Of a stretch of 48,846 nt of DNA, positions 1-48,846 are shown piece by piece. How positions within the stretch are numbered: position 1 is the first letter of the stretch; each line of letters opens with the position of its first letter. The notes under the pieces were generated by a model. It saw only the letters and a program-made list of their open reading frames with translations. It searched no databases and had not been told where the DNA came from. The translations under genes were made by a program, and so were the position numbers. The DNA is from Microcaldota archaeon (GTDB lineage Archaea; Micrarchaeota; Micrarchaeia; Burarchaeales; Fermentimicrarchaeaceae): assembly GCA_013425335.1 (NCBI GenBank), contig JACCLG010000045.1:1-48846 (forward strand), in the 5' to 3' direction.

Positions 1-320
1 CCAGCATCAACAACCTTCTTTGTGAATTCGGGGTAGCAGAACATTCTGCCGTTGGTCTGCAGCTGAATCTCCTTATAGCCAAGTTCCTTTGCGTATGAGA
101 GAATTTCAATTATATCGGACCTAGTGGTGGGTTCACCTCCATTACAATCAAAAAGAACTCCTTTCTGTTTTTTACATCTGTTTTTATAAAGCTCTGATTT
201 GACCCGTAGGGTATCCTCTTCTGGTTTGATACTGTTTTGTCTTGGTCCGGGGGCGCAGAATATACAATTGTTATTACAAGCAGTACCCTTATTCGTTGCT
301 AGATCTATATGGACGGTCAT
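1..320 (-). CDS. Radical SAM domain protein, N-terminal part (cut by window edge)
   Basis: The reading frame starts at the ATG complementary to 318-320 and runs open to the window edge, giving 106 residues. Near the N terminus it has CNNNCIFC, the CxxxCxxC that binds the 4Fe-4S cluster of radical SAM enzymes. About 40 residues later comes NGGEPTTR, matching the GGEP SAM-binding motif, and then LQTNGRMF, the usual next strand. This is the start of a TIM-barrel radical SAM domain. Substrate and C-terminal domains lie outside the window, so the function cannot be named. The stretch is AT-richer than the genes to its right. It is divergent from the gene at 371. Confidence 0.85.
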   Translation of the reverse strand, partial: MTVHIDLATNKGTACNNNCIFCAPGPRQNSIKPEEDTLRVKSELYKNRCKKQKGVLFDCNGGEPTTRSDIIEILSYAKELGYKEIQLQTNGRMFCYPEFTKKVVDA

Positions 321-370
321 ACTAATCCTTGCATACTATTTTTTATTAACAAGTTCTTTAATTACTATTG
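321..370. promoter_or_regulatory. Divergent promoter region, radical SAM gene and GINS/PLD gene
   Basis: This 50-nt spacer holds an AT-rich core (TTTTTTATTAAC, 340-351). It is centred about 25 nt from both divergent start codons (320 minus, 371 plus). That is the usual archaeal TATA distance for leaderless or nearly leaderless mRNAs. There is no clear Shine-Dalgarno sequence before 371. Confidence 0.5.
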
Positions 371-1252
371 ATGGACCCAAAGGAAAAACTCTTCAAACTG
401 TGGAGCGGAGAGAAGGAAACGAAGAATCTGGAGAAGATGGGCAACAGCTTCTACAGTGAGATGGAGGAGCATATGAGAGGAGAGGTCCGCAGCGTTCTTG
501 AGGACGCGGAGAAGCTTCTCCTGAAAGGAGCGAGCATTGAGCCCAACAATGTCAGGGACATGCTTGAGGAGAAATCTGAAGCCGACCTGAAGAAAATCAA
601 CGAGGTATACAAGCTCAGGGACGAGAAGAACCTTGAGGCAGTGAGGCTTGACTCCCTCAACTTTGACAGGCTGAGCCTTGACGAGAGGATACTTTATGAG
701 TCCTTCATAAAAGCAAGGGATAGGTATAGGGAGCAGACCCTTGGGAAGATAGACAAGGTTGTGGAAGGAGGGTATAAGAGAGTGCTGAGGCTTTCCGCAT
801 GCTACTCCTCTGGAAGGAGCAGGAGCGAGATTCTGGAGCCTGAGAAAATAAAGAAGAATATTATGGATATGCTGGAGTTTGCGGAAGTGAGCGTTTACCT
901 TGTATCTCCTTGGATATGGGGTGTTGATGTAATACTTGAGAGGCTTGAGGAGCTGAAGAAGAAGAATTTGGATATAAGGATAGTCTGCAGGCCTGCGCTT
1001 GAGGGTGACGCATCCCACGGGGCGATGGTTGAGAGACTGCAGAAGGCGGGCATACCGATATGTATAAATCCAGTAGTGCACGCAAAGTTCTTCATTGTTG
1101 ATGAGGTGGAGGTGCTGTTCACCTCTGCAAATTTAACAAAAACAAGCCTGGAGAGGAATATTGAATTCGGGATGAGGACTTATGAGTTGAATGTTGTTGA
1201 CAGGTATATTGACGAATTCAGGAAGATGTGGGAGCAGACTGAGAAAGTCTAG
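371..1252 (+). CDS. GINS A-domain-like / phospholipase D-like fusion protein
   Basis: A 293-residue protein; ATG 371 is preferred over an upstream in-frame TTG. Residues about 5-130 resemble the helical A-domain of archaeal GINS subunits: FKLWSGEKETKNLEKM, then NSFYSEMEEHMR, then INEVYKLRDEKNL, then LSLDERILYESFIKARDRYR. Residues about 150-293 resemble one phospholipase D lobe, with VHAKFFIVD (H237, K239, D244 of the HxKxxxxD motif) followed by LFTSANLTKTSLERNIEFG. Only one HKD motif is present, so a nuclease-like PLD would need to dimerise. Known GINS proteins carry a small beta B-domain instead of a PLD lobe. The GINS call is by pattern only and less secure than the PLD call. topA follows 8 nt downstream. 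Confidence 0.6.
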   Translation: MDPKEKLFKLWSGEKETKNLEKMGNSFYSEMEEHMRGEVRSVLEDAEKLLLKGASIEPNNVRDMLEEKSEADLKKINEVYKLRDEKNLEAVRLDSLNFDRLSLDERILYESFIKARDRYREQTLGKIDKVVEGGYKRVLRLSACYSSGRSRSEILEPEKIKKNIMDMLEFAEVSVYLVSPWIWGVDVILERLEELKKKNLDIRIVCRPALEGDASHGAMVERLQKAGIPICINPVVHAKFFIVDEVEVLFTSANLTKTSLERNIEFGMRTYELNVVDRYIDEFRKMWEQTEKV

Positions 1253-1260
1253 GTGTTTAT

Positions 1261-3351
1261 ATGGCAGTGCTTATTATATGCGAGAAGCCGCGCGTTGCAC
1301 AGAGGGTTGCAATGGCGCTGGACAGCAATGCAAGGAGGAAGGCATTCAACGGGGTTGCCTACTACGAGGTAAGCAGGGGAGGGGAGCAGATATACGTTGC
1401 TCCTGCAGTTGGGCATGTCTACACCCTGAAGGAAAAGAACGGGGGAGGCTACCCCGTGTTTGATGTTGAGTGGGTTCCCCTATATCAGGTTGAAAAAAGC
1501 GCTTATTACACAAAGAAGTATCTTGACGTAATAAAATTCCTTGCAGGCAGGACTCAGGAGTATGTGAACTCCTGCGATTTTGATACTGAGGGCAGCATAA
1601 TCGGCTACAACATCATAAGGTTCGCATGCGGCAAGAATACCGGTAAGAGGATGAGGTTTTCCACCCTCACCGAAGATGAGCTTGCCGAGGCATACGACAA
1701 GAGGGAGGAGCTGGATTACAACAATGCTTATGCAGGGGAGGCGCGCAGCATACTTGACTGGCTGTGGGGCATAAACCTCTCAAGGGGCTTGATGAGCGCA
1801 GTGAGGCAGAGCGGGGAGTACAGGGTGATGAGCATAGGCCGGGTGCAGGGCCCCACCCTGAAGATACTCAGCACAAGGGAGAGGGAGATAGCTGCATTCA
1901 TACCAGCCCCATTCTGGCAGCTGTTTGCACACTGCAGAGGTGTGAAGTTCACCCATGAGAAGGGCAGGTTCTTCGAGAAGAAGGAGGCTGAGGAGGCAAA
2001 GAAGAAAACTAAGAGGAGCGGAACTGTAAGCAAGGTTGAGAGGAAAATTTTTGAACAGCCGCCCAACCCTCCTTTTGACTTGACTTCCCTGCAGATTGAA
2101 GCCTACAGGTGGTTCGGCTTCTCGCCCTCGCAGACTCAGGATATTGCGCAGGCTTTGTATGAGGCTGGCTTGATATCATACCCCAGGACAGCATCCCAGA
2201 AGCTGCCTGCGAAGCTCAACCTGCCGAGGATAATCAATATGCTCTCGAAGAACCCGAACTATGAAAAATTTGCAAATGAGCTTATTGCCAAGAACAGGTT
2301 CTACCCCAGGGAGGGAGGGAGGAGCGACTCGGCGCACCCAGCAATATTCGCAACAGGTGCGACCCCAAAGAAAAGCACCCCAGAGGCAGAGCTGAAGGTG
2401 TATGATTTGATTGCAAAGAGATTCCTCTCATGCTTCGCAGAGAATGCAGTGAGGGAGAGGATGCACGTGGAGCTGCTGCTTGGCGAAGAGAGGTATGTGG
2501 CAGACGGGGCTAGGGTGCTCAAGGAAGGGTGGATAAGCTTCTACAAGCCGTATGTTAGGTTTGAAGAGTCGGACCTTTCCAACTTCAAGGAAGGCGAGCA
2601 GGTTGAGATTGACAAGCTTGAGATGAGGAAGGACAAGACGAAGCCGCCTGCGAGGTATACGCCTGCTTCCATTGTACAAACACTGGAGGAGAAGGAGCTT
2701 GGGACGAAGGGGACGCGCTCAACCGTTCTGGACACATTATACAAGAGAGGGTACATAGCCGACAGGAGCATACGCGTGACTGAATTCGGGCTTGCCGTGT
2801 TCGATACTTTGAATCACAACTCCCCTGAGATTCTTGACGAGGAGATGACGAGGAAGCTTGAGAAGGACATGGAGTGGATACAGGAGGGCACTATAAAGGA
2901 AGAGAGAGTTATTGAGGAAGGCAAGGCAACACTCACATTAATTCTGCTGGGTTTCAAAGCGAAGGAGAAGGAAATCGGCAGAGAGCTTGCCGATGCGCTG
3001 AAGAAAACGACATTCGACCAGAATTTCATCGGTAAATGCCCCAAGTGCGGAGGGGATTTGAAGATAATCGTCTCAAAGGCAACAAGGAAAAGGTTTGTGG
3101 GTTGCTCCAGCTATCCCAAATGCTCGCAGAGCTATCCAATACCGCAGTTCGGGAGCATAAAGCCCCTGAAGAAGCCGTGCAAGGAGTGCGGGCAGCCCAT
3201 GATATTTGTGAGGAGCGGGAAGAAGGTATTCCAGATGTGTATAGACCCGAAATGCAAGAGCAAGGAGGGGTGGGGTAAACATGAGGCCGACAACAGTGGA
3301 CGCAGTGATAATAAGAGGAAAGCAAGTCCTCCTGGTCAAGCGAAAGTTTGA
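1261..3351 (+). CDS. topA: DNA topoisomerase I (type IA, archaeal)
   Basis: A 696-residue type IA topoisomerase that relaxes negative supercoils by passing strands through a transient 5'-phosphotyrosine break. The N-terminal Toprim domain starts MAVLIICEKPRVAQRVA, and its acidic motif is CDFDTEG (D106, D108, E110). The catalytic tyrosine is Y307 in GLISYPRTASQKLP. Near the C terminus are two Zn-ribbon-like clusters, CPKCGG...CSSYPKC and CKECGQ...CIDPKC. No helicase domain is attached, so this is not reverse gyrase. The last about 24 residues are low complexity, and they are encoded by DNA that also encodes the start of the Nudix gene (71-nt overlap). An AGGTG element lies just before the ATG. 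Confidence 0.95.
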   Translation: MAVLIICEKPRVAQRVAMALDSNARRKAFNGVAYYEVSRGGEQIYVAPAVGHVYTLKEKNGGGYPVFDVEWVPLYQVEKSAYYTKKYLDVIKFLAGRTQEYVNSCDFDTEGSIIGYNIIRFACGKNTGKRMRFSTLTEDELAEAYDKREELDYNNAYAGEARSILDWLWGINLSRGLMSAVRQSGEYRVMSIGRVQGPTLKILSTREREIAAFIPAPFWQLFAHCRGVKFTHEKGRFFEKKEAEEAKKKTKRSGTVSKVERKIFEQPPNPPFDLTSLQIEAYRWFGFSPSQTQDIAQALYEAGLISYPRTASQKLPAKLNLPRIINMLSKNPNYEKFANELIAKNRFYPREGGRSDSAHPAIFATGATPKKSTPEAELKVYDLIAKRFLSCFAENAVRERMHVELLLGEERYVADGARVLKEGWISFYKPYVRFEESDLSNFKEGEQVEIDKLEMRKDKTKPPARYTPASIVQTLEEKELGTKGTRSTVLDTLYKRGYIADRSIRVTEFGLAVFDTLNHNSPEILDEEMTRKLEKDMEWIQEGTIKEERVIEEGKATLTLILLGFKAKEKEIGRELADALKKTTFDQNFIGKCPKCGGDLKIIVSKATRKRFVGCSSYPKCSQSYPIPQFGSIKPLKKPCKECGQPMIFVRSGKKVFQMCIDPKCKSKEGWGKHEADNSGRSDNKRKASPPGQAKV

Positions 3352-3664
3352 GCCATTCAAAGGGATGTGGGTGGTTCCAGGGGGGTTTGTTGAGGAGGGG
3401 GAGACAGTTGAGGAAGCTGCAAGAAGAGAGGCATTGGAGGAGACCGGAGTGAAGGTGAAGCTTGTGAAGCTTGTTGGGGTTTACTCAGACCCAAAGAGAG
3501 ACCCGAGAGGTAACATTTCAGTGGCGTTCATTGCGAAGCCGCTCTCAGGGAAATTGAAGGGCGACGTGGAAGTGGAGGATGTGAAGTGGTTCAATTTAGA
3601 TGAACTACCGCCTCTTGGTTTTGACCATGCGAAGATGATTGATGATGCGAGGAGGATGCTGTGA
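3281..3664 (+). CDS. Nudix hydrolase (ADP-ribose pyrophosphatase-like)
   Basis: A 127-residue single-domain Nudix protein. The Nudix box GGFVEEGETVEEAARREALEETGV fits Gx5Ex7REUxEExGU and provides the Mg-binding glutamates. The N terminus (VDAVIIRGKQVLLVKRKFEPFKGMW) and the C-terminal DVKWFNLDELPPL strand are typical of NDP-sugar or ADP-ribose hydrolases, but substrate cannot be read from sequence. The ATG follows a purine-rich GGAGGGGTGGGG element inside the topA 3' end, so translation probably starts within topA. Its stop overlaps the next start by 4 nt (GTGA), consistent with one transcription unit. Confidence 0.9.
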   Translation: MRPTTVDAVIIRGKQVLLVKRKFEPFKGMWVVPGGFVEEGETVEEAARREALEETGVKVKLVKLVGVYSDPKRDPRGNISVAFIAKPLSGKLKGDVEVEDVKWFNLDELPPLGFDHAKMIDDARRML

Positions 3665-4437
3665 AAGTTTCGCTTGATTTGAACAGCAGCGCGCAGGAGA
3701 ACGCCGCTCTTTACTATGAGAAAGGAAAGAAGATGAAGGAAAAGATTGAGGGAACTGAGAAAGCAATTGAAGATACGAAAAAGGAGCTGGAGAAGTTCGA
3801 GGCTGTTGTTGAGAAAATGCCGAGGATGAAAAGAAAGAGGCAGTGGTATGAGAAGTTCCACTGGTTCGTCAGCAGCAACGGCTTCCTCGTCATCGGGGGG
3901 AGGGACGCGGAGCAGAATGAGCTCCTCTATTCAAAATACTTTGAGGATGCGGACATGTTCATGCATGCGGATGTGCACGGAGCCCCCTTTGTCATTGTGA
4001 AAAACGGCTCAGGCGCACCTGAAAAGACTCTGGAGGAGGCGGCGCAGTTTGCAGCAAGCTATTCCAGCGCATGGAAGGATGGGGTTGGAGCTGTAGATGT
4101 TTATGCAGCGGGAAAGGAGCAGGTGAGCAAGCACTCCCACGGGGAGCATGTCCCTAGGGGAGGGTTTGTGATAAAGGGAAACCGAAAGTGGTTTAAAAAC
4201 ATCGAGTTAAAAATGTATATTGGAGCGACCGAGAGCGGTATTGAGTGCATACCCGCGAGATGCGGGAAGGAGCGCTTCATATCGCATTTCGAGATAAAAC
4301 CTGGTGGAGTTGGAAAAGGCGACCTTTCCAAGAAGCTGTTTCAACTCTTATCAGAGAAACTCAGTGAGAAAGGAATAACTGCGGAGGATATAACCAGAGC
4401 TCTTCCCCCAGGAGGAGGGGAGCTTGCGGTAGGGTGA
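3661..4437 (+). CDS. Stand-alone NFACT-R (DUF814) protein, RqcH/NEMF C-terminal half
   Basis: A 258-residue protein with a GTG start overlapping the Nudix stop. Residues about 5-55 are a coiled coil beginning VSLDLNSSAQENAALYYEKGKKMKEK. Residues about 60-180 form the NFACT-R domain: WYEKFHWFVSSNGFLVIGGR, then ADMFMHADVHGAPFVIVK, then HVPRGGFVIKGNRKWF. In full RqcH/Rqc2/NEMF proteins (about 600 residues or more) these follow an NFACT-N domain and HhH region and act on stalled 60S/50S ribosomes. Here the N-terminal half is absent, and the upstream gene is an unrelated Nudix protein, so this is either a split RqcH or a DUF814-only protein. Confidence 0.85.
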   Translation: MKVSLDLNSSAQENAALYYEKGKKMKEKIEGTEKAIEDTKKELEKFEAVVEKMPRMKRKRQWYEKFHWFVSSNGFLVIGGRDAEQNELLYSKYFEDADMFMHADVHGAPFVIVKNGSGAPEKTLEEAAQFAASYSSAWKDGVGAVDVYAAGKEQVSKHSHGEHVPRGGFVIKGNRKWFKNIELKMYIGATESGIECIPARCGKERFISHFEIKPGGVGKGDLSKKLFQLLSEKLSEKGITAEDITRALPPGGGELAVG

Positions 4438-4442
4438 TTTGA

Positions 4443-6593
<2,151 letters not shown>

Positions 6594-6597
6594 TTGA

Positions 6598-6990
6598 ATG
6601 CTCGACGTGAGAATATTCTTCAAATCCGTTGTGCTCTTCACAGCAGCTGCATTGATAATCTACGCAGTCACACCAACAGGCATAGAGTTCCTGCTGAAGC
6701 TCCTGGCACTGGATGTTGGCCTGGCATTGCTCACGCCTTTTGCTTACCCCAGCATAAGAGGGATTAGGGAAGGGGACCGAGTTGTGGTTCTACTCTCTGA
6801 GAAGGAGCTTCCCTTTAGCATGCTGTATACACGCTCCAATGCTGTTGCCAGCAGCAACGGGAGGATGGGGGGCAGGATAAAAGTAAGATTCGGTGACGGC
6901 AGCGAGGAGGAAGGAGTAGTAGTCTCCTATGCAGGTCTTTTCGCGCCTGCAAAAGTCAGGATTCTTGAGAAGGGCATAAAGGTGGTGTGA
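6598..6990 (+). CDS. Small membrane protein with C-terminal beta domain, unknown function
   Basis: A 130-residue protein not recognised as a named family. Residues about 8-50 form two hydrophobic segments (VVLFTAAALIIYAV and LLKLLALDVGLALLTPFAY). The rest looks like a soluble beta-rich domain (GDRVVVLL, GGRIKVRFGDG, EGVVVSYAGLF, AKVRILEKGIKVV) of the size of a small barrel. It starts 4 nt after cdc48, and the following M50 protease starts directly after its stop. It may be a partner or regulator of that protease; this rests on gene order only. Confidence 0.7.
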   Translation: MLDVRIFFKSVVLFTAAALIIYAVTPTGIEFLLKLLALDVGLALLTPFAYPSIRGIREGDRVVVLLSEKELPFSMLYTRSNAVASSNGRMGGRIKVRFGDGSEEEGVVVSYAGLFAPAKVRILEKGIKVV

Positions 6991-7581
6991 GTGGAGACTA
7001 CTGAGATTTTTGACATTGTTGTATCCGTCATTGCCCTGTCAGTTGCATTCTCGTTCGGCAAGACGGAGTATTTCCCCATAATACTGCTCACTGTTGGGGT
7101 GGGGTTTGTAGCCCATGAGCTCGCCCACAGGTTCGTTGCAAGGCATTACGGCGCAGTTGCATTCTTCAAGGCATGGCCAGAGGGGCTTCTGCTCATGTTT
7201 GCAATGGCATTCATAACAGGTGGGCAGTTTCTCTTTGCAGCCCCTGGCGCGGTGTATATATACTCCAGCAGCCTCAGCAGGAGGGAGAACGGCATTATAT
7301 CAATTTCAGGCGCTCTCATGAACTGCCTGCTTGCTGTTCTCTTCCTCTTTATAGGGCTGGCAATTGGAATTGGATTTGGGGAGAGCCAAAAAGCATTGGA
7401 TTTGGCAACGGCATTCATAACTTTCGGAACTTTTACCAACTTCTATCTTGCTTTCTTCAACATGATTCCCATACCTCCTCTTGACGGCAGCAAGGTGATT
7501 GCCTGGAGCTTTGAGGTGTGGGCTGCATTCATGCTTCTGCTGGTGATTCTTGTATTCTTTGTTCCTACATTCGTTTTGTGA
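6991..7581 (+). CDS. M50-family intramembrane zinc metalloprotease (site-2 protease-like)
   Basis: A 196-residue polytopic membrane protein with a GTG start directly after the previous stop codon. It has about five to six hydrophobic segments. The zinc site is HELAH (HExxH) in VGVGFVAHELAHRFVARHYG, and the third ligand region is NMIPIPPLDGSKVIAWS, the N-x-P-PLDG motif of S2P/SpoIVFB-type proteases. It has no PDZ or CBS domain and is among the minimal forms of the family. It cleaves in or near the membrane; substrate unknown. The adjacent 130-residue membrane protein is its most likely partner. Confidence 0.88.
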   Translation: METTEIFDIVVSVIALSVAFSFGKTEYFPIILLTVGVGFVAHELAHRFVARHYGAVAFFKAWPEGLLLMFAMAFITGGQFLFAAPGAVYIYSSSLSRRENGIISISGALMNCLLAVLFLFIGLAIGIGFGESQKALDLATAFITFGTFTNFYLAFFNMIPIPPLDGSKVIAWSFEVWAAFMLLLVILVFFVPTFVL

Positions 7582-7589
7582 GGGATGAG

Positions 7590-8429
7590 ATGCGCTGGGG
7601 GCCTGCGGGCATACCAATGGAGTTTGAGGGCAATACTGCCGGGGCTATTGGCTACACTGCAAAGGAGGGGTTGAATGCATTTGAGTGCGAGTTCGTGAGA
7701 GGAGTAAAGATGAGAAATGACATGGCGGTGGAGGCAAGAAAGGAGGCTGAGAAGAACAAGGTTTCGCTGAGCGCCCACGCGCCCTACTGGATAAATTGCG
7801 CTGCAAAGGAGAGAATGAAGGTTGATGCGACTCTGAGGAACATACTTGACACCGTGAGAATTGCAAAGGTACTTGGCGCAGGAGTTATAGTATTCCACCC
7901 TGGCTTCTACATGGGAAGGAGCCCTGAGGAGACAATGACGCTAGTGAAAAAAACTCTGGAGGAAGCACTTGGGAGGATGGAGCAGGAGAGGATAAGCAAT
8001 GTCTGGCTGGGCTTGGAGACAACTGGGAAAGGAACGCAGTTCGGCACTCTTTCGGAGAATATTGAGCTTTCTGCCTCGCTTGAAATGACAAAGCCTGTTG
8101 TTGACTTTGCCCATATACACGCAAGGTATGGCGGAATTCTGAAAAAGAAGGAGGATTACCTGAAGATATTCACGGAGATTGAGAATAAACTCGGGGAGGA
8201 GGCTGTAAAGAACTTTCACTCCCACTTCAGCGAGGTTGCATTTGGGGATAAGGGGGAGAAGCACCACATGATTATTGGGGAGGCATATTCCCCTCCATTC
8301 AAGCCTCTTGCTGAGGTGCTTGTTGAGAATGGGTATGAAGGAACGATAATTTCCGAGAGCCCCCTGCTTGACATTGACGCATTGAAGATGAAGAGGATGT
8401 ATGAGGAAGCCGCTTCAAGGAAAAGATGA
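7590..8429 (+). CDS. Endonuclease IV-like (AP endonuclease family 2) protein
   Basis: A 279-residue TIM-barrel protein. The ATG at 7590 follows a GAGGGATGAG element; an in-frame GTG at 7578 overlapping the protease stop is the alternative. Metal-ligand motifs appear in endonuclease IV order: SAHAPYWIN, VFHPGFYMG, WLGLETTGKGTQFGTLSE, VDFAHIHARYGG, NFHSHFSEV and IISESPLLD. Family members nick 5' of abasic sites with three Zn ions in base excision repair. It is divergent from E. coli Nfo but the ligand set looks complete. A sugar isomerase of the same fold is less likely given the full DFAHIHAR and SHFS motifs. Confidence 0.85.
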   Translation: MRWGPAGIPMEFEGNTAGAIGYTAKEGLNAFECEFVRGVKMRNDMAVEARKEAEKNKVSLSAHAPYWINCAAKERMKVDATLRNILDTVRIAKVLGAGVIVFHPGFYMGRSPEETMTLVKKTLEEALGRMEQERISNVWLGLETTGKGTQFGTLSENIELSASLEMTKPVVDFAHIHARYGGILKKKEDYLKIFTEIENKLGEEAVKNFHSHFSEVAFGDKGEKHHMIIGEAYSPPFKPLAEVLVENGYEGTIISESPLLDIDALKMKRMYEEAASRKR

Positions 8430-8432
8430 GTA

Positions 8433-8470
8433 TTTATATTCTGTCATGTTAAAATTAGTTGCTGGAGGTG
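8433..8470 (+). promoter_or_regulatory. TATA-like element and strong Shine-Dalgarno for the 8477 gene
   Basis: TTTATATTC (8433-8441) is a plausible TATA box. GGAGGTG (8464-8470) lies 6 nt before ATG 8477, which decides that start over an earlier in-frame codon at 8459. The gene can therefore be transcribed apart from the upstream operon. Confidence 0.55.
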
Positions 8471-8476
8471 TTTCCG

Positions 8477-9145
8477 ATGGAGATGAGAAAACTTGCCTTT
8501 CTTGCGTTGTTCACGATAATTTCGCTGGTTGCATACCAGTTTAAATTTTCGACCATACTGGGAGTGCCGTCGCAGAACTTCAACTTCTTCCAGTTCATCG
8601 GTCCTATAGGGGCTGGCCTTTTCAGCACAGGACTCGGAGTTGTATCTGTTTTATTTGTAGAAATATTGAATTTTCTTATCTCTGGAAACGCGCTTGACCC
8701 GATAACACTGGTGAGATTCACCCCGATGATGTTCGCAGCGTTCTATTTTGGCTCGAAGAGCAGGAGCAGGGTGATAGTTCCTCTTGTATGCATGGGGCTT
8801 TTCGTGTTAAACCCATTCGGCAGGCAGGCATGGTACTATTCATTGTTCTGGCTTATACCCGTTGCAGCAGCCCTCCGGAAGGACAATCTTTTCCTGAGAA
8901 GCCTTGGGGCAACATTCACTGCCCATGCAATAGGCGCAGTTGCTTTCCTGTATGCATTCAGCATACCTGCTGATGTCTGGGCAACGCTTGTGCCGATAAC
9001 TGCATTTGAGAGGCTTTCCTTTGCAATTGGGATAAGCATCTCTTACATAGCAGTGAATACAATTCTGAGTGGTATTTCAAGCAGGGTGGATTTGAGGGCT
9101 TTGAGAATAGACCCTAGGTATGTGCTATTCAAGGCGCAGGATTAG
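8477..9145 (+). CDS. Polytopic membrane protein, possibly ECF-transporter S-component-like
   Basis: A 222-residue protein with about six hydrophobic segments and short loops. The N-terminal half reads FIGPIGAGLFSTGLGVVSVL, then FVEILNFLISG, then LVRFTPMMFAAFYFG. This spacing of Gly-rich helices resembles substrate-binding membrane subunits of energy-coupling-factor transporters, but no subfamily motif was recognised and no EcfA/EcfT genes are nearby. Its 3' end overlaps convergent purN by 17 nt. Function is unassigned; the ECF comparison is weak. Confidence 0.75.
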   Translation: MEMRKLAFLALFTIISLVAYQFKFSTILGVPSQNFNFFQFIGPIGAGLFSTGLGVVSVLFVEILNFLISGNALDPITLVRFTPMMFAAFYFGSKSRSRVIVPLVCMGLFVLNPFGRQAWYYSLFWLIPVAAALRKDNLFLRSLGATFTAHAIGAVAFLYAFSIPADVWATLVPITAFERLSFAIGISISYIAVNTILSGISSRVDLRALRIDPRYVLFKAQD

Positions 9146-9791
9146 GCACATACCTGACTCTCCTGCCCTCTATGATATACCTGCCTTTTGAGAAGGAGTT
9201 CACAATCATAGGCAAACCAACATGCTCCCTTTCCAGTATTTTTGATGAAACCTCGTCCTCGGTTTTGCAGCTGCTTATGTCGACTGTCTCTTGGTATATG
9301 ATTGGCCCGCCGTCTGGGGAGGCATCAACAAAATGAATAGTATAGCCTGATATTTTCACTCCGTAATTGAAGGCATCCTTCTGGGCATGGGTTCCCGGGA
9401 AGCAGGGCAACAAGGCAGGATGTATGTTGATTATCCTTCCCTTATAATCCTCAAGGAACTTCCTGTCGGTTATCAGCCTCATGTAGCCTGCAAGCACAAC
9501 AAGCTCAACATTGAACTCCTCAAGCTTCTTCCTTATTGCATTGTCGTGCTCCTCCCTGTAGAGGTATTTGCCTCTCTCTATAGAGAAGGCGGGTATGTTG
9601 TTCTCCCTCGCTATCTGCAGTGCTTTGGCATCTGGATTGTCTGAGATTAGGACAGACATAGTGACATTGACTTTACCGCCCTTCACTCCGTCAACTATGG
9701 ACTGAAAGTCACTTCCTCTCCCGCTCGCAAGCACGCCAACACGTATTTTCCCCATAGATAGCTTATGTTCGCGCAGCTTAAAAAACTTCAT
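9129..9791 (-). CDS. purN: Phosphoribosylglycinamide formyltransferase (GAR transformylase)
   Basis: A 220-residue enzyme that transfers a formyl group from 10-formyl-tetrahydrofolate to GAR in purine synthesis. Motifs: VGVLASGRGSDFQSIVDG (N-terminal phosphate loop), INIHPALLPCFPG (catalytic Asn and His) and HFVDASPDGGPII (catalytic Asp). The start at 9791 overlaps the folC stop by 4 nt (ATGA), with an AAGGAG about 11 nt upstream. An internal ATG at 9755 (MGKIRVGVL) matches the usual family start, so the first 12 residues may not be translated. It is the last gene of the glyA-folD-folC-purN run, whose products make and use folate one-carbon units. Confidence 0.95.
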   Translation of the reverse strand: MKFFKLREHKLSMGKIRVGVLASGRGSDFQSIVDGVKGGKVNVTMSVLISDNPDAKALQIARENNIPAFSIERGKYLYREEHDNAIRKKLEEFNVELVVLAGYMRLITDRKFLEDYKGRIINIHPALLPCFPGTHAQKDAFNYGVKISGYTIHFVDASPDGGPIIYQETVDISSCKTEDEVSSKILEREHVGLPMIVNSFSKGRYIIEGRRVRYVPNPAP

Positions 9792-11071
9792 TGCGCAAGG
9801 CGCTCCTTTCTTCTCTTCGCCCTTGCTTCTGAAAGCATGTAGATTGAACCTGTTATAAGTATCAAATCATTCTTTCCCGCAATTGATTTTGCATACCTGA
9901 CTGATTTTTTCACATCCTCAATAATTTTGATTGGTTTACCATATTTCTTTGCCTCTTTCATTATAATTTCTGGCTGCGCAGCCCTCTCCAAGTTTGGCTT
10001 GTTTATTATTATGCAATCCGCAGCAGGAGCTATCTCCTCGAGTATGTCACCTATTGCCTTGTCTTTCATCACCCCGATAACAAGGATGAGTTTGTCATAG
10101 CTGAAAAGCTTGAGAGAATTCCTCAAGATTCTCATTGCAGGCGGGTTGTGCGCGGAATCCATTACAAGAAGCGGTTTTCTCTGGATTATTTCAAGCCTTC
10201 CTGGCCATTCTACTTTCTGCAAGCCAGAACGTATGTGCCTCTCGTCAATGCCGAGCTGCTCTGCTACGAGAACACTTAGCGCGGCATTCTCTATCTGGTG
10301 CTCCCCAAGCAACGGCACTCTTAATTTACGGTAGCTTCTAACCTGCGTTTTCAAGTCAAAAAGGCAGCCATTCAAATCGCATCTCAATTCCCTGATGCTT
10401 GCATCCTTAGACAGAATAATGAGCTTTGCACCCTTCTCTTTGCATATTCTTTCAAAAACCCTTAATGCCTCTCCTTTACTCTCCGCAGTCACAACAGGAA
10501 CTCCTGATTTTATTATCCCGCCTTTCTCCCTTGCAATTGAACCTATTGTTTTCCCAAGAACGTCAGTATGCTCCAGCCCTATGTTTGTTATGACTGACAC
10601 CTCTGGAGTGATAACGTTTGTTGCATCCAGCCTCCCTCCCAAGCCAACCTCAACAACTGCGTAATCAACTTTCCTCTCTGAGAAATACTTGAATGCAACT
10701 GCAGTTGTCACTTCAAAGAATGTTGGATGGGATGCTTTCCTCTCAACTTTTGGAATAAGAGGCTTGATTCTCTCAACAAGCGAGTTTAGCTCATCTCTTG
10801 AAATGGGGACTCCATCGACTTCCATCCTCTCTCTGAAATCATCAAGATGAGGTGAAGTGTACATGCCGGTCCTGAAGCCCGCCTCCTGCAGTATGCTGCT
10901 CACCATTGCAGTTACAGAGCCTTTCCCATTTGTGCCTGCGATATGGACTGACTTGAAATCATTCTGTGGGTTGCCGAATAGTTTTAAGAGTTCCTCTGTT
11001 CTTCCCAGGCCAAGCTTGCTCCCGAACCTCCCGAAGCTATTGAGGTATTTCATAGATTCTGTGTAATTCAT
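9788..11071 (-). CDS. folC: Folylpolyglutamate synthase / dihydrofolate synthase
   Basis: A 427-residue Mur-ligase-family enzyme that adds glutamate to (dihydro)folate, keeping it in the cell and raising its affinity for folate enzymes. The ATP loop is SVHIAGTNGKGSVTAM. Other family signatures are GMYTSPHLDDFRERM, VVEVGLGGRLDATN, SVITNIGLEHTDVLG and MDSAHNPPAM. Length fits the family. It starts 5 nt after folD and overlaps purN. Its presence argues for tetrahydrofolate rather than only tetrahydromethanopterin as the C1 carrier. A polyglutamylase for another pterin is possible but less likely beside glyA, folD and purN. Confidence 0.93.
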   Translation of the reverse strand: MNYTESMKYLNSFGRFGSKLGLGRTEELLKLFGNPQNDFKSVHIAGTNGKGSVTAMVSSILQEAGFRTGMYTSPHLDDFRERMEVDGVPISRDELNSLVERIKPLIPKVERKASHPTFFEVTTAVAFKYFSERKVDYAVVEVGLGGRLDATNVITPEVSVITNIGLEHTDVLGKTIGSIAREKGGIIKSGVPVVTAESKGEALRVFERICKEKGAKLIILSKDASIRELRCDLNGCLFDLKTQVRSYRKLRVPLLGEHQIENAALSVLVAEQLGIDERHIRSGLQKVEWPGRLEIIQRKPLLVMDSAHNPPAMRILRNSLKLFSYDKLILVIGVMKDKAIGDILEEIAPAADCIIINKPNLERAAQPEIIMKEAKKYGKPIKIIEDVKKSVRYAKSIAGKNDLILITGSIYMLSEARAKRRKERLAQ

Positions 11072-11076
11072 AGAAA

Positions 11077-11907
11077 TCAGCCGCGCTGAGCCAAAGTAAG
11101 CAGAAAGACATTCCTCATGAGGGAAGCAACTGTCATGGGCCCAACGCCTCCTGGGACTGGTGTTATTGCAGATGCTTTCTCCTTCACCTTCTCAAAATCC
11201 ACATCCCCGACAGTGCTGCCTCCAACTTTGTTTATGCCAACATCAATTACAACAGCCCCTTCTTTCACCATGTCGGAAGTTATGAAATGAGGTTTTCCCA
11301 CTGCAACAGCCAGTATGTCCGCCTCCCTTGTTATTCTTGCCAGGTTGCTTGTCCTGCTGTGGCATATTGTTACAGTCGCATCCCTGTTCAAAAGCATGAC
11401 TGCGAGGGGCTTCCCGACAACATTGCTTCTCCCTACAATGACTGCATGCTTCCCGGAAACTTCAATACTGCTTCTGGTGAGTAGCTCTATTATTCCAGAA
11501 GGTGTTGCTGGGGCTATAGCCTCATCGCCCAGGAGGAGCCTTCCAATGTTTGCAGGGTGGAATCCATCAGCATCCTTCTCAGGGTCTATGGCTTCAAGAG
11601 CAGTTTCCTCATCCATCCCTTTCGGAAGAGGCATCTGGAGCAGTATTGCATTCACATCGCTCTCATTGAGCTCCTTTATTAAATTCAGGAGTTCGGCTTG
11701 AGAAGTGGAGCTTGGAAGCATGTATTTCTCGTATGTTATTCCAACATGGGAGCATGCTGCCTCCTTGCTTTTCAGGTACGTTTTCGAAGCAGGGTCATCA
11801 CCAACAATTATCACAGCAAGCTTTGGGGAAAGCCCGGCCTTCTCTATCTCCAGCTTCAGCTCGTCAAGCATCCCCTTTGCAATTGCAGTGCCGTCAATTA
11901 TCTTCAT
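11077..11907 (-). CDS. folD: Bifunctional methylene-THF dehydrogenase / methenyl-THF cyclohydrolase
   Basis: A 276-residue enzyme that interconverts methylene-, methenyl- and 10-formyl-tetrahydrofolate. Motifs: TYLKSKEAACSHVGI (catalytic Lys), QMPLPKGMDEETALEAIDP, KDADGFHPANIGRL, TPSGIIELL, the nucleotide-binding GRSNVVGKPLAVMLL and TPVPGGVGPMTVASLM. It starts directly after the glyA stop. Its methylene-THF comes from glyA and its 10-formyl-THF feeds purN. FolD is common in bacteria but patchy in archaea. Confidence 0.97.
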   Translation of the reverse strand: MKIIDGTAIAKGMLDELKLEIEKAGLSPKLAVIIVGDDPASKTYLKSKEAACSHVGITYEKYMLPSSTSQAELLNLIKELNESDVNAILLQMPLPKGMDEETALEAIDPEKDADGFHPANIGRLLLGDEAIAPATPSGIIELLTRSSIEVSGKHAVIVGRSNVVGKPLAVMLLNRDATVTICHSRTSNLARITREADILAVAVGKPHFITSDMVKEGAVVIDVGINKVGGSTVGDVDFEKVKEKASAITPVPGGVGPMTVASLMRNVFLLTLAQRG

Positions 11908-13155
11908 TCACACACCTAGAGATTTGTATAACGGGAACCTCTCACAGAGTGCTTTCACTTCTCCCCTCACCTTCTCAAGCATTGCGGCATCACTTCTGTT
12001 TCCAAGCACCTTTGCAATCATCCCTCCCACTTCCTTCATTTCGCTTTCCTTCATCCCCCTTGTTGTTATAGCTGGGGTGCCGAGCCTCAAGCCGCTTGTT
12101 ATGAACGGCTTCTGTGTATCGTATGGGATGGTGTTTTTATTAGCGGTTATCCCCACGCTGTCGAGCACCTCCTGTGCCTCCTTGCCCGTCATCCCCTTGC
12201 CTGTCAAGTCCATCAGTATGAGATGGGTGTCTGTTCCTCCAGAGACAAGCCTGAAGCCCTGGCTCATGAGCTCATCAGCAAGCGCTTTTGCATTCTTCAC
12301 TATCTGCCTTGCATACTCCTTGAAGCTTGGCTGCATCGCCTCCTTGAAGCACACTGCCTTTGCAGCGATGACGTGCTCAAGAGGCCCGCCCTGCAGACCG
12401 GGAAAGACTGCCTTGTCAACCTTCTCTGCATACTGTTTTTTGCAGAGGATTATTGCGCCCCTTGGTCCCCTCAGCGTTTTATGGGTGGTTGTTGTGACGA
12501 CGTCTGCATAGGGAATGGGGCTGGGGTGTACACCACCAACAATCAGACCGGCAATGTGCGCAATATCGGCCATGAGGTAAGCGCCAGACGCATCGCATAT
12601 TTCCCTAAATGCCTTGAAGTCAATCATGCGTGGGTAAGCAGTATAGCCGCACTGAATCAGCTTCGGCTTCTCCGCAAGTGCCTGCTTTTTAATCTCATCA
12701 TAATCCAGAAGCTGAGTCTCCTTGTCTACGTTGTAAGCAACCACCTTATACCATTTGCCCGAGAAATTGACAGGGCTTCCGTGCGTCAGATGCCCGCCCA
12801 TGCTCAGGTTAAGGCCCATCATCTTGTCCCCAAGCTCAAGAAATGCAAAATATGCAGCCATGTTCGCCTGCGCGCCTGCGTGGGGCTGCACATTGGCGTG
12901 CTCGGCCCCGAAAAGCTTCTTTGCCCTCTCAATTGCCAGCGTTTCCGTAACATCTATGAATTGGTTTCCTCCGTAATACCGCTTCCCTGGGTATCCCTCG
13001 GAGTATTTGTTAGTAAGAACGCTCCCCTGTGCCTCAAGAACCGCCTGGCTTGTGAAATTCTCAGATGGGATGAGCTCAAGGCTGTACCTCTGCCTGTTTA
13101 GCTCCTTGCCTATTGCTTCATACACTTCGGTGTCAGTTTCCTTCAAAACGCTCAT
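11908..13155 (-). CDS. glyA: Serine hydroxymethyltransferase
   Basis: A 415-residue PLP enzyme that converts serine and tetrahydrofolate to glycine and methylene-THF. The PLP lysine is in [17 protein letters not shown]. Other family segments are [50 protein letters not shown] and [24 protein letters not shown] Shine-Dalgarno precedes the ATG by about 5 nt, so it is likely the well-translated first gene of the one-carbon operon glyA-folD-folC-purN. Length and motifs are ordinary. Confidence 0.97.
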
Positions 13156-13176
13156 TCAATCCCCTCCAATAGGTAA

Positions 13177-14262
13177 CTACTCTATGCCAGCTGCAGGAAC
13201 TTTCTCCAGCTCGCTCGCAAATGATTTCTCCTCTTCAACCCTTATCTTCTTCTTGGAAAGGAGCTCGAATGTCTTCACTATCCTGTCGCTCTCCTGGTTG
13301 AGCTTTGCAAGCTCCTTCTTGTCTGCTTCTATCTTCTGCTGGAACTCCTTCTCCCTTATCTTTATCTTCTCTATCTCCTCAAGGTGCATTTCCTGCATCC
13401 TCCTGAGCTCCTTCTCGTACTTCTTGAGGAAACCGGTTCGCATGATATCTCTCAGCTCGTCAAGCTCTTCCAGGCTCTGCTTCCTCATCTGGGAGTAGCC
13501 CTTCATGTTGTCCTCAAGCATGTCCTGCTGCAGGTATATCCAGTCCTCCATCTTCTTCAGCCTCGCGAGCTCCTTCTGCACGTTTCTCAGGCTGGATGTC
13601 TGGTCCTCTATCCTCCTGTTCATCTCTGAGGTATACTTCTCAACAAGGGAGCGTATCTCCTCTATCCTGTCGACCTCCTTCTCTATCCTGCTCCTTGACT
13701 TGTCAAGGCTGAAGCGTATGTATGACTCAATCTTCTCAAGCTTCGCAGCCTGTGATTCTATGACGGTTATCCTCTTGGGGGCATCCCGTATTCTGCTCTC
13801 CAAATCCTTTACCTTCTCCTCCTTGTCTGCAAGCTGCTCGCTGATAAGGTGGAGCCCGACCTCAAACCTCCTCTCACTGGGAACATAATCTTTGTAGAAT
13901 ATGCTCGACCTCTCCCTCTCCATGTTGGCTAGCTCCGCGCTCTTCTTCTTCATCGCGTCAATCTTCTCTGCATAATCTTCAATGAGGTTGCTGAGCTGCT
14001 TTGCAGAAATCGTCTCCTCGGGTGGAGCAGGCGGGATAAGCTTCCTCTCTGGCTCTTTCAGGAGCTGCGGCTTCTCTTGATGAAGCAGCACTATGTATGT
14101 CTTACCCTCCTCATGCAGTATGTCAAGTATGTTGTCCTGCTTGAGGCTCCTCGCCCAGAGCAGTGCGGAGGCTTCCGATAGGTTGAGCACTCTGGCAACT
14201 TCACTGAGCTCAAGCTTTCTCTTGCTCTTGAATGCCTGCAGAAGTTCAGTAACGCGCTTCAT
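13177..14262 (-). CDS. Winged-helix / long coiled-coil protein, unknown function
   Basis: A 361-residue protein. Residues about 1-65 look like a winged helix (KRVTELLQAFKSKRKLELSE, VARVLNLSEASALLWARSLK, then the wing strand GKTYIVLL). Residues about 90-350 are almost continuous charged heptad-like helix (for example ESYIRFSLDKSRSRIEKEVD and EIEKIKIREKEFQQKIEAD), broken by a proline near DYVPSERRF. There is no membrane segment or catalytic motif. The shape suggests a DNA- or chromatin-associated scaffold, but no specific family was recognised. It lies 21 nt upstream of glyA on the same strand. Confidence 0.75.
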   Translation of the reverse strand: MKRVTELLQAFKSKRKLELSEVARVLNLSEASALLWARSLKQDNILDILHEEGKTYIVLLHQEKPQLLKEPERKLIPPAPPEETISAKQLSNLIEDYAEKIDAMKKKSAELANMERERSSIFYKDYVPSERRFEVGLHLISEQLADKEEKVKDLESRIRDAPKRITVIESQAAKLEKIESYIRFSLDKSRSRIEKEVDRIEEIRSLVEKYTSEMNRRIEDQTSSLRNVQKELARLKKMEDWIYLQQDMLEDNMKGYSQMRKQSLEELDELRDIMRTGFLKKYEKELRRMQEMHLEEIEKIKIREKEFQQKIEADKKELAKLNQESDRIVKTFELLSKKKIRVEEEKSFASELEKVPAAGIE

Positions 14263-14303
14263 CTGATTACCAAGATTAAATTCGATTAGAAAAGTTAAAT
14301 ATC

Positions 14304-15302
14304 TTATGTGCTGTTCACTATGTTTATCTTAGCGCCGCAGTTGGGGCATTTGTTATCCTTTGTTATGTTGTACTCTTCAACATCAAAGCTCCACCTCTTT
14401 ATAAGAAGATGCTTGCAGTTGTAGCAGTAGGTGTTCTCGCCGTCATTTCCAGGCACGTTGCCGGTGTAAACATACCTCAGCCCCTCCTCCAAAGCTATTT
14501 TCCTTGCCTTCTCAAGGGTTGCCACCGGAGTTGGAGGTATTTCCAGCATCTTGTAGGACGGGTGGAAGCCTGTGAAGTGCACGGGTATGTCCCTGTCAAG
14601 TGCAGCAACCCATTTCGCAAGCTCTCGTAGCTCCTCCTCAGTGTCGTTCTTCGTGGGTATCACCAAATTTATTATCTCAATGTGCCCCTTCTTGTGGAGC
14701 AGCTTTATTGAGTTCAAAACAGGCTCAACAGAGGCGCTGCATATCCGCTTGTAGAACCTGTCGTTCATCGACTTCAAGTCTATCCTGCTAGCATCTATAT
14801 CGCCCATCTCCTTTATTGCCTCGGGCGTCATGTAGCCGTTGGTGACAAAAACATTGTACAAGCCCTCCTTCTTTGCCAGTGCCGCAGTGTCATAGGCATA
14901 CTCCATGAATATTGTTGGCTCGTTGTATGTATACGCCATGCCGGCGCACTTGTATCTCTTCGCAAGCTTCACCAGCTGCTCCGGAGAGAGGTCCTCGCCA
15001 ACTATCTCCCTAAACTGGCTGAGCTCAAAGTTCTGGCAGTGCAGGCACCTGAAGTTGCAGCCGACTGTTGCAAAGGAGAATACGTCTGTCCCCGGGAAGA
15101 AGTGGAAGAAGGGCTTCTTCTCAATCTTGTCAACCGCCCATGAAGCGCATTTGCCGTATACTAAAGAGTATAGTGTACCTCCCTGATTTTCTCTGACTCC
15201 GCATATACCCCTCTTTCCGTCAAATATTAGGCACCTGTGGGAGCAGAGGGCGCACTTCACCCTTTTTTCCTCTAACTTGTGATATAACATTGCCTCCTTC
15301 AT
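14304..15302 (-). CDS. amrS: AmmeMemoRadiSam-type radical SAM enzyme (PflA-like)
   Basis: A 332-residue protein. The radical SAM cluster motif is CNFRCLHC (CxxxCxxC) in FATVGCNFRCLHCQNFELSQ. Before it is a Cys cluster, CALCSHRCLIFDGKRGICGV, and at the C terminus a Zn-ribbon-like pair, CYNCKHLL and CPNCGAKI. This layout matches the AmrS family of PflA-like enzymes, usually found with AmrA and AmrB; neither partner is in this window. Family function is unproven. The ATG at 15302 sits 26 nt from a TATA element; an in-frame ATG at 15290 follows GGAGG too closely to be preferred. Confidence 0.88.
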   Translation of the reverse strand: MKEAMLYHKLEEKRVKCALCSHRCLIFDGKRGICGVRENQGGTLYSLVYGKCASWAVDKIEKKPFFHFFPGTDVFSFATVGCNFRCLHCQNFELSQFREIVGEDLSPEQLVKLAKRYKCAGMAYTYNEPTIFMEYAYDTAALAKKEGLYNVFVTNGYMTPEAIKEMGDIDASRIDLKSMNDRFYKRICSASVEPVLNSIKLLHKKGHIEIINLVIPTKNDTEEELRELAKWVAALDRDIPVHFTGFHPSYKMLEIPPTPVATLEKARKIALEEGLRYVYTGNVPGNDGENTYCYNCKHLLIKRWSFDVEEYNITKDNKCPNCGAKINIVNST

Positions 15303-15323
15303 GTTAGAGTTTTAGAGTTTTGG

Positions 15324-15333
15324 TATTAATAAA
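15324..15333 (-). promoter_or_regulatory. TATA box for the amrS gene
   Basis: On the minus strand this reads TTTATTAATA, centred about 26 nt before ATG 15302, in the 37-nt gap after the endonuclease Q gene. The geometry predicts a leaderless mRNA, so amrS is probably not only read through from upstream. Confidence 0.5.
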
Positions 15334-15339
15334 GATTTC

Positions 15340-16581
15340 TCAAAGAAACTTGGACAAACTGCTCTGCCCAGTCTCCTCTTCCAGGAGCTTTATCTCCCCG
15401 TAGACACCATCATAGCCCGGCAGTATCTTCACCTTTCCCTCTCTTACCCTTAGTATTGCATCTGCTATGTCTTCAGAAGCTCTGCTTCTCAGCTCATCAG
15501 GCTCTGAAGTGAGCAGCGCATTGAACTCTGTCCCAAACGAGGAGATGAGGGAGCTGTACTCACCCTGAACAGATGCCGTGCCGACCCCTTTGCCACGGAT
15601 GTTGGCTATGAGCTCATCAAGCGGAATTGCATGCACGAAAGGAATTGCATCTGGAGGAGTGTAGCCGTATTTCCTATCTGCCAAATCTATAACCCTGTGC
15701 ATCACCCCTATGGTGAGCTTTCTCTTGCAGACCGGGCATATGTTGTTGTGCTTGGTGCTCTCCTCTGGTGAGAAGCGGACGTTGTGCAGCCTGTGCCCGT
15801 CATAGTGGTATTTGCCCTCCTCTGGGAAGAACTCTATGGTGAGCTTGAACTTACCTCTGTCCTTTTTTCTCACTGCGTCGAGTATTTCCGCGTAGCTTGG
15901 ATGCTCCAGGGAGAACACATTCGCCTCCCTCCCGATTTTCTGGGGGGAGTGGCAGTCCGAATTTGAGATTAATGCATACTTGTCAAGCGAGCTCAGCATC
16001 CAGTTCATCTTGGGGTCGCTAGAGAGACCGGTTTCCAACGCAAAGATATGCTTGCTCTGCTCCTCAAAGCACTCCTCAACAGAGTTGAAGCCTGAAACAG
16101 AGCCGAAAATGGACCTCCAGGGAGTCCAGGCATGCGCAGGGATGATTGCGCATTCTTTTGAGATGCCAATAAGAAGCTCAACAAGCTCGCTTGCAGGCAT
16201 GTTTAGGGAGGGCCTCCCATCTGACTCCAGCTCGCCTTTCTTGGCAAGCTGCTCGTTTATCTGGTCAACAACCTCGAAGGAGGGTGCAAAGAGTATGTTA
16301 TGGATCTGCTTTATTTTTCCTCCCTTGCTGAAGACGTTGTTCACCTCGCTGGTGAGCATGAAGAAGGTGCCGTCATAGTCAAACAGCCCGTTGCCGAGAG
16401 GCCTCAGCTTCTCTTTCAGCTCCTTCAGCCAGAGGGGATGCGTGAAATCTCCTGTCCCGACTAGTGAGATGCCCTTCATCCTTGCATGCTTTGCTATGTT
16501 TTCCACATCCATATTGGGGCTTGTTGCCCTGGAATACTTGGAGTGGATGTGGAAGTCCGCTATGAACTGCATTCTTAACAC
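15340..16581 (-). CDS. Endonuclease Q (PHP-domain deaminated-base endonuclease)
   Basis: A 413-residue protein. PHP metal motifs are ADFHIHSKYSRATS, LVGTGDFTHPLW, IPAHAWTPWRS and LISNSDCHSPQKIG. A later Zn-finger-like segment is NICPVCKRKLTIGVMHRV. This PHP plus Zn-finger layout is that of archaeal EndoQ, which nicks 5' of uracil, hypoxanthine and abasic sites. The last eight residues, QSSLSKFL, fit a PCNA-interacting peptide (QxxLxxF-hydrophobic), consistent with reported PCNA interaction of EndoQ from Thermococcales. An in-frame ATG at 16572 is an alternative start. It is divergent from cdc6. Confidence 0.92.
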   Translation of the reverse strand: MLRMQFIADFHIHSKYSRATSPNMDVENIAKHARMKGISLVGTGDFTHPLWLKELKEKLRPLGNGLFDYDGTFFMLTSEVNNVFSKGGKIKQIHNILFAPSFEVVDQINEQLAKKGELESDGRPSLNMPASELVELLIGISKECAIIPAHAWTPWRSIFGSVSGFNSVEECFEEQSKHIFALETGLSSDPKMNWMLSSLDKYALISNSDCHSPQKIGREANVFSLEHPSYAEILDAVRKKDRGKFKLTIEFFPEEGKYHYDGHRLHNVRFSPEESTKHNNICPVCKRKLTIGVMHRVIDLADRKYGYTPPDAIPFVHAIPLDELIANIRGKGVGTASVQGEYSSLISSFGTEFNALLTSEPDELRSRASEDIADAILRVREGKVKILPGYDGVYGEIKLLEEETGQSSLSKFL

Positions 16582-16587
16582 TCCGCC

Positions 16588-16601
16588 AAGAGAGCTCTCT
16601 T
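16588..16601. promoter_or_regulatory. 14-bp perfect palindrome upstream of endonuclease Q gene
   Basis: AAGAGAGCTCTCTT reads the same on both strands. It lies 7-20 nt upstream of the endonuclease Q start, in the 129-bp spacer shared with cdc6. It could be an operator for a dimeric regulator or could limit translation of endonuclease Q. No second copy was noticed in the spacer. Confidence 0.4.
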
Positions 16602-16710
16602 CCCGAGATGCTTCACCTTCTGCGGTATATTACGTAGATTATGGCAAGATATAAGTATATTCCGCTGGGTGTAGTTCACCTAAACATTTTTAACCTCATG
16701 AAGCGAATAG

Positions 16711-17799
16711 ATGCGTGGTATGGCAGAAAACATATTCAAGAAAATTTCAACAGAGAATGAAATCTTCCAGGACGAGAGAGTTCTCATGCCGGACTACCTC
16801 CCTGAGGTTATGCCGCACAGGGAGAAGCAGATTGAGGAGGTTGCATACGGGCTGAAAGGCGCCGCAGCTGGGAAGAAGACAGAGAATATGCTTATACTTG
16901 GGTCGAGTGGAACAGGAAAAACTTCTACAGTGAGATATGTGCTCAAGCAACTCCAGGAGTACTCCCAAAAGGTGGTTCCCATATACATAAACTGCTGGGA
17001 GTCCAGCACCAGGCACTCCATACTCAACAACATAGCAACGGCTCTCGGGGAGTTCGTTCCCAGGAGGGGCGTATCAACAGATGAGATAACAGACAAGATA
17101 AATGAGGTGCTGAGGAAGGAGAGGAAGACCCCTATAATAGCATTGGATGAGGTGGACAGGCTGTTTGCGAGCCATAATGATGAGGAGAAGGTTCTCTACG
17201 ACTTGGCGAGGGCTAAGGAGCTTTTCTCAACCGATTTCGGAGTTGTCGCCATAACGAACAGCAATGAGTTCCTTGTGAGGCTGGACCAGAGGATAAGGAG
17301 CTCGCTTGTCCAGAAGCAGATTGTTTTCAAGCAGTATTCACCGCAGGAGCTGAAGGATATACTGAAGAGCAGGGCAAAGCTCGCCTTCTGCCCTGAGAGC
17401 CTGTCCGAGGAAGTCATGCCTCTCTGCGCGGCAAGGGCAGCCAAGAACAATGGGGACGCAAGGCTTGCGATAAACCTTCTCTGGAAAGCTGGGAAGATGG
17501 CGGAGAGAGAAAATGCAGAGAAGGTTGGGGAGGGGCACGTGAGGAAAGCTTTTGAAGAAGTTGGGGAAGGAGAAAGTGTGGAGGATAAGCTGCAGGGCAG
17601 GGAGAAGGAGGTATATGAATTTGTCAGAGAGAGGGAAGAAGTCACAAGCTCAGAGCTCTACGAGAAATTCAAGGATGAAACCGACAGGAACATAAGGAAT
17701 TATATCAGCATGCTTGTTTCTTTGAATCTCATCACTGCGGAGACGAAAGGTGGAGTAGGGAAGAGGGGAAATACAAGAATAATAAAAGTAAAAAAATAA
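16711..17799 (+). CDS. cdc6: Orc1/Cdc6 replication initiator
   Basis: A 362-residue AAA+ initiator that binds origins and loads MCM. Walker A is GSSGTGKT (64-71) and Walker B is IIALDEVDRLF. Sensor and arginine segments are AITNSNEFLVRLDQRIRSSL. The lid region has KNNGDARLAINLLWKAG. A C-terminal winged helix begins about residue 290 (REKEVYEFVREREEVTSSEL) and ends NTRIIKVKK. The start could also be ATG 16720. An AT-rich TTTTTAA near 16687 may be its TATA box. No origin recognition box repeats were recognised in the upstream spacer. Confidence 0.96.
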   Translation: MRGMAENIFKKISTENEIFQDERVLMPDYLPEVMPHREKQIEEVAYGLKGAAAGKKTENMLILGSSGTGKTSTVRYVLKQLQEYSQKVVPIYINCWESSTRHSILNNIATALGEFVPRRGVSTDEITDKINEVLRKERKTPIIALDEVDRLFASHNDEEKVLYDLARAKELFSTDFGVVAITNSNEFLVRLDQRIRSSLVQKQIVFKQYSPQELKDILKSRAKLAFCPESLSEEVMPLCAARAAKNNGDARLAINLLWKAGKMAERENAEKVGEGHVRKAFEEVGEGESVEDKLQGREKEVYEFVREREEVTSSELYEKFKDETDRNIRNYISMLVSLNLITAETKGGVGKRGNTRIIKVKK

Positions 17800-17800
17800 A

Positions 17801-18103
17801 TCAGACGTATTTGTCCGCGTACTCTGCTAGGTATGGGACTCTTACCGTCTCTCCGGTGTACTCCTTATAGCCGACGTACATGCCGTACAACCATATCAAG
17901 ATGTTAAAAATTCCGAGTATTATCGTGAAGCTGAGCACCACCATAATAATTCCGAGAAATATGGCTTGCAAGGCGTGGAACCTGATTTTTTTGTTGTCCT
18001 TTTCCAGGATGTACGCTATTATTCCACCAAGTATACCGAAGAAGTATATCGCCAGGTATACCCAACTGTTCTCATCAGCTTTCTTAGTATCCTTATCCGG
18101 CAT
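17801..18103 (-). CDS. DUF4870/Tic20-like small membrane protein
   Basis: A 100-residue protein with three or four hydrophobic segments: WVYLAIYFFGILGGIIAYIL, then the loop EKDNKKIRFHALQAIFLG, then IIMVVLSFTIILGIFNILI and WLYGMYVGYKEY. The pattern of a charged loop followed by RFHALQA is characteristic of DUF4870 proteins, whose function is unknown. An AGAGGTGG Shine-Dalgarno and a TATA-like ATTTAAATAC lie upstream in the gap before the GTPase gene. It converges with cdc6 with one base between the stops. Confidence 0.88.
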   Translation of the reverse strand: MPDKDTKKADENSWVYLAIYFFGILGGIIAYILEKDNKKIRFHALQAIFLGIIMVVLSFTIILGIFNILIWLYGMYVGYKEYTGETVRVPYLAEYADKYV

Positions 18104-18148
18104 AACAAACCACCTCTGTAAAGTAGTTATCCTAGAATGTATTTAAAT

Positions 18149-19321
18149 CTATCTCGAAGAAGAGATGATTTTCAGAACATCGCCGTTCTTCAGAACGTAC
18201 TCCTTGCCCACCTTCATTTTTGTCCTTGCGTTCACACCGCATATGAAGCCCTGCGCCAAATCAGTGTGTATCTTTGCAGCCAAGTCAAGCGCAGTTGAGC
18301 CCTTCTTGAGGAGTATCGCATCGGGCAGCGCATTCCCGAAATGGTCTGCGTATTTCCTCTCGTCTTCAACAGGGTAAACTGTAATGAGATCCAAAAGGTC
18401 GAAGGCTGCCCTGTTGATGAGCTCCTGCACTCCCGTGCTTCCGTATTTCTTGAGCACTCTCTCCCTTATGAAATTCAGGGCCGAGAGCTGCCTTTCAGGC
18501 ATGCTGGAAGAGAGAATTTTGAAGTCATTATCCCCGGGCACATAATGAATGCTTCCCTGCTTATCTGCCTTTCTCAGGGCAAGCTCTGCCTCTGCGCATG
18601 TTGGGATGATTATCCTGTCCTTGAACCTCTCCTTCAGGCTTTCATAATTCTTTTCTCCGGAAGCCAAATCTATTTTGTTTGCGGCTATGAGAATTGGCTT
18701 GGAAACCGTTCTTACCTCCTTTGAGAAAGCAAGTATGTCCCCATCGCTCCAGTTGATATCCTCTGTTGGTAGGAAGAGCCTAGCCGCCGCCTTCTTAACC
18801 TCGCCATCGGTCATCTTCAAACCCGAGAGCAGGCCGGAAATAGAATCTGCGCCCTTGCCCTTTATCTTGCTCCAGCTTCTCCTTATTATGCCCGCTATCC
18901 AGTGGCTCATTTCCTCCTCCAAGAAAATGATTTCATTTGCCGGGTCGTAGAAATCCGTGGGGTTGCCCTCGGAGTCAGTTGTTCCTGAAACATCCACCAC
19001 CTGTATCAGCGCATCGGCTGCACGCAGGTCGTCAAGGAATTTCAGGCCGAGTCCTTTCCCGAGGTGCGCATCAGGGACAAGGCCGGCCACATCTATCAGG
19101 TCTATTGGGATGAGCCTTGTGCCATCCTCGCAGAGGGAATTTCTTGGGGCGCATTTCACTCCAAGCTCCTTGCAGGGGCAGGGCGCCCTCACATATGCCT
19201 TGCCGAGGTTTGGCTCAATTGTCGTGAACGGAAAGGGGGCAATTTTGGCATCCACCAGAGTCGAAGCTACGAAGAATGTCGACTTTCCGGTGTTTGTTTT
19301 CCCGACAACTCCAATGAGCAT
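18149..19321 (-). CDS. YchF/OBG-family GTPase/ATPase with TGS domain (archaeal type)
   Basis: A 390-residue protein. The G1 loop is GVVGKTNTGKSTFF, switch I region PFPFTTIEPNLGKAYVR, G3 DVAGLVPDAHLGKGLG and G4 AANKIDLA. The insert PCPCKELGVKCAPRNSLC is a Cys-rich stretch typical of the archaeal members. The C terminus (about 310-390) is a TGS domain ending KVGKEYVLKNGDVLKIISS. OBG/YchF proteins bind ribosomes and are linked to translation or stress responses; precise role in archaea is unclear. It is divergent from rfcL across a 33-nt shared promoter. Confidence 0.93.
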   Translation of the reverse strand: MLIGVVGKTNTGKSTFFVASTLVDAKIAPFPFTTIEPNLGKAYVRAPCPCKELGVKCAPRNSLCEDGTRLIPIDLIDVAGLVPDAHLGKGLGLKFLDDLRAADALIQVVDVSGTTDSEGNPTDFYDPANEIIFLEEEMSHWIAGIIRRSWSKIKGKGADSISGLLSGLKMTDGEVKKAAARLFLPTEDINWSDGDILAFSKEVRTVSKPILIAANKIDLASGEKNYESLKERFKDRIIIPTCAEAELALRKADKQGSIHYVPGDNDFKILSSSMPERQLSALNFIRERVLKKYGSTGVQELINRAAFDLLDLITVYPVEDERKYADHFGNALPDAILLKKGSTALDLAAKIHTDLAQGFICGVNARTKMKVGKEYVLKNGDVLKIISSSR

Positions 19322-19354
19322 ACAAATTTAATATTCTCCCAATTAAATTAACTT
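19322..19354. promoter_or_regulatory. 33-nt bidirectional promoter for GTPase and rfcL genes
   Basis: Two TATA-like boxes face opposite ways. TTTAATAT (19327-19334) is centred 25 nt before rfcL ATG 19355. TAATTTAATT (minus strand, 19350-19341) is centred 25 nt before the GTPase ATG at 19321. Each box lies close to the opposite gene's start, so both mRNAs should be leaderless, and polymerase binding on the two sides should compete. Confidence 0.55.
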
Positions 19355-20578
19355 ATGCTTTGGGTTGACAAATACCGCCCAAAAAACCTCGAGCAGTTCG
19401 TGGGAAACAGCGACCTTGTCGAGGAAGTCAAGAGATGGGCGATGGACTGGGAGAGGAACAAGGCAGGGAAGCCCATACTGCTCAGCGGCTCGCCAGGAGT
19501 CGGCAAGAGCGCACTTGCCTATGCTCTGGCAGGATCCATGGGCTGGCCAGTTGTTGAGATGAATGCCAGCGATTTGAGGGATGAGGACAGCGTGAGAAGA
19601 ATCGTAGGGGAGGCATCTTCATCCAATACTCTTTTTGGCGGCAGGAGGCTTGTTCTCATTGACGAGGTTGACGGCCTGCAGAGGGCAGACAGGGGGGGAA
19701 GCAAGGCAATTATTGAACTGGTGAAGAATGCTGCGCAGCCAGTCATACTGACTGCAAACGACGTATGGAAGCCATCCCTTGCAACCCTGAGAAGCTACTG
19801 CAACATGCAGCCCATGAGGAAGGTGACCTCCAGGACAATTGCCGCACTGCTGAGGAGAATTGCAGAGAAGGAGAATGTTAAAATTCCTGATGAGGTTCTG
19901 ACAAACATTGCGAATAACAGCTCCGGGGATTTGAGGTCTGCAATAAATGATGTGCAGGCTCTTGGCGAGGGCGGAGTTGGGGCTGCGGAAATTGTGGGGC
20001 GCAGGGACAGGGAGCAGAATATATTTGAATCTGTCAGGGAGGTCCTCAAGGCGAACAGCTATGAGGAGGCAAGAAATGTGCTCTGGGGCGTTGATGACAG
20101 GGACATGTTTGTAAAGTGGATTGAGGAGAACATCCCACTGGAGTACGAGAAGCCAGAGGAGATTGAGAGGGCGTTTGAGAGGCTGTCAAGGGCAGATGTT
20201 TTTGAGGGCAGGATTATAAGGCGCCAGCACTGGGGCTTCATGCGCTATGCAAATGACCTGGCAACCGCAGGAGTTGCGCTTGCGAAGGATGAGCCGTACC
20301 ACAAGTGGGTGAAATACCAGTTCCCGAGGATAATAAGCGCCCTCGGGAGGAGCAGAGGGGAAAGGGCTATGAGCCGCGCAGTCGGCCTGAAGATAGGCAG
20401 GAGATGCCACGTTTCATCAAAGGATGCAGTTGAACTGTTCCTCCCGCTTGTCAAACTTGTCTGCAAGGAAGGCAAGAATGCGGACAAGGTCCAGCAGTAT
20501 TTTGAGTTTGAAGACGAGGAAATGGAGTATATAGTGGGTGTGAATAAAACCGCATTGAAAGCTAAAGGAAAGAAGTGA
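19355..20578 (+). CDS. rfcL: Replication factor C large subunit (clamp loader)
   Basis: A 407-residue AAA+ protein that opens and loads PCNA with the small RFC subunit. It begins WVDKYRPKNLEQFVGN, with Walker A LLSGSPGVGKSALAYAL, Walker B LVLIDEVDGLQ, and sensor I segment VILTANDVWK. The rest is the helical collar domain. Archaeal RfcL proteins often end in a PCNA-binding peptide; here the tail NKTALKAKGKK has no clear QxxLxxFF. It overlaps convergent pheT by 17 nt. Confidence 0.95.
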   Translation: MLWVDKYRPKNLEQFVGNSDLVEEVKRWAMDWERNKAGKPILLSGSPGVGKSALAYALAGSMGWPVVEMNASDLRDEDSVRRIVGEASSSNTLFGGRRLVLIDEVDGLQRADRGGSKAIIELVKNAAQPVILTANDVWKPSLATLRSYCNMQPMRKVTSRTIAALLRRIAEKENVKIPDEVLTNIANNSSGDLRSAINDVQALGEGGVGAAEIVGRRDREQNIFESVREVLKANSYEEARNVLWGVDDRDMFVKWIEENIPLEYEKPEEIERAFERLSRADVFEGRIIRRQHWGFMRYANDLATAGVALAKDEPYHKWVKYQFPRIISALGRSRGERAMSRAVGLKIGRRCHVSSKDAVELFLPLVKLVCKEGKNADKVQQYFEFEDEEMEYIVGVNKTALKAKGKK

Positions 20579-22187
20579 GGTCCAGCTCAAGCAATGCAAC
20601 AGGCTGCTCAAGCCCGAAGTTGTTCAGAACCTGCGGGTGTATCTCTCCCAGAATGCCAGCTCTCTTTTTCCTATAAACAATCTCCGCAGCCCTGCCTTTT
20701 ATGAAAGAAGGATGCTCTGCTGCCTTCATATCAACTTCCCAGCCCATCTCCCTAAGAAGAGCATCTGCCACGGATTTGATTTCGCTGAATGTCGCCTTTG
20801 AATCGTATATGGCGCATGCAAGATGCCTTGCTTCCTTGACGCCATTCCCCTCCAGCGAGATTGCATCACCGATTTCAAATATCCTTATCGGCAACTCTGC
20901 CTGCCTGCTCTCCGAGACAATTTTGAGCAGTGAGGGAGGAAGCCAGGTTCTCAGCATTGTGGACTCCTCAACCTTGGGGTTCTTTATTTTCACATGCGGC
21001 TTCTCCTCAACGAGCATCTTGCCAAAGCACTCCTTCTCGTTTGTCAGGTTCTGGCAGACGGCTTCGAGAAAGTCCAGCCCGATCATAAGCTCTCTCGCCT
21101 TCCCCTCAAGAACCTCAGAATGCTTCTCCTGCCCCATGCTGAAGAAGTTGGGCAGGGACGGCTCGAAGTTGTTGTAGCCGTATGCAATTGCCGCATCCTC
21201 AGCCAAATCCACCCAGTCCATCACGTCAGCCCTGTAGCAAGGGATTCTAATCTTCCTTCCGGAAGAGGCATAGCCCATTTTCGCAAGAAGCTTGAGCAGC
21301 TGCGCCTCGCTGAACTCCGTCCCGAGCATCTTGTTTATCTTCTCCACCGGAAGCTCTGCGAGCTTCTCCTCCAAATCCGGCGTATGGAGCTTCTCCCTTC
21401 CGATGACTTCAACTGTGAAGAGCTCCCCTCCCCTATCGACCAAGGATAATGCAGTTATTTTCAATGCATCCATTATGGCATTGGCATCTGTTCCCGTGAC
21501 ATCTATGAAGATATTCCTTGTATTCTCAGTCACCCTTGTGAGCTCTCCGTTTATTATTGGGGGGAATGAGAGAGTCTGGCCCTTGCTATCCTGGAGCAGG
21601 GGGTATTTCCTGCACCCTTCCAGTATGATGCGGTACTCAATTCCCTTCGGGTGCAGCTCAAGTATCTCTGAAAGCGTAATCTTCCTCTTCATGTCCAAAG
21701 GCACAAAGGAGCAGCTGTTGGGCTCAACCGCCTTGTAGTAGAAGGGAGGCTGGACTGCATCAAAATTGTGCACCCCTATGGAGACCTTCCTCCTTTTTCT
21801 CCCGTAGGTTTCATGCAGCTTCTCCTGGAGCTGCATGAGGGATTCAATTGAATGCTCATCGAGCTTCACATTCCTCACAAGCGCCCCAACTATGAAAGGC
21901 CTTACTGGAATGACGGAATCATCGATATGCAGCTTTATGCCTGAATCTTTTCCGCTGTACTGCTTTGCCTTGCCTCCTGTGAATGATGAGTATGCTCGAG
22001 CAATTCCCTCAACGCTGAGCATGTCCGGCCTGTTCGGAGTGATGTCCACTGCGAGAGTTTCCTTTTCAGCACTCTCGACGGGTATGCCTATTGAGGGGAG
22101 GGTTTCCTCAAGCTCGCTCATCTTAATTTTTCTACCTAGAAGGGCTTCAAGCTCGCTTTTTGAGAAAACCACAGATGCCAAACTCAC
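20562..22187 (-). CDS. pheT: Phenylalanyl-tRNA synthetase beta subunit (archaeal/eukaryotic type)
   Basis: A 541-residue subunit. It begins MSLASVVFSKSELEALLGRKI, followed by AVDITPNRPDMLSVEGIARA, the B1-domain signature. The B3/B4 editing-like region includes PPIINGELTRVTENTRNIFID. The B5 and catalytic-like C-terminal modules follow (DVMDWVDLAEDAAIAYGYNN). It lacks the bacterial-type C-terminal anticodon domain, as expected for archaea. It overlaps pheS by 4 nt, so the two subunits are probably translationally coupled. Confidence 0.95.
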   Translation of the reverse strand: MSLASVVFSKSELEALLGRKIKMSELEETLPSIGIPVESAEKETLAVDITPNRPDMLSVEGIARAYSSFTGGKAKQYSGKDSGIKLHIDDSVIPVRPFIVGALVRNVKLDEHSIESLMQLQEKLHETYGRKRRKVSIGVHNFDAVQPPFYYKAVEPNSCSFVPLDMKRKITLSEILELHPKGIEYRIILEGCRKYPLLQDSKGQTLSFPPIINGELTRVTENTRNIFIDVTGTDANAIMDALKITALSLVDRGGELFTVEVIGREKLHTPDLEEKLAELPVEKINKMLGTEFSEAQLLKLLAKMGYASSGRKIRIPCYRADVMDWVDLAEDAAIAYGYNNFEPSLPNFFSMGQEKHSEVLEGKARELMIGLDFLEAVCQNLTNEKECFGKMLVEEKPHVKIKNPKVEESTMLRTWLPPSLLKIVSESRQAELPIRIFEIGDAISLEGNGVKEARHLACAIYDSKATFSEIKSVADALLREMGWEVDMKAAEHPSFIKGRAAEIVYRKKRAGILGEIHPQVLNNFGLEQPVALLELDLTSFL

Positions 22188-23632
22188 ACCCTTGCTTCCC
22201 TCAGCCAGGAAACGTCATTCCTGTAGAGCTGCCTTATGTCCTTTATTCCCATCATGAGCATTGTCGGCCTTTCCAAGCTCAGACCCCATGCGAGAACAGG
22301 GTACTTGCCCCATGTCGGCAGGCACACCTCTGGCCTGAATACGCCTGCACCGCCAAGCTCAAGCCACTGCCTTTTCTCCTCATAATAAACTTCCACTTCC
22401 AGGCTTGGCTCGGTATAAGGAAAATAGCTAGGCGAGAACCTTATCTTCCCAAACCCAAGCTTTCTGTAGAATTCCTTGAGAAGGCCAAGCAAATCGCGGA
22501 ATGTCGCATCCTCATAGACGATTATTCCCCCAACTTGGCAGAACTCGCTCAGATGCTTGAAATCAGTCGCCTCGTTCCTGTAAACCCTGCCAACTGTGAA
22601 GAATTTTGCTGGCGCCTTCCTTTCACCTTTCCTCACCTTCAGCAGGTACTGCGGAGATATTGCGGTGTCATGCGTCCTGAGCACAGCCTGCTCTGCAACC
22701 TCTCTGCTCCACTTGTACTTCCATTTCTCCTCATGAACCTTCTTCACCCTCTCAACAACTTCATCTTTGGGCAAAGGAATCTTTTCAGGAGAGGAGAGAT
22801 AGAACGTGTCCATCAAATCCCTTGCAGGGTGGTCCTGGGGCTGGAACAGCGCATCAAAATTCCAGAACGAGGATTCCACCAGCCTGTCCTCCATCTCCTC
22901 AAAGCCAAGCTCTATGAATATTTTCCTTATCTTGTTCATGACCTTTCTCAGAGGATGCTTCTTGCCTGGGAAAATCTTCCCAACGGGGGAATCAATGTTG
23001 TATTCCCTCAGCTTCAGCTCCTTCCACTTCCCTGTTGCAAGGTCCTCCTTTGTCAGGACATTGACATCCTTTTCGGCGCCTGCTTCCTCGGCAAGCTTCT
23101 CGCCTTTAGTTGTAATTGAGAATGAGAGCTGCTTGCTCTCCACGCTCCTCAGAACATCTCCTCGGCCGAGCAGCGCCTTTATGACTGGCGAATGCTCCCT
23201 GCCGGGAGCCTCTCCTTTGGAAATCTTCCTGAGCAGCTTCTCCTCTTCCTGGCCCTCATGAAGAATTTTCTCCCCCTCCCTGCTCACAACTGCTTTGCCT
23301 CCCTCAATGCTCACCCAGCCGTTCCTCTTCGCCCAAGGAAGGCCTATCCTCTTCTCCTCATCAGTAAGCTCACCAAGACTTTTTCCTTGCTTCAGTTTTT
23401 TTACAAGGTTGAACTCAGGAAAGCCAGACTCCAGAAATTTTTTCCCTTCCTCTCCAAGCTCGTAGCTCTGGGTGATGCTCTCGCGAATTTCCACCGCAGC
23501 TTTCTCCTTCAGCCAGTAACCTGCTCTGGTGGCAGAATCCCTGTTAAGATTCGTGTCGCTGGCAAGCTCCTCAAGATTCTTGCTTCCTTTCTTTAGGGAG
23601 TGCAGTACTGCCTTCTCGTATTGGTGGAGCAT
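22184..23632 (-). CDS. pheS: Phenylalanyl-tRNA synthetase alpha subunit
   Basis: A 482-residue class II synthetase subunit holding the active site. The N-terminal about 200 residues are winged-helix repeats (LHQYEKAVLHSLKKGSKNLE onward) that contact tRNA. The catalytic domain has motif 2-like HPARDLMDTFYLSSPE, RTHDTAISPQYLLKV and FFTVGRVYRNEATDFKHLSE. Motif 3 is the LSLERPTMLMMGIKDIRQLY segment. It starts 3 nt after the upstream membrane-protein gene stops, and overlaps pheT. Confidence 0.96.
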   Translation of the reverse strand: MLHQYEKAVLHSLKKGSKNLEELASDTNLNRDSATRAGYWLKEKAAVEIRESITQSYELGEEGKKFLESGFPEFNLVKKLKQGKSLGELTDEEKRIGLPWAKRNGWVSIEGGKAVVSREGEKILHEGQEEEKLLRKISKGEAPGREHSPVIKALLGRGDVLRSVESKQLSFSITTKGEKLAEEAGAEKDVNVLTKEDLATGKWKELKLREYNIDSPVGKIFPGKKHPLRKVMNKIRKIFIELGFEEMEDRLVESSFWNFDALFQPQDHPARDLMDTFYLSSPEKIPLPKDEVVERVKKVHEEKWKYKWSREVAEQAVLRTHDTAISPQYLLKVRKGERKAPAKFFTVGRVYRNEATDFKHLSEFCQVGGIIVYEDATFRDLLGLLKEFYRKLGFGKIRFSPSYFPYTEPSLEVEVYYEEKRQWLELGGAGVFRPEVCLPTWGKYPVLAWGLSLERPTMLMMGIKDIRQLYRNDVSWLREARV

Positions 23633-23635
23633 AGG

Positions 23636-24412
23636 TTACCTCTTGCTGAGAGCCAAAAAAGCAACTGCAACAATTATGAGCAGGGTCAGCACAATGCCTG
23701 GCGCGGAGAGCAGGATGCCTATTGCCATTCCCTCAAGATTCTCGAAGAAGTTCATCACCTCGACATCCATTGACTGCTCTCTTGTGAAGGCAAAGTGGAA
23801 TTCCATGAGTGGGACAGTTCCTCTCCATATGAAACTGCTCACTCCCCTCACCTGACCTGCATAATCCCTCTGGATGGCCGGCTCAGTTGGGTCCGGGGAT
23901 ATGCTCGTCACCAATGAATCTGGAGGTATGATTATTGTGAGGTTGTTGTTTCTCGGGAGAACCTGCCCGCTTGGAGAGGGCTGGAATGAGAGCGAGGAGC
24001 TGTTGAATAGGTACTGCAATGTCCTTGGACCTGTCTGGTTTATCATGACGATGTTATCTACATCGTAGTCAAGCTTCACATCTGCCCCTGAGCGGCTTCC
24101 GTAGGTGTATGGCTGGATATCCTCTGGCGTAACTCTCAGGTTTCTTGCGGCGATACTTGAGATGATGTGCTGGCGCAGGTACTGGCTTTGGGTTATCTGC
24201 TGCCAGTCCATTATTGTGAGCTCCCTCGAGTAGATGCTTCTGTTGTACAGGTCCTCTGAGCTTGGGTCCAGGGCGAGCAAAACATTCTCGGTGACGTGCG
24301 CCGAGCCGTTTGTGTTGATTTTCACCGTCACGCTGAGCGACATATCGTAGAAACTAGCCCCGAGGAGGGGCACAAGTAGCGCCAGAGCAAGTAAAAAGCA
24401 TAATTTTCGCAT
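23636..24412 (-). CDS. Secreted, C-terminally membrane-anchored protein, unknown function
   Basis: A 258-residue protein. Residues 1-19 form a signal peptide (MRKLCFLLALALLVPLLGA), and about 232-254 form a transmembrane anchor followed by LSKR. The ectodomain starts LSVTVKINTNGSAHVTENVL, a strand pattern also seen at the start of DUF2207-type surface proteins. It has five N-glycosylation sequons (NGS, NRS, NQT, NSS, NLT) and no cysteines after the signal peptide. Function unknown. It is first in a run with pheS and pheT, 3 nt from pheS, so they are likely co-transcribed. Confidence 0.8.
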   Translation of the reverse strand: MRKLCFLLALALLVPLLGASFYDMSLSVTVKINTNGSAHVTENVLLALDPSSEDLYNRSIYSRELTIMDWQQITQSQYLRQHIISSIAARNLRVTPEDIQPYTYGSRSGADVKLDYDVDNIVMINQTGPRTLQYLFNSSSLSFQPSPSGQVLPRNNNLTIIIPPDSLVTSISPDPTEPAIQRDYAGQVRGVSSFIWRGTVPLMEFHFAFTREQSMDVEVMNFFENLEGMAIGILLSAPGIVLTLLIIVAVAFLALSKR

Positions 24413-24431
24413 AAATGGGTTATACAGTAGG

Positions 24432-24446
24432 TATATTTAAATTTTC
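24432..24446. promoter_or_regulatory. Shared, near-palindromic TATA element
   Basis: The core ATTTAAAT (24435-24442) is palindromic. It is centred 26 nt before the minus-strand start at 24412, which predicts a leaderless mRNA. It is about 35 nt before the plus-strand ATG 24474, which predicts a leader of roughly 9 nt containing GGGAG. One TATA core may serve both directions. Confidence 0.5.
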
Positions 24447-24473
24447 AACCTGAGTTATACTTTGTGGGAGAAA

Positions 24474-25148
24474 ATGAGTTCCATATGGTACCTGGGGCAT
24501 TCTGGGTTTGAGATAGAGCTTGGGGGAACCATGATATACATAGACCTGTTTCTGGACAACACCGGAAGGAGGATGCCGAGGGACATCAAGTCGCCTATAA
24601 AGGCTGAGGACATAGACCGGGCTGACATCATATTCATAACGCATGAGCACGCAGATCATTTTGAGAAGGATACTGTGGAGAAGATTGTCGGCAAGACTGG
24701 AGCGCTTGTCATTGCTCCGCACTGCGTCCTGAAGGATCTGGACATAGCGAGCGGGAACAAGATGGAGGCTGTTGTGGGGGATGTGTTTGTAGTGAAGGGG
24801 GTTGAGGTGAAGGTTGTCAAGGCTGTCCACCCCCAGTCCACATGCCCAGTTGGATACATAATAAAGAAGGGCGGGAAGAGCATCTACCACGCCGGAGATA
24901 CGTATGAATTTGGCGAGATGTTCGACATAAAGGTGGATTATGCGCTGATACCAGTTGGAGGGACATACACCATGGATACATACTCCGCGTTCAAGGCTGC
25001 CAAGGAGCTGAACTGCAGATATATTATACCCATGCATTATAACACTTTTGAGAGGGTAAGGCAGAACATGAGCGAGTTTGCAAGGGAAGTTGAGAGCAAC
25101 AAGGTAAAACCCATAGTGATGAAAGTGGGGCAGAGGATAAATATTTGA
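24474..25148 (+). CDS. UPF0173-type metal-dependent hydrolase (metallo-beta-lactamase fold)
   Basis: A 224-residue MBL-fold protein. It starts MSSIWYLGHSGFEIELGG, the usual UPF0173/UlaG-like opening. The metal motif is ITHEHADHFEK (HxHxDH). Later ligands are in VKAVHPQSTCPVGY, IYHAGDTYEFGEM and PMHYNTF. The substrate is unknown for most of the family. ATG 24474 is used; a TTG at 24462 would add four residues. The next gene begins 9 nt downstream. Confidence 0.9.
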   Translation: MSSIWYLGHSGFEIELGGTMIYIDLFLDNTGRRMPRDIKSPIKAEDIDRADIIFITHEHADHFEKDTVEKIVGKTGALVIAPHCVLKDLDIASGNKMEAVVGDVFVVKGVEVKVVKAVHPQSTCPVGYIIKKGGKSIYHAGDTYEFGEMFDIKVDYALIPVGGTYTMDTYSAFKAAKELNCRYIIPMHYNTFERVRQNMSEFAREVESNKVKPIVMKVGQRINI

Positions 25149-25157
25149 GGTGAGAGA

Positions 25158-25589
25158 ATGATAACTGGCGGAAAGATAGTCTATGTTGAGGCAAAGAGGG
25201 AAAAGGAAGGGCCTGTGGCCGGACTGGGCATAAACATAGGGATTGATGACGTTTCTGTGAAGGGGGATGCTGTCACTGTCCAGTACACCTTCCTGGCGGA
25301 TTACGAGGACAAGGTGGGGCACCTCAAGATGACCGGAGTGATATACTCAAGCGAGGACAAGAACAAGGCGAAGGAGATAGAAGATATGTGGAAGAAGTCC
25401 AAGAAAGTGCCTGAGGATTTTGCAGAGCTCATGCTCAACACCATAAGCTACACGTGCGGTGTGAATGGAACATTTGTCGCGCAGCCTGTCAGGCTCTCCC
25501 CGCCGATGCAGATGCCTATGGTGAAGGTGGAGATGCCTCCTGCAGAGAAAAAGGACAAACCTAAGAAGCCCGAGAAAGGGGTTACCTAG
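25158..25589 (+). CDS. Possible SecB-like small chaperone (MJ0357-like)
   Basis: A 143-residue protein preceded by a GGTGAG Shine-Dalgarno. Four predicted strands (VSVKGDAVTVQYTFLADYED then VGHLKMTGVIYSS) are followed by a helix, KEIEDMWKKSKKVPEDFAEL, and a second helix-like stretch, MLNTISYTCGVNGTFVAQPV, then a Pro/Met-rich tail. This beta-beta-beta-beta-helix order with a KxWKKxKKVP turn resembles the archaeal SecB-like family (MJ0357 type). I cannot confirm this without profile comparison. The last 25 residues are Lys/Pro-rich. It overlaps the convergent gene by 4 nt. Confidence 0.65.
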   Translation: MITGGKIVYVEAKREKEGPVAGLGINIGIDDVSVKGDAVTVQYTFLADYEDKVGHLKMTGVIYSSEDKNKAKEIEDMWKKSKKVPEDFAELMLNTISYTCGVNGTFVAQPVRLSPPMQMPMVKVEMPPAEKKDKPKKPEKGVT

Positions 25590-26656
25590 ACCCAGACTGG
25601 GAAGACTTCCCTGAAAATTTTTCTTCCTTCTTCTCTAAAGTTCTTGAGCTGCTGCTCTGTTGGATTGGAAGCTCTGCCTATAAACTCTTCTTCCGTTGAA
25701 TTGAACAGTCTCTTTTTTTTCAAACCCTCCATCTGTTTCCAGAGGTTTTCAGTGGAATCCAGAACCCTCGACTTGTCTATCTCGCTATCGTATAGCTCTT
25801 TTTTTATCTCCGCTCTAATGCTTGCCTTCTCCTCGCTCTCTTGCGGAATCGCTTCGTAGAGTTTCCTCAGTTTCATGAGATTGCTCTCGTAACCCTCTTT
25901 AAAAAAATTCAGTGCTTCATCATCCACACCCAAAGACCCGCCATTGCGCAGGTCAACGACATCAGAGAATAGCTTGTTGAAGTGGATTATATGCGCTGCA
26001 CCGCGGACGCTCCTGCGCTTGTGGTGGATTCTCATCCTACCATCGCCATATTGGTAATTCGCCCCATCATACTTGCTGTCAAGCTGCTCCTTTTCAAGCC
26101 CTATATAGTCATCTGCCTGGTAATCCAGAATTGCATGGCCCCCAGTCTTTAGGTTGTCTATGAGCTTCTCCATAACCTTAGGGTCGCTACTCAAACCCTG
26201 AGATTTCTTCTCAAAGTAGACATCATACTGCCCAACATCTGCAAGGAGCTTATCAATGTTGTCCTTGTCAATATTAATGAGGTGGAAGATAACTTTTCTA
26301 TTCTTGCCGTCCCATTCAAAGTCTATCTCGCTTTTATTTTCTGACTGGGAGACTTTCCGGATGCGCCCTCCTATGTCGTTTACCTCAGTTATTATAGCCT
26401 CTGTTTGCTGATTTTTATCGGCCAGATGGAGCGTGGTTGCACGTGTGGCAGCTAGAACATTCGCAACATCCGGTCCGGGAGAGGGGTAGAAAACTGTCAA
26501 GTCCTTCCTCTCTGGGTTCACAATTTTTAGGGCTTCCCCATGAAGTTCCAGTCTCTTCTCGCCTAGCTTGGAAGCTAGCCTGCTTTCAACTTCCTTGGGG
26601 CTGTAGGGTGCAACTGCCTCTTTCATGCTCTCCTTTGCAGGCAATTTCTTCTCCAT
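25586..26656 (-). CDS. Orphan protein with degenerate methyltransferase-like Rossmann core
   Basis: A 356-residue protein, not recognised as a named family. Residues about 50-200 read like a class I SAM-methyltransferase fold: DLTVFYPSPGPDVANVLAAT (motif I region without the usual GxGxG), TTLHLADKNQ (motif II acidic), YDVYFEKKSQGL, then LIDNLKTGGHAILDY (motif IV/V-like). The remainder is charged helix (AIPQESEEKASIRAEIKKEL, LWKQMEGLKKKRLF). There is no signal or membrane segment. The altered glycine loop leaves open whether it binds SAM. It sits alone between convergent and divergent neighbours. Confidence 0.7.
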   Translation of the reverse strand: MEKKLPAKESMKEAVAPYSPKEVESRLASKLGEKRLELHGEALKIVNPERKDLTVFYPSPGPDVANVLAATRATTLHLADKNQQTEAIITEVNDIGGRIRKVSQSENKSEIDFEWDGKNRKVIFHLINIDKDNIDKLLADVGQYDVYFEKKSQGLSSDPKVMEKLIDNLKTGGHAILDYQADDYIGLEKEQLDSKYDGANYQYGDGRMRIHHKRRSVRGAAHIIHFNKLFSDVVDLRNGGSLGVDDEALNFFKEGYESNLMKLRKLYEAIPQESEEKASIRAEIKKELYDSEIDKSRVLDSTENLWKQMEGLKKKRLFNSTEEEFIGRASNPTEQQLKNFREEGRKIFREVFPVWV

Positions 26657-26744
26657 GATTATTTTTGCTCATCCTGAGTTAATATGCCTTAGCTCCTGAG
26701 TAAGGGTTAATAACTTTTCTAGAGGAAGGATATTGGGTGAGCTT

Positions 26745-28082
26745 ATGGAGAAGAAAACTAAGGTTGTTATACTGGGAGCTGCGGGAAGAGATTTTCACAA
26801 CTTCAATGTTCTGTACAGGAATGACGACAGGTATGAGGTTGTCGCCTTCACAGCTGCGCAGATACCTGATATTGAGGGAAGAATTTACCCGCCTGAGCTT
26901 GCTGGGAAGAATTACTCGAACGGAATAAAGATATACGCTGAGAGCAAGCTTACTGATTTGATAAGGGAGTATAACGCAACACAGGTGGATTTGGCTTACA
27001 GCGACTTGAACTATGTTGACGTGATGCACAAGGCAAGCATAGCAAATGCGGCAGGAGCAGATTTCAAAATCATCGGGACTGAAAGGACATACCTGAAGTC
27101 CACAAAGCCCGTCATCTCGGTCTGCGCTGTTAGGACAGGCTCGGGCAAAAGCCAGACCTCAAGGAAGGTTTGCAAAGTGCTGAAGGAGAAGGGCTTGAAG
27201 CCTGTCGTAATAAGGCACCCCATGCCTTACGGGGATTTGAAGGAGCAGATTTGGCAGAGGTTTGAGACATACAAGGATTTGGACAAGTACAAGACAACCA
27301 TTGAGGAGAGGGAGGAGTATGAGCCGCACATAGACAATGGAACGGTTGTGTTTGCAGGTGTTGACTACGAGAAGATTCTGAGGCAGGCTGAGAAGGAGGC
27401 GGATGTCATAGTGTGGGACGGGGGAAACAACGACACCAGCTTCATAAAGCCTGATTTGAGCATAGTTGTGGCAGACCCCCACAGGGCTGGGCACGAGCTG
27501 CTTTATTACCCTGGGGAAACAAACATCCGGCTTGCGGATATTGTTGTGATAAACAAGGTTGACAGCGCTGAGCCGAAGAATATTGAGCTTGTGAAAAACA
27601 ACGTTAAGATGCTCAACTCCCATGCGAAAATCATAGAGGCGGATTCTGAGATAACCGTGGACAACGTCAACATGGTGAAGGGCAAGCGAGTTTTAATTAT
27701 TGAGGATGGACCGACCGTGACTCACGGGGAGATGAAGTACGGCGCAGGCTTTGTTGTAGCCAAGAGGCTCGGGGCGAAGGAGATAGTTGACCCGCGGCCC
27801 TATGCTGTCGGTTCAATAAAGAAGACATTCCAGAAATACTCCCACCTCAGCCAGGTGCTTCCCGCGATGGGGTACGGGAAGCAGCAGATTAAGGAGCTTG
27901 AGACGACAATAAACTCTTCAGACTGCGATACTGTCCTTTCGGCAACCCCGATTGATTTGAGAAGGGTGCTGGTTGTGGACAAGCCAATGGTGCGGGCAAG
28001 ATATGAATTGAAGGAGAAGGGCAGCTACGGAATAGAGCAGGTGATTTCAGAGTTTCTGACCAAGCACTCTATCAAAAAGTGA
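26745..28082 (+). CDS. Cyclic 2,3-diphosphoglycerate synthetase-like predicted GTPase (COG2403 type)
   Basis: A 445-residue protein. ATG 26745 is chosen over TTG 26733. The N-terminal Rossmann-like part starts KVVILGAAGRDFHNFNVLYR. The P-loop is VRTGSGKSQTSRKVCKVLKE and another GTPase-like segment is DIVVINKVDSAEPKN. The fold matches the family that includes archaeal cyclic 2,3-diphosphoglycerate synthetase. Many homologues lie in species not known to make cDPG, so the reaction is uncertain; a nucleotide-dependent ligase or metallochaperone-like role is possible. Its 3' end overlaps the convergent ACT-domain gene by 36 nt. Confidence 0.85.
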   Translation: MEKKTKVVILGAAGRDFHNFNVLYRNDDRYEVVAFTAAQIPDIEGRIYPPELAGKNYSNGIKIYAESKLTDLIREYNATQVDLAYSDLNYVDVMHKASIANAAGADFKIIGTERTYLKSTKPVISVCAVRTGSGKSQTSRKVCKVLKEKGLKPVVIRHPMPYGDLKEQIWQRFETYKDLDKYKTTIEEREEYEPHIDNGTVVFAGVDYEKILRQAEKEADVIVWDGGNNDTSFIKPDLSIVVADPHRAGHELLYYPGETNIRLADIVVINKVDSAEPKNIELVKNNVKMLNSHAKIIEADSEITVDNVNMVKGKRVLIIEDGPTVTHGEMKYGAGFVVAKRLGAKEIVDPRPYAVGSIKKTFQKYSHLSQVLPAMGYGKQQIKELETTINSSDCDTVLSATPIDLRRVLVVDKPMVRARYELKEKGSYGIEQVISEFLTKHSIKK

Positions 28083-28682
28083 GTATGCCTTCAATGCGTC
28101 CTTCTTTGCCAGCACGAATACCGTGTCTGTGTAGCAGGAGTAATACTCTCTTATGTTTATTCCATTCCTTGCCAGTATCTCTGAGAAGAAGGCTACAAAA
28201 CCGGGGGCAGTTTCAATTCCTTCAGGGCTTTGTAAGGTGAGTAGGTAGTGATTCTTTAGGAATCTGATTATGTTCTGCTTTCCGATGAGTTTCAGTAGCT
28301 GCTCTGAGTGCTCCTGACCGGATATAATAGTGATTGCATTCGTGGAGCGGACTATTGAGAAGTCCTTTCCTATCTTCTTAGTTATCTTATCCAGATCCAA
28401 TGAGGTGTCTGGAAAGAGCAGCAGCACGCATACGTCGCTTTTCAGAACTATTCTTGTCCCGTGCAGAATTTCCTTCAAGTCTCGTATGTAGTCAAAGGAC
28501 TCCTCCCCTATGGAGTATCTTCTCACTGCCGCCTTCACTGCTTCAAGGCTGGCTTTCTGGAGATGCTCCTTTCTCAGCTTCTTGGCTATGGCGGAGTAGT
28601 TGGCAACTCCCAGCTTCAGCGACTGCTTTATGTACGGGTCTGCGTCAAGCAACCTTGCAACCTGCTTTGCTATGGATTTCAT
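28047..28682 (-). CDS. ACT-domain protein, putative amino-acid-responsive regulator
   Basis: A 211-residue protein. The N terminus (about 1-60, SIAKQVARLLDADPYIKQSL, NYSAIAKKLRKE) is helical and HTH-like. The C-terminal about 130 residues resemble paired ACT modules: IVLKSDVCVLLLFPDTSLDL, SIVRSTNAITIISGQEH, then TLQSPEGIETAPGFVAFFSE and ILARNGINIREYYSCYTDTV. ACT modules bind amino acids such as Lys, Thr, Ser or Arg. It is divergent from argG-argH-carB-carA, so it may be a local sensor of arginine or a related amino acid. A catalytic kinase domain is absent. Confidence 0.8.
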   Translation of the reverse strand: MKSIAKQVARLLDADPYIKQSLKLGVANYSAIAKKLRKEHLQKASLEAVKAAVRRYSIGEESFDYIRDLKEILHGTRIVLKSDVCVLLLFPDTSLDLDKITKKIGKDFSIVRSTNAITIISGQEHSEQLLKLIGKQNIIRFLKNHYLLTLQSPEGIETAPGFVAFFSEILARNGINIREYYSCYTDTVFVLAKKDALKAYSLFDRVLGQKL

Positions 28683-28727
28683 ATTTGTCCCATTTGGTGC
28701 ATTTTTTGTCTTATTTGTTACATTTAC
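28683..28727. repeat. Five ATTTG-like direct repeats at 9-bp steps, candidate operator
   Basis: Units begin at 28683 (ATTTGT), 28692 (ATTTGG), 28701 (ATTTTT), 28713 (ATTTGT) and 28722 (ATTTAC). Spacings are 9, 9, 12 and 9 bp. The array fills the spacer from the ACT gene start codon to just before the argG TATA box, so bound protein would cover the ACT promoter and sit upstream of argG. Simple AT-rich bias could produce part of this pattern. Confidence 0.45.
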
Positions 28728-28736
28728 GCCACAGAG

Positions 28737-28772
28737 TATTTAAATTCATTTCTCATAGTCTTTGCCCGGTGA
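28737..28772 (+). promoter_or_regulatory. argG promoter and Shine-Dalgarno
   Basis: TATTTAAAT (28737-28745) is a good TATA box, predicting transcription start near 28766. GGTGA (about 28769-28773) lies just before ATG 28777, choosing that start over TTG 28762. The leader is only about 10 nt. Confidence 0.55.
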
Positions 28773-28776
28773 AAGA

Positions 28777-30039
28777 ATGAACCTTGTAGAAAAAATAAAG
28801 AAAAGTATTGATGTCTCGCAGTACAATGGGGTGGAGAAAGTAGTCCTAGCCTACTCAGGCGGGGTTGACACATCGGTCCTGGTAAGGCTCATCCAGGAGG
28901 TCTGCGATGCAGATGTGATAACGCTTACCCTGGACTTGGGGCAGAAGGAGTACAAGAAAAAGGATTTGAAAGCGATGGAGGAGAAGGCACACGCTTTGGG
29001 GGCGAAGAAGCATTTTTTCATAGATGCAAAGAGTGAGTTTGTTGATGGTTACATCTCAAAGGCCGTCAAGGCAAATTCGCTCTACCAGGGGCAGTACCCA
29101 AATTCCACTGCATTGGGAAGACCGCTCATAGCTAAGCATCTTGTGGAAACCGCAGAGAAGGAAGGCGCGCAGGCAGTGGCACATGGTTGCACTGGCAAAG
29201 GCAACGACCAGGTTCGTTTTGACATATCTGTGCTTTCCCTCAAGCCGGATCTGAAGATAATTGCCCCTGTGAGGGACTGGGATTTGAAGAGGGATGAGGA
29301 GATGGAGTACGCAAAAGAGGGGAACATACCTGTTCCGGTTAGCGAGGGCTCCCCGTATTCTGTGGATGCAAATATGTGGGGCAGATCTGTCGAATGCGGG
29401 GTATTGGAAAAGCCGCATGAAGAGGCACCGGAAGATGTGTTTGAGTGGTGCGTGCTTCCTGAGAAGGCTCCAGATGAAGCGAAGAAGGTGAAGCTGCATT
29501 TTAAACAGGGTGAGCTCTGCTCTGTTGAGGCTGACGACAGCTCGGTGAATGATAAAGTTGGCATGGTTGCACTGCTCAATCAAGTTGCCGGGGAGAACGG
29601 AGTCGGCATGATAGACCACATGGAAGACAGAACAATTGGACTCAAGTCAAGAGAGATTTACGAATGCCCTGCTGCAACCGTAATCCTGAAAGCCCATGCA
29701 GACTTGGAGAAATACATACATACAAAGGAGGAGAATGAGTTCAAGCCTGTAGTGGACAAGCTGTGGAGCGAGTGCGTATACAAAGGTTTGTGGTATTCTC
29801 CTCTCATGAATTCCCTGAATGCATTTGTAGAGGAGAGCCAGAAGCACGTTACCGGCTGGGTGAAGCTAAAGCTCTACAAGGGCAACGCCCAGGTGATTGC
29901 CAGAAGCTCGGATTATGCTCTGTATGACTATGGACTTGCAACATACAACAGGGGGACAACTTTCAACCAGAAGGATTCTCTGGGCTTCATAAAACTGTGG
30001 GGCTTGAATACGGTCATTGCAAATAAGGTGAGAAAATGA
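28777..30039 (+). CDS. argG: Argininosuccinate synthase
   Basis: A 420-residue ATP-dependent ligase joining citrulline and aspartate, the penultimate step of arginine synthesis. The pyrophosphatase-type loop is VVLAYSGGVDTSVLVRL. Other segments are YPNSTALGRPLIAKHLVE, VAHGCTGKGNDQVRFD, and SPYSVDANMWGRSVECGVLE, all typical. It overlaps argH by 4 nt (ATGA). It heads a four-gene run argG-argH-carB-carA. Confidence 0.97.
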   Translation: MNLVEKIKKSIDVSQYNGVEKVVLAYSGGVDTSVLVRLIQEVCDADVITLTLDLGQKEYKKKDLKAMEEKAHALGAKKHFFIDAKSEFVDGYISKAVKANSLYQGQYPNSTALGRPLIAKHLVETAEKEGAQAVAHGCTGKGNDQVRFDISVLSLKPDLKIIAPVRDWDLKRDEEMEYAKEGNIPVPVSEGSPYSVDANMWGRSVECGVLEKPHEEAPEDVFEWCVLPEKAPDEAKKVKLHFKQGELCSVEADDSSVNDKVGMVALLNQVAGENGVGMIDHMEDRTIGLKSREIYECPAATVILKAHADLEKYIHTKEENEFKPVVDKLWSECVYKGLWYSPLMNSLNAFVEESQKHVTGWVKLKLYKGNAQVIARSSDYALYDYGLATYNRGTTFNQKDSLGFIKLWGLNTVIANKVRK

Positions 30040-31403
30040 AGGTGTGGGGAGGTGAGCTCTCCAAAGAAGCGGAGGAGTTCACCGCAGGGAAGGACATAGC
30101 GCTTGACGCGAAGCTGGTGTACTGGGATGCTGTTGCATCGCTAGCCCATGCACTCATGCTGAATAAAATTGGGATTCTCAACAAAAAGGAGTTTAATTGC
30201 ATAAAGAGAGGGCTGCTTGAAGTCATAGAGCTTGACAAGAAGAAAAAGTTTAAACTCAAGCAAGAGCTTGAGGATGTGCACTCAAATATTGAGTTTTTTC
30301 TCAGTAAAAAATGCGGAAAAGCAGGGAAGAAGCTCCATACTGCACGTTCCAGAAACGACCAGGTTGCAACAGACATGCTGCTCTACATGAAGAGTGAAAT
30401 TCTGAATACTGTGGAGAGCACTCTGGAGCTGTGCAAGGCAATTGGGAAGAAAGCATCCGATACCAACACGCCGATGCCCGGATACACGCATACCAGAAAG
30501 GCAATGCCTACGACAATGGCACATTACTTTGCGGCATATTATGAAATGTTGCTTGGCGACGCCGAGGCTTTGCTTGAGGTATATGGGGTTATAGACAAGT
30601 GCCCTCTGGGAGCAGGTGCAGGCTTCGGGAGCATAATTGAGATTGACAGAAAGTTTACAAGCGAGTTGCTTGGGTTTGAGGAGCCTTATGTGAATACTCT
30701 CTGCGCAATAAACTCCAGGGGCAAGAATGAGTACATTGCAGTGGGCTCTCTTTCCGCAATGATGATAGATTTGAGCAGAATTGCAAGCGACCTCATAATG
30801 TTCTCATCAGAGGAGTTTGGCTTCTTGGAATTGCCTCAAGAACTCTGCAGCGGAAGCAGCATAATGCCCCAGAAAAGCAATCCGGATGTCCTGGAGCTGA
30901 TAAGGGCGAACTCCGCCCATCTGATTGGGCTGCAGTGCGAGCTTGCATGCCTAATGAAGGGGCTTGTGAGCGGTTACAACAGGGATGTGCAGTTGAGCAA
31001 AGGAGCTGTGATGGATGCAGTTGAAACTAGCAAGAGCTCTCTTAAAATTCTGACAAGGTTGGTTGGCGGATTGAAGTTCAACAAAGAGAAGATGAACTCT
31101 GCATGCTCAGGAGATATTTTCTGGGCGGACATAAGCTCGATGCTTGTGAAGAAAGGCATACCCTTGAGGGATGCGTATATGCTTGTGAAAAGTGGTGAGG
31201 GGCTGAAGCACCTGGAGATGAATGAAATTGAGGAGGTGACAGACCCGCAAAAGAATATTGAAATGAAGAAGCACCTGGGCGCTCCAGGGGATGAGAGTAT
31301 GCTGGCAGCACTGGCTTCAAAATGGAAGAGTATGAAGAAACAATACATGCATAAGAAGCTCAAATTCAAAGGACGTATTGAAAGCCTTACTGGGAAGGTT
31401 TAA
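30036..31403 (+). CDS. argH: Argininosuccinate lyase
   Basis: A 455-residue fumarase/aspartase superfamily enzyme that cleaves argininosuccinate to arginine and fumarate. The signature loop GSSIMPQKSNPDVLELIR is intact. HTARSRNDQVATDM and MPGYTHTRKAMPTTMAHYF are the other conserved regions. Length fits the family. Its start overlaps argG's stop. The carB promoter element may lie at its own 3' end (TTTAAAAAG at 31401). Confidence 0.97.
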   Translation: MKVWGGELSKEAEEFTAGKDIALDAKLVYWDAVASLAHALMLNKIGILNKKEFNCIKRGLLEVIELDKKKKFKLKQELEDVHSNIEFFLSKKCGKAGKKLHTARSRNDQVATDMLLYMKSEILNTVESTLELCKAIGKKASDTNTPMPGYTHTRKAMPTTMAHYFAAYYEMLLGDAEALLEVYGVIDKCPLGAGAGFGSIIEIDRKFTSELLGFEEPYVNTLCAINSRGKNEYIAVGSLSAMMIDLSRIASDLIMFSSEEFGFLELPQELCSGSSIMPQKSNPDVLELIRANSAHLIGLQCELACLMKGLVSGYNRDVQLSKGAVMDAVETSKSSLKILTRLVGGLKFNKEKMNSACSGDIFWADISSMLVKKGIPLRDAYMLVKSGEGLKHLEMNEIEEVTDPQKNIEMKKHLGAPGDESMLAALASKWKSMKKQYMHKKLKFKGRIESLTGKV

Positions 31404-31522
31404 AAAGAGTAGCATACAAAGTTGTGGTGGGTTTTTTGCAGGTAGGAGAAACACGGCTGCTTCTGAAACGCGGATGTTATTTGATTTGCATGCTAGCTTC
31501 AGTGCTGCCCAAGGGTGGATAG
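31401..31522 (+). promoter_or_regulatory. Possible carB promoter and about 90-nt leader
   Basis: TTTAAAAAG (31401-31409) at the argH stop resembles a TATA box; transcription would start near 31432, giving a leader of about 90 nt, longer than elsewhere in the window. The leader has a T-run (GGGTTTTTTGC) and a short out-of-frame ATG reading frame that overlaps carB's start. I saw no convincing riboswitch or attenuator fold. Confidence 0.3.
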
Positions 31523-34500
31523 ATGCCAAAGAGAAAAGAGCTGAAAAAGGTGCTGGTGATAGGCAGCGGACCCATCATCATAGGGCAGGCGGCTGAGTTT
31601 GATTACTCAGGCTCACAGGCATGCACCTCCCTAAGGGAGGAGGGAGTTAAGGTTGTTTTAGTAAATTCCAACCCCGCAACAATACAGACGGACCATGAAA
31701 CTGCGGATGTTGTTTACATCGAGCCTCTTAGGCCGGGCATTCTTGCAAAGATTGTAGAGAGGGAGAAGCCTGATGGAATTATAGGCACGATGGGAGGGCA
31801 GACCGGGCTTAACCTGACAATGCAGCTCTATGAGAGGGGCTTCCTGAAGCAATTCGGAGTTGAGGTGCTTGGAACTGGAGTGGATGCCATTGAAACTGCT
31901 TCCGAGCGGGGGAAATTTGCAGAGCTGATGCATAATATAGGTGAGCCTGTGCTTGACAGCGTTGCGGCAAACAGTATTGAGGATGCAGTTGAGTTCGCAA
32001 AGAACCACAGCTACTCCCTCATACTTAGACCTGCTTACACATTGGGGGGAAGCGGGGGAGGGGTTGCGCATAATGAGAGTGAGCTTGTCGAGAAGATGAA
32101 GTTTGGGATGAGGTTAAGCAGGATTGGCCAGGTTCTTATTGAGGAGAGCGTGATTGGCTGGGGTGAGTTCGAGTATGAAGTGATGAGGGACGGGAAGGGG
32201 AACTGCATAACTGTATGCAATATGGAGAACATAGACCCGATGGGCATCCATACTGGAGAAAGCATAGTGGTTGCCCCTTCCCAGACCCTTTCAAATGACG
32301 ACCACCAAATGCTGAGGAGCGCAGCGTTGAAAATAATCAATGCGCTGAACATCAAAGGAGGCTGCAACATACAGTTTGCCCTTAACCAGCAGACTGGAGA
32401 ATACTATGTCATTGAGGTAAACCCAAGGCTTTCAAGGAGCTCTGCTCTGGCAAGCAAGGCCACGGGCTACCCAATTGCCAGGGTTGCTGCGAAAATTGCC
32501 CTTGGTTATTCACTGGATGAAATTCCCAACGCGATAACAAAGAAGACTCCTGCAAGCTTTGAGCCTGCCCTGGATTATGTCGTGGTGAAGATACCGCGCT
32601 GGCCCTTTGACAAGATGCCAGAGGCAGACAGGAGGATAGGCACGCAGATGAAGAGCACCGGGGAGGTAATGGCTATAGGGAGGAATTTTGAGGAAGCTTT
32701 GCAGAAGGCAGTGAGGAGCTGGGAGATAAAGAGGAAAAGCCTGTCGGAAAGCAACTTCAAGAGCATGGAGGAAATCCTTGGGAACATAAGGGATGCAACC
32801 GACATGAGGATATTCGCAATATACGATGCCTTAAGGAGGGGCGTGAAGCCTGATGAGATTGCCGGGCTTTCCGGTATAAATATGTGGTTCATAGAAAAGA
32901 TGAAGAATATTTTTGGGGTTGAGAAGGAAATTGAAAATTCTGGGAAGAAAATCTACAGGGATGGCGAGCTTCTCGCAAAAGCAAAGAAATTCGGGTTCTC
33001 TGACAGGCAGATTGCATGCCTGATAGGCTCCCAGGAGATAGAGGTGAGGAGAAGGAGGAAAGCAGCTGGGGTAAAGCCGGTCTACAAGATTGTTGACACG
33101 TGCGCCGCAGAGTTTGAGGCATCCACTCCTTACTACTACTCAACGTATGAGGAGGAGGATGAAGCAAACCCGAAGGGAATTAGGAAGGTAATCATCCTAG
33201 GAGGCGGGCCGATAAGGATAGGGCAAGGCATTGAATTTGACTACTGCTGCTGCCATGCCTCCTTTGCATTGAGGGAGGAGGGAGTCCAGTCAATCATAAT
33301 AAACAACAACCCGGAGACTGTCAGCACTGATTTTGATGCAAGCGACAAGCTGTATTTTGAGCCGCTGGCTTTTGAGGATGTGATGAATGTAATTGAGAGA
33401 GAGGAGCCTGACGGAGTCATAGTTCAGTTTGGAGGGCAGACCAGCATCAATCTTGCAATGCCGCTTGCTGAGGAAGGTGCAAAAATACTTGGAACCGGGG
33501 TTGAGGGCATCGACCTGGCAGAGGATAGGGAGCGGTTCAGGAAGCTTTTGAATGAGCTCGGCATACCCCAGCCAAAGAATGGGACTGCAAGAAGCTTTGA
33601 GGATGCATTTGAAGTTGCTGAAAGAATAGGGTATCCTGTTGTTGTGAGGCCCAGCTATGTCATTGCAGGAAGGGGGATGCAGATTGTTTACAACTCAGAG
33701 GAGCTGAACAGATACATCCATGAGGCGGTTGATGTTTCTGAGAAAAGACCTGTGCTGATTGACAAGTATGTTGAAGATGCTACTGAGTGTGAGATTGACG
33801 GAGTTTCTGACAGGAAAAGGTTGTTCATTGGCGGGATAATGGAGCATATTGAGAAGGCAGGCGTGCATTCAGGTGATGCAAGCTGCGTGACTCCTCCAAT
33901 AAATCTTAGCAAAGGAATCCAGAAGAAGCTGGTGGATTATTCAAGGAAAATTACTTTTGCATTGAAGAATATTGGAGCAATAAACATCCAGTTTGCAGTG
34001 CAGAATGACAGAATATTTGTGATTGAGGCAAATCCAAGGGCAAGCAGGACTATTCCTTACCTGAGCAAGGCAACGGGCATCCCGCTTGCAAAGATTGCCA
34101 CTAAAATTGCTCTGGGGCATGAGCTTGACGAATATGTTGGAGACATGCCAAAGCTGCCATACTTTGCAGTGAAGAGTGTTGTTTTCCCATTCCTGAAGCT
34201 GCAGGGCACTGACTTTGTCCTGGGGCCTGAGATGAAGAGCACCGGTGAGAGCATGGGTATAGACAAGGATTTTGGGAGGGCATACTACAAGGCCCTGCTT
34301 GGAGCCAACCTTGACATTCATACCGGCGGGAGGGTTGCCATAAGCCTGAGGTCTGATGACAAGAAGCATGCCAGAAGCCTGGCAAAGGAGTTCAGGGAGC
34401 TTGGTTTTGAGATACTTGCAACGGAAGGGACATCAAAGGCAATTGGAGGAGGCATTCCTGTTTCAATGGTGAAGAAAGTCAGCGAGGGAGAGCCAAACAT

Positions 34501-34744
34501 AAGGACGAAGATTCTTGGAGGGGAGATTGACTTGGTGATAAACACCCCAAAAAAGGGAAAGGATGCGTTGAGCGACGGGTTCAAGATAAGGAGGTCTGCC
34601 CTGGAGGCGAATGTTCCCTGCATAACAAGCATAGAGGCGGCATTCGGCATAGCAGAGGCAATAAAAAAAGTCAAGGAAAGCGACCTCACAATTGAACCGC
34701 TGGGGTATTATATGAAGATTTTGAAAGGTGGCAAGCGTGGGTAA
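31523..34744 (+). CDS. carB: Carbamoyl-phosphate synthase large subunit
   Basis: A 1073-residue synthetase making carbamoyl phosphate from bicarbonate, ATP and CarA-supplied ammonia, for pyrimidines and arginine. Two tandem ATP-grasp halves are visible: the first starts VLVIGSGPIIIGQAAEFDYS, the second VIILGGGPIRIGQGIEFDYC near residue 555. Each has the matching EVNPRLSRSSALASKATGYP and EANPRASRTIPYLSKATGIP loops. The C-terminal MGS-like domain (about 930-1073) has the allosteric region ILATEGTSKAIGGGIPVSMV. Length and layout are standard; no fusion or split. Overlaps carA by 8 nt. Confidence 0.98.
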   Translation: MPKRKELKKVLVIGSGPIIIGQAAEFDYSGSQACTSLREEGVKVVLVNSNPATIQTDHETADVVYIEPLRPGILAKIVEREKPDGIIGTMGGQTGLNLTMQLYERGFLKQFGVEVLGTGVDAIETASERGKFAELMHNIGEPVLDSVAANSIEDAVEFAKNHSYSLILRPAYTLGGSGGGVAHNESELVEKMKFGMRLSRIGQVLIEESVIGWGEFEYEVMRDGKGNCITVCNMENIDPMGIHTGESIVVAPSQTLSNDDHQMLRSAALKIINALNIKGGCNIQFALNQQTGEYYVIEVNPRLSRSSALASKATGYPIARVAAKIALGYSLDEIPNAITKKTPASFEPALDYVVVKIPRWPFDKMPEADRRIGTQMKSTGEVMAIGRNFEEALQKAVRSWEIKRKSLSESNFKSMEEILGNIRDATDMRIFAIYDALRRGVKPDEIAGLSGINMWFIEKMKNIFGVEKEIENSGKKIYRDGELLAKAKKFGFSDRQIACLIGSQEIEVRRRRKAAGVKPVYKIVDTCAAEFEASTPYYYSTYEEEDEANPKGIRKVIILGGGPIRIGQGIEFDYCCCHASFALREEGVQSIIINNNPETVSTDFDASDKLYFEPLAFEDVMNVIEREEPDGVIVQFGGQTSINLAMPLAEEGAKILGTGVEGIDLAEDRERFRKLLNELGIPQPKNGTARSFEDAFEVAERIGYPVVVRPSYVIAGRGMQIVYNSEELNRYIHEAVDVSEKRPVLIDKYVEDATECEIDGVSDRKRLFIGGIMEHIEKAGVHSGDASCVTPPINLSKGIQKKLVDYSRKITFALKNIGAINIQFAVQNDRIFVIEANPRASRTIPYLSKATGIPLAKIATKIALGHELDEYVGDMPKLPYFAVKSVVFPFLKLQGTDFVLGPEMKSTGESMGIDKDFGRAYYKALLGANLDIHTGGRVAISLRSDDKKHARSLAKEFRELGFEILATEGTSKAIGGGIPVSMVKKVSEGEPNIRTKILGGEIDLVINTPKKGKDALSDGFKIRRSALEANVPCITSIEAAFGIAEAIKKVKESDLTIEPLGYYMKILKGGKRG

Positions 34745-35816
34745 GAGAGCTTTACTTGTATTGCGCGACGGTTCTGTCTTTTCAGGCAGGGGTTTCGGAG
34801 CTGAAGCCACATCTGTTGGGGAGCTTGTCTTCAACACAAACTTCTGCGGATACCAGGAATCCTTGACAGACCCATCCTATGCAGGGCAGATTCTGACAGC
34901 AACATACCCATTGGTTGGAAACTACGGAGTGAATGAAGAGGACTCTGAATCTGACAAAGTTCAGGTGAGCGGGTTTGTTGTCAGGGAAATTTGCGACAGA
35001 CCCTCCCATATGAAATCAAAGGAAACACTAGATGAATTCATGAAGAGGTTTGATGTGCCGGGAATCTATGATGTTGACACGAGGGCAATTGTAAGAAAAA
35101 TCAGGAATTTCGGAGTTATGCCTGCATGCCTCTCAGTTTACTCTGGCAAAGAACCTGACAGGGACGAACTGCTGAGCAAGGCTGAAAAGCTGGATTACTC
35201 GAAAATTGACTTTGTTGAGCTTGTTACAACAAAAAAGAGGAAGGAGTATTTGGTGGATGGAAAAAGAAGGGTGGTTTTGATTGACTGCGGAGTCAAGATG
35301 AGCATAATACGCGAGCTGCTTAAGAGGAATATTTCGGTTGTGAGTGTTCCTGCAAAAACCAGCGCTCAGGAAATTCTTTCCCTTGAGCCTGCTGGAGTTT
35401 TGATTTCCAACGGCCCTGGAGACCCTGAATTGCTGACCTATGTGGCAAAAACTGTGAGAGAACTCCTGCACAAGCTTCCTATATTTGGAATCTGCCTGGG
35501 GCACCAGGTAATCGCGCATGCGGTTGGCGGGAAAACATTCAAGCTGAAGTTCGGGCACAGGGGGGGCAACCACCCTGTGAAGGATTTAGAAAGCGGCAAA
35601 GTTTACATAACCAGCCAGAATCACGGTTATGCCGTGGATGAGAAGAGTCTGCCGAAGGGGTTCGTAGTCACTCGCAGGAATTTGAACGACATGACGGTTG
35701 AGGGCATGAAACACAAGGAGTTGCCGGTATTCTCCGTGCAGTACCACCCAGAGGCAAACCCAGGCCCTCTAGATTCTAGGTATCTGTTTGATGAGTTTGC
35801 AAAAATACTTGGCTAG
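34737..35816 (+). CDS. carA: Carbamoyl-phosphate synthase small (glutaminase) subunit
   Basis: A 359-residue class I glutamine amidotransferase that supplies ammonia to CarB. The catalytic Cys is in FGICLGHQVIAHAVGG; His and Glu are in VQYHPEANPGP. The N-terminal domain starts ALLVLRDGSVFSGRGFGAEA. GTG 34737 is preferred because AAGGTGG lies 5 nt before it; GTG 34728 would add three residues. Its TAG interleaves with the stop of the convergent isoprenyl diphosphate synthase gene in a shared CTAG. Confidence 0.97.
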   Translation: MGKRALLVLRDGSVFSGRGFGAEATSVGELVFNTNFCGYQESLTDPSYAGQILTATYPLVGNYGVNEEDSESDKVQVSGFVVREICDRPSHMKSKETLDEFMKRFDVPGIYDVDTRAIVRKIRNFGVMPACLSVYSGKEPDRDELLSKAEKLDYSKIDFVELVTTKKRKEYLVDGKRRVVLIDCGVKMSIIRELLKRNISVVSVPAKTSAQEILSLEPAGVLISNGPGDPELLTYVAKTVRELLHKLPIFGICLGHQVIAHAVGGKTFKLKFGHRGGNHPVKDLESGKVYITSQNHGYAVDEKSLPKGFVVTRRNLNDMTVEGMKHKELPVFSVQYHPEANPGPLDSRYLFDEFAKILG

Positions 35817-36805
35817 AATTCCCTGTTTATGAAGAAGTCCGCCAGCTCCAACAGTCTCTGCCTTGCCTCAGTCTGGGGCAGCTTCTCCAGTCCTTTCTTT
35901 GCTTTCACAACAAGCTTTTCTGCCTGCTTCTGGGCATATTCTGTGGAGTTATATTTCTTGAGTATATCTATTGCCTCGTTAATCTTCTGTTTATCTTTTG
36001 TCTTCTCATCAAGAATTGAAACGAGCCTTTTTTTGTCCTCGGGGGATGCTTTTTCCAGACTATGTATGACCATGAGAGTCCTCTTTCCCTCGCTGATGTC
36101 CCCGCCGATTTCCTTGCCGTATTTCTCCTCCTTCCCTATTATGTTGAGGATGTCATCCTGAATCTGGAATGCTATTCCGACAGCATTGCCGAACTCACTC
36201 AGAATCCTTCTCTGCCTCTTCTTCCCTCCCCCCAGTAATGCGCCAACCTCGCAGGAAGCGGCTATCAGTGCACCGGTCTTCCCGGCAACCATGTCACAGT
36301 AGTTCTGCTCGTTGATTCGCCACTCGTTATCTCTGTACCACTCCAGCTCTATGCCCTGCCCTTCCATAACTCTTCGGAATGCATCCGCGAGAATTCTCTG
36401 CGCCTCAACTATCTTTTTGGGCGGCATGTCAAGCATGAGGGAGGTTTCCCACACCGTTGCAAAGAGACCATCTCCAGCATTTATGGCAAGCGGTATTCCG
36501 TATATCTTGTGCAGGCAGGGCTTCCCCCTCCTCATCTCGGAGTTGTCCTCAATGTCGTCATGGGATAATGTAAAATTGTGGAACATCTCTATGGAGGCGG
36601 CAATGAGCAGCAGCTTCTTCGAGTCCCCTCCCACAGTCTCGCAGGAGAGCATGCACATCACTGGCCTGAACCTCTTCCCCTTCCTGTCAAGCAAATCCCA
36701 TATCACTCCATAAACCGCGTGGGGCTCCTTGTTTTTGGGGATGACTCTCTCCATTTCCCTTGCCACTTCCGAACCGCGCAATGCAATGTATTCCATTATG
36801 TCCAT
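35813..36805 (-). CDS. Geranylgeranyl diphosphate synthase-type isoprenyl diphosphate synthase
   Basis: A 330-residue all-helical prenyltransferase that condenses IPP with allylic diphosphates. The first Asp-rich motif is HDDIEDNSEMRRGKP (DDxxD), the second FQIQDDILNIIGKE, where the last Asp of DDxxD is Asn. GKRFRPVMCML and GKTGALIAASCEVGALL are also conserved. Phe lies five residues before the first motif, which in archaeal enzymes favours C20 products, the GGPP needed for ether lipids. Gene starts directly after lysS stops. Confidence 0.92.
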   Translation of the reverse strand: MDIMEYIALRGSEVAREMERVIPKNKEPHAVYGVIWDLLDRKGKRFRPVMCMLSCETVGGDSKKLLLIAASIEMFHNFTLSHDDIEDNSEMRRGKPCLHKIYGIPLAINAGDGLFATVWETSLMLDMPPKKIVEAQRILADAFRRVMEGQGIELEWYRDNEWRINEQNYCDMVAGKTGALIAASCEVGALLGGGKKRQRRILSEFGNAVGIAFQIQDDILNIIGKEEKYGKEIGGDISEGKRTLMVIHSLEKASPEDKKRLVSILDEKTKDKQKINEAIDILKKYNSTEYAQKQAEKLVVKAKKGLEKLPQTEARQRLLELADFFINREF

Positions 36806-38332
36806 TCACATACCCTGTAAAGTTTCCCTCACTTTACTTACTCCGACAGCCTCTATAAGCTTACCCATTCTCGGACCTTTCTCCTTGTTCAGTAAAGATT
36901 TGTAAAGCTGAGTAAACAGCTCCTCGGGCTTCATGTTGTTGTCTCTGGCAAACTCAAAAACCAAATTGTGTATCTCAATTGCATTCATCCCATCCTTAAG
37001 CCTGCCAGCAAACCCCTTGAGCAGCTCCATATCTGCCTGTTTTGTCGGCTGGAATGAGAAGCTGTACTCCTCTGGTGCGAATTCCTCTGCAATCCACTTC
37101 TCAACATACGGCTTCAGGTACATGACACCTTCCGGGTCGTGGAGCGTCTCTCCCACTTTATTCCAGTCTCCATACAACTGTTTGTACATGAGTATGTCTG
37201 CAAATGATGCTTTCCACCTCATCCTGTCTGCAGAGAGCGAGAATGCAATTCCCTTCTTTCTGTCTGCCCTGCTGAGCTCCCTGCTTGACAGATCTACTGT
37301 TGAGGCATGGGCGTAATCGTCAAACAGCCTCATGAGGTTGTATCCCGTTGGGTCAATATCCTTGTTCTCCTGTATATCTGGCCTGAAAATGGAGTATTTT
37401 ATCAATTCTGGAGGGATGAGCTGGAGTATGTCTGTCACCCCCAGGCCTATTCCTTTTGATTTGGAGTATTTCTTGCCTTTGAGGAGAATGAAGCCGAATT
37501 TATACCCGATTGGAGGCTCCTTCTGGAAGAGCTGCTTGTATACGGCAAGCACGGTATCCCACGAGCCTCCCCTTGTGTGGTGGTCAACTCCCGCACCTTC
37601 AACAGATGTGCGGAACACTTCCATCCAGGAAGGCCAGTGCAGCCTCCAAGTAAGCTTGTAATGATGGTCGGAAAGCTTGTTCTCCCCTTCATACCCGCAT
37701 CCTTTCGTATATTTGACATCCTTAACATCCTTGTATGAATATGAGCTCTCATCAAACTCTGTGACAAGCGTAGTTGCAATCCTCCCGCAGTTCTGGCATA
37801 CCGGCATAAGGGCATTCCATTCAGAAGGAAGCTCCTGCTTCAAGGAAGATTCAGAAACAACCTTTTTTGCCCCCTCGTGGTTTTTCAGGAAGAATCTCGT
37901 TATTGAATCAAACTTTCCTTCTGAGTAAAGCACATTTGCCCTCTCAAGCTTCGGATGAACCTCAAGCATCTCCATCACGTCAATTGCTTCGGAAAAGAAG
38001 TGCTCGCCGTAGGAGGAGTGGCATCCAACAGGGTCAGGCACATCGCAGAGGGGTTTCCCAAGATGCGGAGTGAGCTCCTTCTCATATTTCATTAAATTGA
38101 CAGGCACTGCATCGAAGGCATCAAATATGTCTGCTATGAAGTGGAAGTCTGTCCTGTATCCCTTGCTTCTCAGGTATTTCTCAATGGCAGAGGAAAAAAG
38201 AAACTCGCACAACGTCCCGACATGCAAGCTTCCGCTTGTGGTTATCCCCGAGGTTATAATATAAGGCTCTTCCTTCTCTGCGATAATCCTGTCGCTAAGC
38301 GTTTCAACCCAATGTCTAGGCTCTTTCTCCAT
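36806..38332 (-). CDS. lysS: Lysyl-tRNA synthetase, class I
   Basis: A 508-residue class I synthetase, the form common in archaea. The HIGH-like motif is SGSLHVGTLCEF, and the KMSKS-like motif is KYSKSKGIGLG. A Cys pair (CQNCGRIATT) and CGYEGENKLS may bind zinc. The C-terminal helical domain binds the anticodon. It sits 4 nt after the RNase Z-like gene and two genes downstream of tRNA-Lys(CUU) on the same strand, so enzyme and substrate tRNA may share a transcript. Confidence 0.96.
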   Translation of the reverse strand: MEKEPRHWVETLSDRIIAEKEEPYIITSGITTSGSLHVGTLCEFLFSSAIEKYLRSKGYRTDFHFIADIFDAFDAVPVNLMKYEKELTPHLGKPLCDVPDPVGCHSSYGEHFFSEAIDVMEMLEVHPKLERANVLYSEGKFDSITRFFLKNHEGAKKVVSESSLKQELPSEWNALMPVCQNCGRIATTLVTEFDESSYSYKDVKDVKYTKGCGYEGENKLSDHHYKLTWRLHWPSWMEVFRTSVEGAGVDHHTRGGSWDTVLAVYKQLFQKEPPIGYKFGFILLKGKKYSKSKGIGLGVTDILQLIPPELIKYSIFRPDIQENKDIDPTGYNLMRLFDDYAHASTVDLSSRELSRADRKKGIAFSLSADRMRWKASFADILMYKQLYGDWNKVGETLHDPEGVMYLKPYVEKWIAEEFAPEEYSFSFQPTKQADMELLKGFAGRLKDGMNAIEIHNLVFEFARDNNMKPEELFTQLYKSLLNKEKGPRMGKLIEAVGVSKVRETLQGM

Positions 38333-38336
38333 ATAA

Positions 38337-39089
38337 TCACAACTTTACCCTCATGAATTCTTTTGAGGCAAAGGTATTCTTAAAAATTCCCTTGGCAGCT
38401 TCCACCATGCCTGAAATTGTCTTGTCGTCATACTCCGGGTTGAAGTGGAAGAGGAAGAGTCCCTTTGCACCTGCCTCCTTTGCAATTCTGGCAGCCCCTT
38501 TCGGAGAGGAATGACCCGTGTTTATCTTCACTCCTTTCAAATCCTCATCCGAGAAATACGTCTCATGCACGAGCACGTCGCAGTTCCTTGCGAGCTGCAC
38601 TGTTGCCTTGCAGGGCAAGGTGTCCGTGGCATAAACGAAGCTCCTCCCCCCATTCTCAATCCTTATGCCGAGCACAGGGTCTGCATGCTCAAGATGCGCA
38701 GTCTTCACAACCGAGTCGAATATCCTCTGCTCTCTCTTCAGCTCCTTGAACCCGACTTTCACATTGAAGAGGGGAGAGTCAAAGTAATAGGGATAAATCG
38801 GCTTCCTCATTATCCTGTCCACGGCTTTCTTGACACCCTTCTCTCCGTATATTGTGAGCTCCTTTCCCTTTATGATTTTCTGAAAAGCGGTTATGCCGAG
38901 TATATGGTCAAGGTGGAAATGGGAGAGCAGAACGCATGTCGGTTTTCTGAAATTGGCATACTCGTCCAGCCAGTATATTCCAGTTCCCGCGTCTAGGAGG
39001 TAGTTGCCTCCCCTTGTCTCAACAAGCACGCAGGCAGTCTGCCCTTTTTTTGGATACCAGCCCCTTGTTCCAAGAAAAGTTATTTCCAT
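38337..39089 (-). CDS. RNase Z-like metallo-beta-lactamase-fold protein
   Basis: A 250-residue MBL-fold protein. It opens MEITFLGTRGWYPKKGQTAC and has the zinc motif LLSHFHLDHILGI (HxHxDH), then HLEHADPVLGIRIE, FVYATDTLP and GHSSPKGAARIAKEAGAKGL, LFHFNPEYDD. This is the RNase Z layout (COG1234-like), but it is shorter than usual archaeal RNase Z and no tRNA-binding exosite arm is clear, so another MBL hydrolase is possible. It starts 14 nt after tRNA-Lys, making a tRNA 3'-processing role attractive; that is inference. Confidence 0.85.
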   Translation of the reverse strand: MEITFLGTRGWYPKKGQTACVLVETRGGNYLLDAGTGIYWLDEYANFRKPTCVLLSHFHLDHILGITAFQKIIKGKELTIYGEKGVKKAVDRIMRKPIYPYYFDSPLFNVKVGFKELKREQRIFDSVVKTAHLEHADPVLGIRIENGGRSFVYATDTLPCKATVQLARNCDVLVHETYFSDEDLKGVKINTGHSSPKGAARIAKEAGAKGLFLFHFNPEYDDKTISGMVEAAKGIFKNTFASKEFMRVKL

Positions 39090-39103
39090 ATAATCACAAG
39101 AAG

Positions 39104-39191
39104 CGGGCCCGGCGCGATTTGAACGCGCGACCTATTGGTTAAGAGCTTCGGCCGATAGTCAACCGCTCTGGCCAAGCTGAGCTACGGGCCC
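39104..39191 (-). tRNA. tRNA-Lys(CUU) with a 13-nt intron at position 30/31
   Basis: On the minus strand the acceptor stem is GGGCCCG/CGGGCCC, then U8 A9, D stem GCUC/GAGC, T arm GCGCG-TTCAAAT-CGCGC, discriminator G and no CCA. Read straight, the anticodon arm does not fold. Removing 13 nt (39147-39159) gives stem GUUGG/CCAAU with loop CUCUUAA, anticodon CUU, so lysine. Mature length 75 nt. Discriminator G and acceptor sequence fit archaeal tRNA-Lys. It lies just upstream of the RNase Z-like gene and lysS. Confidence 0.9.
39147..39159 (-). other. Non-canonical tRNA intron (30/31) with bulge-helix-bulge
   Basis: The intron is ACUAUCGGCCGAA on the minus strand. The junctions form a bulge-helix-bulge: outer pairs AGAG/CUCU, bulges UG|A and AA|G, and central helix CGGU/GCCG (one G-U pair). 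The central helix uses D-stem base 25 and bases 26-28, so this splice site lies in the anticodon stem, not at 37/38. Confidence 0.82.
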
Positions 39192-39235
39192 GCAGGATGA
39201 TATTTATAGCCAATAGAATATAAAAGTTTGACTAT
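39192..39235. promoter_or_regulatory. Overlapping promoters of tRNA-Lys and trm56
   Basis: In this 44-bp spacer, the minus strand has TTTTATATTC about 29 nt before the tRNA 5' end. The plus strand has TATTTATAG (39200-39208), centred about 32 nt before trm56 ATG 39236. The two promoters overlap completely. Confidence 0.5.
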
Positions 39236-39751
39236 ATGATTGCTGTTTTGAGACTGGGGCACAGAATTGGGAGAGATGTCAGGATAACAACACACATATG
39301 CCTTGCAGCGAGAGCGTTGGGTGCAGATAAAGTATTCCTTTCTGGCGAGAAGGATGAAGCCGTCATAAAGAGCATTGACGGGGTTGTCAAAAGATGGGGC
39401 GGGAAGTTTGAGGTTGAGTACAGGAAGGACTGGCGTGCCGTCATGAAGGGCTGGAAGGGCAAAACCGTGCATCTCACAATGTATGGCGAGCGTTTGAATG
39501 ACAAGCTAGGGGTTCTGAGAAAAGAGAGGGATCTGCTTGTTATTGTTGGTGCTGAGAAGGTGCCGTCCGAAGTATACAGGAATGCTGATTTCAACATATC
39601 TGTTTCCGGGCAGCCCCATTCGGAAGTGGCTGCTTTGGCCGTCTTCCTGGACAGGCTTTTTGAGGGAAAAGAGCTTGAAAAGGGGTTTCCAGGAGCAAAA
39701 TTGAGGGTGGTGCCCCAGGCGCACGGCAAGCTTACTGAAGAGAAGGACTGA
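39236..39751 (+). CDS. trm56: tRNA (cytidine-56-2'-O)-methyltransferase aTrm56
   Basis: A 171-residue SPOUT-family enzyme that methylates the ribose of C56 in the T loop of archaeal tRNAs, using SAM bound in a trefoil knot. The N terminus MIAVLRLGHRIGRDVRITTH, followed by ICLAARALGADKVFLSG, is the family signature. The knot region is DLLVIVGAEKVPSEVY and NISVSGQPHSEVAALAVFLD. Divergent from tRNA-Lys. Confidence 0.94.
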   Translation: MIAVLRLGHRIGRDVRITTHICLAARALGADKVFLSGEKDEAVIKSIDGVVKRWGGKFEVEYRKDWRAVMKGWKGKTVHLTMYGERLNDKLGVLRKERDLLVIVGAEKVPSEVYRNADFNISVSGQPHSEVAALAVFLDRLFEGKELEKGFPGAKLRVVPQAHGKLTEEKD

Positions 39752-39772
39752 TTTCAGCAAAAACAGCGTTAA

Positions 39773-39784
39773 GGATATATATTC
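39773..39784 (+). promoter_or_regulatory. TATA box of the TFE gene
   Basis: GGATATATATTC is centred 26 nt before ATG 39804, the distance expected for a leaderless mRNA. No Shine-Dalgarno is seen. This supports the upstream ATG and hence the basic N-terminal extension being translated. Confidence 0.6.
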
Positions 39785-39803
39785 TCTCGTCCATAATTAT
39801 ACC

Positions 39804-40436
39804 ATGAAGATGAGGAGGCGCAAGGTGCGCTCCAGAGCCAGGAAGCCAGCTTCAAGGAAAAAGGTGGCTGTTGCAAGGAAACACGGGATAAGAGTTGTCA
39901 AGAGAATTGCAAGAAAAGCTGCCAGAAAAGTGCTGAGAGAGGCGAGACCGGTTAGAAAGAAAAAAGTCGGGAGAAGTGCTATTTCGGGAAAGCTTGCCGA
40001 GGAGCATGTGAGGAATCTGATTATGGAGATTGCCGGCGAGAAGGCCCTTTCTGTTGCAGAAGCTTTGGAGGAGCCGCTCAGTGATGAGGATTTGGCAAGC
40101 TCCTGCAAGATAAAAGTGAGCGAGGTGAGGGCAGTCCTGAACAAGCTGCATTCCTATGGGTTAACTTCCTACGAGAGGAGCAGGGACAAGGAGAGCGGCT
40201 GGTATTCCTACGTATGGAGGCTTTCACTGGGTGATATTAACAAGATTCTTGAGAAAAAGAAGGAGGTTGTTGCTGTCAGCGGCTTGGATGAGAGCTTTGA
40301 TTTCTACACCTGCTCTGCCTGCAAGAAAGGCGAGGGAGTTATGATTCCTTTCGAAGTTGCATTTGAGAACAGGTTCAAGTGCCTGGACTGCGGGGCTCCT
40401 CTTATTTTTGTTGAGAAGAGAGTAATGCCTAAATAA
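39804..40436 (+). CDS. tfe: Transcription factor E (TFE alpha) with basic N-terminal extension
   Basis: A 210-residue general transcription factor that helps RNA polymerase open promoters. The winged helix (about 65-150) has IMEIAGEKALSVAEAL, SDEDLASSCKIKVSEVRAVL and NKLHSYGLTSYERSRDKESG with WYSYVW. A linker helix is followed by a zinc ribbon, CSACKKGEG and CLDCGAPL, about 170-200. The first about 57 residues are extra: Arg/Lys-rich (RRRKVRSRARKPASRKK and similar) and histone-tail-like. Usual TFE begins near the winged helix. The leaderless promoter at 39773 supports the long form. Confidence 0.92.
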   Translation: MKMRRRKVRSRARKPASRKKVAVARKHGIRVVKRIARKAARKVLREARPVRKKKVGRSAISGKLAEEHVRNLIMEIAGEKALSVAEALEEPLSDEDLASSCKIKVSEVRAVLNKLHSYGLTSYERSRDKESGWYSYVWRLSLGDINKILEKKKEVVAVSGLDESFDFYTCSACKKGEGVMIPFEVAFENRFKCLDCGAPLIFVEKRVMPK

Positions 40437-40457
40437 GTTTTGTTCCATAATTCTACT

Positions 40458-41318
40458 ATGAATCTGCTTTTGAAGTACAAGCTCCCGAAGAATGTTGTTG
40501 CCCATTCCAAGAAAGTTGCAAAGATTGCTGTTGAGGTTGCATGCGAGCTGAAAAGGAATGGGTTTGGGGTTGATTTGGAGCTTGTTGAGAGGGGGGCTTT
40601 GCTTCATGATATCGGGAGGAGCGTCACCCACGGGCTTGACCATGGCTACTTCGGCGGTAAAATATTGAGGAAAGAAGATGGAGGGGGGGAGGTTGCGAGA
40701 ATTGCAGAGAGGCATGTACTCGGGGGGATAAGCAAGGAAGAAGCAGAGCTGATGGGTTTGCCTGCAAAGGATTTCATTCCCAAAACAATTGAGGAGAAGA
40801 TTGTTTGCTACGCCGATAAACTGTCAGATAGGAATAAAATAGAGAGGATTGAAAAGAAGCTTGGAAGGAACGCTGCTTTTGACAGGATGATTAAACTGAT
40901 TCAAGAGGTTGATTCCATGAGGGGAAGAGTGCAGGAGCTTAACGTTTATGCGGTTGTGAGGGATTCCAAGGGGAGGATTCTTGTCATGAAGAGAAGGGAG
41001 CCAAAAATATGGGAGTTTCCAGGTGGCGGGGTGGAGTGGGGCGAGTCTCCCGAAAAGGCTGTGAGGAGAGAGGTGAAAGAGGAGACGGACTTGAAAATCA
41101 AGAGGATGAAGCTGCTCTGCACAAGCTCCAAGGTTTACAAGAAGGGGAGAATTACAAAGCATTCTGTTTACATTGCTTTTGAGGGGAGAGGGGAGGGGAA
41201 AGTCAAGTTTGGCGTGGAGCACAGCATTGCAATGTGGGCTGATTTGAAGAGGATAAGAAAATTGAAGCTGGGTTTGAACGTCGAGCCAATCGTCGGATTT
41301 TTAAATGTTGATAGGTAG
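40458..41318 (+). CDS. HD-domain phosphohydrolase fused to a Nudix hydrolase
   Basis: A 286-residue two-domain protein. Residues about 1-150 are an HD domain of the archaeal TIGR00295-like type: LPKNVVAHSKKVAKIAVEVA, ERGALLHDIGRSVTHGLDHG and YFGGKIL, with KIVCYADKLSDRNK. Residues about 160-286 are Nudix: VYAVVRDSKGRILVMKRREP, then GGVEWGESPEKAVRREVKEETDL, a complete Nudix box. ATG 40458 is used; TTG 40440 is the alternative. The fusion joins two nucleotide-type phosphohydrolases; substrate unknown. The initiator tRNA promoter sits in its 3' end. Confidence 0.88.
   Translation: MNLLLKYKLPKNVVAHSKKVAKIAVEVACELKRNGFGVDLELVERGALLHDIGRSVTHGLDHGYFGGKILRKEDGGGEVARIAERHVLGGISKEEAELMGLPAKDFIPKTIEEKIVCYADKLSDRNKIERIEKKLGRNAAFDRMIKLIQEVDSMRGRVQELNVYAVVRDSKGRILVMKRREPKIWEFPGGGVEWGESPEKAVRREVKEETDLKIKRMKLLCTSSKVYKKGRITKHSVYIAFEGRGEGKVKFGVEHSIAMWADLKRIRKLKLGLNVEPIVGFLNVDR
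41297..41305 (+). promoter_or_regulatory. TATA box of initiator tRNA gene
   Basis: ATTTTTAAATG around 41297-41305 lies about 30 nt before the tRNA 5' end at 41331. It is inside the last codons of the HD-Nudix gene. Confidence 0.45.
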
Positions 41319-41330
41319 AATATACTCTGA

Positions 41331-41420
41331 AGCGGGGTAGGGTAGTATGGAGTGCCCGCTGGGCTCATAACTCTTTAGTGTGAAACCCAGAGATCCGTGG
41401 TTCAAATCCACGCCCCGCTA
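41331..41420 (+). tRNA. Initiator tRNA-Met(CAU) with a 15-nt intron
   Basis: Acceptor stem AGCGGGG/CCCCGCT with A1-U72, D stem GGGU/GCCC, anticodon stem CUGGG/CCCAG, loop CUCAUAA after removal of 15 nt, T arm CGTGG-TTCAAAT-CCACG, discriminator A and no CCA. The A1-U72 pair and the three G-C pairs closing the anticodon stem mark it as initiator rather than elongator. Mature length 75 nt. It is followed 62 nt later by a KaiC-like ATPase gene. Confidence 0.94.
41370..41384 (+). other. Canonical 37/38 intron in initiator tRNA
   Basis: A run of A residues leaves the exact junction ambiguous by one base; either choice gives the same mature loop. With splicing at 37/38 the bulges are UA|A and AA|A, and the central helix is CUCA/UGUG with one U-U mismatch. 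The intron caps with a two-pair stem (CU/AG) and a CUUU loop. Confidence 0.8.
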
Positions 41421-41430
41421 CTTCTTACAT

Positions 41431-41477
41431 AAAGTTATAAATACTCTCACCCTCTAATCTCTCTCATTAATGAGGTG
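41431..41477 (+). promoter_or_regulatory. TATA box and Shine-Dalgarno of KaiC-like gene
   Basis: AAAGTTATAAATACTC (41431-41446) supplies a TATA box, and GAGGTGG (41471-41477) lies 5 nt before ATG 41483. The gene should be well translated and is separately promoted from the tRNA. Confidence 0.6.
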
Positions 41478-41482
41478 GGGAA

Positions 41483-42202
41483 ATGGCGTTCAAAAGAGTT
41501 GCAACTGGGATTGAGGAGCTGGACAAGATAGTTGAGGGCGGGTTCCCTGAGGGTTCCGCAATACTTGTGAAAGGTTCCCCCGGTACTTTGAAGACAATCT
41601 TGGGCTTGCAATTCCTTTACAACGGGGCAAAGCAGTACAAGGAGAAGGGAACGTACGTCAGCTTCACGCAGAGTGAGGAGAGCCTTATACAGCAGGCGGA
41701 GATGTTTGGGTGGGATTTCAAGAATCTTCCAGTAGAGTTCAAAAACTATGATATAACGCGGGAGCCTGATTTGGAGGGAATGGTTGTTTCCGATATAAAG
41801 ACGTTCAAGCCCGCCAGAGTTGTGGTCGATTCTCTTACATCATTCCTGAGCAAGCTTCCCCTGAGCAGGGAGGAGTTTGTGAATGACCAGATATTCGAGG
41901 CATTGAAGAAAGTGGGCGGCATACCCATATCCGAAGACATGCTGCTGAGGGCATTGACAACGAGGTTCATAAGGAGGATGAGGGAGGCAGACGCGAGCAC
42001 AGTGATGTATATTTACGAGGAGAGAACGTTTGAGAGCGCCAAGGAAACCTGTGAGTACCTTGTGGATGGAGTTGTGAAGATGTCGAAGATAGAGGCGCTT
42101 GGCAAAAGAACGATGGTAGTGGAGAAGATGAGGCTGACCAAGCACGACTTCCTCGCAAGGACGATAAGTGTGGGGCCGAAGGGAATTGTAGTGGAGAAGT
42201 AA
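41483..42202 (+). CDS. KaiC-like RecA-fold protein with altered Walker A
   Basis: A 239-residue single-domain KaiC/RAD55-type protein. It starts FKRVATGIEELDKIVEGGFP. The Walker A is GSPGTLKT (31-38), with Leu where the invariant Gly of GKT usually stands. The rest is intact: YVSFTQSEESLIQQAEMFGW (Glu-rich catalytic segment), KPARVVVDSLTSFL (Walker B) and HDFLARTISVGPKGIVVE at the C terminus. Such proteins often act in signalling. The Leu may reduce ATP binding. Its stop abuts that of the convergent GG-reductase gene. Confidence 0.88.
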   Translation: MAFKRVATGIEELDKIVEGGFPEGSAILVKGSPGTLKTILGLQFLYNGAKQYKEKGTYVSFTQSEESLIQQAEMFGWDFKNLPVEFKNYDITREPDLEGMVVSDIKTFKPARVVVDSLTSFLSKLPLSREEFVNDQIFEALKKVGGIPISEDMLLRALTTRFIRRMREADASTVMYIYEERTFESAKETCEYLVDGVVKMSKIEALGKRTMVVEKMRLTKHDFLARTISVGPKGIVVEK

Positions 42203-43276
42203 TTACAAATTAAAAATCCTGCTCTTTTTTTTCATATAATCTTGTAAGTTATCTATATTTTTGTATATTGCAATTAGGGATTCATAATCCTGATTTGTCA
42301 TTTTTTGTATCATTGATCTGGCTTTTAAACCTTCTTTCAGCTCTTGTAAAAATGAATTTTTCCACAATTGGTCATAGTCGTATTTCTCAAGAATGGAATT
42401 TGCTGCGAAATAGCCTGAGAGCAGAGCATATCTAAATCCGAATCCCTTTGAGGCTTCGCCAAAACCCGCTGCTTCGCCTATGTAATACTTGCCTTTTATG
42501 ATTGCTGTCTTTGGTAGAAAATAGTCGGATATATAAGAGAAATGACTTAGTTCTGTTGCACCATCTATAATTTCGGAAAGTATTTTGTTTTCTTTTAATG
42601 CCTTTCCGAAAATTTTAGGCATTTCTTTAAATTTGGAGACATCAAATCCTACAGAGGCTATTGTAACGCTCTCTTTGAAAGGAGCGACATATAGGTAACC
42701 TTGAGGTGCATAGTTCATATCATAGAAAATGTATATTGTATTGTTTTCAATGCTTGCGTCTACAAAGTTAGCACCATATCCAAACTTACAAGGATAATCC
42801 CCCGCAGTACCTGACCCTACGCGGCTATAAGGCGCCTCGCCAAGCCCCGTAATCTTTACGTCTCTGGCACCAGTTGCTATTACGTCCACATCTTCAAAAT
42901 CTGCTGCTTTACCGAATATGAATTCAACCCCATTATTTTTGCACCTTTCATATAAGTTTGCTTCAATACTTTCTGATGATTTCCCCCGCAGTACATTATA
43001 AAAAAGTGGTTTTTTGGATTTTAGAGTTTGGCAATTAAGCGACGGCGAGAATTTTTTACTTGTATAGATTGGGTAAAGGGAGACATTCTTAAACCCTATT
43101 TCTTTTAATTCTTCATTAAAATCCTTTTGAGTATTGTACGCTCTAACTGCAAAAACACTTTGCCCAAATTTAGCCCCTAAGTCTTTAGACTTCTCGAAGA
43201 CTGTAACTTCCTGCGACTCCGATAATTTAGCTGCACATGAAAGACCAGAAATGCCTGCACCTGCTATTTTTGTCAT
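42203..43276 (-). CDS. Geranylgeranyl reductase family flavoprotein
   Basis: A 357-residue FAD protein. The dinucleotide loop is IAGAGISGLSCAAKL followed by VTVFEKS. The second FAD segment is YYIGEAAGFGEASKGFGFRY, and the membrane-lipid reductase family pattern continues ALLSGYFAANSILE. Relatives reduce the double bonds of geranylgeranyl chains in archaeal lipids (archaeol synthesis) or in chlorophyll side chains (ChlP/BchP). The order UbiA, V4R, GG-reductase on one strand suggests a prenylated product as substrate. TATA-like ATTTATTTATATG lies upstream (about 43310-43322). Confidence 0.85.
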   Translation of the reverse strand: MTKIAGAGISGLSCAAKLSESQEVTVFEKSKDLGAKFGQSVFAVRAYNTQKDFNEELKEIGFKNVSLYPIYTSKKFSPSLNCQTLKSKKPLFYNVLRGKSSESIEANLYERCKNNGVEFIFGKAADFEDVDVIATGARDVKITGLGEAPYSRVGSGTAGDYPCKFGYGANFVDASIENNTIYIFYDMNYAPQGYLYVAPFKESVTIASVGFDVSKFKEMPKIFGKALKENKILSEIIDGATELSHFSYISDYFLPKTAIIKGKYYIGEAAGFGEASKGFGFRYALLSGYFAANSILEKYDYDQLWKNSFLQELKEGLKARSMIQKMTNQDYESLIAIYKNIDNLQDYMKKKSRIFNL

Positions 43277-43390
43277 AAAAATTCTTTGGATATCTATTCT
43301 TAACCTCTATATTTATTTATATGTTATTAAAGCCGGTACTATGTTAGAATTTTGGGTATTGCATTCAGTGAGCAAAAATAGTGTGATAGA

Positions 43391-44536
43391 TCATTCGGAT
43401 AGTATGAGTGTGAGGTACCCATTGCGTTCTTCTTTCTCTATCTTTTGCAGTTCTATCTTTTTGTTTTCAAAAGTGGTAAGAATACCAGAGAACATACCAC
43501 GTATCGAAACAAAGTTTATGTTTCTTGCAAGAGGAAGCCATGGAAAATAGTTAATTATAACTTCGTATTTTCCTTTTGATTTGCTTGCCATTACGTCTCC
43601 GTACCCAAGCGCAGGGAAGAAATCCGTAATGAATTTGCAACCATCTTTCATATCTAGGGAAAGTTTGCCTAAATGCTCCCCGTACTCAAAGGATACATCC
43701 CATAGGACACTCAACCCATTTTGATTTTTTGAGTCATACTGACTCAATTCATTTTCGATTATATACAAAAGACTTGCTTCACAGATAAAAAAGCGTTCTT
43801 TTTTATACTCCATCTTTCCATGCTCAAAAGAAAAAAAACCTGAATCCCATAGATTTTTGAATGAGTTTTTCCCCCACTTAAGAGGGTGTAACATATTCAT
43901 ACGTTCGTATTCAGTCCCATAATCAGAATCCTTTTCTATCAAATCAGTTTTTATTTCGAGGTGCGGTAAAGGTTTCAGCCCCATTTTTTCTAACTGCTCC
44001 TTCGATGATACTACGAGAGAGCATTCGACGTCTCCTCTACCTTGACACTGTGTTTGAACTGCCTCAACGTCTATATCATCGAAAAGATATGAAAAAATAC
44101 CCGCAGCACCTCCTTCGGTAATAAGGTGTCCGAGACCATTTTTACTGCAAACAATATAATCCTTCATTTTTAATGAGAAGATTCTATTTTGAGAATCCAA
44201 TGAATGAGAGATTTCTGATGCGAATACTGACTCCATATAGCGTACCATAAAATACAGGAAACTTGTAAAAACCGTAGAGTTGGTTGAGGTAATTTGCGGT
44301 GAACCGAGAAGCTTTGTATAGGAATAGCCAAATTGCTTACCGATCTTGTAGGAGAGGGATGGATCAATTTTCTTTTCGAGATCAGAGATAAAGGTTTCTG
44401 GTAGTAGGATATTCCTAATTCTCAATTTTCGTCCCTTATCCGTAAACTCTTCTGTTATAAAACCGGGTACATCAAGTCTTACCTGATTTCTCATAAGAAG
44501 ATTTCTTACAAGCCATTTGGCAATTTCATCTTTCAT
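43391..44536 (-). CDS. Double V4R-like domain protein
   Basis: A 381-residue protein. The first module (about 25-190) ends with the V4R signature GAAGIFSYLFDDIDVEAVQ then CQGRGDVECSLVV, two cysteines spaced as in V4R small-molecule-binding domains (XylR N-terminal/BchJ-like). The second half (about 250-381) repeats the plan, with SLLYIIENELSQYDSK, SFEYGEHLGKLSLDMKDG, ITDFFPALGYGDVM and YEVIINYFPWLPLARN, but without the cysteines. Neither half has an HTH or output domain. It overlaps UbiA by 4 nt. Binding of a hydrophobic ligand is inferred from the family. Confidence 0.7.
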   Translation of the reverse strand: MKDEIAKWLVRNLLMRNQVRLDVPGFITEEFTDKGRKLRIRNILLPETFISDLEKKIDPSLSYKIGKQFGYSYTKLLGSPQITSTNSTVFTSFLYFMVRYMESVFASEISHSLDSQNRIFSLKMKDYIVCSKNGLGHLITEGGAAGIFSYLFDDIDVEAVQTQCQGRGDVECSLVVSSKEQLEKMGLKPLPHLEIKTDLIEKDSDYGTEYERMNMLHPLKWGKNSFKNLWDSGFFSFEHGKMEYKKERFFICEASLLYIIENELSQYDSKNQNGLSVLWDVSFEYGEHLGKLSLDMKDGCKFITDFFPALGYGDVMASKSKGKYEVIINYFPWLPLARNINFVSIRGMFSGILTTFENKKIELQKIEKEERNGYLTLILSE

Positions 44537-45381
44537 ACGAACACCAAACGCAACAGCACACTAAAAAAACCTAAAAGGGCAAGGAAGGCATCGGCGTATA
44601 ACTCCGTGACTATCTTTATGTCTTCAACATCAATTCGGGAGATTACCAATAGTGTATATAAGCTTGTTAAAGTAAATATCAGATATTCTTTTCCTAAATT
44701 TATGTATAGCGCGAGTGAAAAAAGAAGCAGTATAGCAGTCATAACGTTAAGCAGTCTTTTTGTATTTTTTTCACCAAAAATTACAGGAGCCGTCATTACA
44801 TTATTCTTCTTATCACCTTGAACATCACGAAGATCAAAGATAATTGTATTTATGGCACAAAGTGATCCAACAAGTATAATGTAATAAATTGTTTTACTTG
44901 AAATCGTTGCCTGAAAAAAAATCTGCGGGAGAACAACTAATGAGGCAGACCAAACAATCCCCAGAAAAATGTTTTTTAAAAATAAAATATCTTTGAGTCT
45001 AAAATTACCGATGTGGAGTCCATAAATGGTCATTGAGAAGGTAGTTAGTAGTATAAAAATGAATGAATTTGTATTTTGAAGAAAGCTGAGGATAAGAGCT
45101 AGCGCATAGAAAAATAATGTTGCCAACATAAATAAATGCATTTTATTTTTGATAAAATTAGTCCTTATGGGGTAAGTTTCAAGATCTTGTTTAAGCTCCA
45201 TATAACGATTCATGGAATAAAGAGATAGGGGAGCCGAAAATTCCATTATTGCAAATGGAAGTGTGAAGGGAAGACCAAACTGAAGTGTCATTCCATACGC
45301 ACAAAAAAGCGCTGACAAAGCCATGTAGACATTCGAATATACAAAGTAATCAAAAAAAATATTTAGATATTTGGTCGCCAT
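44533..45381 (-). CDS. UbiA-family prenyltransferase
   Basis: A 282-residue integral membrane enzyme with about eight hydrophobic segments. The second Asp-rich motif DLRDVQGDKKNNVMTAP (DxxDxxxD) is intact. The first reads YSMNRYMELKQDLETYPIR, where the usual first Asp of NxxxDxxxD is Glu. UbiA enzymes join a prenyl diphosphate to an acceptor: glycerol lipid (DGGGP synthase), quinone ring or tetrapyrrole (ChlG/BchG). Acceptor here is unknown. An AGGAG lies 5 nt before the ATG. Stop overlaps the V4R start. Confidence 0.88.
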   Translation of the reverse strand: MATKYLNIFFDYFVYSNVYMALSALFCAYGMTLQFGLPFTLPFAIMEFSAPLSLYSMNRYMELKQDLETYPIRTNFIKNKMHLFMLATLFFYALALILSFLQNTNSFIFILLTTFSMTIYGLHIGNFRLKDILFLKNIFLGIVWSASLVVLPQIFFQATISSKTIYYIILVGSLCAINTIIFDLRDVQGDKKNNVMTAPVIFGEKNTKRLLNVMTAILLLFSLALYINLGKEYLIFTLTSLYTLLVISRIDVEDIKIVTELYADAFLALLGFFSVLLRLVFV

Positions 45382-45410
45382 AATGACTCCTGATTTAGGA
45401 TTTGGACCGG

Positions 45411-46151
45411 TTATGCTTGTATTGCTATGCCCGTGCCAGTAATCTCGTATGATCGGGGACCACCATGTATATTGGTTCGTCGCATCTTTCTTACTTCGAT
45501 ACTTCTATGTAGGTTATCACCCATCGATACGTGTTTCAATAGAATTACTCCGTCAGACAGGAACTCAGACATCGTGTCCCTGCTAAGGAAGGCAGTTTCT
45601 TCTGGCAGTTCGGATACTACCAACGAGGTTAATTTTAGATTTTTAATGCACTCGATCATGTCTATTATCGCGTGTCGGGTAGCTACTTCGGGAGTTGTGA
45701 CGAATTGAAATTTATCTGCCTCAACTCCCATCATTTGCATTATTTCCATCTGTTTTAATGTTTCAGCATACAACCCGTAGGTGGATATGGAATCTAGCAC
45801 TAGGCGAGACGGAGAGAAGTTTCTTACCGAATCCCCAATAATATTTGTCACGTTTATAAATTGGGTCTTGGAGGGCGCCAGCGCTAGGATTTTAAACATG
45901 TTTTTATTTTCCATCTCGACTAGATCCCAACCCAGCTGAGATGCCTGTGAGATTACATCCTCTCTACTCTCTTCGAATGTTATAAACAATCCTTTCTCGT
46001 TGTATAACTCCGCACCCTTGACTAGATACTGCAGAGCAAGAATGGTCTTCCCAGAACCTGTTAGACCCGAAAGTAGCACAACATTATTCTTTGGGATACC
46101 GCCATCCATTAATTCATCTAATCCCACTATTCCTGTTTTTACTCTGTCCAT
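45411..46151 (-). CDS. KaiC/RadA-like ATPase
   Basis: A 246-residue single-domain RecA-fold protein. Walker A is intact, GLTGSGKT. The catalytic Glu pair is in LFITFEESREDVISQ, Walker B region RLVLDSISTYGL, and the arginine-rich loop IEVRKMRRTNIHGGPRSYEI matches KaiC proteins. It lies 29 nt upstream of UbiA on the same strand, so it is probably part of the island's operon, perhaps a switch or scaffold. The paralogue at 41483 has a damaged P-loop. Confidence 0.9.
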   Translation of the reverse strand: MDRVKTGIVGLDELMDGGIPKNNVVLLSGLTGSGKTILALQYLVKGAELYNEKGLFITFEESREDVISQASQLGWDLVEMENKNMFKILALAPSKTQFINVTNIIGDSVRNFSPSRLVLDSISTYGLYAETLKQMEIMQMMGVEADKFQFVTTPEVATRHAIIDMIECIKNLKLTSLVVSELPEETAFLSRDTMSEFLSDGVILLKHVSMGDNLHRSIEVRKMRRTNIHGGPRSYEITGTGIAIQA

Positions 46152-46258
46152 TTGGTCGCCTAGGAATAGGTAATGTAGGAGGTAGTATAAATAAATTTGC
46201 TTATTGTTTCTTTTTTGGCAGTTCTATTACGAATTCGCAGACTTATCCCCGAGCCCTG

Positions 46259-47287
46259 CTAGCGTGGGTATTTTGTCTTTCCTGTGTTGATGATAAGCAT
46301 CTTCCTGTTACTCGGCAGCTGGTTTTTCATCTGCAGCATTAGTGCCAAGCCGGCAATTCCGGAGTATTCACAGGTTATCCCCTGCGATTCCGCAATATCC
46401 ATTGCCTTATCAAGATAGTTTTCTTTTATTAGGTAAATATCTGACGTAGAATTGCAGAAACCAGAAGACCTGTAGAGTTTTATCCATTGTTCATCGACAT
46501 GCAAAAATGGCAGATGGGGAGAGTAGAGCTTGTCAGCTTTCGTTGCAGGGTTGTTTGAAGTTGCAGCCATAAAAGCGCATCTTCGCAAAACTTCTATTTT
46601 ACCCTTAAACCTCGGGTCATGGTTCTTTGTTGAAACTTCTTTTTTGTTGATATTGAGAATGTTTGCATACAGACTTCCACTTCCGAATGGGATGAAACAG
46701 TAGTTTGGGGAGCTGTTGAGTACTTCATAACTCATCCAGTCAAAATATCTTGTAGATGGGTCCAATGCTTCATTAGAGGTAATGTCAAATCCGTTATGGT
46801 TGTAGGTCATGATCAAAATTTCTTCCCAGCTGAGCGGTTTTTTCACTAGATCAGTATCATGAACCTCGCAACCTAATTTTTTCATTGATTCTATTGCTTT
46901 AGAATCGACCATGCTGGAGTCTATCAAGACTTTTAGTCTTGGCAACTTGTATTTTTTAAACTGAGTCTGGATTGCAATTGCTGCAGCACCAGAAGAGATT
47001 ATCGACATATGAGGTAACGGCCCTTTGATCTGCCCTCTCTTTTTTGCAAGAAGGAAATCCCTGTAGGTCACAACCATCTCCCAGGCCATCCTGTCCTTGT
47101 GTGTTCCTGTGGGGTTTACGCTCTCATCCTTGAGCCATACGTTAGAAAACCCCGGAACCTCTATCTTGTAGGTGGGCGTAGCCGGGAACTTCGGCTTGTC
47201 TGGTGGAAACTCAGGTTTATGCGGGTCATTCTCTGAAGCCACTACTATGGACCTCAGTATTTTCTCCTCATTGCCTGAAAGTGCCAT
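46259..47287 (-). CDS. Fold-type II PLP protein, threonine synthase-like, copy 1
   Basis: A 342-residue protein. The PLP lysine is in WLKDESVNPTGTHKDRMAW. The Gly-rich phosphate loop is YCFIPFGSGSLY, and the C-terminal segment LIINTGKTKYP fits the family. The usual Ser-x-Gly-Asn loop is IISSGAAAIA: Asn is missing. It lacks the N-terminal Zn ribbon of some archaeal threonine synthases. Substrate unknown. It is a tandem duplicate of the gene at 47465-48499. A TATA-like TTTTTATTT sits 26 nt before its ATG, so it can be transcribed alone. Confidence 0.85.
   Translation of the reverse strand: MALSGNEEKILRSIVVASENDPHKPEFPPDKPKFPATPTYKIEVPGFSNVWLKDESVNPTGTHKDRMAWEMVVTYRDFLLAKKRGQIKGPLPHMSIISSGAAAIAIQTQFKKYKLPRLKVLIDSSMVDSKAIESMKKLGCEVHDTDLVKKPLSWEEILIMTYNHNGFDITSNEALDPSTRYFDWMSYEVLNSSPNYCFIPFGSGSLYANILNINKKEVSTKNHDPRFKGKIEVLRRCAFMAATSNNPATKADKLYSPHLPFLHVDEQWIKLYRSSGFCNSTSDIYLIKENYLDKAMDIAESQGITCEYSGIAGLALMLQMKNQLPSNRKMLIINTGKTKYPR
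46589..46660. repeat. 72-bp block identical to 47795-47866
   Basis: The two PLP genes are identical over these 72 bases, including third codon positions, while flanking sequence differs. Offset 1206 bp. Confidence 0.9.
46873..46944. repeat. 72-bp block identical to 48085-48156
   Basis: A second identical stretch shared by the two PLP genes at an offset of 1212 bp. The 6-bp offset change from the first block reflects a two-residue indel (NQ insertion before TWEE in copy 2). Confidence 0.9.
47046..47107. repeat. 62-bp block identical to 48258-48319
   Basis: A third identical stretch at offset 1212 bp, covering the PLP-lysine side of the active site (codons for THKDRMAWEMV onward). Confidence 0.9.
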
Positions 47288-47464
47288 ACTGCTGTTCTAA
47301 CACTTACTAAATAAAAAGTTTTGGGTCGTCTATTAGATAAACTCAAGCCACTCGCAATACTTCTCATCCTTTCAGTATATCTAAGAATTTGTAAGGCTGT
47401 GGAAGGGTGAGGAAGTCGACAAGTTTACGAGGAACTCGGAGCTACTTTGATTTGGAAATAATGA
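47288..47464. other. Spacer between the PLP genes
   Basis: 177 bp. Its left side holds the copy-1 TATA element (47309-47318). The right half is less AT-rich and can be read as VYEELGATLIWK before a stop, on the plus strand, which might be a coding relic. No repeat ends or insertion sequence termini were seen. Confidence 0.35.
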
Positions 47465-48499
47465 TTATAAGGGATATTTTGTTTTTCCAGTGTTGACGAT
47501 AAGCATTTTCTTATTCTTCGGCAGCTGGTTTTTCATCTGCAGCATTAATGCCAAGCCGGCAATTCCGGAATATTCGCAATTTATTCCCTGCGATTTTGCG
47601 ATATCCATTGCTTTGTCAAGGTAGTTTTCTTTTATTAGGTAAATATCCGAGAGAGGACCGCAGAAACCTGCGGACCTGTAAACTCTTATCCACTGCTCAC
47701 TGAAGTGTATGAACGGTAGATATGGAGAATAGAGTTTATCTGCTTTCGTTGTGGGGTTATCCGAAGTCACGCCCATGAAGTTACATCTTCGCAGAACTTC
47801 TATTTTACCCTTAAACCTCGGGTCATGGTTCTTTGTTGAAACTTCTTTTTTGTTGATATTGAGAATATTTTCATACAAGTTTCCAGTTCCAAATGGGATA
47901 AAGCAATAATTTGGAGAACTATTTAGTATTTCATAACTAAGCCAGTCATAAAATCTGGTAGTTGGGTCCAATGCTTCATTGGAGGTAATATCAAATCCAT
48001 TATGGTTGTGGGTTAGTGTCAGAATTTCCTCCCAAGTTTGATTAAGTGGCTTTTTCGCTAGGTTGGCCTGGTAGATCTCACAGTCTAATTTTTTCATTGA
48101 TTCTATTGCTTTAGAATCGACCATGCTGGAGTCTATCAAGACTTTTAGTCTTGGCAGATTATATTTTTTTAGCTGTGTTTGAATTGCAACTGCTGCCGGA
48201 CCGAATGATATTATAGATAGCTGAGGTAGAGGCTTCTTGATTTGACCACTCTTCTTAGCAAGAAGGAAATCCCTGTAGGTCACAACCATCTCCCAGGCCA
48301 TCCTGTCCTTGTGTGTTCCAGTCGGGTTCTTACTCTCATCTTTAAGCCACACATCGGAGAAGTCTGGAACTTTGATTTTATAAGTCGGCGTGGCAGGAAA
48401 TTTAGGATTGTCAGCTGGGAACTCTGGTTTGTTTGGATTATTCTCAGAAGCTACCACTATGGATTTAAGTATTTTTTCTTCTTTTTCCGAAAGAACCAT
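47465..48499 (-). CDS. Fold-type II PLP protein, threonine synthase-like, copy 2
   Basis: A 344-residue tandem paralogue. ATG 48499 is chosen since GGAGGGTGAT precedes it; the GTG at 48508 would add three residues. The PLP-lysine segment is WLKDESKNPTGTHKDRMAW, phosphate loop YCFIPFGTGNLY, tail LIVNTGKTKYP. The Asn-loop is IISFGPAAVA, differing from copy 1 (SSGAAA) and also lacking Asn. Sequence differs in HFSEQWIRVYRSAGFCGPLS versus HVDEQWIKLYRSSGFCNSTS, near the likely substrate side. Its own TATA-like element is near 48530-48543. Function unknown. Confidence 0.85.
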   Translation of the reverse strand: MVLSEKEEKILKSIVVASENNPNKPEFPADNPKFPATPTYKIKVPDFSDVWLKDESKNPTGTHKDRMAWEMVVTYRDFLLAKKSGQIKKPLPQLSIISFGPAAVAIQTQLKKYNLPRLKVLIDSSMVDSKAIESMKKLDCEIYQANLAKKPLNQTWEEILTLTHNHNGFDITSNEALDPTTRFYDWLSYEILNSSPNYCFIPFGTGNLYENILNINKKEVSTKNHDPRFKGKIEVLRRCNFMGVTSDNPTTKADKLYSPYLPFIHFSEQWIRVYRSAGFCGPLSDIYLIKENYLDKAMDIAKSQGINCEYSGIAGLALMLQMKNQLPKNKKMLIVNTGKTKYPL

Positions 48500-48644
48500 A
48501 GGTATCACCCTCCGTCCTTCTATTTTTTTCTTATATCATTATATCCTGAAGAAATGTCATGAAGCTCGGCGGTATTAGGACTGACCTCTGCCCTGCAACG
48601 ACCACAAGGCTCTTTTCAATCGATACCATTGCTTTCAAACCCAT

Positions 48645-48846
48645 CTACCTCATGGATATATTCTCAGCCAGCTTATCCGCCTCATTCAGCATCCTCACCA
48701 GCTCGGAGACATCCTCATCCAATGTATAACCAAGTATGTCTGTAAGCGTCTTCCTCCTCTTCCCCTTGTCCTCTATTATCTTCGGAATCAATATTTTCTT
48801 CATCACAAGCTCCCTCATTGCTATGTATAGGGTTGCCTTGGGGAAC
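48645..48846 (-). CDS. C-terminal part of an unidentified protein (cut by window edge)
   Basis: An open frame enters from the right edge and ends at TAG (48645-48647), giving 66 residues. It is helical and charged: YIAMRELVMKKILIPKIIED, KGKRRKTLTDILGYTLDEDV, SELVRMLNEADKLAENISMR. No family recognised; it could be the C terminus of a regulator. Its AGG/GCC-rich codon use is like the core genes, not the AT-rich island, so the island probably ends between here and 48499. Confidence 0.55.
   Translation of the reverse strand, partial: FPKATLYIAMRELVMKKILIPKIIEDKGKRRKTLTDILGYTLDEDVSELVRMLNEADKLAENISMR

Follow-up and report, generated by a model that had tools for sequence, protein, structure and literature searches.

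Why should a KaiC-family ATPase be encoded beside a UbiA prenyltransferase, a protein with two V4R domains and a flavoprotein resembling geranylgeranyl reductases (GGR)? Such a block lies at positions 42203-46151 of the window, the whole stretch of 48,846 nucleotides of a Micrarchaeota genome that was analysed. The bchG, bchJ and bchP genes of bacteriochlorophyll synthesis provide UbiA, V4R and GGR-type functions, and the block holds the same three protein classes. The question is whether the block belongs to a pigment pathway, to the core lipid pathway or to something different from both.

The block and its surroundings

The features of the block, together with the gene next to it, are the following:

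41483-42202, plus strand: second KaiC gene, stopping one base short of the block
42203-43276, minus strand: divergent geranylgeranyl-reductase-like flavoprotein, 357 aa
43391-44536, minus strand: double-V4R protein with two V4R/Bet3-fold domains in tandem, 381 aa
43394-43873, minus strand: C-terminal V4R domain, residues about 222-381
43982-44479, minus strand: N-terminal V4R domain, residues about 20-185
44021-44149, minus strand: cysteine triad (C130, C164, C172) in the N-terminal V4R domain
44533-45381, minus strand: divergent UbiA-family prenyltransferase, 282 aa, distinct from the core UbiA
44812-44835, minus strand: second acidic motif of UbiA, DLRDVQGD
45184-45210, minus strand: first acidic motif of UbiA, NRYMELKQD
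45411-46151, minus strand: KaiC-family single-domain ATPase, 246 aa, first gene of the block

The ORF coordinates bear out what the sequence-only reading had described: four genes on one strand, with a 4-nt overlap between the stop of the UbiA gene and the start of the double-V4R gene (44533-44536). The intergenic spacing is 29 nt between KaiC and UbiA, and 114 nt between V4R and GGR. The block is also richer in AT than its surroundings, as that reading had stated, with a GC content of 36.8% against 48.8% for window positions 1-42202 and 41.3% to the right of the block. An assembly chimera was considered as the origin of the AT-rich block and judged unlikely, because genes from both flanks have orthologs of 80-89% identity in congeners, although these are not adjacent there. 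The second KaiC is a native gene of the flank, being 89% identical in a congener. Four congener genomes (G001-G004) have no double-V4R gene and a single UbiA each, and two of them have retained the flanking-gene orthologs. No relative of the double-V4R protein was found among the IMG/VR viral contigs, and thus there is no sign of viral origin. The PADLOC models of anti-phage defence gave no system match, the sole hit being a weak one of the KaiC to a mad8 ATPase (E 3e-4).

Family assignment of the four proteins

The KaiC protein scores over the Pfam KaiC cut-off (E 7e-55), matches KaiC (E 3e-56) and the single-domain PH0186 (E 6e-27) in the PDB, and has intact Walker A (GLTGSGKT), Walker B (LVLDSI) and FEE motifs. 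Circadian clock KaiC proteins have two tandem ATPase domains and KaiA and KaiB as partners. Assignment to this class was rejected for the block protein, which has one ATPase domain and reaches 114.8 of the 546 bits of circ_KaiC, below the cut-off.

The double-V4R protein scores below the Pfam V4R cut-off (E 0.0016, 18.9 bits against 31), a cut-off exceeded by its single-V4R relatives L080 and L152. A PDB search with the V4R sequence profile gave no match, and matches came from fold comparison alone. The AlphaFold model (pLDDT 83, pTM 0.86) has the V4R/Bet3 fold of five helices and a four-stranded sheet, and its Foldseek matches are the phenol sensors MopR and PoxR, Bet3/TPC6 and the V4R protein MJ1460. 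Diagnostic of V4R domains are glycine pairs with three-residue spacing in helices 2 and 5 (PMC2253512). The N-terminal domain has both, G66/G70 and G142/G146, present in at least 32 of the 33 relatives; in the C-terminal half the alpha-5 pair G347/G351 is found in at least 30 of 33, while the helix-2 pair is kept only partly. The assignment is settled by fold and profile evidence despite the weak Pfam score. The name 'double V4R', already given from the sequence, is right, as hhalign aligns the first half of the protein to the second in colinear order (E 1.5e-4) and the model has two domains. Fold and glycine pairs are thus common to this protein and the V4R/Bet3 family (the sensor domains of MopR, PoxR and DmpR; BchJ; TRAPP Bet3; MJ1460), and so is the cysteine cluster; the triad resembles that of sensor-type V4R domains and is complete in 9/33 relatives, all nine linked to UbiA. 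The window protein differs from the family in having two tandem domains and no fused output domain; its output apparently acts in trans via KaiC.

The UbiA protein scores 59.9 bits (E 3e-16) against a Pfam cut-off of 34.2 and has both Asp-rich motifs in the alignment. In the first, with N58, E62 and D66, position 62 is E in the window copy and D in most relatives; in the second, D183, D186 and D190 are invariant. The window copy is under all NCBIfam cut-offs, including PRK12882/12883, and the core copy of the genome is under PRK12882/12883 too. A profile of the V4R-linked UbiAs matched DGGGP synthase first among PDB entries (6m31, E 3e-36) and then chlorophyll synthase (E 1.5e-23).

The flavoprotein has the FAD motif GAGISG and the GGR-type motifs PQGYLYVAPF and GEAAGFGEASKGFG. 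It reaches none of the curated cut-offs, scoring 37 of 159 bits for TIGR02032 (E 2.5e-9) and 18.6 of 27 bits for GGR_cat (E 0.0017), and an AlphaFold model made from two input sequences was discarded (pLDDT 33). Judged by motifs and scores, the putative GGR identity is the weakest family assignment among the four genes. An ortholog (39% identity) is located beside PcrB and V4R at the locus L060.

Core lipid genes and recurrence in other archaea

The core lipid pathway is a different set of genes from the block: elsewhere the same genome has a separate UbiA, a GGGP synthase over the NCBIfam cut-off and three GGRs over the TIGR02032 cut-off. The window UbiA shares with the DGGGP synthase branch the acidic motifs, the character of a membrane enzyme and the best PDB match. 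It differs by the E at position 62 and by its place on the tree, where linked UbiAs fall apart from the core UbiAs of Micrarchaeota with weak branch support (67/44) and long branches. On this tree it was not counted as a member of the core DGGGPS branch of archaea. The sequence-only reading had named plain ether-lipid synthesis as the main alternative for UbiA and GG-reductase, one that leaves V4R and KaiC unexplained. A UbiA of the DGGGP synthase clade with no second copy in the genome, and no co-occurrence with V4R elsewhere, would have refuted the proposed system. Neither is the case: there is a second UbiA, and the linkage with V4R and KaiC is strong in other genomes and phyla.

The double-V4R gene was found in 34 of 301 Micrarchaeota genomes. 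Outside this phylum, a search with five V4R sequences found it in Aenigmatarchaeota, Diapherotrites, Nanohaloarchaeota and one further archaeon. Two additional genomes from outside Micrarchaeota have the same linkage, in the gene orders KaiC-KaiC-V4R-PcrB-HAD (L157) and UbiA-V4R-KaiC (L158). A KaiC gene lies within 3 ORFs of 38 of the 43 double-V4R genes (39/44 entries, one gene being split), whereas about 5% of loci would be expected by chance, as the genome of the window has about 10 KaiC genes. An isoprenoid enzyme lies within the same distance of 29/43 genes (UbiA, PcrB or X289 in 30/44 entries): a divergent UbiA in 21, a divergent GGGP-synthase homologue in 5 and a remote UbiA-like protein in 3. 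Some V4R genes have neither KaiC nor an isoprenoid enzyme nearby (L076, L077, L080, L081, L159). The four genes together had been suggested as a set to be sought in other archaea; the linkage of KaiC, V4R and an isoprenoid enzyme does recur across phyla, but a GG-reductase is present in just three loci. What stays constant is therefore KaiC plus V4R, and the isoprenoid enzyme varies. Distances among V4R and KaiC proteins correlate (r 0.26, exceeding all 2000 permutations). Descent of the paired KaiCs as one co-inherited clade was rejected, as the tree requires 10 changes, and the KaiC partner has thus been exchanged. These data support a conserved set that looks undescribed and is more than plain ether-lipid synthesis.

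PcrB/GGGP synthase is the partner at L024, L060, L061, L063, L100 and L157. The profile of these linked PcrBs places them in the TIM-barrel GGGP synthase family (5nez, E 1e-26), although the copy tested, L061, is below the NCBIfam cut-offs and an HAD phosphatase accompanies the linked PcrBs at the loci examined. Linked PcrBs have lost the acidic residue that precedes the GS(G) motif (E/D to A), which suggests another acceptor; this residue is kept in all alignable core GGGP synthases, the L135 ORF, called in the wrong frame, being left aside. Loss of the whole YxE motif was dropped as a specific mark of linked PcrBs, since core copies have D in place of E.

Proposed function and its alternatives

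The block represents an accessory module of double V4R, KaiC and isoprenoid enzymes that is patchily distributed across DPANN archaea; the data above show its genes and their families, the V4R fold, the conserved linkage, the separateness from the core pathway and the exchange of the enzyme partner. That the module makes and senses a special isoprenoid lipid is the likeliest mechanism, and we regard it as an evenly balanced proposition. The UbiA, or another isoprenoid-transferring enzyme at other loci, would make a lipid distinct from core archaeol, and the GGR-type flavoprotein would saturate or otherwise reduce its chain. The hydrophobic pocket of the double-V4R protein may hold this lipid or its precursor and, through physical contact with an ATP-driven KaiC switch, may either report the lipid level or gate the enzyme. 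More tentatively, and with somewhat less than even probability, the double-V4R protein binds the lipids of its own cassette and drives a KaiC output, as a signalling or membrane-remodelling circuit with exchangeable chemistry (UbiA, GGGPS-like protein with phosphatase, methyltransferase) in tiny host-associated archaea. KaiC-family proteins have been proposed as archaeal signalling hubs (Makarova, Galperin and Koonin 2017, cited in PMC5847659). As far as that citation describes them, the hubs likewise have a single-domain KaiC ATPase beside a sensor-domain protein, and the module adds to this the isoprenoid-lipid enzymes and the double V4R. In the literature searched, in which the hub study is represented by its citation, no coupling of KaiC to isoprenoid-lipid enzymes and double V4R was found.

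Synthesis of a prenylated pigment or cofactor of the bacteriochlorophyll or quinone kind is very unlikely, even though the three protein functions match bchG/bchJ/bchP and chlorophyll synthase comes second among the PDB matches of the UbiA profile. As the sequence-only reading had noted, no other pigment genes are seen: no ring-forming ones were found among the window ORFs read, and none stands out beside V4R in related loci. The analogy itself is not supported, as the UbiA is nearer to DGGGP synthase, KaiC is nearly always nearby, GGR is rare, and UbiA is replaced by PcrB and HAD at other loci; this last partner, of the GGGP synthase family with a phosphatase, favours an isoprenyl-glycerol-type lipid over a pigment. 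Coincidental neighbourhood has the least probability of all and is refuted by the KaiC counts given above, which span several phyla; V4R and KaiC are indeed large families common in archaea, UbiA and GGR could be ordinary lipid genes and V4R genes sometimes occur alone, but the core copy of UbiA is a different gene from that of the block.

It is improbable, though less so, that V4R is a carrier or chaperone and no sensor, which would pass what the membrane prenyltransferase uses or makes, a hydrophobic compound, on to a flavoprotein, methyltransferase or phosphatase as the following enzyme, with the KaiC ATPase loading or unloading it. A carrier would fit the hydrophobic channels of V4R/Bet3 folds, the matches by fold including palmitate complexes of TRAPP Bet3, and the tight genetic tie of V4R to the enzyme and not to transcription factors. 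By fold, however, the protein is closest to the phenol sensors found in transcription activators, and the KaiC family has the hub role proposed in the work cited in PMC5847659. Equally doubtful is a membrane-lipid homeostasis switch, in which UbiA or PcrB serves as another ether-lipid enzyme, while V4R-KaiC responds to the overall state of the membrane or to redox state and shifts the lipid composition accordingly; no lipid would be set apart for signalling. Such a switch would fit the nearness of linked UbiAs to DGGGP synthase, the family of the linked PcrBs and a cysteine triad that could sense redox or hold zinc; against it are the core enzymes elsewhere in the genome and the altered residue of the linked PcrBs.

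The module matters in several respects. In several phyla of tiny archaea the ATPase and the sensor-like protein recur together, beside interchangeable isoprenoid enzymes, and this suggests a so far undescribed means by which special membrane lipids are sensed or controlled. Archaea have many KaiC-like ATPases and V4R proteins, their inputs and outputs being mostly unassigned. Since the cassette links the two families repeatedly to enzymes that transfer isoprenoids, it names for each a definite class of ligand and a partner that can be tested. Bet3 is a V4R homologue and the lipid-binding part of a eukaryotic vesicle-tethering complex; if V4R binds archaeal isoprenoids, this would bear on how Bet3 arose. 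In DPANN archaea, lipids are suspected to matter in host contact, and it would be new to find accessory lipids there that have a switch of their own.

The four-gene block and its double-V4R protein

The block comprises four genes on the minus strand, given here in order of transcription:

45411-46151 (-), KaiC-family ATPase, above the Pfam cut-off
44533-45381 (-), UbiA-family protein, above the Pfam cut-off
43391-44536 (-), 381-aa double-V4R protein, weak V4R match by sequence (E 0.0016)
42203-43276 (-), flavoprotein resembling geranylgeranyl reductase (GGR), weak match by sequence (TIGR02032, E 2.5e-9)

A 4-nt overlap joins the UbiA gene to that of the 381-aa protein, and the GC content is 36.8% in the block versus 48.8% in positions 1-42202 and 41.3% to its right. 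ORFs and GC figures thus confirm the gene set, single strand, overlap and AT-richness described in the sequence-only reading. Upstream, 46259-47287 and 47465-48508 (-) are tandem PLP-dependent threonine-synthase-like genes of 82% mutual identity, the former under every NCBIfam threonine synthase cut-off; congeners G002 and G003 each carry a single copy.

An AlphaFold model of the double-V4R protein (15 sequences; pLDDT 83, pTM 0.86) has two alpha/beta domains. It was matched by Foldseek to the domains with which MopR and PoxR sense phenol, to TRAPP Bet3/TPC6 (one a palmitate complex) and Asgard TRAPPC3, and to the archaeal V4R protein MJ1460. The N and C halves align with each other (profile versus profile, E 1.5e-4). 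The glycine pairs that mark V4R/Bet3 (Podar et al., PMC2253512) are near-invariant in the N half; in the C half this applies to the helix-5 pair. Cysteines C130, C164 and C172, a likeness to sensor-type V4R domains, occur together in 9 of 33 relatives including that of the window, all nine being linked to UbiA.

Conservation of the module and exchange of its enzyme

The V4R/KaiC/isoprenoid-enzyme module is real and conserved. Double-V4R profile matches were found in 34 of 301 Micrarchaeota genomes, and a search of genome contigs, whose identical contigs and relatives gave the phylum its name here, also found relatives in Aenigmatarchaeota, Diapherotrites, Nanohaloarchaeota and one further archaeon. 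Neighbourhoods were examined for 44 V4R entries representing 43 genes, one being split. A KaiC gene lay within three ORFs of V4R in 39/44 entries (38/43 genes), where about 5% of loci are expected by chance from the about 10 KaiC genes of the window's genome, and an isoprenoid enzyme lay nearby in 30/44 entries (29/43 genes). The V4R proteins come from several phyla and are 21-45% identical to that of the window; their sequences are akin, and the counts are therefore not independent events. Outside Micrarchaeota, two more genomes have the same neighbourhood and one has V4R alone.

ATPase motifs are intact in the window KaiC and in most paired KaiCs. Clock KaiC was ruled out as its identity, the protein having a single domain. 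The paired KaiCs do not share one branch of the KaiC tree but are drawn from several (10 changes), and V4R and KaiC distances correlate (r 0.26, exceeding all 2000 permutations); thus the pair looks functional, though now and then re-formed with a new KaiC.

The enzyme is exchanged between loci. It is UbiA in 21 genes, a divergent homologue of GGGP synthase (PcrB; PDB 5nez, E 1e-26) accompanied by a HAD phosphatase in five loci plus locus L157, and a remote UbiA-like protein in three (hhalign probability 92%). A methyltransferase adjoins the latter in two of the three, and is found without it in two further loci. An ortholog of the window's GGR (39% identity) stands between PcrB and V4R in locus L060, and L078 has a different GGR-type gene. 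Linked UbiAs retain both acidic motifs, and their profile matches DGGGP synthase best (6m31, E 3e-36), chlorophyll synthase being next. In linked PcrBs the acidic residue ahead of the GSG motif, a D in the alignable core copies, is lost, which hints at another acceptor.

Several loci showed further features. Accessory PcrB homologues at L024, L060, L061, L063, L100 and L157, each with a HAD phosphatase, fall below NCBIfam cut-offs where tested and lack the acidic residue in 5/5 aligned; they may form a new subfamily of GGGPS. Small V4R-like genes (about 190 aa) lie beside or near double-V4R genes in L080, L085 and L087, with tandem runs in L080 and L087 and one weak MsvR match. Double-V4R genes without KaiC occur in L076 and L077; that of L077 adjoins genes for a PHO4-type transporter and a PhoU-like protein, which L076 may share, judging from its gene sizes. 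An in-frame TAG separates the halves of the double-V4R gene at L089:3713-4840 (archaeon S5B5_HD70, also genome G312), making it a pseudogene, a split gene or a case of stop-codon reassignment.

Separateness from core lipid synthesis

The window's genome (1.0 Mb, 89% complete) has, outside the block, another UbiA (contig 49), a GGGP synthase above the NCBIfam cut-off (contig 4) and three GG-reductases above the TIGR02032 cut-off. The block is independent of core lipid synthesis, and these separate enzymes bear out the earlier view that it is not plain ether-lipid synthesis. In a tree of 39 UbiAs, one branch parts 21 linked from 18 core sequences, with weak support (67/44) because of long branches; the window UbiA nevertheless groups with other linked UbiAs in a starred branch. 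All four congeners lack double-V4R and have a single UbiA each, yet genes flanking the block on both sides have orthologs, at separate places, in G002 and G003, so that the block most probably represents an accessory island amid native surroundings.

Two other islands were seen in these congeners. That of G002 (L152:4538-12033) adjoins the ortholog of the window's second KaiC (41483-42202, +). Small V4R-type proteins stand there in a row of about six, of which the three tested all exceed the Pfam V4R cut-off; the island also encodes a FIST-domain protein (NosP-like) and two flavoproteins, one GGR-like and the other amine-oxidase/HpnE-like. In that of G003 (L155:10521-15377), which adjoins the PALP ortholog, an amine oxidase accompanies two flavoproteins of GGR type. 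Within the genus, such flavoproteins seem to co-travel with V4R.

Competing readings and proposed mechanism

The set had been likened to bchG/bchJ/bchP of bacteriochlorophyll synthesis. This analogy found no support: the surroundings of the block showed no pigment genes, other loci have PcrB with HAD phosphatase in place of UbiA, and among solved UbiA structures DGGGP synthase is the nearest. V4R may be a carrier, or the module may have a general role in membrane homeostasis.

A literature search, which did not cover the KaiC hub paper itself, found no paper linking KaiC and V4R with UbiA or GGGPS. PMC5847659 cites a signalling-hub role of archaeal KaiC-like ATPases. A 2025 Micrarchaeota survey (PMC12892359), in which KaiC goes unmentioned, describes every major lineage as having both GGGPS and DGGGPS. 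The module is probably undescribed so far, its component families being already known.

A plausible mechanism is that the enzyme would make an accessory isoprenoid lipid, whose chain the flavoprotein would reduce; V4R, known members of whose fold bind hydrophobic molecules, would bind this lipid or a precursor, and KaiC would convert the binding into an ATP-dependent output.
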